Shown here one piece after another: positions 1-64,000 of a stretch of 64,000 nt of DNA; within the stretch, counting starts at the first letter, position 1; the number at the start of each line of letters is the position of its first letter. The notes below the pieces were generated by a model. The model did not search any database. It worked only from the letters and a program-made list of their open reading frames with translations, and was not told the DNA's origin. The stretch is from NCBI GenBank assembly GCA_027488335.1, contig JAIYBU010000039.1:1-64000 (forward strand), read 5' to 3'. Source of the stretch: Cytophagaceae bacterium. GTDB lineage: Bacteria; Bacteroidota; Bacteroidia; Cytophagales; Spirosomataceae. Position numbers and translations under genes: made by a program.

Positions 1-635
1 AGTCTAACCGTATCATTACCTTCTTTGGGTCTGCCTGATTGATAGCCCGTTTGAATAATGTAAAAAGGCAGTTTTTGGCCATAATGTGTTCTAAACCGTT
101 TTATTAAGCTAATTAGCGAGGTTTTGTATTCTTTCCCTGTTAACTTTCCATCATTAATGGCATTTGCATCTCTTTCGCCCTGCATCCAAATAATACCACT
201 TAGTTGGCTGGCAGTTTTTAAAATGGCTTTATCTGTTTTTTCAATTGCTTGATTAAATAAATCGCCCTCCTTATCCCAAGTGCCATACATTCCAAGTTCG
301 GCTTTTTTACTGCATGAGCTACCACCTCTGGCAGCTGTTAGTAAAATGACCTTTTGTTGGGTTAAATTAGTAAACGAATGTGCAAATGCAGGTAAAATTG
401 TGCCTGTATTTGCAGGTTCGAGTAATTTCCACTTTTGCCCAACGGGGTCTTTGAGTGGCTTAACAACATCTTTCACCACATCGTACTCAAAGGCTAAATT
501 GCTGTCATAAAGATTACTTTTATTATAATCTCCCTGCCCATTTGCATTGCTTTGACCCGCCAATAAAAATAATTGCTGTGCTTGTATTTCAGTGCTTATC
601 AAGAAACTGAGAATTGTATATAATAAATACTTCAT
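1..635 (-). CDS. Sialate O-acetylesterase / SASA-family carbohydrate esterase (partial, runs off window start)
   Basis: My reverse-strand translation reads MKYLLYTILSFLISTEIQAQQLFLLAGQSNANGQGDYNKSN...GIIWMQGERDANAIND...; signal peptide plus the GQSN and WMQGERDA blocks typical of SASA esterases. Not in the supplied ORF track because it is open at the window edge. Confidence 0.85.
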   Translation of the reverse strand, partial: MKYLLYTILSFLISTEIQAQQLFLLAGQSNANGQGDYNKSNLYDSNLAFEYDVVKDVVKPLKDPVGQKWKLLEPANTGTILPAFAHSFTNLTQQKVILLTAARGGSSCSKKAELGMYGTWDKEGDLFNQAIEKTDKAILKTASQLSGIIWMQGERDANAINDGKLTGKEYKTSLISLIKRFRTHYGQKLPFYIIQTGYQSGRPKEGNDTVR

Positions 636-647
636 GTTAGACTAAGG

Positions 648-2441
648 TCATTTAACTTCATTGAAAATCTTTAAATGTTGAATTGACCCTCTAAAATTTT
701 TCATTTTAGTGTTTTCCTTATCGGTTTTCCCAACCTCCATTACTACCTCGCCAACCGCTTCAAAATCTTGCCCAACAGTGCCAACACGACCTGCGGCGGT
801 TGCATCTTTGGTATTTTGTTTAATACCACTTACGGTTTTTAGTAATTGTTCATTTTTAAAAATAGACGCTGTGCCGTTTTGAAAAACGCATTTGAAAGAA
901 GCAACTTTCCCTACTTCGTAGGCGTTTGTTGCTATAATATCTCGGTGGTTTTCGATACTACCGATGCGGAAGAGAAGACTACCATCAGCTTGTAATTGAA
1001 TGGACCAGCCCGATTCACCTTTTTTGGGAATCCTTGCTATGGGTGTCATATTGGCTTGTGCATCGGCTTTTAGGTCAAACGCAACGGTAATACTATCGCC
1101 AAAACCGACCATTCTATCAAAAAAATAAAACTTTTGATTGCCCGTGAAAACAATGGGTTCTTTGACGGCGAGTTGCCAAATAGGGTCGTTTTTTTTGAAA
1201 AAGGGTTCTGGTTTAAGCGGTTTTTGACCTTTTGGCAAAGGTTTCATAAAGTTAATTTCATCAATTTCGAGCCATTGATTGGCTTCACCTTCAACCGCAA
1301 TACGAATAGTAATTTTATTATTAGTAACTTTTATTTTAGGCAAAATAACCTTCACCCAATTTTGAGCTTTAGGGATTTTTACAGACAATTCCGAACCGCC
1401 AAAATCCGAAGCTATCAATTTAGCCTCTTTCTGCCCACCCGTCGAACGCACCATTGCCGATAACTCATACTCTCCATTCATAATAAACGTAAGGCTTTGA
1501 GAAAGAGAGGCCGTATGTGACTTTCCATGTCCAATTTTCAACTTATGTTCATCACGAAACGCTTCACCTGCCATGATTTTCATGGCTCCTTCCGTTCCCT
1601 TGGGAGTCCAACAAACAGGTTGTGAAAAATCTATTTTATTGAAATTGTATTCAAAATTCCCGTTTGGTAAAATCGTATAGCCTGGATAATCTTTGCCATA
1701 ATACTTGAAATATTTAAATACTGATTCACCTGGCAGTTGAGTAGAGTCAACTTTTCCTACGCCATTCAAAGCTGTTAGCCAAACTGCTTGGTGAGCGTTT
1801 AATGCAGCGTATTCGGCTTTAGCAACTATTTCGCCATTGTCATAAAAAATAACACCTTCGGGTGTAAATTCATACGCATCTAAAAACCAACCATCTTTAT
1901 TAAACGTAAAAGGTATTTGAGCCCGATGGGGCCAAGGCGTATATTTTAGGGTTTTATTAGGAGCTAAATCCACATACAAATTATTGGTAGCAACCCACGT
2001 TTTAGCGTCAATTTCGTAAGAATCTATTTCAAAAATATTATTGTTTGGCGTGGAACTGCCCCGTTGCCAAAACGATGTATGGACCCCATGTCCTTCCATA
2101 AAAGGTTTGGATAAACACTCATAGTAACCGTATCCAAAATTAAACTTACTTATAGCCCCGCCGCCTGTGTTTTCCCACTTGCCATCAATCAATTCATGTT
2201 TCAATACAATATGCAAGGCACTATCTTTTATATAAACGTTTTCTTTGAGATTTAGACCATTCATATATCCCATACCAGTACGTCTGCCTGTTCGATACTC
2301 CCACATATCTTCGTTGAGTTTATTGCCCACGAAGTTTTCTTCAAATAGTAATGTATACCCTTTTGGAGCTTGGGCAAAAATGTTTTGCAAGGTTATGATA
2401 ACACCAAAACAGAGGTAAAAGCCGCTTTTAAATAAGTTCAT
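648..2441 (-). CDS. Secreted glycoside hydrolase family 16 protein with C-terminal carbohydrate-binding/LamG-like regions
   Basis: Signal peptide; GH16-type N-terminus (LLFEENFVGNKLNEDMWEYR) and catalytic-type motif FEIDSYEID; C-terminal part resembles jelly-roll/concanavalin-like domains. Confidence 0.8.
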   Translation of the reverse strand: MNLFKSGFYLCFGVIITLQNIFAQAPKGYTLLFEENFVGNKLNEDMWEYRTGRRTGMGYMNGLNLKENVYIKDSALHIVLKHELIDGKWENTGGGAISKFNFGYGYYECLSKPFMEGHGVHTSFWQRGSSTPNNNIFEIDSYEIDAKTWVATNNLYVDLAPNKTLKYTPWPHRAQIPFTFNKDGWFLDAYEFTPEGVIFYDNGEIVAKAEYAALNAHQAVWLTALNGVGKVDSTQLPGESVFKYFKYYGKDYPGYTILPNGNFEYNFNKIDFSQPVCWTPKGTEGAMKIMAGEAFRDEHKLKIGHGKSHTASLSQSLTFIMNGEYELSAMVRSTGGQKEAKLIASDFGGSELSVKIPKAQNWVKVILPKIKVTNNKITIRIAVEGEANQWLEIDEINFMKPLPKGQKPLKPEPFFKKNDPIWQLAVKEPIVFTGNQKFYFFDRMVGFGDSITVAFDLKADAQANMTPIARIPKKGESGWSIQLQADGSLLFRIGSIENHRDIIATNAYEVGKVASFKCVFQNGTASIFKNEQLLKTVSGIKQNTKDATAAGRVGTVGQDFEAVGEVVMEVGKTDKENTKMKNFRGSIQHLKIFNEVK

Positions 2442-2533
2442 TTTATGAGCGTAATTGATACATTAGAAAAACTGGTGTACTCCGTAGAGAGCGTTCGTAA
2501 TTAATACATTGGGTTTTCCATCAGATAAAGAGT

Positions 2534-2571
2534 AAAAGTTATAGCATAGCTTACACTATGCTATAACTTTT
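2534..2571 (-). terminator. Strong stem-loop downstream of susD (terminator or processing hairpin)
   Basis: Perfect 16-bp inverted repeat AAAAGTTATAGCATAG / CTATGCTATAACTTTT with a 6-nt loop between the susD stop and the GH16 gene. Confidence 0.75.
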
Positions 2572-2596
2572 TTACTATGTAAACCCTAACCTTCTT

Positions 2597-4039
2597 TTAT
2601 TTCCAAGCAGGATTTTGTTCTAATTTAGAATTTGTTAAGATTTCGACGTTAGGTATTGGAAAAAAACGATGTTTGTCTTGAACAGGACGAGACAAGTAAT
2701 ACGAATTTAAAGCTGTGGCAACTGACTTGAATTTACCTGTACGGGTGAGGTCATACCACCTGTCAGCTTCATAACATAATTCCCAAGACCGCTCTTGTAA
2801 AACCGCTTCTATGAAAGCGTCTTTGTTCAATCCAGCAGGCAAATTGGGTAAACCTGCTCTTTTTCTGACAACATTAATAGCATCATACGCAGTTTGGGTT
2901 GCACCATTTGCTCTCGCTTCGGCTTCGGCAGCAATTAGATAGACATCTGCTAACCTTAAAATAGGGAAATTATTTTCTCCATTTGCACCATTTGAATTAG
3001 GGTCCATGAATTTTTTAACAATAATACGGTCACGCAAAGTAACGTCTGCTTGTCCAATCCTTTTTCCTTGGGCATTAGTATAAGCGGAATCTAAAAGTAA
3101 TTTACGACTATCGCCAGCTGCAAAAGAATTGAAAAAAGCATGATAACCAAAGGCAGAACCAAAAGCCGTCTTTGAAAATACAGGTGGCGAATTAGCAGGA
3201 GCATAGAAACCTAATAAATCGTAACCAATCAATCCTGGAAGGCTCGAAAATTCGGCAGCAAAGATGACTTCAATGCGTGAAGCATCCTCTTTCAACGGAT
3301 TATACAAATCTAAAACATTAGGTACTAAACTATAAGTATTAGATTTAATCAAGGTTTGGGCATTTTCGGCAGCTTTAGCGTTGTTGCCTGCATATAAATA
3401 TACTTTGGCTAACAATCCAATTGCAGCTCCCCATGCGGCACGCCCTTTGTCTTTTGGTGTTTTGGGCAAGTCTGCAACGGCTTTTTCTAAGTCTTTTATA
3501 ATAAAAGCATAAACTTCTGTCACTGGACTTTTGGCTAATTCAGTACTTGCAATATCTTTTGTACTGGTTTGTCGAAGCGGTACGTCACCAAAGGTCTTTG
3601 CCAAATGAAAATAATATAAGCCCCTTAAAAAAAAGGCTTCTGCCAAAATGTGCTTTTTACGGGTTTCATCCATCACAATAGTTGGTACATTTTCCAACAC
3701 TTGATTGGCTCTATTTATGCCATTAAAACAATGTTGCCAATATTGCCCAACTAAATCGTTGGTTGCATCATACGAAAAAACAGTTAATTGTTCACGCCCA
3801 ACAACGGCACGAGGAAAACATTGGTCGCCAGAATAATCGGGTAATTGAATACCTACTCTATTGTAAAGGTCTGTTACTGGCGTATAAGCAGCCGTCAAAG
3901 ATGCTTCTGCATCGGCGGCAGATGTGTAAAATTGACTTGGTGAAACAAAAGAATAAGGTGTTTCATCGAGTTTACAAGCGGTTACAATAAATGTTATAAC
4001 CACCATGATTGTAAGTAGTAAACGATATTTAGATGTCAT
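2597..4039 (-). CDS. SusD/RagB family nutrient-binding outer membrane lipoprotein
   Basis: Lipoprotein-type N-terminus (VITFIVTACKLDE), SusD motifs (FLRGLYYFHLAKTFGDVPL, RLADVYLIAAEAEAR, ERSWELCYEADRWYDL); paired with SusC. Confidence 0.95.
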   Translation of the reverse strand: MTSKYRLLLTIMVVITFIVTACKLDETPYSFVSPSQFYTSAADAEASLTAAYTPVTDLYNRVGIQLPDYSGDQCFPRAVVGREQLTVFSYDATNDLVGQYWQHCFNGINRANQVLENVPTIVMDETRKKHILAEAFFLRGLYYFHLAKTFGDVPLRQTSTKDIASTELAKSPVTEVYAFIIKDLEKAVADLPKTPKDKGRAAWGAAIGLLAKVYLYAGNNAKAAENAQTLIKSNTYSLVPNVLDLYNPLKEDASRIEVIFAAEFSSLPGLIGYDLLGFYAPANSPPVFSKTAFGSAFGYHAFFNSFAAGDSRKLLLDSAYTNAQGKRIGQADVTLRDRIIVKKFMDPNSNGANGENNFPILRLADVYLIAAEAEARANGATQTAYDAINVVRKRAGLPNLPAGLNKDAFIEAVLQERSWELCYEADRWYDLTRTGKFKSVATALNSYYLSRPVQDKHRFFPIPNVEILTNSKLEQNPAWK

Positions 4040-4164
4040 ATTAGAAATGATTGATGATTAGAAGTATGAGTTTATATTTACTATTTGGAAAAATAAAAAC
4101 TCAAACCCATTCAATTTTTTTAACTACCAACTGTATTTTGAGATAATGCGATAAATTGCCTCTA

Positions 4165-7100
4165 TTAAAAGTTCAATTGAACCCCTGCAATAAATGAACG
4201 TGCGACAGGATAACCAATATTATCAACCCCCAGATTCAAGTTATTTTGACCAACCGTATTTACTTCAGGGTCATAACCAGAATAATTGGTAATGGTGATA
4301 AAATTATTGACACTTACGTACATTCTTGAGTTTGCTAAAATTCCATTTTTGCCGATAGCAGGAAGTGTGTAACCCAATGTTAAGTTTTTAAATCTGATAA
4401 AAGACCCATCTTCTATATGAATATCAGATTGATTGATGCGTTGGCCAATCGAAGCCTTTGGATACATAGTAGAAGGGTTGGTGGGTGTCCAGCGGTTTAG
4501 CATGGTAGCATATTGGTTACCACCTGCTCCACCTTCTGCTCTCAGTCTGGCAGCATTGAAAATATCATTGCCTTGCACGCCTTGAATAAATAAACTCAAG
4601 TCAAAGTTTTTAAACTTAATATTATTGCTTAAGCCAAAAATAAAATCAGGATTTGGATTGCCAATAATATCTTGGTCTGCGGCAGAAATTACCCCATCTC
4701 CATTAAGGTCTCGGTAGCGTATGTTACCAGCAACTTTACCTGTTGGAATATTATCACCCGTTTGATAAATACCATCGAAAAAATATCCATAAAATGAGCC
4801 AATGGGTTCCCCAATTCGTAAAATACTGGTATTGGCAAATGCGGCCACTGTACCTGTGCCATCTGATGGCAAAATTTGTGTTCTCACACCATCAATTAAG
4901 GTGAGTTTGTTTCTATTGGCAGAAAAATTACCACCAATATCCCATTTTACTGCACTATTTAGTATAGTGGCGTTGAGACTCACCTCTATACCTTTATTTT
5001 CAACTGAGCCAAAATTACCAAATACAGAAGCAAAGCCTGATGAAAGTGGAATTGTTCTCGATAATAGCAAGTCGTTTGTATTCTTTTTATAGACATCGGC
5101 CGTAATTTTAATACGGTTATTCATCAAACCAATGTCAATACCGATGTCGGCTTGCCCACTTTTTTCCCACTTCAAATCAGGATTGGAAATATTGGCGGCT
5201 GCAATACCAATAGTACGCTGATTATTGAAATTATAGTTTCCTACCGAGTTTAAACGTGCCAAAGAGTTATAGAGCGGAATATCGGCGTTACCAGTAATTC
5301 CATAACTGACACGTAATTTTAAGTCAGAAATAAGGTTCTGCTTTTTCATAAATCCTTCTTCCGATATTCTCCAAGCGGCAGCAACAGAAGGGAAAAATCC
5401 ATATTTATTATTCGTTCCAAATCGGCTCGAACCATCTACACGTCCAGTCAAGGTAAGTAAATATTTACTATTGAAATTGTAGTTTACTCTACCCGTGTAA
5501 GAGTCGAGTCGCCAACTTTGTTTGTTACTCGACACCGTTACGACGGCAGCTTGGCTTAAATTATTATTCAAAACCAAATCGTTTGGAAACTGCGAGCCAG
5601 TAATAGCATCTGACTGTTGAACTTGGCTTTGAGTCGAAAATACACCGGTAAATACTAAGTCATGCTCACCCATCTTTTTTTGGTAATTGAGCAAACTTTC
5701 ATGCAAATATGTATTAGCATAAACACTACCCTTTCCACCAATACCATTGACAATGAAAGCCGAACGTAAGTATTTATCGGCATAGGCATTTCTTGAATCG
5801 TTTATTAAGTCGCCGCCAAAAGAAGCCTTATAAGTTAGCCCTTTTGCGATTGTCCAATCAGCAAAAATATTACCCAAGAAACGACGTGTTGTGTTACGAC
5901 TTGTGATGGAATAAGCTAATGAAAGTGGATTGATAACATCTACAAATCGCCCATCATAAATTGCTGTTCTTCCATCGGCTCCAAAAGCTGGTAGATAAGG
6001 GGAAACCTGCAAAGCGGTAACAACAATACCTGCACCTCCGTCGTTGGCCGATGAAGTGGCAGCACCATTATTGATAGCATAATTATAGGTAATATTGGTA
6101 CCAATTTTGAAGTTATTATTTATTACATTATCAAGGTTAATTCTGACGGCACTTCTATTAAAATTTGAGGTAATGATGATACCGTCTTGATTGAAGTGGC
6201 TCAACGAAATGTTGTATTGTGTTTTTTCATTTCCACCAGAAACCGATAACTGATGGTTTTGAATTGCCGCAGGACGGAACACCAAACTTTGCCAATCAGT
6301 TCCTGTACCCAACGATTTAGGGTCAGCATTAATGTTCGTTCCCAATAATTCATTTTCATACAAGGCATATTGTTCGGCATTCATCAATTCCATTACCTTA
6401 TTGATTTTTTGGCTGCCATAATAGCCTTCATACGTAACTTTTGTTTTTCCTGCCTTACCACGCTTAGTAGTAATCAACACAACGCCATTCGCTCCACGTG
6501 TTCCATAAATAGCGGTGGCAGAAGCATCTTTCAATACTTCGATTGACTCAATATCGTTCGGATTAAGCGTGGATAAAACTGATAAACGATTCCCGTTTTC
6601 AGTACCAATGCCGCTACCACCACCCGCAGTTGGGTTATCACTACCTGCTATCGGAAATCCATCAATAACATATAAAGGTTCACTACTTCCACTTATTGAA
6701 TTGTTTCCCCTAACCCTAACACTGATACTACCGCCAGGTGCACCCGAATTTTGTGTTACTTGCACACCTGATGCACGTGCCTGTAAACCCTGAACAAAAT
6801 TGGCGATAGGCGTTTGTTTGATTTCTGCAGCTTTAATAGACGAAACAGAGCCTGTCAAATCTGATTTTTTTGACTCACCATAGCCTATAACTACTACCTC
6901 GTCTAAATCATTATTGCTCTCTGCTAAAACTACATTAATAACAGTCTGATTACCTACTCGAATCTCCTTGTTACTATATCCAATCATACTAAAAACCAAC
7001 ACTGACTCTTGGTTATCGACCGTAATCGAAAAGTCGCCTTTGCCGTCAGTGGAAGTACCTTTATTTGTGCCTTTTAAAATAATATTTACACCTGGAAGAC

Positions 7101-7269
7101 CATTTTGGTCTGTGCCCGAGGTCACCTTGCCTTTTACTTGAAAAGCTACCTGAAAAGCATAGCTTTTTTGATTAAAAAGTATTGGAAAGATTAGTAAGTA
7201 GCACAAGAGAGCCACTTTTGTTTTGATTAGAGTTTTTGTTAGTAGTAATTTCATGTAAAATTTATTCAT
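4165..7269 (-). CDS. SusC/RagA family TonB-dependent outer membrane transporter
   Basis: Carboxypeptidase-like N-domain (GKVTSGTDQNGLPGVNIILKGTNKGTSTD), plug motifs DEVVVIGYG and ATAIYGTRGANGVVLITTKRGK, terminal F. Confidence 0.97.
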   Translation of the reverse strand: MNKFYMKLLLTKTLIKTKVALLCYLLIFPILFNQKSYAFQVAFQVKGKVTSGTDQNGLPGVNIILKGTNKGTSTDGKGDFSITVDNQESVLVFSMIGYSNKEIRVGNQTVINVVLAESNNDLDEVVVIGYGESKKSDLTGSVSSIKAAEIKQTPIANFVQGLQARASGVQVTQNSGAPGGSISVRVRGNNSISGSSEPLYVIDGFPIAGSDNPTAGGGSGIGTENGNRLSVLSTLNPNDIESIEVLKDASATAIYGTRGANGVVLITTKRGKAGKTKVTYEGYYGSQKINKVMELMNAEQYALYENELLGTNINADPKSLGTGTDWQSLVFRPAAIQNHQLSVSGGNEKTQYNISLSHFNQDGIIITSNFNRSAVRINLDNVINNNFKIGTNITYNYAINNGAATSSANDGGAGIVVTALQVSPYLPAFGADGRTAIYDGRFVDVINPLSLAYSITSRNTTRRFLGNIFADWTIAKGLTYKASFGGDLINDSRNAYADKYLRSAFIVNGIGGKGSVYANTYLHESLLNYQKKMGEHDLVFTGVFSTQSQVQQSDAITGSQFPNDLVLNNNLSQAAVVTVSSNKQSWRLDSYTGRVNYNFNSKYLLTLTGRVDGSSRFGTNNKYGFFPSVAAAWRISEEGFMKKQNLISDLKLRVSYGITGNADIPLYNSLARLNSVGNYNFNNQRTIGIAAANISNPDLKWEKSGQADIGIDIGLMNNRIKITADVYKKNTNDLLLSRTIPLSSGFASVFGNFGSVENKGIEVSLNATILNSAVKWDIGGNFSANRNKLTLIDGVRTQILPSDGTGTVAAFANTSILRIGEPIGSFYGYFFDGIYQTGDNIPTGKVAGNIRYRDLNGDGVISAADQDIIGNPNPDFIFGLSNNIKFKNFDLSLFIQGVQGNDIFNAARLRAEGGAGGNQYATMLNRWTPTNPSTMYPKASIGQRINQSDIHIEDGSFIRFKNLTLGYTLPAIGKNGILANSRMYVSVNNFITITNYSGYDPEVNTVGQNNLNLGVDNIGYPVARSFIAGVQLNF

Positions 7270-7416
7270 ATTTAAAGACTATTAAAATAATACAATTTCA
7301 TCGCTGTAATTATTATAAAATTACTACTGATTAATTGCGACCTTTCTTTAAAATTAGTCACTACAAACGATAATCAAACACATGCGAAAGTGGTTTTATA
7401 GTCGATTTTTATCGAC

Positions 7417-7454
7417 TTCTATCACAAACGTTTGTGAAAACGTTTGTGATAGAA
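7417..7454. promoter_or_regulatory. LacI-family-type operator between divergent susC and lacI-type genes
   Basis: Perfect 16-bp palindrome TCACAAACGTTTGTGA (7422-7437) with central CG, inside a 14-bp inverted repeat TTCTATCACAAACG (7417-7430) / CGTTTGTGATAGAA (7441-7454). Confidence 0.8.
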
Positions 7455-7583
7455 AAAGAATATTAAATTTATTATTGATTTTGTACTATTTTTGACAAAA
7501 AAATTGATAAATTAGTTTTCTTCCTTTTCAAGCAATGATTTTTACTCAAAAATCATAAAACTTAAAATAATTATATTTTTATT

Positions 7584-8744
7584 ATGGTAAAATGTAGTAA
7601 ATGTGGTAAAGTAGAATCAATTCTTAAAGCAGGTTTCTTGCGTGGAAATCAACGTTTTTATTGTAAAGACTGTGAGATACATTTCACAGAAAAACGAGTC
7701 GATGAATTACAGAATAAAATCAAAAAGAAAAATCATCAAACTACTATTATTGATATTGCTCAGGCATTAGGTTTGTCAAATTCTACGGTTTCTCGTGCTT
7801 TACACAACCACCCTGAAGTAAATCCAAATACACGCAAGGCCGTGGTAGATATGGCAGCAGAATTAGATTATCAACCTAATCTTTTGGCGTATAATTTGGT
7901 GAAAAGTCAAAGTAAAGTTATTGGAACATTAGTACCTGAATTTTATCATACTTTTTTTCCTTCTGTGATTATTGGTATCCAAGGAGTACTATCAAAAGCA
8001 GGATACAATCAGATAATTATGCAGTCAGATGAAAGCTATGCGAATGAAGTAACCAATACAAAAATACTTTTGGCAAGTAGGATTGATGGGTTATTGGTTT
8101 CTTTGACTAAGGAAACCAATAACTTTGAGCATTTTAAAGTATTTGAAAAAAAACAGATTCCAATGGTTTTTTTCAATCGAGTTTGTGATGAAATTAATGC
8201 TCCAAAAATAATCGTTGATGATTATTCGGGAGCTTTTCAAGCAGTAGAGCATTTAATTTCAAACGGTAATAAAAGAATAGCTCACTTAGCAGGCCCACCA
8301 AATCTTCTATTAAGCCAACAGCGATTAAAAGGATACAAAGATGCGTTAAAAAAACACCATCTACCTATCGAAAGCGATTTGATAATTCATTCAGATTTGA
8401 CAGAATCAAAAGCCCGAATTTATGGTAATCATTTATTAGAACTACCTAATCCTCCTGATGCTATTTTTGCAGTAAACGACCCTTCGGCCATTGAAATTAT
8501 TTTATTGGCACGTTCAAAAGGAATTAAAATCCCCGAACAATTAGCCATCGTTGGTTTTAGCGATGACCCGATTGCTGCATTTATCGAACCTGGGCTAACA
8601 ACTATTGCTCAACCAACCCAAGAAATAGGTAAAGTTGCTGCTCAAACACTACTAAATTCTATCAATTCAGAATCGACATATGTTGATTCAATCATTAAAA
8701 CCTTAGATGTAAAATTAGTGGTAAGAGGTTCATCTGGAGGCTAA
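7584..8744 (+). CDS. LacI/GalR-family transcriptional regulator with N-terminal transposase-like (InsA-type) zinc ribbon
   Basis: N-term CSKCGKVESILKAGFLRGNQRFYCKDCEIHF (C-x2-C...G-x-QRFYC-x2-C), then LacI HTH (TIIDIAQALGLSNSTVSRALHNHPEVNPNTR) and periplasmic-binding-like sensor domain (VIGTLVPEFYHTFF...IFAVNDPSAIE...IVGFSDDP). Confidence 0.9.
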   Translation: MVKCSKCGKVESILKAGFLRGNQRFYCKDCEIHFTEKRVDELQNKIKKKNHQTTIIDIAQALGLSNSTVSRALHNHPEVNPNTRKAVVDMAAELDYQPNLLAYNLVKSQSKVIGTLVPEFYHTFFPSVIIGIQGVLSKAGYNQIIMQSDESYANEVTNTKILLASRIDGLLVSLTKETNNFEHFKVFEKKQIPMVFFNRVCDEINAPKIIVDDYSGAFQAVEHLISNGNKRIAHLAGPPNLLLSQQRLKGYKDALKKHHLPIESDLIIHSDLTESKARIYGNHLLELPNPPDAIFAVNDPSAIEIILLARSKGIKIPEQLAIVGFSDDPIAAFIEPGLTTIAQPTQEIGKVAAQTLLNSINSESTYVDSIIKTLDVKLVVRGSSGG

Positions 8745-8759
8745 ATAGTTCAAAATGTG

Positions 8760-11243
8760 CTATTCATACGTTAGCCAAGTCGAAGCTGAGCAGTCCTTAT
8801 CCGAAGAAAACCGTATCCAACGTGCTTGGAAACCTGATGGAAAATTGAAGTTAAATGTTTCATTAGGTTTTACAGTTACCTCTTTATATTTCATCCACGG
8901 CCCGTGCCCTATGGGTTCAACTTCAAGCGTAAACGTTACAGCTTGCTTGGAATCATGCGAGATTTTAAGATTTTTTTTATCATAAAACCCTATCAAATAA
9001 GGGTCTGATGGAGTTCCTGCTTTTACCTGACTGTTTTTCCAAGGGCCACCTTCTCCAGTCGGTTTTCCTAACTTCCAAAGGTCATCAATAGTTCCTGCCC
9101 ATATTTTGGCCTTGCCGTCATCAGAAGATATAATATGTTCATTTTTAGGACTTTCATTATCAAGTCCTGTCATGACCAATAAACCACGATAAGAAGCGTA
9201 ATCATGAATACTGAGTGAATGTGAAGCCACAGGTCTAATTTTAGCAAATCCATCGGCATTTTCGGCTGGCAATTCATAAAATGTGCCGTGTGCATTCAGT
9301 AAGTCTCGCTCAGTGGCTACCTCACGGCAAATCCGCAAAGCTCCTTGTTGTGTCTTAGCCGTAAATACCTGATTCCCTTTAGGAAGCCTCCATCTTCTTC
9401 CATTATCATCTATAATAAGCACCGAGGCATCATCAACCGTAATCACTTCACGTGGGATTGCAAATTTTTCACGAATGAACTGAGTCGTCTTTGGGTCTTC
9501 TTTTTTTATCAAGTGCATGGCACTATCTAATTCGTAGTAGCCATTTTCCGTAAAATTTCCTTTACTAAATTGACCCGCCAATACACCTAACTTTCTCCGA
9601 TTATTGCCCAATCCATAAAGAAGCCCACCCGAATAAGTGGAAGTATTAATAGTGGCCAAACCATCAAATTGTTTGTCTTGAACTACCTGAAAATGCGAAT
9701 CATCACTATAATTAAAATTAATGGTTGCTTTGGTTGCTTGATTGCTTTTTACACGTATCCACTCTCCTTTATCGCTTGTTGCAAACGTAATTCCAATGGA
9801 TTGACCTACACCCACTTCTACTGACCTTAATGTTTTCCAATTTCCTTTGCCATCGATATCGGTTTCAAAGCTGAATGTAACTTTTTGACTTCCTTCATTT
9901 TTTAACCATGCCATTCGTTGTTGCCAACCTGCAAAAAGAAATGGTTCGGAAACGGCATTTGCTTCAATTTTTTCAGAAAGCCAAACCGCTCCCTGTGCAG
10001 TATTTGGCCCTAAATTATCAGGTGTAGTAAGTGAAGTAAACCAAAGGTTTGAATTCGATTGTCCTGGACCTTCGATATTTCCTTTAGTTTTGCGTTTGTT
10101 CAAAAACTCTTTCTGAGCCGAATCATCACACCCGAAAACCAAACCATTGTTCCATCGGGTGAAGTCACCGATGACTTTCAGATAGGCCGAACGAGGTCGG
10201 ATACCAGCCGTATTTTTGGAAGTAAATGTTTGTGGAAAACGCCAAAAAAGTCCGTGCATGGTCATTAAATAATCAGGTTTGTTGGGAGTTCCAATGTCAC
10301 GAATTCGAGGCCATTCGGTATTCCAGCCATGAGCTCCATCATAGCTATGGCTGGCTTTTGGCAGGCGAAAGAACGACCATTTTCCACCGTCTCGCACACC
10401 CAATAAAACTGATTTATGGTCCCAGCCTGTTGCCCAAATTGGGTCGATTTCTGGGTTTGCATTTCCGTAGATTCCGCCAGGCCCTGTTACTTCTACAAAT
10501 TGATTTCGACGCACCACTTTCCAGTCTTTCCCATTCCACTCTGCCAAAACACCTGATTCTATATCAAACTGCTTTAGTGCCAAAGAGCCAGATTCGCCAT
10601 TATTGGAATACACCATTACTCCTTGACCCGAATACACTCCTTTGCCGTGGGCTCCAGGGAGCAGTGTGCCAGTAAAGTTATTCTGAGTATCGTCATGCTT
10701 TTTTTCTTTCACGTTCCCATCTTGATAAAGCATTTGGGTTTCGAGCGTTTTAACATCTAACTTATAAAAACCCTCTTCCATGGTAGCCAGTAAAAGTTTG
10801 TTTTGAGGGTTAGATAAATCACGAGCCAAACCTGTATAACGGCCAGGTGCTTGAGTGTATGGAATAGTACGAACAGAACGGTTTGCATCAATGGCATAAG
10901 GCCCTATAAATAACTGACTGCTCTCTTTATGAATCATTCGATTGGCAGGTGTTCCCCCTGTGCTTTCGGGTCTTACTATTTTGTTCAAATCTGGAGTAAT
11001 CTCATACAATTTATCTGAAGAACCAAATGGCAAATGTGGGCCGTAGGTGATTACCCATAATCGGTCTGCCCAAGGAACTACTGCACCCGTGCCGCATTCG
11101 CCTTCGTTATTATAATAAGCCAAATGAGGATAAATACCGCTAAATTGAGGATAATTGAGTTTATTTTGTGCTTTTAAACCAAAAAATGTAAATAGTAACG
11201 TTATTGCTAACCCAACGTTTATGTTTTTCATAGTAAATGTCAT
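8760..11243 (-). CDS. Large secreted protein of unknown function, PUL-associated
   Basis: Signal peptide (VGLAITLLFTFFGLKAQ); 827 aa with repeated WA/WR-type segments suggesting a beta-rich fold; directly downstream of a GH29 gene. No family recognised by eye. Confidence 0.7.
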   Translation of the reverse strand: MTFTMKNINVGLAITLLFTFFGLKAQNKLNYPQFSGIYPHLAYYNNEGECGTGAVVPWADRLWVITYGPHLPFGSSDKLYEITPDLNKIVRPESTGGTPANRMIHKESSQLFIGPYAIDANRSVRTIPYTQAPGRYTGLARDLSNPQNKLLLATMEEGFYKLDVKTLETQMLYQDGNVKEKKHDDTQNNFTGTLLPGAHGKGVYSGQGVMVYSNNGESGSLALKQFDIESGVLAEWNGKDWKVVRRNQFVEVTGPGGIYGNANPEIDPIWATGWDHKSVLLGVRDGGKWSFFRLPKASHSYDGAHGWNTEWPRIRDIGTPNKPDYLMTMHGLFWRFPQTFTSKNTAGIRPRSAYLKVIGDFTRWNNGLVFGCDDSAQKEFLNKRKTKGNIEGPGQSNSNLWFTSLTTPDNLGPNTAQGAVWLSEKIEANAVSEPFLFAGWQQRMAWLKNEGSQKVTFSFETDIDGKGNWKTLRSVEVGVGQSIGITFATSDKGEWIRVKSNQATKATINFNYSDDSHFQVVQDKQFDGLATINTSTYSGGLLYGLGNNRRKLGVLAGQFSKGNFTENGYYELDSAMHLIKKEDPKTTQFIREKFAIPREVITVDDASVLIIDDNGRRWRLPKGNQVFTAKTQQGALRICREVATERDLLNAHGTFYELPAENADGFAKIRPVASHSLSIHDYASYRGLLVMTGLDNESPKNEHIISSDDGKAKIWAGTIDDLWKLGKPTGEGGPWKNSQVKAGTPSDPYLIGFYDKKNLKISHDSKQAVTFTLEVEPIGHGPWMKYKEVTVKPNETFNFNFPSGFQARWIRFSSDKDCSASTWLTYE

Positions 11244-11294
11244 TTTTTTATTTTTAGAGAAGTAAGAGTCATTACCTTATCCGTATTTTGTGGA

Positions 11295-12536
11295 CTATCG
11301 AGCTGTTTTTTTCTCTTCGTTTTTATCAATAGTTGCCCCGTTTTGCCGTAATTTTAGATAGTCTTTGACGTTGAGTGCAGGATAGCCTTCTTTGCGTATT
11401 CGCTCACCTAATAGTTTAAAATTTGTAGCTACATCCTCAGGAATCGAACCATCTGGTTTGGGTCCGAAGTTAAGCAATAAATTAGCATTATTATTTGCCG
11501 CCCCGACCAACATCTGCCATAAAGCATCTACATTTTGACAACTGTTTTTAGGACTCCACTCCCAACTGCCTTGACTTGTAACTGCGATTTCTGCTTTTTT
11601 TCTGAAATTCTTTTGCCATGCTTTATCTGATAGTTGACGAATATGGATTTGTTCGGGCGTATTTCCACCATAGTGCATACTGATTGACCGCAGCTCTCTT
11701 TCTCCTACCAATACATCTTCTTTTCCAGATGCTCCCGTCTTGAAAAGAATTAAAGCATGAGATTGATAGCGATGAATGAGGTCGTAAAATTCTTGAATTT
11801 TAAACAACTCGTCATTCGCCAGTACACCACCCAGTGTATCAAACCAAAAACCTGCTACCGAACCATATTGTGTACACAACTCAACTAATTGTTGCTTGCA
11901 AAATGACCTGTATTTTTCAAAATCTTCGGGTGTTACATACTTAAAATAATCAGGATTTTGAGGATAAGCAGGGCGGGCAGAAAAGTATTTTTCTTTGGGT
12001 AAAAAATAGGGATGAACCCAATCAATTCCAAGTGAATAATAGATAAATAGCGGCATATTGCGTTCTTGACAAGCTTTTGCCAATTCGGCCACAAAATCTC
12101 GATGCATGGGGTATTTCATACTATTCCAATTGCTGGCTTTTGTATCCCAAAGCGAAAAACCATCATGGTGTTTGGCAACAAAAGTAATGTATCGCATACC
12201 GCTTTCTTCGGCAAGTTTGACTATTTCATTGGCATTAAACCCCGAGGCATCGACCGATAAAGCCGTTTTTTGATAGTCTTCAAAAGGAATTTTCTGATTG
12301 AACATCGCCCATGCGGCATGGTATTTACCCCAAACGCCCCAATGTATGAACATTCCCAAACGTGCCTCATTATACCAAGCAAGTGTCGCTTTTTTGGGCG
12401 ATTTAGCATATAATCTACTTTTATCTTTCAAAAAATAGGGGATTTTATCGTGCGGCTGTGTGTAGGCATTAATGCTATACGTACATAATAGTAGTAGAGC
12501 AATATATTGTATAAAACGATATACTTGTGCGTACAT
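11295..12536 (-). CDS. Alpha-L-fucosidase, glycoside hydrolase family 29
   Basis: WYNEARLGMFIHWGVWG, FVAKHHDGFSLWDTKASNWN, GFWFDTLGG (nucleophile region), NANLLLNFGPKPDGSIP are characteristic GH29 blocks. Confidence 0.92.
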   Translation of the reverse strand: MYAQVYRFIQYIALLLLCTYSINAYTQPHDKIPYFLKDKSRLYAKSPKKATLAWYNEARLGMFIHWGVWGKYHAAWAMFNQKIPFEDYQKTALSVDASGFNANEIVKLAEESGMRYITFVAKHHDGFSLWDTKASNWNSMKYPMHRDFVAELAKACQERNMPLFIYYSLGIDWVHPYFLPKEKYFSARPAYPQNPDYFKYVTPEDFEKYRSFCKQQLVELCTQYGSVAGFWFDTLGGVLANDELFKIQEFYDLIHRYQSHALILFKTGASGKEDVLVGERELRSISMHYGGNTPEQIHIRQLSDKAWQKNFRKKAEIAVTSQGSWEWSPKNSCQNVDALWQMLVGAANNNANLLLNFGPKPDGSIPEDVATNFKLLGERIRKEGYPALNVKDYLKLRQNGATIDKNEEKKTAR

Positions 12537-12585
12537 AATTATTTGTTAAAAGTTAAAATCAGAAGGAATGAGTTGGGATAGGGTT

Positions 12586-12632
12586 TTCTCAAAAATACTA
12601 AGAGGAGATTTGCCCTTCAGTATTTTTGAGAA
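12586..12632 (-). terminator. Stem-loop between susD and GH29 gene
   Basis: Perfect 14-bp inverted repeat TTCTCAAAAATACT / AGTATTTTTGAGAA with a 19-nt loop. Confidence 0.6.
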
Positions 12633-12682
12633 GTTTCGAGTAAGATTTAAGTTTTTTTGAAATTTCCAAAATCTATACGTTG

Positions 12683-14398
12683 CTAATACCCTTCATTCTG
12701 CTTCATATTCGGGTTGATTTGAATTTCAGCCGTTGGAATAGGCCACAGATATTGTCTTTCTTGCCATTCACAAGGCACTATCAATTTAATTAAGCCTGCG
12801 TCAAACATTGGTTTGAAATTGGCTAAACCATCTTCGTCAATAACAGGCGTACTTGGGAAAAACCAAAGATTTTTATCTACAAGTTTCGTTTTTAAATCAG
12901 TCGGGTCTAACATACCGTAAATTGGTCTGCTAAATACTTTACCCGCTAATTTCCAACGAACAATGTCCATGTAGCGTAAGTTTTCAAAAGCAAACTCCAT
13001 ACGGCGTTCAATACGCACCATTTTTCGCAAATCGGTCTGTGTAGTTTCTGTTATTGCAGGATATGATGTGGTAGCCGTCGGTGCCACGCCATAAGCTCTT
13101 GCTCTTACTGCATTCATTGCATCACGCACACTTTGGTCAATTTCGTTGAGTTCAATTTTGGCTTCGGCATACATCAGCAACACGTCGGCATATCTGATGA
13201 TTACTTGGTCAGGCTCTACTCTATTACCATTTTGTAAATAGGTATCATCAATACCTTTTTTCCATATTAATCCATTGAAAGAAGCAAATTGAGCATTAGC
13301 ACGGTTATCATTATTGGTTACTTGCGTATTGGTAGCCACTCTCAAAACTCTCAATGCCGTAGGATTGGGGTCATAAGTAAATCCTAAATGAGCTGTACCA
13401 AATTCAACAATAGAAGCTGTGCACCGAGGGTCTCGATTTTTGAATGGATTACGTGGGTCATAAAGTGGCGATTTGTCTATGGGTAAGCCATCACTGCATA
13501 GATACGCACAGAACAAGTCCCAAGTTGGACAAACAGCTCCGAAACCACCCGAATTTCTCGAAATTCTATTCAATACTTCCGATGACGCAATAAAAACATT
13601 GAGGGCAACCGAGCGAGGCAAACCGAAAACAATTTCTCGTGAGTCTTTTGTATTTTGCAAAAATAAATTGGCATAGTTCGGATGAAGCGAATAGGCTGCA
13701 AGGTCAATACAGGCTTTTGCAGCCTCGGCTGCAATTTTATAATCTCCGACATACAAAGCGGTGCGAGCCTTCATTGCCAAAGCAGCCCCTTTGGTTACTC
13801 GTTTAATAGCCGAAGCCGCATAAGATTTGGGTAACGCAGCGGCAGCAGCATCCAAATCAGCATATATCTTTGAAATTACTGTTTTTTTATCTGTCCGACC
13901 AATGTTATAGGCCTTATCTAATTCAATAACATCCTCCGAATATACTACATCGCCAAAGTGCGTAACCAAACGAGCATATTGAGAAGCTCGATGAAAACGG
14001 ATTTCTGCTATGTAAATATTCAAGTTGGCAGCAGGCACATTGGCTTTAGTTTCAGGACTATTTAGAGCAACAAAAGCCCGATTGGCTCTGGCAATAGCTT
14101 TATAGGAATTACGCCAAAGAGTTGTGGCGGTTCCCCACTGACTATTTACAGTTCCTGCTTTGATTGGCGAAAGTGCAGTTCTGGTAAAAGCATCGTCTGA
14201 GAGGACCTCGCTACCAGTCTCGGCATCTGGTATCCAAAAATCACCTCTGTAAAGGTCATTCAAAGCCAATTGAATTTCTGCTTCGTTTGAGTACCATTTT
14301 TCAGCCGATGGTTGAGCAAGCGGATACAAATCCAGTGTATTTTGACAAGCCGATAAGCACAAAATAGCGATAAGGGCAATATATTGTATTCGTTTCAT
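12683..14398 (-). CDS. SusD/RagB family lipoprotein
   Basis: Lipoprotein signal (IALIAILCLSACQNTLDLYP), SusD motifs (RADVLLMYAEAKIELNEID, IERRMEFAFENLRYMDIVRWK). Confidence 0.95.
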   Translation of the reverse strand: MKRIQYIALIAILCLSACQNTLDLYPLAQPSAEKWYSNEAEIQLALNDLYRGDFWIPDAETGSEVLSDDAFTRTALSPIKAGTVNSQWGTATTLWRNSYKAIARANRAFVALNSPETKANVPAANLNIYIAEIRFHRASQYARLVTHFGDVVYSEDVIELDKAYNIGRTDKKTVISKIYADLDAAAAALPKSYAASAIKRVTKGAALAMKARTALYVGDYKIAAEAAKACIDLAAYSLHPNYANLFLQNTKDSREIVFGLPRSVALNVFIASSEVLNRISRNSGGFGAVCPTWDLFCAYLCSDGLPIDKSPLYDPRNPFKNRDPRCTASIVEFGTAHLGFTYDPNPTALRVLRVATNTQVTNNDNRANAQFASFNGLIWKKGIDDTYLQNGNRVEPDQVIIRYADVLLMYAEAKIELNEIDQSVRDAMNAVRARAYGVAPTATTSYPAITETTQTDLRKMVRIERRMEFAFENLRYMDIVRWKLAGKVFSRPIYGMLDPTDLKTKLVDKNLWFFPSTPVIDEDGLANFKPMFDAGLIKLIVPCEWQERQYLWPIPTAEIQINPNMKQNEGY

Positions 14399-14419
14399 TT
14401 TCTGAAATAAGTTTTTTGT

Positions 14420-17400
14420 TTAAAAATTGACAGTAATACCACCCATAAGCGTAGAGACAATTCCTAAGCCTTCTGGGTCCCAACCTTTCGGATATTTACT
14501 AAAAACCATTAAATCACTGCCACTGGCATAAATACGGATGTTTTTGATTAGGGCTTTACTGGTCATTTTTTCGGGAAGCGTATAGCCAACTGTCACGTTT
14601 TTTACTCTAAGATATGCCCCATTGAATAACCAAAAATCAGACAAGGCCCTGTTCACACCTTTGTTTGTTTCGGTATAACGTGGGAAAATAGCTGCTGCAT
14701 TTTGTTCGGGTGTATTATAATTACTCCACGTTTTACCGTCTAATAAATTGGGGAAACGTCCCCAGTTACCAGAATTATAGTCTGTAAAACCCAACAATGA
14801 AGAGTTTTGCTTGCCAATTCCTTGAATCGACGTTGCAAAATCAAATCCCTTATACGCCAATCTGATATTACCTCCAAACGCCCATTGTGGCTGAGAACTT
14901 CCCAGTAGCACTCGGTCATATTCGGGAGATATTTTACCATCGGGAATACCATCAGGACCACTCACGTCTCTGTATTTCATGTCACCCACTTTTACATTAT
15001 TATTTAATTTGGGGCTACTGTTCAAATCATCAATACTTCGATAAATACCTTCCGAGATATACCCGTACCACTCATTAAACTCGCTGTCTTTTCTTTTAAT
15101 TTGGTCACCCAAAAACTCCGTACCACCCAAATCGCCCATGACAGATTTGTATTGAGAAAGGTTAAACGAAACCGAATATTTAAAATCGCTGATTTTATCT
15201 GTCCAACCAAGGTCTAAATCAATCCCTTTTGTAAACATTTTACCCGTATTTTGATTGGGATTTTCAAAACCAACGAATATCGGAATCTGTAACGCCAACA
15301 ACATATCTTTGGTTTGCTTATAATACACATCGCCCGTGAAATGTAAGCGATTGTTCAAGAAATTTGCATCAATACCAACATCGCTCGACTCCGTTTTTTC
15401 CCATGAAATATTCTTGATGGCATACTGAACTTGGGCTGCAGTTTGCTGTGAAACAACGGCACTGTTTTGATAAAATAAGGCATTTCCAAAATTGATAATG
15501 CCCAAGTATGGATAGTTTCCAATGCGTTCATTGCCCAAAGCCCCCCACGATGCCCGCAATTTTAGGAAAGAAATAACATTTTGTTTTTTCATAAAACCCT
15601 CTTCGCTCACTACCCAACCCGCAGAAATGGAAGGAAACATACCCCAACGATAATCGGCATTGAAGCGAGAAGAACCATCTCGTCTGATATTGGCTTGTAC
15701 TAAGTATTTACCTTTGAAACTGTATGTCAATCGACCAAAATAAGAACGGTACGCAGTTTCGCTTGCTGAACCCGAATTATCACGAAATGTAATAGGCCCT
15801 TGGTCAAGATAAGGATAACCAGCAAATAAAAATTGGTCACGAGAAGCCGTTAATCCCTCTGATTTATTGTAAAAATTTTCGTACCCCGCTAAAGCTGTAA
15901 AATCGTGGTTGCCAAAAGTTTTCGCATAATTTACTAATAATTGTGTAGTTAAAGCCAAGCTGTTTGTGCGACTTTCAAACAAGCGGTTTGTAGCATTTGA
16001 GCCATTTTCTGAAAGGGTAACAACAAACTGCGTAGGGTCGGTTGCTGAAAACGCATCCACTTTATTATTAAAAAACTTCTGGCTGTTGAAATCGAAAATA
16101 GGGGCGAGAATACCCGAAATTTTTAAGCCTTCGAAAGGCTTAATATCCAATCCTACTCTTCCACTGATTTGATTATACCAGTTTTGATTGGTACCACCAT
16201 ATTTCAAACGAGCCCATACATTTGCCCCAGCTTTACCATCTGCCACACGGCCATCTGTCCACATAGCAGGATATACAGGCGACGCAATACGGACTTCGCC
16301 TAAAGGGTCACCATGTGTTGGGTCAGTTGTAGCTGTTCTTCTAAAATTAAAATCGAATGTACCACCGATGTATTTATTGATATTAAAATCGTTGTTGAGG
16401 CGTGCAAAAATTCTTTTGTAGTCTTTATTATCATAAAAGCCCCCTACGGTTTCATATCGCATCGACGCATTGGTTCTGACAAACTTTGACCCCGCCATAA
16501 TGCTCAAACTATGCGTTTCACGAGGAGCGGCTGTATTTAGCGTCAAAGCAGCCCAGTCAGTATCGGGGTACTTGTTGGGGTCTGCTACTTTGTTGGTTTC
16601 GTAATTATCAATCAAATCTTTGGTAAACGTTGGATACTGGTTTGCACCATTTCCCGCATCGTTCCATCGCAATTCATTCGCCAATTGCATATACCGAACT
16701 ACACCCATTTTTTCGGGTAATTTTGTGGGTCTATCCACCCCTCTTTCCACATTGTATTGTATCGAAACTTGGTCAGGCTTGGCTCTTTTTGTGGTTATTA
16801 ATATAACACCTGCTGCGGCCCTTGAGCCATAAATAGAGGCCGAAGCCGCATCTTTCAATACAGTAATATTTTCAATATCTGCCGAATTGACAAGGTTAAT
16901 ATCTGCCACAGGCACACCATCAACGATAATCAATGGGTCAGAATTACCAATCGTTGTAACGCCTCTGATACGTATAGTTGCACCGCCCATTGCTCCACTG
17001 CTGCCACTTCTTGTAACGCTTACACCTGACATTGTGCCTTGCAACGACTGTGCTACCTGCGTTTCTCTTCGTTCTTTAAACAATTCACCACCAATAGACG
17101 ACACCGCCCCAGTAAGGTCTTTTTTCTTTTGAACACCATATCCTACGACCACGACTTCATCAAGTGCTTTATCATCTATCTTAAGTGCAACATTAATTTT
17201 TGTCTGATTTCCAGCCATAATTTCTTGTGTTTGAAACCCAACAAAACTGAAGACTAAAACGGATTTGCTATCAGCTACCGCTATCGAATATTCGCCATCG
17301 ACATTTGTTGTACTTCCACGAGTCGTCCCTTTTACTGTTACGCTTACACCTGGTAATTTTTCGCCTTTTTCGTCGCTTACAGTGCCTTTAACAGTAATAT

Positions 17401-17896
17401 CAGTAGTACTATTATTCTCAATATTGGGTAAACCCATACTTGTTTGATTAGAAGCATTTCCTTTTAATTCCATGCCCATAGACTTGGCACGAATCAATAT
17501 AACTTGTCTTTCGCCCACCGTTTCAAAGGTAATATTTCTTGGCGTCAGTACTTTTCTAAGTACATCTTCGACCTTTTCGTTTTTTATCTCCAAGGTTAGC
17601 GGCTCATCATTCGCAATCAAGTCTTTTTTGTAAGAAAACAAAACATTTGTTTGCTTTTCTATTGATTTCAACAAAATTTTTATGCTCCCTTTCTGGAGAG
17701 ATATACTCACCTTTTTTTGTAGCAAATCTTGTGCTTTTACAGGTAACGCAAACGCGTTTGCCGCAAAAACTCCTGCTACAATCAATTGTATGAGGTTGAT
17801 TTTCATAAATAATAGGAAATTTTGTTTAGTACTATATTTTATCATAGTTTTAAATGTTTTTTGAAAGAAAAATAAAAATTCATGCCTATCGCTCAT
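14420..17896 (-). CDS. SusC/RagA family TonB-dependent transporter with N-terminal STN domain
   Basis: STN-type region (ISLQKGSIKILLKSIEKQTNVLFSYKKDLI), DEVVVVGYGVQKKKDLTGAV, ASIYGSRAAAGVILITTKRAK. The true start is probably one of the internal Met residues (MIKYS or MKINL). Confidence 0.96.
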   Translation of the reverse strand: MSDRHEFLFFFQKTFKTMIKYSTKQNFLLFMKINLIQLIVAGVFAANAFALPVKAQDLLQKKVSISLQKGSIKILLKSIEKQTNVLFSYKKDLIANDEPLTLEIKNEKVEDVLRKVLTPRNITFETVGERQVILIRAKSMGMELKGNASNQTSMGLPNIENNSTTDITVKGTVSDEKGEKLPGVSVTVKGTTRGSTTNVDGEYSIAVADSKSVLVFSFVGFQTQEIMAGNQTKINVALKIDDKALDEVVVVGYGVQKKKDLTGAVSSIGGELFKERRETQVAQSLQGTMSGVSVTRSGSSGAMGGATIRIRGVTTIGNSDPLIIVDGVPVADINLVNSADIENITVLKDAASASIYGSRAAAGVILITTKRAKPDQVSIQYNVERGVDRPTKLPEKMGVVRYMQLANELRWNDAGNGANQYPTFTKDLIDNYETNKVADPNKYPDTDWAALTLNTAAPRETHSLSIMAGSKFVRTNASMRYETVGGFYDNKDYKRIFARLNNDFNINKYIGGTFDFNFRRTATTDPTHGDPLGEVRIASPVYPAMWTDGRVADGKAGANVWARLKYGGTNQNWYNQISGRVGLDIKPFEGLKISGILAPIFDFNSQKFFNNKVDAFSATDPTQFVVTLSENGSNATNRLFESRTNSLALTTQLLVNYAKTFGNHDFTALAGYENFYNKSEGLTASRDQFLFAGYPYLDQGPITFRDNSGSASETAYRSYFGRLTYSFKGKYLVQANIRRDGSSRFNADYRWGMFPSISAGWVVSEEGFMKKQNVISFLKLRASWGALGNERIGNYPYLGIINFGNALFYQNSAVVSQQTAAQVQYAIKNISWEKTESSDVGIDANFLNNRLHFTGDVYYKQTKDMLLALQIPIFVGFENPNQNTGKMFTKGIDLDLGWTDKISDFKYSVSFNLSQYKSVMGDLGGTEFLGDQIKRKDSEFNEWYGYISEGIYRSIDDLNSSPKLNNNVKVGDMKYRDVSGPDGIPDGKISPEYDRVLLGSSQPQWAFGGNIRLAYKGFDFATSIQGIGKQNSSLLGFTDYNSGNWGRFPNLLDGKTWSNYNTPEQNAAAIFPRYTETNKGVNRALSDFWLFNGAYLRVKNVTVGYTLPEKMTSKALIKNIRIYASGSDLMVFSKYPKGWDPEGLGIVSTLMGGITVNF

Positions 17897-18028
17897 CAGT
17901 GTAGGCTGGAAGTATCGGGGGATAAATGTTGCCGCATTTTCCCTCGATTTTTTTGTTCAGGTAATCATTGACTTCATAATATCATAGGGGTAAGGTTGAA
18001 AAATTATAAATTTTAACAGATTATTTAA

Positions 18029-19129
18029 TTAATTGCAGCCCATTGACTGAATCACTATTTGGGCATCTACTATTTTATAGCTTGCCCCAATTGTTTTACA
18101 CATAATATCAAGTTTGCTATATAATGACTCATTGGTAAGGGTAGTTGTGATGATACAATTTGAGAGTTGGTCGGCATCATAAATGATATGTACCCCATAA
18201 GCTTGTTCAATGACTTTCAACACCTCTGACACAGGTTTATCTTCAAAACTTTGTTCGGGCAACTGGCTTAAGTCTTTAATCAGGAGAGGGCTTTCAACCA
18301 AAGATTTGGTAAGCGATTCGGCTTTTCGGGAAAATACAATTTGTTGATTAGGTGTAATGATTAGAGCTTTCTCTTCGGGGTCGGCGAGGGCGATTTTATT
18401 TTGGTGAAAAACTGAAACTCTTCCTGTTTTTACACTTACGATTACTTCTGGGGCATCTTCAAATGCCTGAATCGTAAAACTTGTTCCTAAAACCTTGGTA
18501 ATTACTTCATTAGAATAGACAAAAAACGGTTTTTTGGGGTTTTTAGTAATGTCAAAAAAAGCCTCACCACTCAAAAACACTTGCCTTTTATTGGCTTCAA
18601 AGTGTGTAGGATAACTTAATTTGGCATTCTTCGCCAATGTAATTACACTTCCATCTTCAAGTTTTATAGGAAGTGGCGTGTTAGATTTATTTATTTTTTC
18701 AATTAATTTGATTTGCTTTTCGGCCGTAGCCACCAATTCAGAGTAACTTATTTTTTTAGGATTAGTGGTTGATAAAAACCCTTTTAGGCCAAAGCCTATC
18801 ACAAGGCAGGCAACCGCAGCCCAACTAATTTTTGCCCATTTTATAACATACAATTTTGATAATAAACTTGGGGTCGATGATTCGGAGTCATCATCAATAT
18901 TTTCGCTGATTGCCGTCCATACTTTTGATTGGCTAATGGTAGGTTGGCGAAGTTTTTCTGCTTCAGCTACTTTGCTAATAAAGTCGGAAGCTTTATAAAT
19001 AATGGTTTGCTTTTCAGGGTTTTCCAATATGAATGCTTGAAAAAACGCATCATTTTCTCCATACTTTACCCAACGGACAAAAGCATCATCTTTAATAAAA
19101 TCTTGCATCTGAAAAAACTTATATTCCAT
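18029..19129 (-). CDS. FecR-family anti-sigma factor
   Basis: FecR core (LEDGSVITLAKNAKLSYPTHFEANKRQVFLSGEAFFDITKNPKKPFFVYSNEVITKVLGTSFTI) and C-terminal STN-interacting region; single TM; upstream of STN-containing SusC. Confidence 0.95.
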   Translation of the reverse strand: MEYKFFQMQDFIKDDAFVRWVKYGENDAFFQAFILENPEKQTIIYKASDFISKVAEAEKLRQPTISQSKVWTAISENIDDDSESSTPSLLSKLYVIKWAKISWAAVACLVIGFGLKGFLSTTNPKKISYSELVATAEKQIKLIEKINKSNTPLPIKLEDGSVITLAKNAKLSYPTHFEANKRQVFLSGEAFFDITKNPKKPFFVYSNEVITKVLGTSFTIQAFEDAPEVIVSVKTGRVSVFHQNKIALADPEEKALIITPNQQIVFSRKAESLTKSLVESPLLIKDLSQLPEQSFEDKPVSEVLKVIEQAYGVHIIYDADQLSNCIITTTLTNESLYSKLDIMCKTIGASYKIVDAQIVIQSMGCN

Positions 19130-19187
19130 CTTTGAAAAAAGCTGTTTTAATGGCTTTCAGCAATACAGATACACAGTCTTTATCAAA

Positions 19188-19820
19188 TTACTCACTTAGT
19201 ATAAAATATTTAAAAAAGAATAGTGAGATTGTCCAACTTTTAAGAATACTACGGAGCGTTGCATAAGAACGGAACAGCAAATTACTAACCGATTGTTTGT
19301 TTACATCCATGAGTTTAGCTATCTCATCTAATGTAAAATCGTGGTAATATTTTAGGTTGATTACCTCTTGTTGGCGTAGAGGAAGGTGGGCAATGGCCTT
19401 TTGCAGAGTATCTAATTCAGCATCAGATTGTTCTAAATCAATTTTTTTTTGTTCGTCAGAGATACTTATCAAGAAATCCAAATAGGTATCAATATCTTCT
19501 GATTTATCAAAAATATCTCTCTCAAGTTGGCGTACGATTCTATTTTTTAAAGAACGAAATAGATAAAACTTGACTTCGCTTACCTCAGAAAGCTGGCTTT
19601 TATTATTCCAAAGACTTATAAAAACCTCTTGAATAGCATCTTCAATAAGATTTTCGTTTTGAGTAATCCGAAAGCCGTAACTAATTAATACTTGGAAATA
19701 TTGTTTGTATAAATTTTCAAAAGCTTTTTTATTACCCGAAATCATCTCATTCCAAAGTGCTTGTTCTTGCTCTTTGGTTAATTTTTTTACGGATGTAATA
19801 TATTCCCTGTTAATCGGCAA
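19188..19820 (-). CDS. RNA polymerase ECF sigma-70 factor
   Basis: Sigma region 2 (FENLYKQYFQVLISYGFRIT...DAIQEVFISLWNNK) and region 4 (LPLRQQEVINLKYYHDFTLDEIAKLMDVNKQSVSNLLFRS). Confidence 0.95.
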   Translation of the reverse strand: MPINREYITSVKKLTKEQEQALWNEMISGNKKAFENLYKQYFQVLISYGFRITQNENLIEDAIQEVFISLWNNKSQLSEVSEVKFYLFRSLKNRIVRQLERDIFDKSEDIDTYLDFLISISDEQKKIDLEQSDAELDTLQKAIAHLPLRQQEVINLKYYHDFTLDEIAKLMDVNKQSVSNLLFRSYATLRSILKSWTISLFFFKYFILSE

Positions 19821-19958
19821 TGCCTTTGACTTTAGATTTGGTATTTTTTAATGCTAAAGTAGTACAATTTCAATAAAACATTTGTTGAAATATTATTAAA
19901 TACTGGTGAAATATTATCAAGTTTTTACAAGCATTACCAAATACCATTCAATATGTAA

Positions 19959-20174
19959 GCTATATTTTGCAAAACTAATTCAAATGATGCCAATTCGTTT
20001 GTTGCTCGAACAGATATATTCTCATATTTTTATAACAAATGGTATTTTCAGCCTGAGTTAGAATTAACCTACATCATTCGTGATAAAGGGAATCGTTACG
20101 TGAGTGACAGTATAGAGTTTTTTGAAGATGATGATTTAGTGCTGATTGGTGGTAAAAATCCACCTCATGTTTGA
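19959..20174 (+). pseudogene. Truncated AraC-family regulator (N-terminal cupin sensor fragment only)
   Basis: Frame reads AIFCKTNSNDANSFVARTDIFSYFYNKWYFQPELELTYIIRDKGNRYVSDSIEFFEDDDLVLIGGKNPPHV*, matching the sensor region of Bacteroidota AraC regulators; no ATG, no HTH, early stop. Confidence 0.7.
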
Positions 20175-20207
20175 AAAAATGATAGTAGTGAGATTGTCGA
20201 ATAATTT

Positions 20208-21512
20208 TTACACCTGAAGCTTTCCAAGAACTTTATCAAATAACCTTTCCAATAAACTCCTTTTATGTGTAATTATTTCGGCATTTGCTTTCATCTCTTG
20301 TTTTAGAACTAAGACTTTGTTATATGAAGTCTTCAACTCATTTGGAAGGGACAATTCGACGAAATATTTACCATCCTGGGGGGCAAGTGAAATACTTGAT
20401 ATATGTGCTTCCAAAACACCATATTCCTCAAAGGGATAAGCTTCAACTTTTATGATAGCCTTTTGCCCAAGTTTTATTTTTCCAACACCCTCTGACGATA
20501 CTGTCCCTTTTACTAATAATTTATCCCAATTTGGAACAATCTTTAATATTTCTTGGCCAGCAGCGGTCATTTGATTTGCCTTCCATACATTAAGTAATGA
20601 AACACGTCCAGATATAGGGCTTTTTATTAAATATTTCCTTTCCCATTCAAGAATCTGAGCCCATAGATTATTGGCTTGTTCAATTAACTTTTCATTTGAT
20701 AAATTTTTTTGATTATTCAGAGAAAATGACGCATCGGCAATTTGATTCCCTATTTCACTTATTTCTATATTATTTCTAATGATTGAACTTTTAATATTAT
20801 CTATTTCAAACTCTCTACTAAAAAATTCTGACTCAATTTGGTTATAATCTAAAAGAGATATTACTTTTTGTTCATATAGCTTTTTGTGACTTTCAAGTTT
20901 ATTTTTACTGTTTTGTTTCTCTTTTTCTTTAAGTACTAAAAGTTTGTTCAAATTTTCAATTAATACTTGTATTTGTTTTTTCTTTTGTTCCAATAATTCA
21001 ACTTTAATTAGCACAGTATTTGATTTTAGATAAAATCTATAGCTATCAAATTGATTTTTCAAACTTGCGTAAGATGGTTGTAGTTCTCCTAAAGTGTAGG
21101 AGTTATTTTCAAAATAAGAGACCAGATTTTTATTTTCAAATAGCCCATTCGATTCTTTAAAAGAAATTAATTGTTTTTTTAAATTTTGAATATCTTTTAG
21201 ATTAGATGTATTTTCGAGTAGGAGTATTGGTGTATTTTGGGTAACGATTTGGTCGTTTGAAACATAAAACTCAGAAATTCGACCTCCAGAAGGGGAAGAT
21301 ATTGAAACAGGAGGTGTTTCAGTAGTAATTATCACAGATGCCGAAATCGTATCAGAATAACTAACTATCCAACACGAAATAATGATAAGAATTACAATAG
21401 ATAGTATTATTGAGATTCCCCATCGTGTCAACCAGTTTGGTGGAGTGGTTAATATGTCTTTAACCTCCTCTGATAGGAGTTCAAATTCTAATAATGGTTC
21501 TTTGGTTTCCAT
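20208..21512 (-). CDS. HlyD-family membrane fusion / secretion protein
   Basis: Single N-terminal TM, barrel-sandwich halves (PVSISSPSGGRISEFYVSNDQIVTQNTPILLLENT; YLIKSPISGRVSLLNVWKANQMTAAGQEILKIVP) and central coiled coil; abuts the ABC gene. Confidence 0.9.
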   Translation of the reverse strand: METKEPLLEFELLSEEVKDILTTPPNWLTRWGISIILSIVILIIISCWIVSYSDTISASVIITTETPPVSISSPSGGRISEFYVSNDQIVTQNTPILLLENTSNLKDIQNLKKQLISFKESNGLFENKNLVSYFENNSYTLGELQPSYASLKNQFDSYRFYLKSNTVLIKVELLEQKKKQIQVLIENLNKLLVLKEKEKQNSKNKLESHKKLYEQKVISLLDYNQIESEFFSREFEIDNIKSSIIRNNIEISEIGNQIADASFSLNNQKNLSNEKLIEQANNLWAQILEWERKYLIKSPISGRVSLLNVWKANQMTAAGQEILKIVPNWDKLLVKGTVSSEGVGKIKLGQKAIIKVEAYPFEEYGVLEAHISSISLAPQDGKYFVELSLPNELKTSYNKVLVLKQEMKANAEIITHKRSLLERLFDKVLGKLQV

Positions 21513-23705
21513 TTAATTACCCAGTTCTAATTTATTTTTAACTAAATTGTAGTAAACGCCTTTTTTTTCGGTCAATTCATAATGATTACCCTTCTCTACC
21601 AATTTACCTTTTTCCAAAACTATAATTTGGTCAGCATTTTTAACTGTGCTGAGTCTATGTGCTACAACTACCACCGTTCTTCCTTTATAAAACATTTCTA
21701 AATTTTGGGTAATAATCTTCTCATTTTCTGAATCTAATGAATTTGTCGCTTCATCAAAAAAAATAATTTTTGGATTTTTATATACTGCACGAGCAATCAA
21801 CAGTCTTTGTAGTTGACCACCACTTAGTCCCATACCCTCATTCCCAATTTTAGTATTAAAACCTAAAGGTAATACTTTGATAAAATCATAGATATTTGCA
21901 ATTTTTGCAGCGTTAACTAACTTCTCTTTATCTATAAAATCATCACCAAGTGCGATATTTTTCGCTATTGTATCTGAAAACTTAAAGCCATCTTGCATGA
22001 CAACGCCGCATAATTGCCTCCATTTCTGAGAACTATAATTGGATAAATTATTTCCATTGAGTTTTATTTCGCCATGAGTGGTTTCATAAAATTTTAATAG
22101 TAGTTTAATAAGCGTTGTTTTACCACTGCCACTACTTCCAACAATAGCTGTCACTTTACCATCAGGAATAGTTAATGACATATCCTTTATTACATAATCA
22201 GATTCTGCTCCACCATATCTAAACGAAATATTTTGAATATCTAAAGTTAAATCCTCTGGTAAAATATTTATTTGCACTTGTCTATCTTCGTTCTCTTCAT
22301 TTGGTTTCTCGTGTATTTCACCAAGTCTTTCCAAACTTAATTTTGCATTTTGAGATGTTTGAATAAAACTAATCAACTGATTAATAGGGGCATTGAGTTG
22401 ACCTAAAATATATTGTACAGAAAGCATAACACCCAATGTGATATGACCATCAATCACAGCTCTGGCTGCAATAAAAGTAATGAGTATATTTTTTACTTCG
22501 TTGATTAGAATGCCGCCAGCTTCTTGATATTGTGTTAATGCTAACGACTTAATATTGGTTTTAAGTAGTTGAGCTTGTATTTTTTCCCATTCCCATCTTT
22601 TTTGTTTTTCTGCATTAAATAGTTTTATTTCTTGCATTCCTTGTAAAGTCTGAATTAAAACGTTCTGATTTCGAGACATTTGTCCAAAAGATTTGTAATC
22701 TAAATCTCTACGTTTTCTAAGGAAAAACAGTATATATAACACATATAAACTACTTCCACAAAAGAATATAAAGAATATATTTGTATCATAAATAATAAGT
22801 ACAAAACTGAAGATTAATAAATTGAATAGAGAGAATAAGGTATTTAGAATATTTGAAGTAAGTAATTGTTCGATACGTTTATGGTCGTCTATTCTTTGTA
22901 GTAAATCACCAACCATTTTAGAGTCGAAGTAGCTTATAGGTAATCTCATAAGCTTAATTAAAAAATCTGCAATGAGGTGTATATTAATGCGAGAACCAAC
23001 ATGAAGCAATATCCAACTTCTAATGAAATCTACAATTGAACGACTGAAGGTTAGCATAAGTTGCCCAAAAAGAATAACAATAATGAAACTATTATCTTTG
23101 TTTCTAATACCAGTATCTACGACTGATTGAGTAAGGAATGGAAAAATAAGTTGAAGAACACTACCTGTAAGCAACCCTAAAATAAGTTGAAAAATGAGTT
23201 TTTTGTAGGGTTTTACATAAGAAAAAAGGTAACTAAAACTCTTTTTATTAATAACTTCATCTTCTTCTGCATAAAAATCTGGCGTGGGTTGGAGAGTTAA
23301 AGCAATACCTTCTTCACCTTCCAAACTCTTAACATTTATCCAATTTTTATTAAACTCTTCTTTTGTTAACTTCACTTTTCCGTGAGCAGGGTCGGCTATA
23401 AATGCCCAATTCCCTTCTATTTTATAAACTACTAAGAAATGCTCTTGATTCCAATAAGCGATTGCTGGAAGCTGAACATCATTTGCGAGTTCATCGAATG
23501 TAGCTTGGATAGCAATTGTACGAAAGCCAATCTGTTCTGCTGCGTTGCTTATGCCTAATAATGATACTCCAGATTTACTCAATCCAGCAAGATTTCGTAA
23601 TTTCTCAGGTGCTATAGTCTTTCCATAATGCTTCGCTATCATACGAATACAAGTTGGGCCACAGTCCATAGCATCATGTTGTTTGTAGATTGGGAAGGTT
23701 TTCAA
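21513..23705 (-). CDS. Peptidase C39-domain ABC transporter/permease (bacteriocin/peptide export type)
   Basis: N-term C39 (KQHDAMDCGPTCIRMIAKHYGK; HFLVVYKIEGNWAFIADPAHGKVKL), ABC-TM domain, Walker A GSSGSGKTT, signature GLSGGQLQR, Walker B IIFFDEATNSLD. Confidence 0.95.
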   Translation of the reverse strand: MKTFPIYKQHDAMDCGPTCIRMIAKHYGKTIAPEKLRNLAGLSKSGVSLLGISNAAEQIGFRTIAIQATFDELANDVQLPAIAYWNQEHFLVVYKIEGNWAFIADPAHGKVKLTKEEFNKNWINVKSLEGEEGIALTLQPTPDFYAEEDEVINKKSFSYLFSYVKPYKKLIFQLILGLLTGSVLQLIFPFLTQSVVDTGIRNKDNSFIIVILFGQLMLTFSRSIVDFIRSWILLHVGSRINIHLIADFLIKLMRLPISYFDSKMVGDLLQRIDDHKRIEQLLTSNILNTLFSLFNLLIFSFVLIIYDTNIFFIFFCGSSLYVLYILFFLRKRRDLDYKSFGQMSRNQNVLIQTLQGMQEIKLFNAEKQKRWEWEKIQAQLLKTNIKSLALTQYQEAGGILINEVKNILITFIAARAVIDGHITLGVMLSVQYILGQLNAPINQLISFIQTSQNAKLSLERLGEIHEKPNEENEDRQVQINILPEDLTLDIQNISFRYGGAESDYVIKDMSLTIPDGKVTAIVGSSGSGKTTLIKLLLKFYETTHGEIKLNGNNLSNYSSQKWRQLCGVVMQDGFKFSDTIAKNIALGDDFIDKEKLVNAAKIANIYDFIKVLPLGFNTKIGNEGMGLSGGQLQRLLIARAVYKNPKIIFFDEATNSLDSENEKIITQNLEMFYKGRTVVVVAHRLSTVKNADQIIVLEKGKLVEKGNHYELTEKKGVYYNLVKNKLELGN

Positions 23706-23734
23706 GAAAAATATGAGTTAAAAATATTCAAAAT

Positions 23735-23773
23735 TGATACACAAAGAGTTAAATTACAGCTCTTTGTGTATCA
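23735..23773. terminator. Stem-loop between C39 ABC gene and IS5-type element
   Basis: Inverted repeat TGATACACAAAGAG / CTCTTTGTGTATCA with an 11-nt loop. Confidence 0.5.
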
Positions 23774-23797
23774 TAAAATCAGAATTTTTATACTGAA

Positions 23798-24705
23798 CTT
23801 GTCTAACATTAATTAAAGATTTACTTTTCTTACAAAACATATAGCCATCGCTATAATATTAAGACATAGCCAATTATTAGCTTTAGTTTCATACCTCACT
23901 AATAATGCTTTAAAAGCGTCTATCCAAGCAAAGGCTCTCTCAATAACTGTTCTGTTTTTATACAATAATTCGTCAAAATACTCAAATCGCTCATTGATAT
24001 TTCCATTTCTTACGTTAAAAGCAATGTTAGGATGAATTTTATGTTGGCTACATATTTGCCTGCATTCATTTGAGTCGAAACCTGCATCAGCATTTAAAAA
24101 TAAGCCATCGACAGAAATTTCAGACATCTCAAGCCAAGAGATTAATTGCTCAAAATGAACTTTAAAATTTGATAAATCATGGTTATTCCCACAGATTGGT
24201 TGAGAAATAGCTAAAAGAGTACCTTGACTATCACACAAATATAGAAAATTGGTTGTTTCCTCAGATTTTCTATACTGAAATCCAACAGCTTGCCCCCCTC
24301 TATTTGCTCTTGTATGTGAACCGTCCAATTGAACACATGATAAATCTAAATGTTTCTTATATTCTTTAAGTAAATTTAACCACATGGTTTCCCAAGACCC
24401 ATCAGTACTCCATTTATTGAAATGATAAAAAACACTTGTATAGCTATAGTCAGTGTTAAAATATCGCTCCATTGGCAATTCTCGCCATTGGCAACCTGTC
24501 TTTAGTCGGTAAAAAATTGATAATACTATGTTTATTCGCTTTTCTTCACTAAGAGATTCTCCTCGTTTACCTTTGCTTAAATAGGGTAGAATAAATTTTT
24601 TAATCTTATCTTTGCTTAAGATGCTCATGGTAAGGTTCTTTTTAGTTCGCAAAGCAAAATTAACCTTTAAATGAGCTTCTTTTATTTTATAATTACTTTA
24701 GACAG
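23798..24705 (-). mobile_element. IS5-family insertion sequence (approximate boundaries)
   Basis: One transposase ORF flanked by imperfect terminal repeats: left gaacTtgtctaa (~23798) and right, read on the reverse strand, gaacCtgtctaa (~24705). Target duplication not resolved. Confidence 0.7.
23813..24652 (-). CDS. IS5-family DDE transposase
   Basis: DUF4096-like N-term (KRINIVLSIFYRLKTGCQWRELP), DDE blocks VQLDGSHT, LFLNADAGFDS, KNRTVIERAFAWIDAFKALLVRYE. Start probably at internal MSILSKD. Confidence 0.93.
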   Translation of the reverse strand: MRTKKNLTMSILSKDKIKKFILPYLSKGKRGESLSEEKRINIVLSIFYRLKTGCQWRELPMERYFNTDYSYTSVFYHFNKWSTDGSWETMWLNLLKEYKKHLDLSCVQLDGSHTRANRGGQAVGFQYRKSEETTNFLYLCDSQGTLLAISQPICGNNHDLSNFKVHFEQLISWLEMSEISVDGLFLNADAGFDSNECRQICSQHKIHPNIAFNVRNGNINERFEYFDELLYKNRTVIERAFAWIDAFKALLVRYETKANNWLCLNIIAMAICFVRKVNL

Positions 24706-24842
24706 GTTCCAAAAATATAGCCATTTAGTAAAAATACTCTTCTTGAAAACTAACTTATGAATCAATATATTTTTATGCACGCATACTATTTTTTGAAAAT
24801 TTTGGTTTAATTTCGCCATTATCTATCAACTAAAAAACCGAG

Positions 24843-25844
24843 ATGAAAAATACGCAAGTAAACCTTATTGCTCGTCCAATAGGTACTCCAACTGCCGATT
24901 GTTGGGAAATCGTAGAAACCGAAACGCCCGAATTGGCTGAAAATCAAATTCTTGTACAAAACCAATATCTTTCAATTGACCCAGCAATGCGTGGTTGGAT
25001 GAACGAAGGGAAATCATATATCAGACCCGTAAAAATTGGTGAGGTAATGCGAGCTTTGGGGGCAGGTGTGGTGGTGGAATCGAAACATGCCGATTTCAAA
25101 GCGGGCGATTTCGTGACGGCTGGCACAGGTGTACAAGAATACGCTGTTCTGGATGGAAAGGAAGCCGTAAAAGTTGACCCAAATTTTGTTCCTTTGCCTG
25201 CATATCTCGGAACTTTGGGAATGTCGGGCTTGACAGGCTATTTTGGATTATTGGATACTGGCCAGCCCAAAGAAGGAGAAACGGTGGTGGTTTCGGGAGC
25301 GGCAGGTGCTGTGGGAAGTGTAGTCGGACAAATTGCTAAAATAAAAGGCTGTCGAGTAGTGGGAATTGCGGGTGGGGCCGATAAGTGCAAATATGTGGTG
25401 GAAGAATTAGGCTTTGATGCGTGCGTTGATTATAAAGTAGGAGATTTAAGAAAACAACTGAAAGAGGCTTGTCCAGCGGGCGTTGATGTTTATTTTGATA
25501 ACGTTGGTGGTGAAATTTTGGATACAGTTTTGGGGCTGATTAATCTTCGAGCAAGAATTGTTATTTGTGGTGCTATTTCTCAATATAACGCCACCGAAAA
25601 ACCTGTTGGGCCGAGTAATTATTTAGCTCTTTTAGTGAATCGTGCAAGAATGGAAGGAATTGTGGTTTTTGATAATGCCGCCAATTACGGAAAAGCCGTA
25701 AAAGAAATGGCGGGCTGGATTGCCCAAGGAAAACTTAATGCAAAAGTTTATGTAGCCGAAGGTGGTGTAAGAGCTTTTCCCGAAACATTGATGAAGCTAT
25801 TCAAAGGTGAAAATACGGGTAAGTTAGTGTTGAAAGTTTCTTAA
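24843..25844 (+). CDS. NADP-dependent medium-chain oxidoreductase (zinc-independent; CurA/leukotriene B4 dehydrogenase-like)
   Basis: QYLSIDPAMRGWMNEGKSY, VVSGAAGAVGSVVGQIAKIKGCRVVGIAGG, DVYFDNVGGEILD. Confidence 0.93.
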   Translation: MKNTQVNLIARPIGTPTADCWEIVETETPELAENQILVQNQYLSIDPAMRGWMNEGKSYIRPVKIGEVMRALGAGVVVESKHADFKAGDFVTAGTGVQEYAVLDGKEAVKVDPNFVPLPAYLGTLGMSGLTGYFGLLDTGQPKEGETVVVSGAAGAVGSVVGQIAKIKGCRVVGIAGGADKCKYVVEELGFDACVDYKVGDLRKQLKEACPAGVDVYFDNVGGEILDTVLGLINLRARIVICGAISQYNATEKPVGPSNYLALLVNRARMEGIVVFDNAANYGKAVKEMAGWIAQGKLNAKVYVAEGGVRAFPETLMKLFKGENTGKLVLKVS

Positions 25845-25890
25845 TAACTTCACTTTCAACAGATGGCTGTCCACTTTAAGGTAGATTTTT

Positions 25891-27012
25891 ATGACAGACA
25901 AACATAAGTTAGATATTGATGTCTTAATTGAACGCATCGCCTTGTGCCAGTCACGAGGTGATGCGTTTTTTCCTGATGGCATTTTTCCTTCGTATCGGCA
26001 TAATAAATATCTGTTTTATCGTCGTCCCGACACCAATATTTTTTACACGGCCACTATTGCTTTTATTCTGAATCAGGTAAAAGATAAAGTTTCGACAAAA
26101 TCGCAGCAGATTATTGATGAAATTACTGCGAAAGCAATTAAAAACTACCCTGATTTTCAGAATAAAGATGGGCTGAAAACCTACAATTTTTGGAAGACGA
26201 AGCCTTCAAAACATTTCCCGAATGGCAGAATCTTCCAACATCTCGACCATTTTAGAATCCCCGATGATATAGATGATACGGCTTTGATTTATCTGACTTT
26301 ACCACACTCTAAAGAAGATGTGTTGTGGTTGAAGGAAAAAGTGAAGCTGCATTGTTCCCCTTTAGGAGTTAAGGGTGGCGGCGTTTACTCTACATGGTTC
26401 GGAAAAAATATGCCTATTGAGCATGATGTGTGTGCGTTGTGCAATTTGATGTATTTGTTTGAAAAATACCAATTACCGCATAATGAATACGATGAAGCCG
26501 TTTTTGAATTTTTGAAAAAAGTTATTTTAGGAGAAAAATATATTACCAATGCCTTTGAAGTGGCACATAATTATGCCACAACTCCGCTAATTATTTACCA
26601 TTATGCTCGACTTTTGAGTGATTTTGAAATACCACAATTAGAAGTCTGCCGAGAGAAGTTGATTCATAACATTAAACAGATTTTAAACAATGAGTTGAAT
26701 AAGATGAGCCGCGTGATTTTAGAAACGTCTTTGATGAAGTTAGATAAGAATAATCTTTCAAAACTCAGCACTCAAAACCGCACGGCTGACCATTCAGCAC
26801 TCAGTACTCCTCCGTTCACCTATTTTATCGCAGGACTTTTAAGTTCTTATCGAAACCCAATGTTATATTTCTTTGCTCCATTTAAAATTACGCAAATGGA
26901 GTGGGAATGTGAAGCTCATGAGTTAGCACTGCTTGTGGAGCGAACTGTAGCGACGCTAACCTCCGAGTTCGCAGGTATAAAAGCGAACTCGGAAGTTCGC
27001 CCCACAGATTAG
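25891..27012 (+). CDS. Conserved hypothetical protein, alpha-helical/terpenoid-cyclase-toroid-like
   Basis: Intact ORF with helical segments and motif [21 protein letters not shown]; family not identified. Confidence 0.6.
26934..27007. repeat. Nested palindromic (REP/MITE-like) element at 3' end of the hypothetical CDS
   Basis: TCCGAGTTCGC (26962-26972) / GCGAACTCGGA (26983-26993) nested inside TGTGGAGCGAACT / AGTTCGCCCCACA (one mismatch), plus internal TAGCG-A-CGCTA. Confidence 0.6.
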
Positions 27013-27776
27013 ATTCTCATCGGAATGCCTTTTTCTTTTAGGTAATTTTTTAATTCTGGAATACCGATTTCTTTGAAGTGAAAAATACTTGCGGCTAAAC
27101 CTGCATCGGCTTTCCCTGTTGTGAAAACATCATAGAAATGCTCCATCGAACCAGCACCACCCGACGCAATGATTGGGATATTTGAATTTTCGGAGATTTC
27201 GGCCGTTAATTCAATGGCAAAACCTGCTTTTGTGCCATCTGCATCCATCGAAGTCAATAAAATTTCACCTGCACCACGGTCTTCTACTTCTTTTGCCCAA
27301 GCAATTGTTCTTAATTCGGTTGGTTTTCGGCCTCCATGTGTATGTACGATATGCTCGTAGCCATTGGTTTGTTCAATATAACGAGTATCAATGGCCACAA
27401 CAATACATTGTGAGCCAAATTCCAGAGCTAATTCATTGATTAATTGAGGATTACGCACCGCCGATGAGTTGATAGAAACTTTATCGGCTCCTGCGTTTAA
27501 AAGCTTAGAAACATCAGCAACTGAACCGATTCCACCGCCTACACAAAAGGGAATATTGATAGTATGGGCAACTCTACGCACTAAATCGAGGAGGGTTTTA
27601 CGTTCTTCGACGGTGGCAGTAATATCAAGAAACACTAATTCGTCAGCTCCTTGACGAGCGTATTCGGCACCGAGTTCTACGGGGTCGCCTGCATCACGAA
27701 GGTTTACGAAATTAGTACCTTTGACGGTGCGACCATCTTTTATATCTAAACAAGGTATGATTCTTTTTGTAAGCAT
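27009..27776 (-). CDS. hisF: Imidazole glycerol phosphate synthase cyclase subunit
   Basis: [23 protein letters not shown]..., [33 protein letters not shown]. Confidence 0.98.
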
Positions 27777-27800
27777 TTTCTTTTACAATTATCAAGCGAG

Positions 27801-28244
27801 CTACTGCTCATTATAAATATTTGGTCGAGCAATTTGCATCATTGAATCGGGGTTATCCAGAGGAGTAAAGCCGAATTGTGCATAAAGTCCGTGGGCATCA
27901 CGAGTAGCGAGCATCCAACGACGAAGCCCTTGTAAATCAGGCTGTTGTGTAATACATTCCATCAACCATTTTGAGATACCTTTACCTCTTTCGCTCTCTA
28001 AAACAAAAACATCGGCTAAGTAAGCAAAAGTAGCATAATCAGAAATGATGCGGGCATAGCCTACCTGCTTTCCAGCTTTATAAATACCAAAAGTCGTGGA
28101 ATGTTCGGCGGCACGCTTTACGATTTCCATCGGAATATTAGGCGACCAATAGCTTGTCGATAAAAAGCCATGAATTACATCGAATTGTAATTTGGTTTTA
28201 TCGGTGCTGATGGTGTATTCGTCTTTTTGGTATTCGTAAATCAT
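27801..28244 (-). CDS. GNAT-family N-acetyltransferase
   Basis: VGYARIISDYATFAYLADVFVLESERGKGISKWLMECI (acetyl-CoA binding motif) and GLYAQFGFTPL. Confidence 0.88.
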   Translation of the reverse strand: MIYEYQKDEYTISTDKTKLQFDVIHGFLSTSYWSPNIPMEIVKRAAEHSTTFGIYKAGKQVGYARIISDYATFAYLADVFVLESERGKGISKWLMECITQQPDLQGLRRWMLATRDAHGLYAQFGFTPLDNPDSMMQIARPNIYNEQ

Positions 28245-28314
28245 TATGGAACGCTGATTTTTATTACTACTTCAACAATGACAAGATTGGACGCAACTCA
28301 GATACAAGCCTGTT

Positions 28315-29040
28315 CTACAAGAATCTCTTTTCTATCTCCTTCAACGTAACACGACCTTCATAAATAGCTTTACCTACGATTACGCCAAAGATATTGAGTT
28401 CGGCCAAATCTTCGAGGTCTTGCATTGAACTCACGCCACCACTCGCAATTACTTGTAAATCAGGAAATTGCCCTTGCATTTTTTTGTATAAATCAACCGA
28501 AGGGCCTTGCAAAAGTCCATCTTTGGCTACATCGGTGCTGATGGTATATTTTACGCCTTTGGCAATCCATTCTCCGATAAAATCATACACCCAAACGCCC
28601 GAATCTTCTTCCCAACCACTTACCGCAATTTTTTCGTTGCGAGCATCAGCTCCTAAAATGATTGATTCGCTCCCAAAACGTTTGAGCCATTCTTCAAATA
28701 ATACTGGATTTTTGATGGCGATGCTTCCACCCGTAACTTGCTTTGCTCCGCAATCAAAAGCCAAGCGAATATCGTCATCCGATTGCACACCTCCGCCAAA
28801 ATCAATGTGAAGATTGGTTGTTGAAGCAATGGTTTCGAGAACTTTGGCGTTGGTGATTTTTTTATTTTTCGCTCCATCTAAATCAACCAAATGAAGGCGT
28901 TTGATGCCCGCATCTTCAAACATTTTGGCTACTTCGACTGGATTTTCGTTGTAAGTTTTTTTCTGAGAATAATCACCTTGTGTAAGCCTTACGCATTTAC
29001 CGTCGATGATGTCAATGGCTGGAATGATTTGAAAATTCAT
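28315..29040 (-). CDS. hisA: 1-(5-phosphoribosyl)-5-[(5-phosphoribosylamino)methylideneamino]imidazole-4-carboxamide isomerase
   Basis: MNFQIIPAIDIIDGKCVRLTQGDYSQKKTY..., IDFGGGVQSDDDI, VIASGGVSSMQDL. The track start at 29061 is upstream; MNFQ at 29040 is more likely. Confidence 0.97.
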   Translation of the reverse strand: MNFQIIPAIDIIDGKCVRLTQGDYSQKKTYNENPVEVAKMFEDAGIKRLHLVDLDGAKNKKITNAKVLETIASTTNLHIDFGGGVQSDDDIRLAFDCGAKQVTGGSIAIKNPVLFEEWLKRFGSESIILGADARNEKIAVSGWEEDSGVWVYDFIGEWIAKGVKYTISTDVAKDGLLQGPSVDLYKKMQGQFPDLQVIASGGVSSMQDLEDLAELNIFGVIVGKAIYEGRVTLKEIEKRFL

Positions 29041-29789
29041 GAGATTACGTCTAATGCACAAAATTTTAATTGTTGTTCTAATTCTTTAAATTCATCATCC
29101 CATAAATCGTTTTTAATCAATAGGTTTTTGATGATTTCATAATCATTATCGTGAAGAATATAAGATGCAACTACTGAACTATATTCTGCTTTTGGGGTGC
29201 CTTCGTGGAATAAATTCCTTAATTTTCTTATAATTTTATTCTTTTTGACGGTTGTCTTATTTGTTGAATCATCATATTCTTCTAAATCTTTGCTTATTTC
29301 TTCTAAGCGTTCAACAGCATAGTTCCCGATTTCAAATCGTTTGTTTACCCACAAATTAGTATCGTTCAAATTTAAAACTTCTATCGTTGTGTTACCAATT
29401 TCATCTTTACCTTTGAAACGATACGCCCTGAATGCCAAATGCTTCTTAGGGTCATCGAAGCGTGGGTTGATTATGGGTTCGATTTTGGTATCATGGTCTA
29501 ACTTTGCTTTATTTACAGCAGAAGAAATAGGTAGAAGGTTTTCCCATTTTAGAACTTCATCAGGATAAATAGATTTTGGATAAAAATGCTCTACTTCAAG
29601 ATATTTGCCTTCTTCAACTAACTTACACTCCGAAAAACAGCATTTTCCCTCTGACATAGCCAAAAGTTGTTTACTGATATATTCTTTTTTCCAAACAGCT
29701 TTATCGGTTAACTTAAATTCTTCCGTCAACTGTTCAATCAATTCGTCTGTAAGTTCAGTAGGAGCGGGTAAGTCTTTAATTTTTATCAT
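29037..29789 (-). CDS. ptuB: HNH-type nuclease, PtuB-like (Septu-type / TIGR02646-like)
   Basis: GKCCFSECKLVEEGKYLEVEHFYPKSIYPDEVLKWENLLPISSAVNKAKLDHDT (HNH with EHFYPKS core); partner of upstream AAA ATPase with 4-nt ATGA overlap. Confidence 0.75.
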   Translation of the reverse strand: MIKIKDLPAPTELTDELIEQLTEEFKLTDKAVWKKEYISKQLLAMSEGKCCFSECKLVEEGKYLEVEHFYPKSIYPDEVLKWENLLPISSAVNKAKLDHDTKIEPIINPRFDDPKKHLAFRAYRFKGKDEIGNTTIEVLNLNDTNLWVNKRFEIGNYAVERLEEISKDLEEYDDSTNKTTVKKNKIIRKLRNLFHEGTPKAEYSSVVASYILHDNDYEIIKNLLIKNDLWDDEFKELEQQLKFCALDVIS

Positions 29790-31024
29790 GCAAAAGTCGA
29801 AGCAGGTAAAGGTGCAATTGAGCCAAGTTGAAGTTTTAGTAATTTTCGCTGACTGCTTGTTGGATGTAAGATTTTATTCAACTCATCAAAAGCGGACTTT
29901 GCTTTTTTATAATTTTCTTCATCTATTCCTGTCTCAAATTGTTTCAGGAAACTTAAATAAGTATCCGAAAGCGTTTTTTCTCCTAAACCCATCAAATCTT
30001 GAAGAATTTCCTCAACTGTCCAGCCTTGAAAAGTGCCAAATTCTTGCCTGATGTGGGTGTTTTCTTTGTCTTTTTCTAAGATAATTAAGTTTACATCTTC
30101 GGCAGACTGGACAATGAGCGGGCTATGAGCCGTTACGATAAACTGTACATTTGGAAAAACCCCACTTAGATATTTAATGATTTTTCGTTGCCAATCTGGG
30201 TGCAAATGCAAGTCTATTTCATCAACTAAACAAATTGCAGCACCGTGTAGTGGGTTTTCTAATTTATGGAAACGCTCAAACATTTTTTTTGCTAAATCAA
30301 CCACCCAAACCATTGTAGATTGATAACCATATCCGAGTTCACGTAAACGAACTTTTCCATAATCAGTATGAAAAAGAGCATAATTTTGAACTGTGTTTTC
30401 TTTTGTCTCGGAAATAAGCTCTATTTCATGAACATCGGGTAGCAAATCACTCGTTAGTATTTCTTTAACTTTGCTAAGCAACTTTTGAGAGTTTTTATCT
30501 CCTTTAGAAGCAACCAAATCTAACTGAAATAACCATTCTTCTGGATTTGTGTATCTTACATCATCTTGGAAAATGCCGTCTAAGTATTCTTTTTCTATTT
30601 CAACATTTGAAAGATTTGTTTCAGAGATTTTCCGAGAAATGCCGTAACCAAAAAACAATAAGTTGTTTATAAAATAATCATCACCATAAGGTGTTGCAGC
30701 AGAAAGGTACATTTTATTGTTTTCACCTCTGATACTCCAAACTACGCCAGATATAAATCTATTGAAAGAAGAGTTTATCAGAAAACTACTTTTTAATTCT
30801 TTGAAAATTGTTCCTTTAGGATAGTAGTACTCGTTTCCTTTTCTTAAATCTAAAGATGCTAATATTTTTAAAATTGTAGTTTTTCCAGTATTATTATTTC
30901 CTAAAATAACATTCCATTGTTGAGGTTCTCCATTAGGTTTGGCAAAAGAAATTTTGTGTGTTCCTTTAAAACACTTTACGTCAGTAATTTTAACTTCTTC
31001 AAAATAAACCCCGTCTTTTGTCAT
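29786..31024 (-). CDS. ptuA: AAA-family ATPase, PtuA-like (Septu-type)
   Basis: Walker A ILGNNNTGKTTILKILASL, Walker B AAICLVDEIDLHLHPDWQ, VQFIVTAHSPLIVQSAEDVNLIIL; C-terminal helical region; paired with HNH gene. Confidence 0.78.
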   Translation of the reverse strand: MTKDGVYFEEVKITDVKCFKGTHKISFAKPNGEPQQWNVILGNNNTGKTTILKILASLDLRKGNEYYYPKGTIFKELKSSFLINSSFNRFISGVVWSIRGENNKMYLSAATPYGDDYFINNLLFFGYGISRKISETNLSNVEIEKEYLDGIFQDDVRYTNPEEWLFQLDLVASKGDKNSQKLLSKVKEILTSDLLPDVHEIELISETKENTVQNYALFHTDYGKVRLRELGYGYQSTMVWVVDLAKKMFERFHKLENPLHGAAICLVDEIDLHLHPDWQRKIIKYLSGVFPNVQFIVTAHSPLIVQSAEDVNLIILEKDKENTHIRQEFGTFQGWTVEEILQDLMGLGEKTLSDTYLSFLKQFETGIDEENYKKAKSAFDELNKILHPTSSQRKLLKLQLGSIAPLPASTFA

Positions 31025-31060
31025 TTTTGAGTATGATTATTGGGTAAAGATAACTAAAAA

Positions 31061-31651
31061 TCAAATCTCCAAGAAATTCTTAAAAATCTGTTCGCCTACG
31101 TCACCGCTGATTTCGGAGTGAAACTGTGCTGCAAAGAAATTGTCTCGCTGCAACATCGCCGAATATTCCAAAATATAATCCGTTTTGGCTACCGTATAAT
31201 CGCAAAGTGGAGCATAATATCCGTGATTATAATAGACATATTCGCTTTCTCGCAAACCTTTCAAAAGCGGATTTGGCTGGTCGGCTGTAATATTATTCCA
31301 ACCTGTTTGTGGAACTTTAAAGCCTTTTACTCTCGGAAATTTTAAGATTGGAATATCAAAAACTCCCAAACATTCGGTATTATTTTCTTCGGATGATTGG
31401 CAAAGAAGCTGCATTCCTACGCACGTTCCGAGAAATGGTTGTTTAAGCGTTGGAATTACTTTATCCAAACCGTTTTCTCGTAAACTTTTCATGGCAGTTG
31501 AAGCCTCGCCTACACCTGGGAAAATGATTCGTTCGGCAGAGCGAATCACCTCTGCATTATCAGAAAGCTCATAGCTTGCACCGATACGCTCAAGGGCATA
31601 CATAACCGATTGTACATTGCCTGCGTTATATTTGATAATTACTACTTTCAA
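31061..31651 (-). CDS. hisH: Imidazole glycerol phosphate synthase glutaminase subunit
   Basis: MKVVIIKYNAGNVQSVMYALERIGA..., PFLGTCVGMQLLCQ (catalytic Cys), FFAAQFHSEISGDVGEQIFKNFL. Confidence 0.97.
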   Translation of the reverse strand: MKVVIIKYNAGNVQSVMYALERIGASYELSDNAEVIRSAERIIFPGVGEASTAMKSLRENGLDKVIPTLKQPFLGTCVGMQLLCQSSEENNTECLGVFDIPILKFPRVKGFKVPQTGWNNITADQPNPLLKGLRESEYVYYNHGYYAPLCDYTVAKTDYILEYSAMLQRDNFFAAQFHSEISGDVGEQIFKNFLEI

Positions 31652-31670
31652 AATCGAATGAGTGAATGAG

Positions 31671-31869
31671 TGAATGATAGAACGAGTGCCGCAGTGGAGC
31701 TGAATATTAAGTCAACTTCACACTTTCTTAAGATTATACAAATCTAAACTTATCGGTAGATAAAATGCTATTTTTATTAAAAAAGCCATACTTTATCTTT
31801 ATTTTGTTTAATATATTGTTGTTTTTTCAAAAATATTCAGCTCCACTACGGTACTCGTTCTATCATTCA
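31671..31869. repeat. 199-bp segment bounded by 38-bp inverted arms (MITE-like or inverted duplication)
   Basis: 31671-31708 TGAATGATAGAACGAGTGCCGCAGTGGAGCTGAATATT versus the reverse complement of 31832-31869, TGAATGATAGAACGAGTACCGTAGTGGAGCTGAATATT: 36/38 identical. Confidence 0.85.
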
Positions 31870-31923
31870 TTGTATCTCATTTGCTCATTGGTTATCTTGC
31901 AACGAAATTTCACCACCCAAAAC

Positions 31924-33285
31924 ATGAATTGGCAAACTCTTTTCTCTAATAAACGACTCGGTGCCGAACACCGCAACGCCCACGAAAATTTCCGCACTGA
32001 CTATATGCGAGATTACGACCGATTGATTTTTTCGTCGCAGTTTCGTCGTTTGCAAAACAAGACCCAAGTGTTTCCATTGCCTGGAGCTGTTTTTGTACAT
32101 AATCGCCTGACTCACAGTTTAGAAGTGGCATCGGTTGGACGCTCGCTCGGGAAAGCAATTGGCGAAAAAATCGTTGAAAAATACGAAAGTGAACTGAACC
32201 AAGAGGCTATAGAGTTTTATAAATTTGAACTTTCGGCGGTGGTCATGACGGCCTGTATTGCTCACGATATTGGTAATCCGCCTTTCGGACATTCGGGCGA
32301 AGAAGCCATTCGTACTTATTTTAGAGAATTGGAAGGTGAAAAACTCAAATTTCTGACTGAAAACCTAACTGAAAACCAATTCAACGATTTTAAATGGTTT
32401 GAAGGCAATGCCAATGCGTTTCGAATTCTGACAACAATTTTTAATCAAAGTAATCTTAATCTTACTTACGCAACTTTGGCTTCTATCATTAAATATCCTG
32501 CCGATTCGACGAGTGGATTTAAGAAGAAAAGTTTTATTTCGGCCAAAAAATCGGGCTTTTTTGATGCCGAAAGTGAGTTTTATCAACGAATTGCAACCGA
32601 ACTGAATATCAATGCTTTGAATGACGAAAAAACAGTTTTTGCTCGCCATCCGTTTGTGTTTTTGGTAGAAGCAGCCGATGATATTTGTTACCGAATCATC
32701 GACCTCGAAGATGCTCACCGACTCAATATTATTTCGATTCAAGAAGCACGAGATTTGCTCGAACCTTTCTTTGAAGATAGAGCAGGAAAAAGGCCGATTA
32801 AAGAATTGGTTGATGATGTGGAAGATGATAAGCAGAAACTTTCTTTTTTGCGAGCTATGCTCATCGGAAAATTAGTAGCAAAATGCACCGAAATTTTCTT
32901 TGAATACGAAGTCCAATTACTCGATGGCTCACTCAATAAGCCTTTGATTGACCTTTTAGATGAAAAAACTACTTCTTTAATCAAAAAAATAGATGAAATT
33001 TCGGTCAAGAAGATTTACAACGACAAGTCGGTGATTGAAATCGAAATTGCAGGTTATCATATTATTGGTGGATTATTGAAGGAATTTGTCTCGGCCGTTT
33101 TACAGCCCGACACGGCCAAATCACGAAAATTATTGCAGTTGATTCCGAGCCAATACGGTATTACGAAGGGCGGCGATGTTTACCAGAATATTCTTGCGGT
33201 AGTTGATTTTATATCGGGCATGACCGATTTGTTTGCCATTGACCTTTATCGAAAAATTACAGGGATTCAGATTCCGCAGTTGTAG
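31924..33285 (+). CDS. dgt: Deoxyguanosinetriphosphate triphosphohydrolase (HD domain)
   Basis: MNWQTLFSNKRLGAEHRN...DYDRLIFSSQFRRLQNKTQVFPLPGAVFVHNRLTHSLEVASVGRSLG, ACIAHDIGNPPFGHSGEEAI. The track start at 31765 would make the inverted arm coding; Met at 31924 is preferred. Confidence 0.93.
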   Translation: MNWQTLFSNKRLGAEHRNAHENFRTDYMRDYDRLIFSSQFRRLQNKTQVFPLPGAVFVHNRLTHSLEVASVGRSLGKAIGEKIVEKYESELNQEAIEFYKFELSAVVMTACIAHDIGNPPFGHSGEEAIRTYFRELEGEKLKFLTENLTENQFNDFKWFEGNANAFRILTTIFNQSNLNLTYATLASIIKYPADSTSGFKKKSFISAKKSGFFDAESEFYQRIATELNINALNDEKTVFARHPFVFLVEAADDICYRIIDLEDAHRLNIISIQEARDLLEPFFEDRAGKRPIKELVDDVEDDKQKLSFLRAMLIGKLVAKCTEIFFEYEVQLLDGSLNKPLIDLLDEKTTSLIKKIDEISVKKIYNDKSVIEIEIAGYHIIGGLLKEFVSAVLQPDTAKSRKLLQLIPSQYGITKGGDVYQNILAVVDFISGMTDLFAIDLYRKITGIQIPQL

Positions 33286-33426
33286 AATAGTCCACGGTCT
33301 TCTGTCGATAGTCCGGCTATTTGCGATGAACTAAGTGTGCCATACTTACTTCGCAATTTATAAAATTAAGGAACTTCAAAAGCGAAAAAAACTGTTGTTT
33401 TTATATCAAACAAGAAAATTACCCGA

Positions 33427-34677
33427 ATGAAGCAAACCAAAGACCCTTACGCAGCCCTCCGTTTTCCCGAATTTAGGTATTTTATTTCGGCTCAATTTCT
33501 GTTTACGGTTGCGGTTTTGGTACAAGAAGTTGTCATCAGTTTTTATTTGTACGAAATCACCCACGACCCACTTTCATTGGGTTTAATTGGGCTTTTTGAG
33601 GCAATTCCATACATTTCTTTGGCACTTTTTGGGGGATATTTTGCCGACCGAGGCGATAAAAAACGCATTATTCAGATTTGTTATGGTGTTATTGTGCTTT
33701 GTTCTTTCTTGCTCCTTTGGGTTACTTATCCAACGGCTAATCATTCGTTTGATATTGCTCAAATAAAATTTGTTGTCTATCTGACTGTCTTCATATTAGG
33801 CATTGCCCGTGGGTTTTATGGCCCATCTTGGTCATCGCTCAAACCTTTTTTGGTTCCCGCCGAACATTATCCAAATTCTGCTTCGTGGAGCAGCCAATTT
33901 TGGCAATCGGGTATGATTTTAGGGCCAGCATCAGCGGGTTTTTTATATAGTTGGTTAGGCTTAACTAACACACTTATTTTGGTAATCGTTTTGTTTGCTA
34001 TCGCTTTTGTTTTAGTAAGTCTGATTTCTAAAAAGCCTATTCAGCAGTCGGCTACTCATCAAAATGTATTTCAGAGTTTGAAAGAAGGAATTGATTTTGT
34101 ACGTAAAAATCGAATTTTATTTTACGCCATTTTACTTGATATGTTTTCGGTACTTTTTGGTGGTGTAATCGCTATTTTACCAGTTTTTGCCAAAGATGTG
34201 CTACACGTTGGTGCTGAAGGGTTAGGCATTTTGCGAGCCGCCCCAGGTATTGGTGCCGTACTGACAATGCTCGGAACTGCCTATTTTCCGCCAACTCGCC
34301 AAGCATGGCGAAATATGCTTATCGGTGTGGCTGGCTTCGGCGTAGCAACGATAGTTTTTGCACTTTCTACCAACTTTTGGTTGTCGGCAGGGGCTTTATT
34401 CCTAACTGGGGCTTTCGATAGTATCAGCGTAATTGTGCGTCAGACAATCTTGCAGGTACTACCACCCGACGAAATGCGTGGGCGTGTGAGTGGCGTAAAC
34501 GGTATTTTTGTGAGTTGTTCCAACGAACTCGGTGCTTTTGAATCGGGTTTGGCTGCCAAGTTTTTTGGAGCGGTTCCTTCGGTGATTTTCGGGGGGGTAA
34601 TGACCTTAGTCTTTGCAACAATTATCTTCTTCCGTTCGGGCGACCTTTTTGATGTTAAATTGGAGAAGAAAGCATAG
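33427..34677 (+). CDS. MFS transporter
   Basis: Multiple TM segments, MFS loop FGGYFADRGDKKRIIQICY, LPPDEMRGRVSGVNGIFVSCSNELGAFESG. Confidence 0.92.
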   Translation: MKQTKDPYAALRFPEFRYFISAQFLFTVAVLVQEVVISFYLYEITHDPLSLGLIGLFEAIPYISLALFGGYFADRGDKKRIIQICYGVIVLCSFLLLWVTYPTANHSFDIAQIKFVVYLTVFILGIARGFYGPSWSSLKPFLVPAEHYPNSASWSSQFWQSGMILGPASAGFLYSWLGLTNTLILVIVLFAIAFVLVSLISKKPIQQSATHQNVFQSLKEGIDFVRKNRILFYAILLDMFSVLFGGVIAILPVFAKDVLHVGAEGLGILRAAPGIGAVLTMLGTAYFPPTRQAWRNMLIGVAGFGVATIVFALSTNFWLSAGALFLTGAFDSISVIVRQTILQVLPPDEMRGRVSGVNGIFVSCSNELGAFESGLAAKFFGAVPSVIFGGVMTLVFATIIFFRSGDLFDVKLEKKA

Positions 34678-34846
34678 ATTAAATGAAAGGTTTAATCAAA
34701 ATTTGCCGAATCAATTCGGCAAATAAAACTCATATCCTTTGTTATTTTATGTCGTTCAATTTATTGACTGATTTCAAGAAAATCTTCCATTTTATGTAAT
34801 TTATATCAAAAAAGTCTATTTTTGTGCAAGACGAAAAACGACTTGC

Positions 34847-36904
34847 ATGACTCAACTTTTAGCTGCTGTAAATGATTTTTTTAAGAATAAGCACATCAAA
34901 ATTGCTTTGTTGACGTTTTGTGTTTTTTCAGAAACGGTTTCTTTCGCTCAAAATCGACCTCGAACGGATATAAATTTAGATGAATTTATTCAACGAGTTT
35001 TTCCTGTTCAGCAAGAAAACATTAATTACGAAGACCTCTACGAATCGCTTTATCAGCTTTATCAAAATCCACTTAATCTAAACATATCTACTGCCGAAGA
35101 TTTAGCTTCGCTCTATGTGCTTTCACAGATTCAGATAAAAAGTATTCTCGACCACCGAGAACAAAACGGCGATTTTCTGAGCATTTACGAACTCCAAGCC
35201 GTGCAAAACCTTGATTTAGAGACGATTAATAAACTACTACCTTTTGTTGATGTAAAGTATAAATTTTCGGTCGAGGACTTGAAAAATCGCCTCACCAATG
35301 CCACCGACCATTATTTTGTGTTGCGAAACTCGCAAGTTTTAGAAAAATCAAAGGGTTTTGAAGATGGAAAATACCTCGGTTCGCCTCAACATTTATATGC
35401 TCGATACAGATTGAGCCACCCAAAAGATTTTCAAGTCGGTTTTATTGTAGAAAAAGATGCTGGCGAAAAAAATTACCTTGATTTCTATACATTTCATTTT
35501 CAACTTCGTAATAAAGGCAAACTCAAAAACGTAGTTTTGGGCGATTATCAAGCACAATTTGGGCAAGGTTTAATCCTATCGGCTGGGTTTTCGTTGGGCA
35601 AAAGTAGTGAAGCCATTGCCACTACTCGCCGCAGCAATTTGGGTGTTCGTCCTTACGGTTCGTTGCTCGAAGGAGGTTATTTTAGAGGAGCAGCCGCCAC
35701 TTATCAACTTGGTAAAATTGACTTAACGGGCTTTTATTCGTACACCAAACGAGACGCCAGCATCAGCGATGATAGTGGCGAACGAGAAGATTATTTCAGC
35801 TCGGTGCTAACAGGTGGCTACCACCGAACCGAAACTGAATTGGCTCGAAAAAATCAATTAACTGAGCAAAATATTGGCGTAAATGCTATTTTTTCATTCA
35901 AAAATGGACAAGTTGGAGCAACGTTGCTCAATACACAATTTGATGCCACGCTCCAGCGTACACCCGTTTTGTATAATAAATTTGAGTTTTCGGGAAATCA
36001 AAATTTAGTAGTAGGTACAAACGTTACTTACACTTGGCAAAACTTCAATTTCTTTGGCGAAGCGGCTCGCTCAAGTAGTGGCGGCATCGGAGCGATTGGA
36101 GGTTTTGTAGCAGCCCTCAGCCGACAAATTGAATGGGCGGTAAATATCAGAAATTTTGATAGAAATTTTCATAGTTTTTATGCCAATGCTTTGAGCGAAG
36201 GAAGTAGAAATATCAACGAACGAGGCATCTATTGGGGGCTGAAATATTCACCCAAAAAAGGCTTGACTTTCAGTGCTTTCTACGACCGTTTTCAGTTTCC
36301 GTGGCTCAGATACTTGGTCGATGCTCCTTCGGGTGGTTTCGATTATTTATTCCGAATGACCTATCAGCCGAATAAAAAAGCCTTGTTTTATGTGCAATAT
36401 CACGAAGAACACAAAGGTAAAAACTTGCCCAACAATTCGACGGTGACCGATGTAGTAGTAAACGTAATGCGACAAAGCATTTTGGCTAATTTTGAGTATT
36501 CGGTCAATAGAGTTTTCAAGACTCAAACCCGTGTACAGTTGAATACTTATCAGTATGAAACTCGTTCACAATCAAAAGGTTATGCCATTATGCAAGACCT
36601 CGAAGGCTCAATTCGTAAACTACAATTCAAAGGCCGAATAGCCTACTATAATACTGATGATTATGATTCGAGAATTTATGTGTATGAAAACGATGTACTC
36701 TACGCCGTTTCGCTGCCCGCTTATTCGGGCAAGGGCATTCGTACGTATCTGATTGCTCGTTATGGCCTTACCCGAAACCTTGATTTGTGGGTGCGTTATG
36801 CTCGTACACAACTCAATAATGTAAGTACAATCGGAAGCGGTAATGACCAAATTAATGCACCGCACCGCAGCGAAGTGAAAGCACAGATTCGGTATTCGTT
36901 TTAA
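34847..36904 (+). CDS. Helix-hairpin-helix (ComEA-like) domain protein with C-terminal outer-membrane beta-barrel-like region
   Basis: NLNISTAEDLASLYVLSQIQIKSILDHREQNGDFLSIYELQAVQNLDLETINKLLPFV (HhH pair), then alternating beta strands ending in RYSF. Confidence 0.75.
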   Translation: MTQLLAAVNDFFKNKHIKIALLTFCVFSETVSFAQNRPRTDINLDEFIQRVFPVQQENINYEDLYESLYQLYQNPLNLNISTAEDLASLYVLSQIQIKSILDHREQNGDFLSIYELQAVQNLDLETINKLLPFVDVKYKFSVEDLKNRLTNATDHYFVLRNSQVLEKSKGFEDGKYLGSPQHLYARYRLSHPKDFQVGFIVEKDAGEKNYLDFYTFHFQLRNKGKLKNVVLGDYQAQFGQGLILSAGFSLGKSSEAIATTRRSNLGVRPYGSLLEGGYFRGAAATYQLGKIDLTGFYSYTKRDASISDDSGEREDYFSSVLTGGYHRTETELARKNQLTEQNIGVNAIFSFKNGQVGATLLNTQFDATLQRTPVLYNKFEFSGNQNLVVGTNVTYTWQNFNFFGEAARSSSGGIGAIGGFVAALSRQIEWAVNIRNFDRNFHSFYANALSEGSRNINERGIYWGLKYSPKKGLTFSAFYDRFQFPWLRYLVDAPSGGFDYLFRMTYQPNKKALFYVQYHEEHKGKNLPNNSTVTDVVVNVMRQSILANFEYSVNRVFKTQTRVQLNTYQYETRSQSKGYAIMQDLEGSIRKLQFKGRIAYYNTDDYDSRIYVYENDVLYAVSLPAYSGKGIRTYLIARYGLTRNLDLWVRYARTQLNNVSTIGSGNDQINAPHRSEVKAQIRYSF

Positions 36905-36937
36905 TTGTAACACAATTTTCTAAATTGTGTTACAATT
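36903..36937. terminator. Bidirectional stem-loop between convergent genes
   Basis: Perfect 16-bp inverted repeat AATTGTAACACAATTT / AAATTGTGTTACAATT with a 3-nt loop. Confidence 0.8.
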
Positions 36938-37772
36938 GATGAAACTTTACCAAACCATCAATCGGAGATTTTAGGATTTTACCGATTTTAATCCTTTGAC
37001 TATCAGTTATTTTAGTCAATAAATCTTTGTAATAAAAAGCTACTGAACCTACAAAATTTACATTGGTTTCGTGGCACATGGGATATTTCAGAATATATTT
37101 TTGAAAGAATTGCAAAAAACAATTTTCCACTAAATCCCTACAAAAATCATCTTCGATATTATCAAATAAAAACCTTGAAAACGAAGCAAAATAACGATTT
37201 GGAAAAGGTTTATGGTACGCATTTTCGAGCACCGTCAGCCTATCCATTGCTCCGTATTGTGTTTCAAATTTTGCTCTGATTTCGAGCGGTATTTCTTTGT
37301 GTAAATAACTCAATAATAGGCTTTTGCCTAAGTGTCCGCCACTGCCTTCATCGCCCAGCCAAAAACCCAATGGTGGCACTTGAAAACCAGTTTTTTCACC
37401 ATCAAAATAGATGGAATTTGAACCCGTACCCAAAATACAAGCAATACCCGCTGTTTTTCCGCAGGCTGCTCGTGCCGCACCCATCACATCGCTTTGTGCT
37501 TCGATTTGTTGACAAGTTGGAAAAACTTTCAAAAGTGCATCTTTGATTACACCTGCTTTTTCTTCGTTGGTTACACCCGTTCCGTAATAAAAAACTTGCG
37601 TTACTTCTTTCGTGCAGAGCGGCAAAAGACTGACTTTTAGTTCGTTAGCAATCGAATCGGCATCTTGGTAATATGGATTAAACCCGACGGTTTGCGTTTG
37701 TGCAATTACGTCGTTTTGGTCTAACATTCGCCAATCGGTTTTAGTCGAGCCGCTATCTGCAATCAGAATCAT
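36930..37772 (-). CDS. BadF/BcrA-type ATPase / N-acetylglucosamine kinase-like protein
   Basis: MILIADSGSTKTDWRMLD (phosphate-1), YGTGVTNEEKAG, ACILGTGSNSIYFDG, GFWLGDEGSGGHLGKSLL. Confidence 0.9.
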   Translation of the reverse strand: MILIADSGSTKTDWRMLDQNDVIAQTQTVGFNPYYQDADSIANELKVSLLPLCTKEVTQVFYYGTGVTNEEKAGVIKDALLKVFPTCQQIEAQSDVMGAARAACGKTAGIACILGTGSNSIYFDGEKTGFQVPPLGFWLGDEGSGGHLGKSLLLSYLHKEIPLEIRAKFETQYGAMDRLTVLENAYHKPFPNRYFASFSRFLFDNIEDDFCRDLVENCFLQFFQKYILKYPMCHETNVNFVGSVAFYYKDLLTKITDSQRIKIGKILKSPIDGLVKFHQL

Positions 37773-37823
37773 GGAGAGTAGTGTTTTATTGATGATTGAG
37801 GCCGTAAATATCAGAAATGTAGG

Positions 37824-37840
37824 ACAGGTTTGCAACCTGT
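37824..37840. repeat. Short palindrome, possible dispersed intergenic repeat
   Basis: ACAGGTT-TGC-AACCTGT, perfect 7-bp arms, in the intergenic region upstream of the kinase-like gene. Confidence 0.4.
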
Positions 37841-38033
37841 TAGTGCGTAGAAATAGTTTTCAGGACATTCTCTTATTTCGACAAGTTAGAAATTTATCTT
37901 GCTTAAAAACATAACATTTTTTATTTTTTATTTCACTAATTCAATAAAATCTTGTCTTAAATGAATACTTCCAAACTTTAAACTTAAAAAATAGTTAAAT
38001 TCGCAACATAGCAACATCACCACTCATAGAAAC

Positions 38034-39701
38034 ATGGCAGAAGCGATTGAAAAACCACTAAATTTTATTGAACAAATTATTGAAGATGACCTCGCAGTGG
38101 GTAAAAACGATGGTCGAGTTTTGACCCGTTTCCCTCCTGAGCCAAATGGCTACTTGCACATTGGTCATGCCAAATCTATCTGTTTGAATTTTGGAGTTGC
38201 CCAGAAATACGGTGGAAAAACCAACCTTCGATTTGATGATACAAACCCAGCAACCGAAGAAACCGAATACGTTGAGTCTATCAAGGCCGATGTAAGATGG
38301 CTTGGTTTTGAGTGGGCAGACGAACTTTATGCGTCTGATTATTTTGACCAACTTTATGAGTTTGCCTTAAAACTTATCAAAAAAGGCTTAGCTTATGTAG
38401 ATGATAGCACATCGGAAGAAATGGCAGCCATGAAAGGCACGCCAACCCTTGCGGGTATTAATAGCCCCTACCGTGAACGAACAATCGAAGAAAACCTTGA
38501 TTTGTTTGTGCGTATGAAAAACGGTGAATTTGCCGAAGGAACGAGAGTTTTGAGAGCCAAAATCAATATGGCTTCTACGAATATGCTCATGCGTGACCCT
38601 ATCATTTATCGTATCAAATTTGCCACGCATCACCGTACGGGCGATAAATGGTGTATTTATCCGATGTATGATTTTGCTCACGGTCAATCTGATTCGATTG
38701 AGCAAATTACGCATTCAATTTGTACACTCGAATTTGTACCTCACCGTGAACTTTACGATTGGTGTATTGAAAGTTTGGAGATTTTCCCTTCAAAACAATA
38801 CGAATTTGCTCGTTTGAACCTTTCTTATGCCATTACCAGTAAGCGTAAATTATTACAACTCGTTAACGAAAATTTCGTGACAGGTTGGGACGACCCTCGC
38901 ATGCCTACGATTTCTGGAATGCGTCGTCGTGGATATACACCCGAAGCCATTCGTGAGTTCTGCGACCGTATCGGTATTGCCAAACGTGATAATTTAATAG
39001 ATGTAAGTTTATTGGAATTTTGTGTTCGTGAACACCTCAATAAAATTGCCACTCGTGTAATGGCGGTACTTGACCCAATCAAAGTTGTGATTACGAATTA
39101 TCCCGAAGGGCAAGTAGAGGAATTGACTGCCGAAAATAATCCCGAAGACCACGAAAGTGGCTCGAGACCGATGCCTTTCAGCCGTGAAATTTTGATTGAA
39201 AAAGATGATTTTATGGAAAACCCAACGAAAAAATACTTCCGTTTGGGGCCAGGCTTAATGGTGCGTTTGAAACACGCTTACATTATTAAATGTGACGATG
39301 TAGTGAAAGATAAAAATGGCGAAATCGTTGAACTTCATTGTTCATACATCGAAAACTCACGAAGCGGAAACGATACTTCGGGCATTAATGTAAAAGGAAC
39401 AATCCACTGGGTTTCGGAAGCACAAGCAGTTGATGCCGAAGTAAGACTTTATGACCGATTATTTAAGGTAGAAGACCCAAGCCGTGAAGATGGCGATTTT
39501 AAAGATTATCTTAACTCGGAGTCATTGCAAGTGATTACGGCAAAAGTTGAACCTGCACTTAAACAGGCAACACTTGGCACACCGTATCAGTTTTTACGTA
39601 AAGGATATTTCTGCTTAGACCCAGATTCGACAACTGACGTTTTGGTTTTCAATAAAACCGTTGGTTTGAAAGATACTTGGGCCAAAGAAGCTGGTAAATA
39701 A
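38034..39701 (+). CDS. glnS: Glutaminyl-tRNA synthetase
   Basis: [26 protein letters not shown] (HIGH), [37 protein letters not shown]-like motif, C-terminal anticodon-binding domain. Confidence 0.97.
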
Positions 39702-39718
39702 TTTGTCGTTATACCTGA

Positions 39719-39758
39719 AACCTGTAAGGTCTTTTGGAGACTTTACAGGTTTTTTTTA
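39719..39758 (+). terminator. Rho-independent terminator after glnS
   Basis: AACCTGTAAGGTC...GAGACTTTACAGGTT followed by a T run. Confidence 0.85.
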
Positions 39759-39845
39759 TGTTATTATAAAAGATATTTTCGGGCATAATTATACATTTTT
39801 TCTAAAAAAAACGTTATTGATTACAACAAATAAAAATCCTTTACG

Positions 39846-40571
39846 ATGAAAAACACAGCACTAAAAATCTTCGCTTTTATATGGATTAGTTTAAGCACGT
39901 TTGCTCAAACTGCCGAAGATATTTTCAATAAACACATAGAAGCAACGGGTGGAAAAGCCCTTTGGGATAGCGTTTCGACTTATTCAATCAAACAAGCGTA
40001 CCGTGGAAACTCGGCGGCTGATTATGATATTGAGTTGAAGGGGTCATTTAACGTAGCCGCTCTTTATAAAGCAAAAACCATTTTAAAGCGTACATTTATA
40101 TTTGGTGTAAAGGGGGCAGATGGTTGGAGAAAAGTGCCACTTGGTAGTTCGGATAAAGCCACTCAATATGAAACCAATAGTTTGAGCGAAAAAGAACAAG
40201 AAAATATGCGTAGAGAGTTGAAAGAAAATCTTTTACCATTTTTTGACTACCAAACTAAGGGCTATATTGCAACCGTTGTCGGCAGTGAAACCCTTAATGG
40301 TGTGAAAACAACGCACGTAGAATTAAGCGGAAAAGGTATCAAATACAACCTATACTTTGATGCAACAACAGGGCTTTTAACAAGAAAAAGACTTACTTTA
40401 AGCACGGGTGAGGTAATTACGGAAGATTATACCAAATATGGAGATACTGCTTACGGTTTAAAATTTCCAACTGAATCGACCTATTTGAGTAGCATTGATA
40501 AACGAAACTTGAAAGTAACCACATCAGTTATTTTTAATGATACCATCGCCCCCGTATTTCTTACTCGATAA
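39846..40571 (+). CDS. Secreted outer-membrane-lipoprotein-sorting (LolA-like) protein
   Basis: Signal peptide; LolA/LppX-like strand pattern (TAEDIFNKHIEATGGKALWDSV...YNLYFDATTGLLTRKRL). Confidence 0.7.
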   Translation: MKNTALKIFAFIWISLSTFAQTAEDIFNKHIEATGGKALWDSVSTYSIKQAYRGNSAADYDIELKGSFNVAALYKAKTILKRTFIFGVKGADGWRKVPLGSSDKATQYETNSLSEKEQENMRRELKENLLPFFDYQTKGYIATVVGSETLNGVKTTHVELSGKGIKYNLYFDATTGLLTRKRLTLSTGEVITEDYTKYGDTAYGLKFPTESTYLSSIDKRNLKVTTSVIFNDTIAPVFLTR

Positions 40572-40589
40572 AAAAATATAGTAAGATTT

Positions 40590-40619
40590 AGCCTCTCATT
40601 TTTTGAGGGGCTTTTTTTT
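40590..40619 (+). terminator. Rho-independent terminator
   Basis: AGCCTCTCA-TTTT-TTGAGGGGCT followed by TTTTTTTT. Confidence 0.85.
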
Positions 40620-40739
40620 GCTTAAATGGATACTTGTAAAATATTTTCAACTCACTTCCAACCATTTTAAAATAAAAGGGGTCTTACTGATAGCAACCCT
40701 TAAAAACTATTTGGTTGGAGCATAATTTATACCCTTTTC

Positions 40740-41291
40740 ATGTATAGCGAACAAGAATTAATACAGGCTTGTATTCGCCAAGAACGACCAGCCCAACGGC
40801 AACTTTACGAGCGTTTTGCCAGTAAGTTGTTCGCTACGGCTATGCGTTACATGAAAAATAGAAGCGATGCCGAAGATGTTTTGCAAGATTCGTTTATCAA
40901 GATTTACCAGAAAATAGATAGTTTTCGATTTGATTGTCCGCTTGAAGCATGGCTCAGAAAAATAGTAGTCAATACTGCCTTGAAACAATTGCAAGGCCAG
41001 CCAAATTACATGGAACATACAGATAGTCAATTAATTTCTGACGAAGTAGAACAAGATGAATTTACGCTTTCAGGTTTTGAGTTTGAACAATTAATGGAAA
41101 TAGTACAGAGTTTACCCGATGGTTGCCGAACGATTTTTAATTTATATGCCATTGAAGGTTATCAGCACAACGAAATTGCAAATATGCTGGGTGTGACTGA
41201 GGGAACATCAAAATCGCAGTATTCGAGAGCCAGAATGTTGCTACAACTAAAATTAAAAGCGATGGGAATAAACCCTAAAGCCATCAAATAA
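40740..41291 (+). CDS. RNA polymerase ECF sigma factor
   Basis: LYERFASKLFATAMRYMKNRSDAEDVLQDSFIKIYQKI; LPDGCRTIFNLYAIEGYQHNEIANMLGVTEGTSKSQYSRARMLL. Confidence 0.95.
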   Translation: MYSEQELIQACIRQERPAQRQLYERFASKLFATAMRYMKNRSDAEDVLQDSFIKIYQKIDSFRFDCPLEAWLRKIVVNTALKQLQGQPNYMEHTDSQLISDEVEQDEFTLSGFEFEQLMEIVQSLPDGCRTIFNLYAIEGYQHNEIANMLGVTEGTSKSQYSRARMLLQLKLKAMGINPKAIK

Positions 41292-41333
41292 ATCATTTAA
41301 GTAAAAGATACGGAATTGTTTTCGTAGAAAGAA

Positions 41334-42878
41334 ATGGACTCACAGAAGCCAAATAATTTTGAAGAAGAATGGCGAAAGGCATTTAATGATGCTTCTTTTC
41401 CTCCCCCAAGCGATATGTGGGAGCGAATTGAGCAGGATTTAGAGCGAAAAAAACGCCGTCCATTCTTATTTTTCCTTCGTTCATCAGCTATGCTTGCTGG
41501 TGTGGCCGCAACGCTGATTTTGGCTTTGGGAGGAATCTTATTTTTTAATCAAAAAGATACTACAACTTCAGTAGCAAATAATATTCAAACCAAAGTTCAA
41601 CCAAACTCAGACACCCAAAATCAAAGAACTCAGCCAGAGTTGGATAAAACAGACCATACTTCTCTTGCAACAAAAGCACGAAATGACATTGAAACCATTA
41701 ATTCGTCAAAAATATTAGGCAACCAACTGGCTTTCGCAGAAACAACTACTAATAAACGTGTTATTACCTCGCCAAAATCTACACAAAACAACCAATTACC
41801 AACGTTAGTCGCTGCAAGTACTAACGCTGGTGATAGGGTTGTGAATGTGCCTACGAGCAGTAATCAAACATTGGTTGGTTACAACTTACAAGTGCTTGAT
41901 AGTGGGTCTAATAAGGGTGTTTTAGTTACTCAAAATGATAATAAAATAATTATAGATTTAGCCTTATTGAAATACCACGAATACCAATATTTGGGAAGTA
42001 GATATACTTTGAGGCGAAGTAAACTAAGTTTTGAAAGCGAAGCAACCGAAGCTCCAGTTGTGGCTTCAAACGACTCTAAGTTTTGGGTGGGTGTTCAATC
42101 GGGCGTTTCGCCTTTTGACCCCAATATGAAACTTGGGGGGATAAATAACGTTGCGATGACACAAGCCGATGCTTTTGCAAAAAGTTCAAATCAAACTTCG
42201 GTAGGTACATCTTCATCGGTTAGCCCTCAGGCAAATGTGATGGTTTCTCAACCACAAAATGCTATAAAATCGGGCATTGGAATCAATACAGGCGTAGCGA
42301 TGGGCTATAAAATTTCAAAAAAATGGAATTTTGAGAGTGGAATCAGATATTTACGTGGAAATTCTACGCTGAATAGCAATACTTATGCTTTCCAACAAAA
42401 CGGCTATGTAAATACTTTTTTTGCTGATTACTTGATGCAAAATTCGGCTAAACAAGATATGCAGTTTGCTAATGGCCAAGTAAATACTATAGTAGCCGAT
42501 GCTTCACAATTCAGTAATCGTTATGAATATCTGATGATTCCGATGCAAGTTGGATATGAAATGGGCTTATCGAAAAAAGTTGCTTTAAACTTTTTAGCGG
42601 GTGTTTCGACGGATATTTTCTTACAAAATACCATCATCAATGATAATAGTATCGTACAGGAAAAGAGTGTAATCAATAGCTCAAGCAATATCTATAAACC
42701 GTTGAATTTGAGTGGTTTAGGTGGCGTAAGGGCAAGCTACGTTGTAAGCAAGCATTGGCAGTTAAATTTAGGAAGTTCCTATCAGCACTCGTTATTTTCG
42801 GGTATTAACAATTCAACGGCCTTACAGATGCGTCTGAAAATGTTTGGGCTAAATTACGGATTAAACTATCGTTTTTAA
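41334..42878 (+). CDS. Single-TM protein with C-terminal outer-membrane beta-barrel-like (PorT/OmpA-like) domain, putative partner of upstream ECF sigma factor
   Basis: Cytoplasmic-like N-term (EEEWRKAFNDASFPPPSDMWERIEQDLERKKRR), TM SSAMLAGVAATLILALGGILFF, C-terminal strand pattern ending LNYGLNYRF. Confidence 0.75.
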   Translation: MDSQKPNNFEEEWRKAFNDASFPPPSDMWERIEQDLERKKRRPFLFFLRSSAMLAGVAATLILALGGILFFNQKDTTTSVANNIQTKVQPNSDTQNQRTQPELDKTDHTSLATKARNDIETINSSKILGNQLAFAETTTNKRVITSPKSTQNNQLPTLVAASTNAGDRVVNVPTSSNQTLVGYNLQVLDSGSNKGVLVTQNDNKIIIDLALLKYHEYQYLGSRYTLRRSKLSFESEATEAPVVASNDSKFWVGVQSGVSPFDPNMKLGGINNVAMTQADAFAKSSNQTSVGTSSSVSPQANVMVSQPQNAIKSGIGINTGVAMGYKISKKWNFESGIRYLRGNSTLNSNTYAFQQNGYVNTFFADYLMQNSAKQDMQFANGQVNTIVADASQFSNRYEYLMIPMQVGYEMGLSKKVALNFLAGVSTDIFLQNTIINDNSIVQEKSVINSSSNIYKPLNLSGLGGVRASYVVSKHWQLNLGSSYQHSLFSGINNSTALQMRLKMFGLNYGLNYRF

Positions 42879-42968
42879 ACCCAAAAATTGATTCAAAAGT
42901 ATCAATTAAAGATTGTGGAGTTTTGACGTAGTCACATCTTTAATCAACAATCGCTAATTTTTAGGTTT

Positions 42969-43814
42969 TTACAATTTATGTTCGCTCATATAGCTTAGAT
43001 ACTTCACAATTTCAGTGGCTTCTTCGGGTTTTATGCCCAAATTTGGCATTTTTACATCGTTTCTATAACTCGTAGGGTTCTGAATGAATGCTTTTAAATC
43101 ATCGGTTTTCCAATATTCCGTTACGCTTTTGGGGTAGTTGAGCTCTGGCCCCATTTTTCCACCAATCTTGTTGATAGCATGGCAAGTTTGGCAACGATTC
43201 TTGAATATTTCGTAACCTGCCAGAGCCGATTCATCTTTTGGTTTGAGAGCCGCATCATTTTCGTGAAGAGGAGCAAGATGTATTTTTATCAAATTATACG
43301 GCCATTTATAATTCACATCCTCGCCTGAAACACCTTCATAAACTATGTAAAAAGGTTCAATTTTTGTTTCTTGGCCATTTTTTAGAAGTTTTTCCCACGT
43401 ACGCCCTTTCGGAGCATCGGCATCGCTTGCTGCTAAATAGGCTTTTGCCGAAAGTATTTTTTCTAAAGGCATTTCGGGTTTGTAGCCATCTTCGCACTCA
43501 AAAACTACTTTCAAATCAGCTGTATTCATCCTTTTTATTGAAGAATATTTTTCTAAAATTTCTTTCAATGATAAGGCATTAAAACGCTTGTTTTTATGAT
43601 AAACTGGGTCGGGTTGAATCATAACTATTTGCGTGTTTTTTAATAAGCCTTTTTTGCTTAAATCTAATAAATCAATAGTGAGAGAATCACTTGCTGGAAC
43701 TTCTTCGATAGCCAGCTTGGCTACTTGTAGCGAATCTTTTTTTGTATTTCTCTGTGAACTATCGCACGAAACATACAAGGCTGATAATAAGGCAAATGCA
43801 ATAACTTTTTTCAT
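42969..43814 (-). CDS. Secreted c-type cytochrome
   Basis: Lipoprotein-like N-term and C-terminal heme motif AGYEIFKNRCQTCHAINKIGGKMGPEL with distal Met (KMPNLGI). Confidence 0.85.
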   Translation of the reverse strand: MKKVIAFALLSALYVSCDSSQRNTKKDSLQVAKLAIEEVPASDSLTIDLLDLSKKGLLKNTQIVMIQPDPVYHKNKRFNALSLKEILEKYSSIKRMNTADLKVVFECEDGYKPEMPLEKILSAKAYLAASDADAPKGRTWEKLLKNGQETKIEPFYIVYEGVSGEDVNYKWPYNLIKIHLAPLHENDAALKPKDESALAGYEIFKNRCQTCHAINKIGGKMGPELNYPKSVTEYWKTDDLKAFIQNPTSYRNDVKMPNLGIKPEEATEIVKYLSYMSEHKL

Positions 43815-43940
43815 AAATAAATATTTTTGAGGCTATGGATTTGACTATAAAAGTAGCCAAAATCTTTGTTTAAATAATGAGTTTTTCTTCGGATACCTGA
43901 AAAACACTATATTTATACTCAATTAAACAAAATTTAACCT

Positions 43941-45998
43941 ATGAAAAAGAAAAACCTGTGGCAGCATCTCTGCACACTGCTACTCTGTATGAGTGTATTC
44001 ACACCAACGCATGCACAATGGCAAATCTCGGCAAAAAACTTCGACCCTAATAATTATTATGGCGTAACGGTAGCTAATGGTATGGTCGGAATTACTTCTT
44101 CGCCCGACCCGCTAAAAGTGAAAGAAATCGTATTGAATGGCACTTTTGATACTTACGGGCGTGGGCGTGTGGCTAATATTATGAAAGTATTTGAATTTGC
44201 TAACATGGAACTAATCGTTGATAATCAGATGATTAACCGTATGAATGTGAGCAACTTCGTGCAAACGATTGATATGCAAAATGCTATTTTCAGTACTACA
44301 TTTGATATGGGAAATAAGGCATCGGTCAAATCTAACGTGCTTGCACTTCGCCATTTACCACATTCAGCATTGATTGAAATGGAAATAACGGCGAAACAAG
44401 ATATTGAATTTACGCCCATCAGCATCATGCAAACGCCTGATATGCTGCGTGATGTAAAAAACTTCTTTCATACCATTGACCGCCCTCACTCGCTCATTCC
44501 GTTGATGACTTCGGTCGCTAAAACACCTACTGGAAAACACACGATTGCGGCCTCAAACTCATTTTTGTTTGAGGAAGAACGTGGCAAAGAACCGCAATTG
44601 ATTCACGAAGAATGGGACAACGGAATGCACCGCATGAAGTTTACGAAGAAAATAAAAGCAGGCGAAACTTATAGATTTTCGGTGGTTGGTTCGGTCATTT
44701 CGACAGCAAATGTGATTGACCCACACAACGAAGCGGAACGTCTGACAATCTTTGCGGCACTCGAAAAACGTGAGCGTTTGCTCAAAAAACACAAAGAAGC
44801 ATGGGCAAAACTTTGGGAGTCGGATATTATCATTGAAGGCGACGATGAAGCTCAACGTGCCGCACGCTTTTCATTGTATAATCTATATTCGTTTTGCCGT
44901 GAAGGACAAGCTTATAGCCTTTCGCCAATGGGATTATCAGGTTTGGGCTACAATGGTCACGTTTTTTGGGATACCGAAATCTGGATGTATCCTCCGCTTT
45001 TAGCGATGAAACCAGAACTGGCAAAATCATTACTCGAATATCGTTTTGAGCGTTTGCAAGCGGCTAAATACAACGCCAAAGCACACGGGTATCAAGGAGC
45101 AATGTTTCCGTGGGAGTCGGATGATTCTGGGCAGGAATCAACGCCTGTATGGGCTTTGACGGGGCCATTTCAGCATCATATCACGGGTGATATAGGTTTT
45201 GCTTTTTGGAAGTATTATCAGGTCACGAAAGATAAAATGTGGTTGAAAGAACGTGGATACCCAATGCTGAAAGAAGTAGCCCATTTTTGGGTAAGTCGTG
45301 TTGAAAAAGGCAACGATGGAAAGTACCATATTATCAATGTTGTATGTGCTGACGAATGGGCCGAAAATGTGGATGACAATGCTTATACGAATGGTATGGC
45401 GAAAGAGGTTTTAGGGTACGCCAATCAAGCAGCCAAAGAACTTGGCCTTCCCGAAAACCCCAAATGGAAAGAAGTGCAAGAAGGAATCGTAATTTTGAAG
45501 TTCCCCGATGGCACCACTCGTGAACACGCATCATACAACGGCGAGCCAATCAAGCAAGGCGATGTAAATTTACTTTCTTACCCAATGAAACAAATCACTG
45601 ACCCTGCTACAATCAAGAAAGATTTAGATTTTTATTGGAAAGTTTTAGCCGATAATCTTCCAGGAAGAAAAGGACAAAGCCCCGCCATGGCACATGGGGT
45701 GTTTTCTATCTTAAATGCTCGTTTAGGCAATACTGAAACTGCGTACAAACAATATATGGATAGCTATAAACCAAATGAAGTTCCGCCATTTGGAGTTTTA
45801 GCCGAAACTGCTGGTGGAACAAATCCTTATTTTTCAACAGGTGCTGGTGGGTATTTACAAACGCTCATCAACGGTTGGGGTGGACTTGATTTTACCGATG
45901 CTGGAATCATCCAGCTAAAAACAAAACTTCCAAAACATTGGAAGTCATTAACACTAAAAGGAGTTGGTGCTGATAAGAAAACCTATACTGTTAAGTAA
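43941..45998 (+). CDS. Secreted glycoside hydrolase family 65-like protein
   Basis: GLGYNGHVFWDTEIWMYPPLL, GAMFPWESDDSGQE, VVCADEWAENVDDNAYTNGMA (acid catalyst region). Confidence 0.88.
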   Translation: MKKKNLWQHLCTLLLCMSVFTPTHAQWQISAKNFDPNNYYGVTVANGMVGITSSPDPLKVKEIVLNGTFDTYGRGRVANIMKVFEFANMELIVDNQMINRMNVSNFVQTIDMQNAIFSTTFDMGNKASVKSNVLALRHLPHSALIEMEITAKQDIEFTPISIMQTPDMLRDVKNFFHTIDRPHSLIPLMTSVAKTPTGKHTIAASNSFLFEEERGKEPQLIHEEWDNGMHRMKFTKKIKAGETYRFSVVGSVISTANVIDPHNEAERLTIFAALEKRERLLKKHKEAWAKLWESDIIIEGDDEAQRAARFSLYNLYSFCREGQAYSLSPMGLSGLGYNGHVFWDTEIWMYPPLLAMKPELAKSLLEYRFERLQAAKYNAKAHGYQGAMFPWESDDSGQESTPVWALTGPFQHHITGDIGFAFWKYYQVTKDKMWLKERGYPMLKEVAHFWVSRVEKGNDGKYHIINVVCADEWAENVDDNAYTNGMAKEVLGYANQAAKELGLPENPKWKEVQEGIVILKFPDGTTREHASYNGEPIKQGDVNLLSYPMKQITDPATIKKDLDFYWKVLADNLPGRKGQSPAMAHGVFSILNARLGNTETAYKQYMDSYKPNEVPPFGVLAETAGGTNPYFSTGAGGYLQTLINGWGGLDFTDAGIIQLKTKLPKHWKSLTLKGVGADKKTYTVK

Positions 45999-46021
45999 GT
46001 TAAATTTAGATATTTTCGTTT

Positions 46022-46060
46022 AAAAGCTTCAGTGTTTAAATACGCTGAGGCTTTTATTTT
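46022..46060 (+). terminator. Stem-loop terminator after GH65 gene
   Basis: AAAAGCTTCAGTG...CGCTGAGGCTTTTATTTT. Confidence 0.7.
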
Positions 46061-46096
46061 ATCTCTCAACATAAATACGTACCCAAATAACAAAAC

Positions 46097-46129
46097 AACG
46101 TCGGCAAGACTTAGAGTCTTGCCGACGTT
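46097..46129. repeat. Perfect 15-bp stem hairpin (REP-like)
   Basis: AACGTCGGCAAGACT-TAG-AGTCTTGCCGACGTT. Confidence 0.75.
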
Positions 46130-46159
46130 AAAGACCTTAAAATTTAACCAATGGCCACA

Positions 46160-46193
46160 AAAAAGAGGAATACCTTTCGATATTCCTCTTTTT
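46160..46193 (-). terminator. Terminator hairpin downstream of PpiD/SurA-like gene
   Basis: AAAAAGAGGAATA-cctttcga-TATTCCTCTTTTT. Confidence 0.8.
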
Positions 46194-46216
46194 AAAAATC
46201 TATTTTCTAAACTATA

Positions 46217-48355
46217 TCAGAAAAATTTAGCTCTGTTATCTTTAATATTTGCGTTATCACGGATTGCTTGGTTTGCCATGTATGAAACACCATAACCACC
46301 CGTACGTTGCATCACTTGGTTTTTGTATTGCGTGTAATCTGCAATTTCAGGAGCTTTCGTAAGTCTCGTTGTTTCAATTACAAATACACCGTTCTCGCCA
46401 ACAAATGGCTTAGAACGTTTGCCAGCTTGTAAGCCGAAGATTTTTCCAATAGCAATTGGGTCTATTCCTGGAGATGTCAACATACCAGCCATCAAGTTAA
46501 TATCTGTAGCAGTTTCAACCAATGCACCCGCACCATATTTTTGGGCAACTTGCTCCAATGCACCAGAAGCACCACCTAATTTTTTCAAGATTTGCTCTGC
46601 TTTTACTTCATTACGAACTTTAGCAGTGATAGCGTCTTTGAAATCATCAGCTTTAGGACTGTCTTTTTCAGTTTTGGCAGTTACTGCCGCAATGATAAAA
46701 TTATCGCCTACTTCAAATACACGGTCAGAAACTTCGCCTACGTTTGTATCTTTATTAAATGCCCACAACACAACTTCACGTGCATTCTGGATAGTATTGA
46801 ATGTTGAAGCCTCAGGGAAAATCTTATCAGCTTTCAAGATAACCAATTTGCCATCTTTCTTAACTGCCGCTTCAAATGCTTCTTTAGAACTGCTATTTGC
46901 ACGCAATGTTTCAGCTTTTTGGTAGATAGCATTTCTTGTGCTTTCGCTCGCTTGTAGCTCGCGGCTCAAAGTAGCAATTTTATATTTAGTGTTTGATTTC
47001 CCTTCTGTTACTTTAATTACGTGATAACCGAAGTCAGTTTCGACTACCTTTGGAACTAAACCAGCACCGCCCATAGCAAATACAGCAGCTTCAAATGGTT
47101 TTACCATCGTACCATTGTTTTTGAATGTACCTAAATCTCCACCTTGTTGAGCCGAACCATCTTGGCTGTTTGCACGAGCCAAAGTTGCGAAGTCGGCACC
47201 TTGATTCAATTGGTTCAAGATGTCTTGTGCTTTTGCACGAGCAATAGCTTTTACTGAGTCTGGAGCTGTTTTATCGGCACGGATTAAGATATGGCTTGCA
47301 CGAGCTGTGTAAAGCGAGTCTGTTGTAGTTCCCTCGTATTTGTAAATCGAGTAAGTGTTGTCCTCTTTAAATGGCCCAATAACTGCACCCTGAATGGCAG
47401 TTGCCAAAGCCGCTTTCAATGTTGGCGTTAGTTCGTTGGCACTACGCTCGTAAGGCACACGGCTATCAGAATTTAGTTCAGCATAAGATTTTGCATTTGG
47501 AGCAGCCGCTAAACCTTTGGCATAGTTTTTAATATCTTCGTATAAAGCAGCACTATCTTCTTTGGTAGGCATTACCTGATACACTACATAGTCAAATGAA
47601 CGGCTATCGTAACCTTTAAATTCTTCTTTGTGTTTGCTCAAATAGTCTGACAATTGGCTATCAGTAACTTTGATAGTAGTGTCAATAATACTTGTGAAAG
47701 GTACATATAAATAACGAGCATCTGCTTTGGTGGCTGTTGCATCGTATTCTCTTTTAGCTTCGGCAGTTGTTACGAATGAAGAAGAAGAAAGCAAGGCATT
47801 GTATTTCTCCAACAAACGTTGTTGAATCGCTTGTTCTTTGATTTGGTCCCAAGCCAATTTTTGTTGAGCAGGAAGTTGGTTCGCAGCGGCAGCATTGATA
47901 AATTCAATGTGACGGTTACGGTCATACTGTCCTGTTTGTGGGTCAGTAAATTGTTGCTTAATGATTGGACTAAGATTTTTAGTTCCTTGAACCATTTCAC
48001 GAAGCTCATCTGGCGTAACTTTCAAGCCCAATTTTTCAAATTCAGCTTTGTAAGTAATGTCAAAAATCATTTGTTCCCAAACTTGGCTACGTAATTGCTG
48101 AATTTCTTGCTCTTGCAAAGCTCTTCCAGCTTGTTGCTCATAATTGGCACGAGCTACATCTAATTTTGCTTGAAATGCTTGGTAGTCAATACTGGTACCT
48201 GCAATTTCACCAATTTTATTATCATTACTACTAAACAAGCCACTTTTACCATTTCCTCCGAATAAATCTCCTCCGACAATGAATAAAATGAGTGCAATTG
48301 CGATAACTACGACTGCAACACCTGAACGTTCACGAATTTTGTTAATTAAAGCCAT
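46217..48355 (-). CDS. Peptidylprolyl isomerase, PpiD/SurA-like (SurA N-domain plus parvulin)
   Basis: MALINKIRERSGVAVVVIAIALILFIVGGDLF (TM anchor), parvulin ARASHILIRADKTAPDSVKAIARAKAQDILNQLNQGADFATLARANSQDGSAQQGGDLGTF...FGYHVIKV. Confidence 0.93.
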   Translation of the reverse strand: MALINKIRERSGVAVVVIAIALILFIVGGDLFGGNGKSGLFSSNDNKIGEIAGTSIDYQAFQAKLDVARANYEQQAGRALQEQEIQQLRSQVWEQMIFDITYKAEFEKLGLKVTPDELREMVQGTKNLSPIIKQQFTDPQTGQYDRNRHIEFINAAAANQLPAQQKLAWDQIKEQAIQQRLLEKYNALLSSSSFVTTAEAKREYDATATKADARYLYVPFTSIIDTTIKVTDSQLSDYLSKHKEEFKGYDSRSFDYVVYQVMPTKEDSAALYEDIKNYAKGLAAAPNAKSYAELNSDSRVPYERSANELTPTLKAALATAIQGAVIGPFKEDNTYSIYKYEGTTTDSLYTARASHILIRADKTAPDSVKAIARAKAQDILNQLNQGADFATLARANSQDGSAQQGGDLGTFKNNGTMVKPFEAAVFAMGGAGLVPKVVETDFGYHVIKVTEGKSNTKYKIATLSRELQASESTRNAIYQKAETLRANSSSKEAFEAAVKKDGKLVILKADKIFPEASTFNTIQNAREVVLWAFNKDTNVGEVSDRVFEVGDNFIIAAVTAKTEKDSPKADDFKDAITAKVRNEVKAEQILKKLGGASGALEQVAQKYGAGALVETATDINLMAGMLTSPGIDPIAIGKIFGLQAGKRSKPFVGENGVFVIETTRLTKAPEIADYTQYKNQVMQRTGGYGVSYMANQAIRDNANIKDNRAKFF

Positions 48356-48566
48356 TTGTTTTTTTTATTTATTACTGGACTTTTTAGGGCTGTTTAAATG
48401 CCTGTTTATTATTTTTTATTTTTTCAAAAAAATTGAGGTGCAAAAATAAGCAGATTCATATAGATTATCAAGGAAATCCAATTGATATATTAGCTTATTT
48501 TAACAAGTTTTATGCCAAACATGGCTTTTTACTTCTTAAAGATGGTCCAGACCTTCGGTGCAGTCC

Positions 48567-48597
48567 AAAAAAAGCCCACGTTTGAGGCATGGGCTTG
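48567..48597 (-). terminator. Rho-independent terminator downstream of the 261-aa gene
   Basis: On minus strand AAGCCCA-tgcctcaaacg-TGGGCTTTTTTT. Confidence 0.8.
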
Positions 48598-48635
48598 ATA
48601 ATATCTATGTAGCTATCAGCTTATTCTCGACTCGT

Positions 48636-49421
48636 TTAATTTCCTACCAAAAAATCATCAAAGAATTTTAAAAGTTTTTTCTGATAATCTTTAATTACTT
48701 TACTATCAGTCAATTCGATAAATTGGCTATCTTTTTTTATTTTTTCTTGCACTCTTGTTGACGTATAAAATAAGGTCTTATTGTCTTCGTAAGGGTGTTG
48801 AACCATTTTGATGTCGCAATCAACCCGTGTTTCGATGGTTTTCTTGAAAAGCCCTTTTGTTTTGCGGTCTTTAAATACTTTCGACACTAAAAAACCCTCG
48901 TCCGTATTACGCTCAATTACTAAATCGATACCTTCATCCAAAATTTTGCGGAGAACACGCACACGTACTTGTTCGTAAGGCATCGTGTAAACTCTCACAA
49001 CATTTGTGTCTTTTACAACTCTGTTTCTATCTTTAATGACTTGTTTTCTAAACTCTCTGAAAAGTTGCATTGAGTCAGCAAAGGCAGTTTTCAGCGAAGT
49101 TAGTTCGGCTTCTGTTTTTTCTTTATATGCTGTACAAATACCTGAAATACTGGCTGTTGAATCTCTTAAACTTTTCAGAACTGATTTATAATAATTTGCT
49201 ATGCCTTCCTGCGAAAGTATTTGATTGCTTTGTCTTGCTAATAACTGATTCAGGAGATTAATCTCGTTGGTGAGTTTACGATTTCTTTGAATCAAAGCAT
49301 CTACTCGATTCCCTCCTTTTTGAATATTCTTTTGTGCAAGAGCTTGAAACGAACAAAAATAAACGCTGAATATCAGCATCTTGTTGACACAAGATACAGC
49401 CGAAAAGTTTATGTGAAACAT
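48636..49421 (-). CDS. Secreted hypothetical protein
   Basis: Signal-peptide-like N-term and coiled-coil segment; no family recognised. Confidence 0.55.
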   Translation of the reverse strand: MFHINFSAVSCVNKMLIFSVYFCSFQALAQKNIQKGGNRVDALIQRNRKLTNEINLLNQLLARQSNQILSQEGIANYYKSVLKSLRDSTASISGICTAYKEKTEAELTSLKTAFADSMQLFREFRKQVIKDRNRVVKDTNVVRVYTMPYEQVRVRVLRKILDEGIDLVIERNTDEGFLVSKVFKDRKTKGLFKKTIETRVDCDIKMVQHPYEDNKTLFYTSTRVQEKIKKDSQFIELTDSKVIKDYQKKLLKFFDDFLVGN

Positions 49422-49575
49422 TTTGAGTGGATAATTAAGGGTTTTATAATGTACCTGATTTTAGCAATCAGGTTTCCTGCAAATTTAGATTTGAATTACA
49501 ATCTTACGAAATTAGATGATTTTGGGCAAATATTTATCTATTTTTGTGCGTTTTTTAAAAAACATTTAATTATTT

Positions 49576-50574
49576 ATGAAATTACGTACGTTCTGCTCTG
49601 CTATCGTTGGATTATTTCTTGGGCTTTCTTTTTTATTTTCTTGTCAAAACTCCGAAACTGTTGATACCTCAACTATTTCAGTAAAGGTTGATATTCAGAG
49701 GTTTGACGAGGCAATGATGCAGCTAAAAACAAAAGAACAAATCAAAGGATTTTTACTAAAAAACACCAAGTTTGTTAATCAGTTTTATCAGACTTCCCCC
49801 GAAGATACCGCACTCATAAATCGACTGTTTTTGATTCATAATAACCCCGATACTCAAGCTTTTTACGAAGATACAAAACAAACATTCGGAAATTTGGCTG
49901 ATTTGAAAAGCCAACTTGAAACCGCTTTTAAGCACATAAAATATTATTATCCCGATTTTAAAGAGCCTCAAATCATCACGACTTTCACGGCACTTGATTT
50001 AGAATTAATGGTATCGGAAGATATGATTGTGATACCTTTAGAAACTTTTCTTGGCCCTAAGGCTAAGTATCGCCCGCAATATCCACTCTATCTTTTACAA
50101 AGATTCGATAAACCTTATATTGTTCCTTCGATATTGACAATTTTATCAAGAAAATACAATGCTATCGACCCTAAAGACCACACACTTTTGAGCGATATGG
50201 TTTATTACGGAAAAAGTTACGAGTTTACTCGTGCGATGTTGCCCGATGTGGCTGACTCGCTCGTGATAGCTTACGCTGATTCGAACATGACCAAAACTTG
50301 GAATTCGCAAGACTTGGTTTGGGGGCATTTTCTTGATAATAAATTGCTCTATGAAACCAACGACCGTATTAAAGATAAATACCTCGGCGACCGCCCAAAG
50401 GTTTTTGAAGTTGGAAACGACTGTCCAGGTCGTATCGGGCAATGGCTTGGTTGGCGAATTGTAAGCCGTTACCGAACTGAAAACACTTCAATTTCGTTAA
50501 TTGATTTGATGAAAAACCCAAATGCTCGTGATATTTTCGAGAAATCGAAATACAAAGGACAGTTGGAAGATTAA
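49576..50574 (+). CDS. gldB: Gliding motility lipoprotein GldB
   Basis: Lipoprotein signal (LGLSFLFSCQNS), IQRFDEAM, EDMIVIPLETFLGP, FEVGNDCPGRIGQWLGWRIVSRY. Confidence 0.85.
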   Translation: MKLRTFCSAIVGLFLGLSFLFSCQNSETVDTSTISVKVDIQRFDEAMMQLKTKEQIKGFLLKNTKFVNQFYQTSPEDTALINRLFLIHNNPDTQAFYEDTKQTFGNLADLKSQLETAFKHIKYYYPDFKEPQIITTFTALDLELMVSEDMIVIPLETFLGPKAKYRPQYPLYLLQRFDKPYIVPSILTILSRKYNAIDPKDHTLLSDMVYYGKSYEFTRAMLPDVADSLVIAYADSNMTKTWNSQDLVWGHFLDNKLLYETNDRIKDKYLGDRPKVFEVGNDCPGRIGQWLGWRIVSRYRTENTSISLIDLMKNPNARDIFEKSKYKGQLED

Positions 50575-50673
50575 AAAATTGGCAGTTAAGAGTACACAAT
50601 TGATAGTACTGTTTTTCATGGAATGATTTTTTTCAAGACAAGTATTTTAATGACCGTTGGAAGGTAAATAATT

Positions 50674-52590
50674 ATGGCAAAAAGAAGTAGTAGTTTTGGT
50701 GCGGGTGTTTCGGAGGCAGATAAAAAGAAGGTAACAAAAGAGGGTTTTAATAAAGTATTAAAGATTTTTAGATTTACGTTGCCCTACAAAGGCACTTTTG
50801 TCATAGGTTTTGTTTTCTTGGTTTTGTCTCAAATTACCTCGATGAGCGTGCCGTTATTGATGGGGCAAATGGTCGGAGCGATTGTTTCGCCTAAAAATCC
50901 ATCAGCGGCTCTTGAGGCAGCAAAAATGATGGGCGGGAATACTGGTATCCAGAAATTTCAGCAAGTTTTTAGTTCGTCTAATCAACTCACACTCAACGAT
51001 GTAACGTTTCTTTTCGTAGCCTTGCTTATCATGCAGGCGTTGTTTTCATTTCTACGTGTTTACACTTTTTCGAGAGTTTCGGAGCGTTCGATGCGTGATT
51101 TACGTCAAGAACTTTATACGAAAATTATTACTTTACCAATTTCATTTTTTGAGAAAAGTAGGGTTGGTGAACTCATGAGCCGCATCACCTCCGATGTTAC
51201 GCAGCTTCAAGATGTACTTTCTATTACGCTTGCCGAACTTTTTCGCCAAATTTTTACGCTCGTGGGTGGCGTAATTTTGATTTCGATGCTTTCTGGGAAA
51301 TTGACGCTTTTTATGCTTTCTACATTTCCGTTTTTGGTGATAGCAGCTATTATTTTTGGACGATTTATTAGAAAAAACGCTAAGAAAGTACAAGATGAAT
51401 TGGCACAAACAAATATTATTGTTGAAGAAACCCTGCAATCGGTCAATGTTGTGAAAGCATTTACAAACGAACGCTTAGAGGTAAATCGCTACGGAATTTC
51501 TATCCAGCGAGTAGTTGATTACGCTCTCAAAGCGGCAACTTTCAGAGGTGGATTTATTTCATTTATTATCTCTGTTTTGTTTGGTGGTGTTGTAGGCGTG
51601 GTTTGGTACGGTGGAAACTTAGTACTTTCGGGCGAATTAGCCTTTCAAGATTTATTCACTTTTATTCTTTATACGGGTTTTATTGGAGGCTCGGTTGGTG
51701 GCTTGGGCGATATGTACGCCCAAATTCAACGCACAGTTGGTGCTTCAGAAAGAATTTTGGAAATTTTGGATGAAGAGTCAGAAGTTGATGTAAGCAAAAA
51801 TCCAGTTTTCAAGAAAGCCGATGGAAACATAACATTCGATAAAGTAGGTTTTGCGTATCCTTCTCGCCCCGATGTGACGATTTTGAAAGAACTATCGCTT
51901 TCAATCAAATCTGGTGAAAAAATAGCCATCGTTGGTCATAGTGGTGCAGGAAAATCAACAATTGTACAGCTTTTGATGAAGCTTTACCCACTTACAAAAG
52001 GTAAAATTATGGTTGATGGACAAAATATTGCTACGCAAGATGTAACCGAACTTCGTAGTAATATTGCAATTGTGCCACAAGAAGTTATGCTTTTTGGTGG
52101 AACAATTTACGAAAACATTACTTATGGAAAACCAAACGCTACTCGCCAAGAAGTAGTAGATGCCGCCCAAAAAGCGAATGCTTACGAGTTTATTGAATCT
52201 TTCCCTGATAAATTTGAGACAATTGTGGGTGAGCGTGGTGTGAAACTTTCGGGCGGGCAACGTCAACGTATAGCCATCGCTCGTGCGATTCTGAAAGACC
52301 CTTCTATTCTGATTCTTGATGAAGCCACGAGTGCCTTAGACTCTGAATCTGAAAAATTAGTGCAAGATGCGTTGGACAAATTAATGAAAGACCGCACGAC
52401 GATTATCATAGCTCATAGATTAGCTACTATCAGAAATGTCGATACAATTTATGTGTTGAAAGATGGTGAAATCGCAGAGTCTGGTAGCCATGAAGAGTTG
52501 ATTTCGAAAGCTGAAAACAGCCCTGAAGGAGGAATTTATGCAAATTTGGTAAAATTACAGTTTGATAATGTAAATTTGCTGGTCGAATAA
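50674..52590 (+). CDS. ABC transporter ATP-binding/permease protein (ABCB/MsbA-type exporter)
   Basis: TMD plus NBD: Walker A GHSGAGKST, signature KLSGGQRQRIAIARAILKDPSILILDEATSALD. Confidence 0.95.
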   Translation: MAKRSSSFGAGVSEADKKKVTKEGFNKVLKIFRFTLPYKGTFVIGFVFLVLSQITSMSVPLLMGQMVGAIVSPKNPSAALEAAKMMGGNTGIQKFQQVFSSSNQLTLNDVTFLFVALLIMQALFSFLRVYTFSRVSERSMRDLRQELYTKIITLPISFFEKSRVGELMSRITSDVTQLQDVLSITLAELFRQIFTLVGGVILISMLSGKLTLFMLSTFPFLVIAAIIFGRFIRKNAKKVQDELAQTNIIVEETLQSVNVVKAFTNERLEVNRYGISIQRVVDYALKAATFRGGFISFIISVLFGGVVGVVWYGGNLVLSGELAFQDLFTFILYTGFIGGSVGGLGDMYAQIQRTVGASERILEILDEESEVDVSKNPVFKKADGNITFDKVGFAYPSRPDVTILKELSLSIKSGEKIAIVGHSGAGKSTIVQLLMKLYPLTKGKIMVDGQNIATQDVTELRSNIAIVPQEVMLFGGTIYENITYGKPNATRQEVVDAAQKANAYEFIESFPDKFETIVGERGVKLSGGQRQRIAIARAILKDPSILILDEATSALDSESEKLVQDALDKLMKDRTTIIIAHRLATIRNVDTIYVLKDGEIAESGSHEELISKAENSPEGGIYANLVKLQFDNVNLLVE

Positions 52591-52602
52591 CCCTTGACAA
52601 AT

Positions 52603-53019
52603 ATGAACCCTTCTAAAGATACACTAAAAGAATATGACCTACGCCACACAGGCTGTCGGGCAGATATATTACAATCGTTCCAAAACAATAACCACGCACT
52701 TTCACATGGCGATTTGGAGGCTCTATTTGGGCAACGTTTCGACCGTGTGACCATCTACCGAACACTCAAAACTTTTGTTGAGAAAGGTATCGTTCATAAA
52801 GTTTTAGACGATGAAGGTGGTACAAAATATGCTATGTGTAAAGTGTCGGAGTGTAGCCACGAAAATCATCATCACGACCATGTACATTTTAAATGTTTAG
52901 CTTGTGGAAACACTACTTGCATCGAAAGTGTGCATATCCCTATTATCAATTTACCAGAGGGATACAGACGTACCGAAGTAAATATACTCGTACAAGGCAC
53001 TTGTCCTGCTTGTGTTTAG
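52603..53019 (+). CDS. Fur-family metalloregulator
   Basis: RHTGCRADILQSFQ..DLEALFGQRFDRVTIYRTLKTFVEKGIVHKV, HHHDHVHFKCLACGNTTC, CPAC. ATG at 52603 preferred over the TTG at 52594. Confidence 0.92.
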   Translation: MNPSKDTLKEYDLRHTGCRADILQSFQNNNHALSHGDLEALFGQRFDRVTIYRTLKTFVEKGIVHKVLDDEGGTKYAMCKVSECSHENHHHDHVHFKCLACGNTTCIESVHIPIINLPEGYRRTEVNILVQGTCPACV

Positions 53020-53112
53020 TTATTTGTTTTAGTTAGTTACTGGTTAATATTTTTAATAACAAATAACCGCACGGGTGACCCCGCACTCCTTAATTTTCCA
53101 GTAACTCAAAAA

Positions 53113-54015
53113 TTGATGTCTACAAGAACAAAAATATTTATCGCACTCGGAATCGTTTATATTGTTTGGGGTTCTACATACTTAGGTGTAAAAATCGCTC
53201 TGCATACGTTACCCCCGATGCTTATTTCCTGCACCCGATTTCTGATTGGTGGTTCACTTTTGTTTGCATTTACACTACTTAGAGGGCAAAAAATGCCAAC
53301 CCTTCAAGAAACTCGAAATGCAGCATTTATTGGCGTACTTTTGAGTGGTGTTGGTAATTGTGCAGTAGCTTATGCACTGATGAAGATGCCTTCGGGTTTA
53401 GTAGCACTTTTAGTGGCTACATTACCCGCTTGGATGATTTTACTTGATTACCTATTTTTTAGCAACGAAAAACCATCCATCGTCGGGACAATTGGTTTGG
53501 TTTTAGGTTTAGTCGGAATGGCAGTTCTACTCAACCCTTTTCAGCAAGTTACTCAACAAGAAGTACCTGTTTTGGCGGCCTTGATTGTTTTCCTTGGCTC
53601 AATTGCTTGGGCTTTTGGTTCACTCAAATCACCTTATTTGGTTTTGCCTAACTCGTTGCAATCAACAGCTATCCAGATGGTGGTGGGAGGTTGTTTTTCG
53701 CTGACAATGAGTATTATTTTTGAGAAAAATCAATTACATGCTTTTCAAAACATGACTACTGAAACATATTTGGCAATGATATATCTCGTGTTCATTGGCT
53801 CTTATGTAGGTTATACGGCCTACGTTTGGCTAATAAATCATGCTCCGCCACAAATCACGGCTACTTATGCGTATGTAAACCCAGTAGTAGCGATTTTCTT
53901 AGGCTGGATTTTTTTGGATGAACGCCTTACATCTCGCTCAATGTTGGCTTCAGCAATTATCTTAGCTGGTGTAGTAATGATGACTTTGGGCAGAAAAAAC
54001 CACCAAAAGAGATAG
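53113..54015 (+). CDS. EamA-family (DMT superfamily) transporter
   Basis: Ten TM segments; GIVYIVWGSTYLGVKIALHTLPPML, YAYVNPVVAIFLGWIFLDERLT. Confidence 0.92.
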   Translation: MMSTRTKIFIALGIVYIVWGSTYLGVKIALHTLPPMLISCTRFLIGGSLLFAFTLLRGQKMPTLQETRNAAFIGVLLSGVGNCAVAYALMKMPSGLVALLVATLPAWMILLDYLFFSNEKPSIVGTIGLVLGLVGMAVLLNPFQQVTQQEVPVLAALIVFLGSIAWAFGSLKSPYLVLPNSLQSTAIQMVVGGCFSLTMSIIFEKNQLHAFQNMTTETYLAMIYLVFIGSYVGYTAYVWLINHAPPQITATYAYVNPVVAIFLGWIFLDERLTSRSMLASAIILAGVVMMTLGRKNHQKR

Positions 54016-54158
54016 ATATTCAATGATGAGAATAATTAATGCTTTTCTTGTACCATATTTAGTAGTTTTGTTTCAGTAAAATAGTCTTCAATAATCAAGC
54101 ACAAAGATTGAGCGTATATAACAAACGTTTATCTGATATGTTGAATTGTAAATTTAAT

Positions 54159-54187
54159 AAAAAAGACGCCTTTCGAGCGTCGTTTTT
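54159..54187. terminator. Stem-loop terminator between convergent genes
   Basis: AAAAAGACGC..GCGTCGTTTTT. Confidence 0.75.
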
Positions 54188-54231
54188 ACAATTAGTTTCC
54201 AAACAAATTCAAAGTTTTTTTAAATGATGTT

Positions 54232-54936
54232 TTATCTTGGTATTCCGAAGGTTTTCGCTACCTCATCAAAGTTTGTGTAATCAATGTTTGCTCGTGTTTT
54301 TATTCCTCCTGGAATAATTACATAACGGTACTGTAGTCCAGTGATTGGTTTTCCCTGAATATCGAGCAACTCCGAAAAAGTGATATTTACTCTACCTAAA
54401 GTGGCAGCTACGTTGTAATTAGTGAGACCCGAATTTGTTTCGAGCATCATTGGTAACAAATATGCTGGTCCACCTGCAGTTTGCTTGCTATATGCCAGCA
54501 CCACTCCTTTATCAATAATATCTTGAGTAATTTTGGTTTCAATAATGCTATATATGTAGCTTTTTTCGGTAATCTTCTGCCAATCTCCAAAAGTCGGAGT
54601 AAGCCAATCAGAATAAATAACGTTGGTTGTTGTCACAGTTCCTGAACTGCCCGCTGGCCCCGCTGGCCCCGCTGGCCCCGCTGGTCCTTGTGGTCCTGTT
54701 GCCCCTGTATCGCCTTTAGGTCCTTGAGGTCCTGTCGCCCCTGTTGCTCCAGCTGGCCCTTGTGGACCCGTCGCTCCCGTCGCTCCTGTCGCCCCCGTTG
54801 CTCCTGCAGGCCCTTGTATTCCTTGTGGCCCTTGGTCTCCTTTTACTCCTTGTGGTCCTTGTGGTCCTTCACAACTGCACAATGCTAAGTATCCCATCAA
54901 CATTATGCTGAGGGTAATTTTTTTCTTAATTTCCAT
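54232..54936 (-). CDS. Collagen-like (Gly-X-Y repeat) lipoprotein
   Basis: Lipoprotein-type N-term ([11 protein letters not shown]) then about 26 G-X-Y triplets ([12 protein letters not shown]...[16 protein letters not shown]) and a ~130-aa C-terminal domain. Confidence 0.9.
54653..54685. repeat. 9-bp tandem repeat within collagen-like region
   Basis: gctggcccc repeated >=3 times. Confidence 0.85.
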
Positions 54937-55057
54937 GATATGGGTTAGGTTAATATTAGTTAAAAGAATGGTCTTTTAAGAATGATTTCCCAAATTAAAA
55001 ACACGCATATAATAGAACCGTAACATCTTGCAAATAAACATTATTATTAATTATTTA

Positions 55058-55639
55058 TCAGATAGGCTTTGAATTTTGGGTATATCGAACCTCTAAGCCT
55101 CTATCAAGTTTATTTTTTACTACTTTAATGCTTACTTTTCCTTTTGGCTTTATTTCCCAAGTTGGTATTTCTCCATCAGCAATCGGTTGACCATACTTAG
55201 TTGTGAATTGTTTTGTCAATTCATTTTTAAGACTATCGTTCGAGGTATCGGTGTTCATGTAAATATCTAATTCTATACCAGAAACACGGTTTTGTTTGTC
55301 TTTTTCGTAGAGAATGTCAACAGTTTCCAGATTATCAGTGTCAAAAGAGTAGCCAACGTGCGTTTCTTCCTCTTCAAAAAGTTCGGCTTTTTCTTTCTTT
55401 TTAACATCAGCAATAGCATCACCAAATTGGATGCCTCGGAGGAGACCGTCGCCCGTACCCATAATGGTATTTAGCAACTTCTGAACGTTACTTGTGGTAG
55501 CGGTCTTTGGTAAGGGAGGATTTAAAACTTCCAATGTTTCTGTTTTTTTTGGGTTACTGCACGCAATGGTTAACAAAATTAAAATAAAATAATAAATTTT
55601 CATGTTTTTTTGAAAGAAATATATTGAATGAAAAAACAT
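55058..55639 (-). CDS. Hypothetical lipoprotein
   Basis: Lipoprotein signal YFILILLTIACSNPKK; 193 aa, no family recognised. Confidence 0.6.
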   Translation of the reverse strand: MFFHSIYFFQKNMKIYYFILILLTIACSNPKKTETLEVLNPPLPKTATTSNVQKLLNTIMGTGDGLLRGIQFGDAIADVKKKEKAELFEEEETHVGYSFDTDNLETVDILYEKDKQNRVSGIELDIYMNTDTSNDSLKNELTKQFTTKYGQPIADGEIPTWEIKPKGKVSIKVVKNKLDRGLEVRYTQNSKPI

Positions 55640-55656
55640 AATTTTAATGAATGGTA

Positions 55657-57138
55657 TCAGAATTCTCGTGATAGATTAAAGAATATCCTTTTTTCGCCGG
55701 CTCCATTAAGTGAATAATTTAGACGACCTACTACATTATACCATGTCACTACATCGAGTCCGACTCCTCCACCAACTAACCATTTATTTGCAAATTTAGT
55801 ATTATTTAGCTCAGGAAAATTATTTTTTATATATCCAACATCAACAAACGTATTTATATAAGCCGCTACGGGCAAGGTATTAAATTGTTTGACTTTCAAA
55901 AAACGACTCAAATTAAATATTTTATCAAGCATCTGATACTTCAAATTGGTCTTTAATAAACCATAATTTTGGCCATCAATTACATACAGTTCGTAGCCAC
56001 GCACTAAATCGTTGCGATAACCTAAACCTTGTGTTTGTAAGAAAGGCTGTTTCTCAGGAAAAGATGCTTTACCTCTTAGACTGTAATTGGCATAAAAGTT
56101 TCGGTAAATAGAAAAATATTGACTGATTGTTCCGCTTAAACTTAATTGGTTGATATCGTCTCGTGTCGAAAGTCCATATTTGATGGCATCAAAACTTAGT
56201 CGATACCCTTTGAGTGCATATTGGCGATTATCTCGACGGTCGAAAACATAAGAATAACTAATCAAAAAATAATTCTGTTGGGTGCGTCCTGCCAAAAAGT
56301 AGTTGGGGTTTAGCCGAGCAATTGTATCGGCAATTTTGGTCTGATTATAAGTGATTTGTAAGTATTGATTCTGAAAAAAACCTGTTCGTCGGCTCAAAAC
56401 TGCATAGAAATTAAGGCGTTCACGTTGGCGTTTTTCACTTTCAAGAAACTGGAATTTATCTTGTGAAGTTCGGTAAGCCATCGTTTTGTTAATGCCATAA
56501 AACGCCCCAACCGAAAAAGTTGTTTGGAGGGTTCTATCCAAATAAGGCGTGCTGTAAGCAATCTCGAAGTTAGGAATAAAACCTGCTTCGGCCCTGACTT
56601 TTAGTTGGTCATTATTGCCCGTCAGATTGGAGTGACGTCCGTAGATGCCATAAATTGTGCGTTTTAAATCATGTCCACGCTCATACCACCATTCATTGAA
56701 ATTTCGGTCGGCTAAATAAAATACAGGTAAAACCACTAAATAAAGACGTTCTTTTACCTCAACAATCACATCAATCTGCTGATTATTAATTGCTTCTGAG
56801 CTAACTTTTACGGTTATAAACAAGTTTGTATTAAATATTTTCTTTCGGTCGGCCTCTAAAATCTCTGTCAATTGAGCTTTTTGCAGCGTATCACCTGCTT
56901 TTATGGCCATATCTCTGAAAATAATCTTTTCTTTTGTGCGATTATTTCCCACGACTTTCACCTGACGCACAACTATCGACTCATCAGCAAAAGACTGATA
57001 ATAAACAATTTGTAGTAGAAATAGACAAATAAAAAACAGGCGTTGAGTCATTAATAGTTTTTTATAAATTAGGGTGTCGTGAAACAAAATACGAAGTTTT
57101 GATGAGGTTGTAAACACCAAATTTAAACTATTTTTCAA
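55657..57138 (-). CDS. Omp85/BamA-like POTRA-containing outer membrane protein
   Basis: POTRA-like VRQVKVVGNNRTKEKIIFRDMAIKAGDTLQKAQLTEILEADRKKIFNTNLF; beta-barrel ending FFNLSREF. Confidence 0.85.
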   Translation of the reverse strand: MKNSLNLVFTTSSKLRILFHDTLIYKKLLMTQRLFFICLFLLQIVYYQSFADESIVVRQVKVVGNNRTKEKIIFRDMAIKAGDTLQKAQLTEILEADRKKIFNTNLFITVKVSSEAINNQQIDVIVEVKERLYLVVLPVFYLADRNFNEWWYERGHDLKRTIYGIYGRHSNLTGNNDQLKVRAEAGFIPNFEIAYSTPYLDRTLQTTFSVGAFYGINKTMAYRTSQDKFQFLESEKRQRERLNFYAVLSRRTGFFQNQYLQITYNQTKIADTIARLNPNYFLAGRTQQNYFLISYSYVFDRRDNRQYALKGYRLSFDAIKYGLSTRDDINQLSLSGTISQYFSIYRNFYANYSLRGKASFPEKQPFLQTQGLGYRNDLVRGYELYVIDGQNYGLLKTNLKYQMLDKIFNLSRFLKVKQFNTLPVAAYINTFVDVGYIKNNFPELNNTKFANKWLVGGGVGLDVVTWYNVVGRLNYSLNGAGEKRIFFNLSREF

Positions 57139-57235
57139 GAAAAGTCGTAAAATATTGTGCCTTCAAGATTGTAAAACTAACTTTAAGAAATATTTATGGA
57201 CTCAACCGCTTCGGCGACCCGAAAAACCACTAATA

Positions 57236-58450
57236 ATGGAAACACTATTCATAACCGACAAACTAAAAAACTTATTGCCCAAAATAAAGACTTTTGTAGA
57301 AACCGAATTGTATCCTCTCGAAACTACTGAAAATCTTGCTCATAACTTTTCGTTCGTCGAGCCGATTTTGCAAGAAAAAAGAGCTTTAGTAAAAAAAGCA
57401 GGGCTTTGGGGCTTGCATTTGCCCGAAGAAGATGGAGGTCTTGGACTAACACTTTGTGAATTTGGACAAATCAGCGAAGTGCTGGCGAGTTCGCCTTTCG
57501 GACATTTTGTGTTTAATACGCAAGCTCCTGATATTGGAAATACTGAATTAATGCACAAATATGCCCCTAAACATCTGAAAGACAAGTATTTAAAGCCATT
57601 GATGAGCGGTGAAATTAGAAGTTGCTTTTCGATGACCGAACCCGAATTTGCTGGTTCGAATCCTACTCGAATGGGAACTACGGCTGTAAAAGATGGAGAC
57701 GACTACATTATAAACGGACATAAATGGTTTACGTCTTCGGCCGATGGTGCAGCTTTTGCGGTGGTAATGGCCGTAACAAACCCCGACGCTGCTCCGCACA
57801 AGCGAGCGAGCCAGATTTTAGTACCGCTCGATACCGAAGGCTTTAAATTTATAAGAAATATTCCAATTATGGGTCACTCTGGCGATAGTTGGGCGAGCCA
57901 TGCCGAAGTAATCTATGAAAACGTAAGAGTTCCACAAGCCAATTTGATTGGCATGGAAGGGGCTGGTTTTTTATTGGCTCAAGAACGCCTTGGGCCAGGT
58001 CGTATTCATCATTGTATGCGTTTTATTGGAATTGCTGAGCGTAGTTTTGATTTGATGTGCCGATACGCAGCATCAAGAGAAATGGCCGAGGGCGTAATGT
58101 TGGGTGAAATGCAGTTCATTCAAGGGTTTATTGCAGAAAGTAGAGCAGAAATTGATGCTGCTCGCCTTTTGGTGCTTCGTACGGCAAAAAATATTGATGA
58201 ACAAGGTGCAGCTACTGTTCGAGATGAAATTTCAATGATAAAATTTTTCACGGCAAATATGATGCTTCGAGTAATTGACCGAGCGATTCAAACCCACGGT
58301 GCCTTAGGCATGACAAGCGATATTTTACTTTCGTATTGGTATGCCCACGAACGTGCCGCCCGAATCTACGATGGTGCAGATGAAGTGCATAAAACTGCTT
58401 TGGCTCGTGGAATCTTAAAAGGTTACGGGCTTGATACTCGCAAGAAGTAA
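57236..58450 (+). CDS. Acyl-CoA dehydrogenase
   Basis: CFSMTEPEFAGSNPTRMGTTA, DGDDYIINGHKWFTSSADGA, IQTHGALGMTSDILLSYWYAHERAARIYDGADEVHK. Start at METLFIT (57236) preferred. Confidence 0.93.
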   Translation: METLFITDKLKNLLPKIKTFVETELYPLETTENLAHNFSFVEPILQEKRALVKKAGLWGLHLPEEDGGLGLTLCEFGQISEVLASSPFGHFVFNTQAPDIGNTELMHKYAPKHLKDKYLKPLMSGEIRSCFSMTEPEFAGSNPTRMGTTAVKDGDDYIINGHKWFTSSADGAAFAVVMAVTNPDAAPHKRASQILVPLDTEGFKFIRNIPIMGHSGDSWASHAEVIYENVRVPQANLIGMEGAGFLLAQERLGPGRIHHCMRFIGIAERSFDLMCRYAASREMAEGVMLGEMQFIQGFIAESRAEIDAARLLVLRTAKNIDEQGAATVRDEISMIKFFTANMMLRVIDRAIQTHGALGMTSDILLSYWYAHERAARIYDGADEVHKTALARGILKGYGLDTRKK

Positions 58451-58466
58451 AATAAAGACAGTAATT

Positions 58467-58512
58467 AGCGTGGCACACCTAAATTGACTGCGATAACAAG
58501 GTGTGCCACGCT
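58467..58512 (+). terminator. Stem-loop after acyl-CoA dehydrogenase gene
   Basis: Perfect 13-bp arms AGCGTGGCACACC / GGTGTGCCACGCT, 20-nt loop, followed by TTTTA. Confidence 0.65.
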
Positions 58513-58577
58513 TTTATTGCAAACTGTTGACTCCAAACCGAAGACTTTCATCAGCTATTCAACACTAAAAACCTACC

Positions 58578-60677
58578 ATGAAAAATTTGACTCATTTCCG
58601 TACTTGTAATCTTTGCGAGGCCATGTGCGGACTCGAAATAAAAGTAGAAGAAGGCGTGGTTACTAAAATAGAGGGTGATAAAAACGACCCTTTTAGTCGA
58701 GGTCATATTTGCCCCAAAGCCGTTGCACTGAAAGATATTTATGAAGACCCAAATCGCTTAAAATTTCCAGTAAAACGCACCGAAAACGGTTGGCAGCAGC
58801 TTTCGTGGGAAGCTGCTTTGGAAGAAGTTGTGAGTAAAATCAAGGAAATTCAAGCCAAATATGGCACTAATGCCGTGGCGATGTATCAAGGAAATCCTTC
58901 GATTCATAATTTGGGAACAACCATGAATTCGCCACTTTTTGCCAAATCTTTACGTACTAAAAATATGTTTTCGGCTACTTCGGCCGACCAACTCCCGCAT
59001 CATTTTGCGGCTTGGCAAATGTTTGGACACCCGATGCTGATGCCTATTCCTGACATTGATTTTACTGATTTTATGCTCATCATTGGTGGCAATCCGATTG
59101 CTTCTAATGGCAGTATTATGTCGGTGCCAGATGTGGCAAATCGTCTAAAAGCCATTCAAAAACGTGGCGGAAAAGTAGTGGTCATTGACCCACGTTTCAC
59201 CGAAACTGCCGCCAAAGCTGACCAACATTTTTTCATTCGCCCAGGGACAGATGCTTTTTTACTTTTGGCAATTATTCAAACACTTTTTGTTGAAAACTTA
59301 GTAAATCTTAGAAATTTAGCTGAGTTTACTGATGGAATTGAGCAACTAAAAGAAATTTCCGCTGAGTTTACACCCGAAAAAGTCGAGAAGCAAACAGGAA
59401 TTTCTGCTGAGAATATTCGTCAACTCACGCATGAGTTTGTGCAGGCAAAATCGGCAGTTTGTTACGGTAGAGTAGGGGTTTCGGTGCAAACGTTTGGAAG
59501 TATTGCTCAGTGGCTTATCAATGCAATCAATGTGCTGACTGGGAATCTCGACCGAACAGGCGGAGCGATGTTTACAGCCCCTGCTGTTGATTTTTTGGCA
59601 AGAGCCAAAACCGATAATCGTTTTAATCGTTGGCAGAGTCGAGTACGAGGTTTACCTGAGTTTTTGGGCGAGTTGCCAGTTGCCACGCTTGCCGAGGATA
59701 TTCTGACCGAAGGTGAAAATCAGATAAAATGTTTGATTACGAGTTGTGGAAACCCGATTTTATCCACACCCAATGGCCGTCAACTCGACAAAGCCTTTGA
59801 ATCGCTCGAATATATGGTGGCAATTGATATTTACATTAACGAAAGCACCCAACACGCCGATATTATTTTGCCACCCGCTACGGGCTTAGAAGTACCGCAT
59901 TATGATATGACATTTCACGTTTTGGCAGTCAGAAATACGGCTAAATTCTCAGAAGCACTTTTCCCGAAAACCGAAGGTGCAAAATATGATTGGGAAATTT
60001 ACCAAGAATTGGCCTACCGAATGGCTCACCCAACATCAAGCGATGAGGGTTTTGTGGCCGAAGCCCCCGAAGTGAAATTAGATTTAGGTTTACAGTTTGG
60101 TCCTTATGGACTTTCGTTGCGTAAGCTTAAAGAAAATCCGCACGGAATAGATTTAGGTGCATTGAAGCCTTGCCTTCCAAATCGACTTTTTACCCCCGAA
60201 AAAAGAATAAATATCGCACCCGAAATTTTAGTAAAAGATATTGAACGATTGCGTAATTCACTCAATGATAATGGTTTAAGTGCTGATTTTGAATATTTAT
60301 TAATCGGTAGAAGGCATTTGCGAGACAATAATTCGTGGATGCACAATTCGGAAAGATTAGTAAAAGGCAGAAATCGCTGTACGTTGATGATGCACTCTGA
60401 AGATGCGAAAAACTTAAATCTTGAATCGAATGCTTTGGTGAAGGTAACTTCAAGAGTAGGTAGTGTAGAACTTCCCATCGAAATTACCGACCAAATGATG
60501 CGAGGAGTGGTGAGTATGCCACACGGCTATGGTCATGCCCGCAAAGGCGTAAAACTCGACATAGCTACGCAACACGCAGGCGTAAGTATCAACGACCTGA
60601 CCGATGAATTAGTGTTGGATGAACTCACGGGAAATGCGGCTTTTAATAACGTAGCCGTGAAAGTTGAAAAAGTTTAA
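58578..60677 (+). CDS. Molybdopterin-dependent oxidoreductase (formate dehydrogenase/BisC-like)
   Basis: FRTCNLCEAMCGLEIKVEEGVVTKIEGDKNDPFSRGHICPKA (4Fe4S), MoCo-binding blocks, C-terminal molydop-binding domain (MPHGYGHA). Confidence 0.92.
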   Translation: MKNLTHFRTCNLCEAMCGLEIKVEEGVVTKIEGDKNDPFSRGHICPKAVALKDIYEDPNRLKFPVKRTENGWQQLSWEAALEEVVSKIKEIQAKYGTNAVAMYQGNPSIHNLGTTMNSPLFAKSLRTKNMFSATSADQLPHHFAAWQMFGHPMLMPIPDIDFTDFMLIIGGNPIASNGSIMSVPDVANRLKAIQKRGGKVVVIDPRFTETAAKADQHFFIRPGTDAFLLLAIIQTLFVENLVNLRNLAEFTDGIEQLKEISAEFTPEKVEKQTGISAENIRQLTHEFVQAKSAVCYGRVGVSVQTFGSIAQWLINAINVLTGNLDRTGGAMFTAPAVDFLARAKTDNRFNRWQSRVRGLPEFLGELPVATLAEDILTEGENQIKCLITSCGNPILSTPNGRQLDKAFESLEYMVAIDIYINESTQHADIILPPATGLEVPHYDMTFHVLAVRNTAKFSEALFPKTEGAKYDWEIYQELAYRMAHPTSSDEGFVAEAPEVKLDLGLQFGPYGLSLRKLKENPHGIDLGALKPCLPNRLFTPEKRINIAPEILVKDIERLRNSLNDNGLSADFEYLLIGRRHLRDNNSWMHNSERLVKGRNRCTLMMHSEDAKNLNLESNALVKVTSRVGSVELPIEITDQMMRGVVSMPHGYGHARKGVKLDIATQHAGVSINDLTDELVLDELTGNAAFNNVAVKVEKV

Positions 60678-60717
60678 AAAATAATTAGAAATCTTATAAT
60701 CCAGAAATTGCTTAGTC

Positions 60718-61479
60718 GTGTCTATTTTTCTTGCTTGTTTGGCTGCTTTTGCAGCAGGTTTTATTGATTCAATAGTTGGTGGGGGTGGATTGGTGCAAGC
60801 TCCTGCCTTATTCATTTTGTTTCCACATTATTCCGTTCCTCAGATTATCGGAACCAACCGTTTTGCTTCGTTCATGGGGACGGGCGTTGCGGGCTATCAA
60901 TATTCAAAAAAAGTGAAAATTCCGCTAAAAACCGTTTTGTTTGCAGGAATTGGTGCGGGCGTAATGTCGTATTCGGGAGCATTGATTTCGAGTCTGATGA
61001 GCGAACGCATCTTGAAACCAACAATCTTGGTCTTAATGACGCTTATCGCTATTTATACCTACTTCAAAAAAGATTTAGGACAAGAAAACAAACATCGCTT
61101 TGAATTGAGAAAAATACCACTTTACGGACTTTTGATAGGAATGACCACAGGTTTTTATAATGGTTTTGTGGGGCCAGGAACTGGCAGTTTGCTGGTTTTC
61201 GGTTTTGTGAGCATCATCGGCTATAATTTTCTTACGGCTTCAGCTATCTCGAAGGTGGTCAATGTTGTGGCCGATATCTGTTCGTTGATATTTTTTGTGG
61301 CCAAAGGCTATGTGATGTTTAGCATTGCAATACCGATGATGGTCTGTAATATGGCTGGCTCGTATGTAGGCAGCCGAATGGCACTACTCCGAGGCAATGG
61401 CTTTATCAGAATTTTGTTTTTAGTAGTTGTTTTTGGTCTAATTTTAAGGTTTGGTTATGATATTTGGAAGATGTATTGA
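60718..61479 (+). CDS. TSUP family (TauE/SafE) membrane transporter
   Basis: FAAGFIDSIVGGGGLVQAPALFILFP, GFYNGFVGPGTGSLLVFGFV; GTG start. Confidence 0.92.
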   Translation: MSIFLACLAAFAAGFIDSIVGGGGLVQAPALFILFPHYSVPQIIGTNRFASFMGTGVAGYQYSKKVKIPLKTVLFAGIGAGVMSYSGALISSLMSERILKPTILVLMTLIAIYTYFKKDLGQENKHRFELRKIPLYGLLIGMTTGFYNGFVGPGTGSLLVFGFVSIIGYNFLTASAISKVVNVVADICSLIFFVAKGYVMFSIAIPMMVCNMAGSYVGSRMALLRGNGFIRILFLVVVFGLILRFGYDIWKMY

Positions 61480-61504
61480 AAAGTTTAGATGTGAAAAGAA
61501 TAAA

Positions 61505-61605
61505 ACGACCCCGTAGGGACAAAATCGATGTTGCGTACCTACGGCACGCCGATAGTAGGAGTTGATTTATATGCTACCAATATGTAATGCCTAACGGCAT
61601 ATCGA
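61505..61605. repeat. Candidate dispersed intergenic repeat element
   Basis: CCGTAGG...CCTACGG inverted pair (61511-61517/61538-61544) and ATGCC-TAAC-GGCAT hairpin (61587-61600) in an intergenic gap. Confidence 0.45.
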
Positions 61606-61613
61606 AATCGCAA

Positions 61614-61652
61614 AAAAACAAACCCCTACGAAGATGTTTCGCAGGGGTTTTG
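61614..61652 (-). terminator. Terminator hairpin downstream of accC
   Basis: On minus strand ACCCCTGCGAAACATCTTCGTAGGGGTTTGTTTTTTT. Confidence 0.8.
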
Positions 61653-61676
61653 AATATATTCAGAATCAAAGGATTC

Positions 61677-63020
61677 TTACAATTCACTAAAATCAAAACT
61701 TTCTAAGAATTTGGTTGTGAATTTGCCCGATTTGAAAGTTTCGTCGTCCATCAATTTAATGTGGAACGGAATCGTAGTCTTGATACCTTCAATCACAAAT
61801 TCTTGCAAAGCACGTTTCATACGAGTCAAAACTTCTTCTCTCGATTGGCCAGTAACGATGAGTTTGGCAATCATTGAGTCATAGTTTGATGGAATCGTGT
61901 AGCCCGCATACACGTGGCTGTCGATACGCACACCGTGTCCACCTGGGAAGTGTAAGTTTGTAATCTTACCTGGTGATGGACGGAAACCATTGCGAGGGTC
62001 TTCGGCATTAATACGGCATTCCATTGCATACAATTTCGGGAAATAGTTTTTACCCGAAATCGGCACACCAGCAGCCACTTTGATTTGCTCTTTAATCAAA
62101 TCGAAATCGGTAACTTCTTCCGTAATCGGGTGTTCCACCTGAATACGAGTATTCATTTCCATGAAATAGAATTTACCGTGTTTATCCACCAAAAACTCGA
62201 TTGTCCCTGCACCTTCGTAGCCAATGGCCGCTGCACCTTTGATGGCCGCTTCACCCATTTTCTCACGTAATTCTTGCGAAACAATCGGTGAAGGAGTCTC
62301 TTCTACCAACTTTTGGTGACGACGTTGAATCGAACAATCACGTTCAGAAAGGTGACAAACTCGACCATTTTGGTCACCCACAATCTGAATTTCGATGTGG
62401 CGAGGTTCTTCGATAAACTTTTCCAAATATAAACCATCGTTTCCGAAAGCCGCACCCGATTCCATTTTGGCGTCGTCCCATGCTTTTTGGAATTCCGATG
62501 AATTGTTGATAATTCTCATACCACGACCACCACCACCAGCAGTTGCTTTGATGATAACAGGATACCCCATTTCTTCTGAAAGACGGATTCCTTCTTCAAC
62601 CGATTCGAGCAAGCCTTCAGAACCTGGGATTACGGGTACACCCGAATCTTTCATGGTTGCTTTGGCAGTTGCCTTATCGCCCATTGAGTTGATTTGGTCG
62701 GCGGTTGCCCCGATAAATTTGATACCGTACTCGGCACAAATTCTCGAAAATTCAGCATTTTCCGACAAAAAACCATAGCCTGGGTGAATGGCATCGGCAT
62801 TCGTGATTTCAGCCGCCGAAATGATATTTGGAATACTCAAATATGACTGACGGCTGGCCGCTGGCCCGATACAAACAGCTTCATCGGCAAATCTTACGTG
62901 CAGACTTTCACGGTCGGCCGTAGAATAAACCGCTACTGTTTTGATGCCCATTTCACGGCAAGTTCTGATAATACGTAGAGCAATTTCTCCACGATTAGCT
63001 ATTAATATTTTTTTAAACAC
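61677..63020 (-). CDS. accC: Acetyl-CoA carboxylase biotin carboxylase subunit
   Basis: [61 protein letters not shown]. Confidence 0.98.
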
Positions 63021-63105
63021 GATTTTTGAATTTGGAAATTGTTAAAATTTGAAATTTTGAAAAAACTCCGCTTTGGACAAATCTTCAAACTTACTTACTT
63101 TCAAA

Positions 63106-63591
63106 TTAGTTTGGCTCAACCAAGAATAAAGGTTGGTCGAACTCAACTGGAGTTGCGTTTTCAACCAAAACTTTCACGATTTTACCCGAAACTTCTGATT
63201 CAATTTCGTTGAATAATTTCATTGCTTCGATGATACACACTACTTTTCCTGCCGCTACATCATCACCAATTTCAACGAAATTAGCTTTATCTGGGCCAGG
63301 TGAACGGTAGAATGTACCAATCATCGGTGATTTGATGGTGATTAAGTTGCTTGCTTCGGCTGCTGGTGCAGGAGTGGCAGCTGGAGTTGCAGGAGCGGCT
63401 ACTGGAGCAGGGATTGGAGCTGCAACTACTGGTGCTGGAGCAACATAAGCAGGTTGTGCTTGAACAGCCACTGGAGCAGCATTTGAATAACGCTTAATGG
63501 CTAACTTCAACTCCGAAGTTTCGATGTTTACTTCGTCTAAGCCTGATTGAGATATAAAATCTATTAACTTTTGGATGTCTTTTGTTTCCAT
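63106..63591 (-). CDS. accB: Acetyl-CoA carboxylase biotin carboxyl carrier protein
   Basis: Ala/Pro-rich linker and biotinyl motif [23 protein letters not shown]. Confidence 0.97.
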
Positions 63592-63647
63592 GAAGGGTAT
63601 AAGATTATTCGTGGTTTTTAAGTATTTGTCTTACAAATGTAAAAAGA

Positions 63648-63734
63648 AAGACGATACCTACAAAGAAATAAGAAAAGCAAAACACTTTGCTGGAAGTGTT
63701 GTTGTTCTTTAAAACTTAGCAGAGGTATCGTCTT
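63648..63734. promoter_or_regulatory. Nested stem-loop between efp and accB (candidate structured RNA / leader, or mini-transposon)
   Basis: 12-bp arms AAGACGATACCT / AGGTATCGTCTT enclosing AAAGAA/TTCTTT and AACACTT-tgctgg-AAGTGTT. Confidence 0.45.
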
Positions 63735-63814
63735 CGGTATGTTTCAATATTTGATTCAATCAATTTGTATAAATGTCTTAAAATAAAAGGCTTTTATTGA
63801 AAATTGTTGATTAT

Positions 63815-64000
63815 TTACTTGGCTTCTTTTACTCTTGAATCGTATTCGTACGTATTTGTATTTACACGAATCAATTCGTCATTGTCAATAAAAAGAGGTA
63901 CTTTTATGGTTGCCCCTGTTTCTACTGTTGCTGGTTTATTAGCACTTGTAGAGGTGTCGCCTTTTAAGCCTGGCTCGGTGTAAGTGACACGAAGCTCAAC
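63815..64000 (-). CDS. efp: Elongation factor P (C-terminal part, runs off window end)
   Basis: Reverse-strand translation [61 protein letters not shown]. Confidence 0.93.

Follow-up and report, generated by a model that had tools for sequence, protein, structure and literature searches.

A predicted Septu type I cassette between hisH and hisA in two Emticicia species

Defence genes are usually sought in islands, prophages and hotspots, and a predicted anti-phage gene pair among histidine biosynthesis genes raises the question of how it came to be there, how it is expressed, and whether the gene that follows depends on it. Here we report the analysis of such a locus in a window of 64,000 nucleotides, which is part of an Emticicia genome (Bacteroidota). 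Re-examination of the sequence confirmed every coordinate of the gene order and overlaps given by the first-pass annotation. The pair does lie between hisH and hisA; the unit described there as a his operon is, however, only a his sub-operon (hisH-hisA-GNAT-hisF), since it is headed by hisH. Its features, in the direction of transcription, are as follows.

31061..31651, minus strand: hisH, imidazole glycerol phosphate synthase glutaminase subunit, with a TTG start (TIGR01855, 185 bits vs cut-off 105.4)
31045..31052, minus strand: TATCTTTA, promoter -7-like element, 20 nt before the ptuA start (consensus TAnnTTTG)
29786..31024, minus strand: ptuA, predicted Septu type I AAA/ABC-type ATPase, 412 aa (PDLC00304 PtuA1, 373.7 bits)
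29786..29789, minus strand: ATGA, overlap of the ptuA stop and ptuB start, read from the sequence (-4 nt, as also in E. agri and Runella)
29037..29789, minus strand: ptuB, predicted Septu type I HNH nuclease, 250 aa (PDLC00342 PtuB1, 294.7 bits)
29037..29040, minus strand: ATGA, overlap of the ptuB stop and hisA start, read from the sequence (common to E. agri)
28315..29040, minus strand: hisA, with its ATG at 29040 (TIGR00007, 253 bits vs cut-off 229)
27801..28244, minus strand: GNAT acetyltransferase, between hisA and hisF (PF13508)
27009..27776, minus strand: hisF (TIGR00735, 375 bits vs cut-off 294.6)

All three his genes score above the curated NCBIfam cut-offs, and the gap between hisH and ptuA is 36 nt. 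An assembly artefact was ruled out, as gene order and overlap are identical in the isolate E. agri 17J42-9 (NZ_SEWF01000023.1). Upstream of hisH lies a divergent ORF that is dGTPase-like by eye. The GNAT gene is an old occupant of the hisA-hisF gap, present in most Emticicia and in several related genera.

Sequence and predicted folds identify the two genes as a complete Septu type I cassette, a known system, and its anti-phage activity is predicted. Both proteins match the PADLOC models over their full length, PtuA at model positions 8-430 of 444 and PtuB at 1-246 of 247. Among the PDB sequence matches of PtuA, the best 12 of 15 are PtuA-type chains and the other three are AriA; PtuA structures also top the Foldseek list against the PDB for its predicted fold, which has a moderate pLDDT of 76. 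The PtuB model (pLDDT 95) has PtuAB complexes as all of its top five Foldseek PDB matches (9u9y, 9nnb, 9vhl, 9vh1 and 8eea). These results bear out the PtuA/PtuB assignment first proposed for the pair. The motifs of PtuA are intact (Walker A ILGNNNTGKT, Walker B LVDEIDLHLHP, and TAHSP), its residues G42-T49, D268-E269 and H300 are conserved in an alignment of 23 homologues, and H68, N84 and N93 of PtuB are invariant in an alignment of 22; in Septu EcB88, the Walker A/B and HNH residues are needed (PMC13096335). In unrelated genomes ptuA and ptuB are kept as a pair, -14 to +12 nt apart. The model TIGR02646 (retron system putative HNH endonuclease), initially suggested for PtuB, proved inapplicable: PtuB scores 38.7 bits against a cut-off of 52.15, and the PADLOC PtuB model fits instead. 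An association with a retron (retron type I-A, or Septu type II) was likewise rejected, because no reverse transcriptase adjoins the pair, whose neighbours are hisH upstream and hisA downstream, an Rfam search of positions 26800-33500 gave no match, and the NCBIfam retron PtuA/PtuB equivalogs NF041760 and NF041761 stay below their cut-offs (158 vs 500 and 49 vs 150).

The junction that houses the pair was compared across 12 Emticicia genomes. PtuA/PtuB lie between hisH and hisA in two of them, the present genome and E. agri, and six carry another two-gene cassette there, intact or decayed, which encodes a 79-aa protein and an HNH nuclease. The clean hisH-hisA junction that the first-pass annotation had proposed looking for in sister genomes was found in the remaining four, and the pair is an insertion. 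The HNH protein of the alternative cassette (137 aa) resembles the PtuB models, and this cassette also has a TAnnTTTG element. Elsewhere in Emticicia the junction is thus empty or filled with a different HNH-nuclease cassette, which makes it an exchangeable slot; in other genera, four-helix 23S-IVP-like proteins are encoded in the same his gap. A phylum-wide search found PtuAB in only 6 of 396 genomes, too few for statistics. The system itself is already known; its exchangeable position at a core gene is unusual.

The present genome and E. agri are sisters in both the PtuA tree (98/91) and the PtuB tree (100/95), and share the same PtuB/hisA ATGA and, relative to species without the cassette, the same extra second hisA codon. 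The two copies therefore probably descend from one insertion, and two independent insertions are unlikely on the same grounds. A recent transfer between the two species was rejected as well, because the synonymous sites of ptuAB are as diverged between them as those of the his genes, both being near saturation; the share of identical codons is 0.54 in ptuB and 0.54 in hisA. The insertion would thus date from about the time at which the his genes split. Two Emticicia clades contain PtuAB, with one occurrence each, so that a single insertion requires several losses or allele replacements, or else an old transfer. The GC content is 0.32-0.33 in the cassette vs 0.40-0.42 in the his genes, and both ptuA and ptuB are under purifying selection (dN/dS of about 0.15 and 0.07, respectively).

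In both Septu-bearing Emticicia hisA has lost the leader of its own that it has in species without the cassette. The last 36 nt of ptuB, which adjoin hisA, are the most conserved stretch of this gene (34 of 36 nt), with P of about 0.02 for the terminal window in what is a weak test on two sequences. The context of the hisA start codon (A at -3/-6) showed no clear difference between genomes with and without the cassette. It is the more likely reading that hisA now leans on ptuB; the earlier suggestion that loss of the cassette would impair hisA thus gains weight, a dependence being likely from the ATGA overlap, the lost leader and the conserved end of ptuB.

The further suggestion that expression of the pair may follow histidine demand is not supported. 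The -7-like element upstream of ptuA differs from the Bacteroidota -7 consensus TAnnTTTG (PMC6847099) by one base, TTTA for TTTG, throughout the present sub-clade, and is preceded at a distance of 17 nt by a TTG (31070-31072). TAnnTTTR was found 12-40 nt upstream of ptuA in 13 of 23 homologues, vs 2.0 expected and a maximum of 6 in 500 shuffles, and its spacing is 17-22 nt in 12 of those 13. The pair thus has its own putative promoter element, spaced from ptuA as it is in relatives that do not lie in his operons, and the Rfam search of positions 26800-33500 found no histidine leader or riboswitch.

The position before a core gene proved as unusual as the first-pass annotation had supposed, yet is not unique to his. 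The present genome has a second, different Septu type I pair (G000:C205) 14 nt upstream of glyS, which belongs to the PDLC00281/PDLC00351 sub-family, has an ATGA overlap and is missing from most sister species; the PtuB alleles found there vary strongly from species to species (34% for G000, the present genome, against G004). In Methylococcaceae, a PtuAB relative is inserted within the ruvX-pyrR operon, between these two genes, and in a sister genome that lost the cassette the tail of PtuB is all that is left ahead of pyrR (blastn 86%, 119 nt). Related cassettes occur at many unrelated places; at most of these the next gene is convergent or over 50 nt away, and only about a third of some 30 PtuAB sites have a downstream gene on the same strand at a distance of 30 nt or less. 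An enrichment directly upstream of core genes was sought across these sites; an excess over the genome background was not shown, and only individual cases are claimed. We tentatively raise the possibility that junctions before core genes (hisH-hisA, upstream of glyS, ruvX-pyrR) act as docking slots that swap small HNH-nuclease defence cassettes, coupling of the last gene to the core-gene start guarding against clean deletion, so that a cassette would be lost only by allele replacement or with its tail left behind.

We consider it probable that a Septu type I cassette was inserted once into the his sub-operon with its own promoter-like element, hisA having come to rely on the end of ptuB. For the transcription, translational coupling, defence activity and target of the cassette we infer the following course. 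One insertion between hisH and hisA, at about the time when the two main Emticicia lineages diverged or earlier, would have brought the promoter-like element and taken away the hisA leader, so that the last codons of ptuB would serve as the translation start region of hisA. With the end of ptuB in this role, hisA, GNAT and hisF would lie on one message with the defence genes, driven by the his promoter, the cassette promoter, or both. The activity of PtuAB is gated by nucleotides. As in other Septu systems, PtuA ATPase subunits would assemble with PtuB and keep the nuclease inactive until infection alters the nucleotide state or provides a trigger; released PtuB would then cut nucleic acid, either DNA or tRNA, and stop the phage. 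PtuAB relatives defend by cleavage of tRNA-Tyr (PMC13096335; PMC11555353) or of DNA (work cited in PMC11555353).

The cassette might instead be an incidental passenger in a tolerant intergenic gap, its overlap with hisA and the his promoter being irrelevant to either side. The scatter of related cassettes, the modest and possibly background share of sites close to a downstream gene, and the GNAT and 23S-IVP-like genes that likewise sit in his gaps agree with this account; we regard it as unlikely, though by no means negligible, given that hisA lacks its own leader in both species, that the shared ATGA and extra codon persisted through near-saturated synonymous divergence, and that in another phylum the PtuB tail was retained before pyrR after loss of the cassette. 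Expression from the his promoter only, with defence tracking histidine demand, is rather improbable: ptuA follows hisH closely on the same strand and co-transcription is plausible, but against this stand the element at conserved spacing, a similar element in the alternative cassette of the slot, and the region's lack of Rfam elements, a His leader included.

A non-defence role of the ATPase-HNH pair, in metabolism or DNA repair, is very doubtful; it is suggested by the housekeeping or repair genes that often neighbour the relatives (uvrA, ruvB, glyS, pyrR), and is contradicted by the patchy presence within the genus and across the phylum, the AT-rich composition and the full-length fit to Septu models. 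Least probable is a homing-like, selfish nature of the HNH cassettes, which would enter the hisH-hisA junction by means of their own nuclease. Two different HNH-nuclease cassettes do occupy this one site, and the HNH protein of one resembles the models of the other, but the sites of PtuAB relatives are unrelated and share no evident target, and quite different genes fill the same gap in other genera.

In the present locus a Septu cassette is so tightly built into a biosynthetic operon that hisA starts inside the ptuB stop codon. If coupling to core genes stabilises defence genes, it would offer a simple, testable route by which costly systems could be maintained away from mobile islands; operon-embedded cassettes may then be under-counted by island-based searches. 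The present pair shares with Septu type I (E. coli PtuAB, PDB 8eea/8ee4/8sux; Septu EcB88) the order of an ATPase gene followed by an HNH gene, the folds, the intact catalytic motifs and the ATGA coupling; it differs from the solved proteins by low identity (about 20% in fold alignments) and by its location, as a his sub-operon surrounds it and ptuB overlaps hisA. The effectors of type I-A retrons (retron Ec78/Eco7, Ec83; Septu type II in PADLOC) have the same PtuA/PtuB folds, whereas the present pair stands without an adjoining reverse transcriptase or Rfam match and below the retron equivalog cut-offs. The glyS-side pair of the same genome is likewise type I, with an ATGA overlap and directly before a core gene, and differs in sub-family. 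Heterogeneous his operons with 'alien' genes between the his genes are described for Bacteroidota in sections of PMC8305728, where Emticicia is absent from the main text and those sections mention no defence function. Finally, the core defence hotspots cDHS1/2 of P. aeruginosa (PMC10250203) resemble the hisH-hisA slot in that defence genes are exchanged between fixed core genes; those hotspots are kilobase-scale islands between genes, whereas the present case is a two-gene insert in a biosynthetic operon that overlaps the start of the next gene.

On the minus strand the window reads hisH, ptuA, ptuB, hisA, a GNAT gene and hisF, and re-reading of the sequence bore out all coordinates given for them in the first-pass annotation. 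The his genes exceed the curated NCBIfam cut-offs, and hisH is the first gene of the unit, since the ORF before it, dGTPase-like by eye, is divergent; its start codon is apparently TTG (31651), as in E. agri 17J42-9. Both ends of ptuB overlap their neighbors:

29786-29789, minus strand, ptuA/ptuB overlap, ATGA common to both genes
29037-29040, minus strand, ptuB/hisA overlap, ATGA common to both genes

The divergent region upstream of hisH holds an inverted repeat (38-nt arms at 31671-31708 and 31832-31869, 95% complementary, 123 nt apart), which could be a regulatory structure or a small mobile element. About 2.4 kb past hisF lies an IS4/IS5-type transposase gene (DUF4096/DDE; 23813-24652), and nothing indicates that it mobilized the cassette.

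PtuA (412 aa) and PtuB (250 aa) match the PADLOC models PtuA1 (PDLC00304, 373.7 bits) and PtuB1 (PDLC00342, 294.7 bits) over almost their full length. General domain models fit less well (AAA_21 and AAA_15; HNH_4 slightly under its cut-off), and PtuB scores under the curated cut-off of TIGR02646, which had been proposed as a check. In sequence comparison with the PDB, PtuA chains rank first for PtuA (E 6e-23), and the PtuB chains matched by PtuB are no more than borderline (E 0.02). The five top fold matches of the PtuB model (pLDDT 95) all belong to PtuAB complexes, of retron Ec78 and E. coli Septu, and PtuA chains fill the top of the list for the PtuA model (pLDDT 76); because the predicted folds match PtuA/PtuB structures, the Septu identity first proposed is settled. 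Across 22-23 homologues, conservation holds for the Walker A, Walker B and TAHSP motifs of PtuA and for H68, N84 and N93 of PtuB. No reverse transcriptase adjoins the pair, and an Rfam search around it gave no match. Judged from sequence and models, the pair is, under the PADLOC definition (PMC8565338), a genuine Septu type I system and of a kind already known.

Comparison of the hisH-hisA junction in 12 Emticicia genomes (G000 to G011, the window being from G000 and E. agri, with contig NZ_SEWF01000023.1, being G010) confirmed that this housing is unusual, as PtuAB is absent from the junction in ten of them and present only in G000 and E. agri. The junction is clean (42-98 nt) in four sister genomes (G002, G006, G008, G009), and in the remaining six it carries a different cassette, in which a 79-aa protein is ATGA-joined to a following 137-aa HNH protein, preceded by a TAnnTTTG element. 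G004 has an intact copy of this cassette and G001, G003 and G011 have frameshifted ones; G005 and G007 retain a remnant (gap loci L054 of G004, L057, L062 and L063; remnants L058 and L059). The HNH protein is distantly PtuB-like (PtuB1 models, best E 3e-12), and a PADLOC search with the 79-aa protein gave no match; the two are possibly an undescribed nuclease/partner module. Copies of this HNH type with the 79-aa partner also occur elsewhere (loci L125, L126, L131, L132). In the rest of the family the junction is clean in most genomes; 23S-IVP-like (23S rRNA intervening-sequence-like) four-helix-bundle genes were seen by eye in the gap of two genomes of other genera (L077 of G019, L081 of G046). 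The junction, lying within a core operon, is probably a slot whose occupants can be exchanged.

In both the PtuA (98/91) and the PtuB (100/95) tree, G000 and E. agri group as sisters, nearest to Runella copies at other locations, and they share the ptuB/hisA ATGA overlap and an extra second hisA codon (MN/MS vs M) found in no other of the 12 Emticicia. We read their PtuAB insertion as one old event. The species tree places one copy in each of two Emticicia clades. Between the two genomes the cassette dS (1.8-2.9) resembles that of hisA and hisF (about 1.95), so the cassette would date to the lineage split or have reached both by old exchange; the share of identical codons is 0.54 in both ptuB and hisA. 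Low dN/dS (about 0.15 for ptuA and 0.07 for ptuB) indicates retention of both genes under purifying selection. The cassette is still AT-rich (GC 0.32-0.33 vs 0.40-0.42 for the his genes). Clean junctions without the extra hisA codon suggest allele replacement at the locus rather than simple deletion.

In the cassette carriers, hisA begins within the ptuB stop codon and no longer has a leader of its own. Between G000 and E. agri, no part of ptuB is better conserved than its final 36 nt (34/36 identical; 11/12 codons in the last window, terminal-window P about 0.02), modest evidence that the ptuB tail serves hisA. With the leader lost and this tail conserved, hisA likely depends on ptuB, we infer by coupling, and the suggestion that cassette loss would impair hisA is likely to hold. 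The accompanying idea, that cassette expression follows histidine demand, is unsupported. A promoter-like element, TATCTTTA, stands 20 nt ahead of the ptuA start in G000, with TATATTTA at 17 nt in E. agri and TAAGTTTA at 18-19 nt in the Runella relatives. TAnnTTTR occurs within 12-40 nt upstream of 13 of 23 ptuA homologues (expected 2.0, maximum 6 in 500 shuffles), and the Bacteroidota -7 consensus is TAnnTTTG (PMC6847099); the cassette therefore probably comes with a promoter of its own, an argument against expression merely tracking histidine demand.

Housing beside core genes recurs outside the his unit. G000 carries a further Septu pair, which belongs to a different sub-family (PDLC00281/PDLC00351), has an ATGA overlap and lies upstream of glyS, at locus L001 (G000:C205:1849-5223):

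L001:1983-3311, minus strand, PtuA-like gene
L001:1402-1986, minus strand, HNH gene, glyS 14 nt downstream

A pair precedes glyS in three of the 12 Emticicia (G000, G004, G010) and is absent from the other nine; the PtuB alleles there are just 34% alike, against 93-97% identity for glyS. In a Methylococcaceae genome, a relative of the his-operon pair lies between ruvX and pyrR in a yqgE-ruvX-pyrR-pyrB operon. The cassette is missing at 24 other pyrR loci, which come from the carrier's relatives and a Parabeggiatoa, and pyrR is next to ruvX there. In one close relative (L157 of G808) the last PtuB codons and the same spacer precede pyrR (86% over 119 nt), which we take as a fossil left by a Septu cassette that was lost; this PtuB-tail remnant lies between ruvX and pyrR, about 15-105 nt upstream of pyrR. 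Further relatives lie 4 nt upstream of panB, and 9 nt upstream of an oxidoreductase gene that rpe follows. Since many other copies are distant from the next gene, we claim no enrichment next to core genes.

In relatives, PtuA and PtuB make up a complex in which the HNH nuclease is controlled by the ATPase through nucleotide gating. In the window pair PtuA would control PtuB as in these relatives, and ptuAB would act in anti-phage defense by analogy. Septu EcB88, in which both active sites are required, and retron Eco7 cut tRNA-Tyr on infection (PMC13096335, PMC11555353), and PtuAB of E. coli ATCC25922 is reported, as cited in PMC11555353, to act on DNA. As far as sequence and fold tell, the window pair is biochemically an ordinary member of Septu, and its novelty is the housing only.
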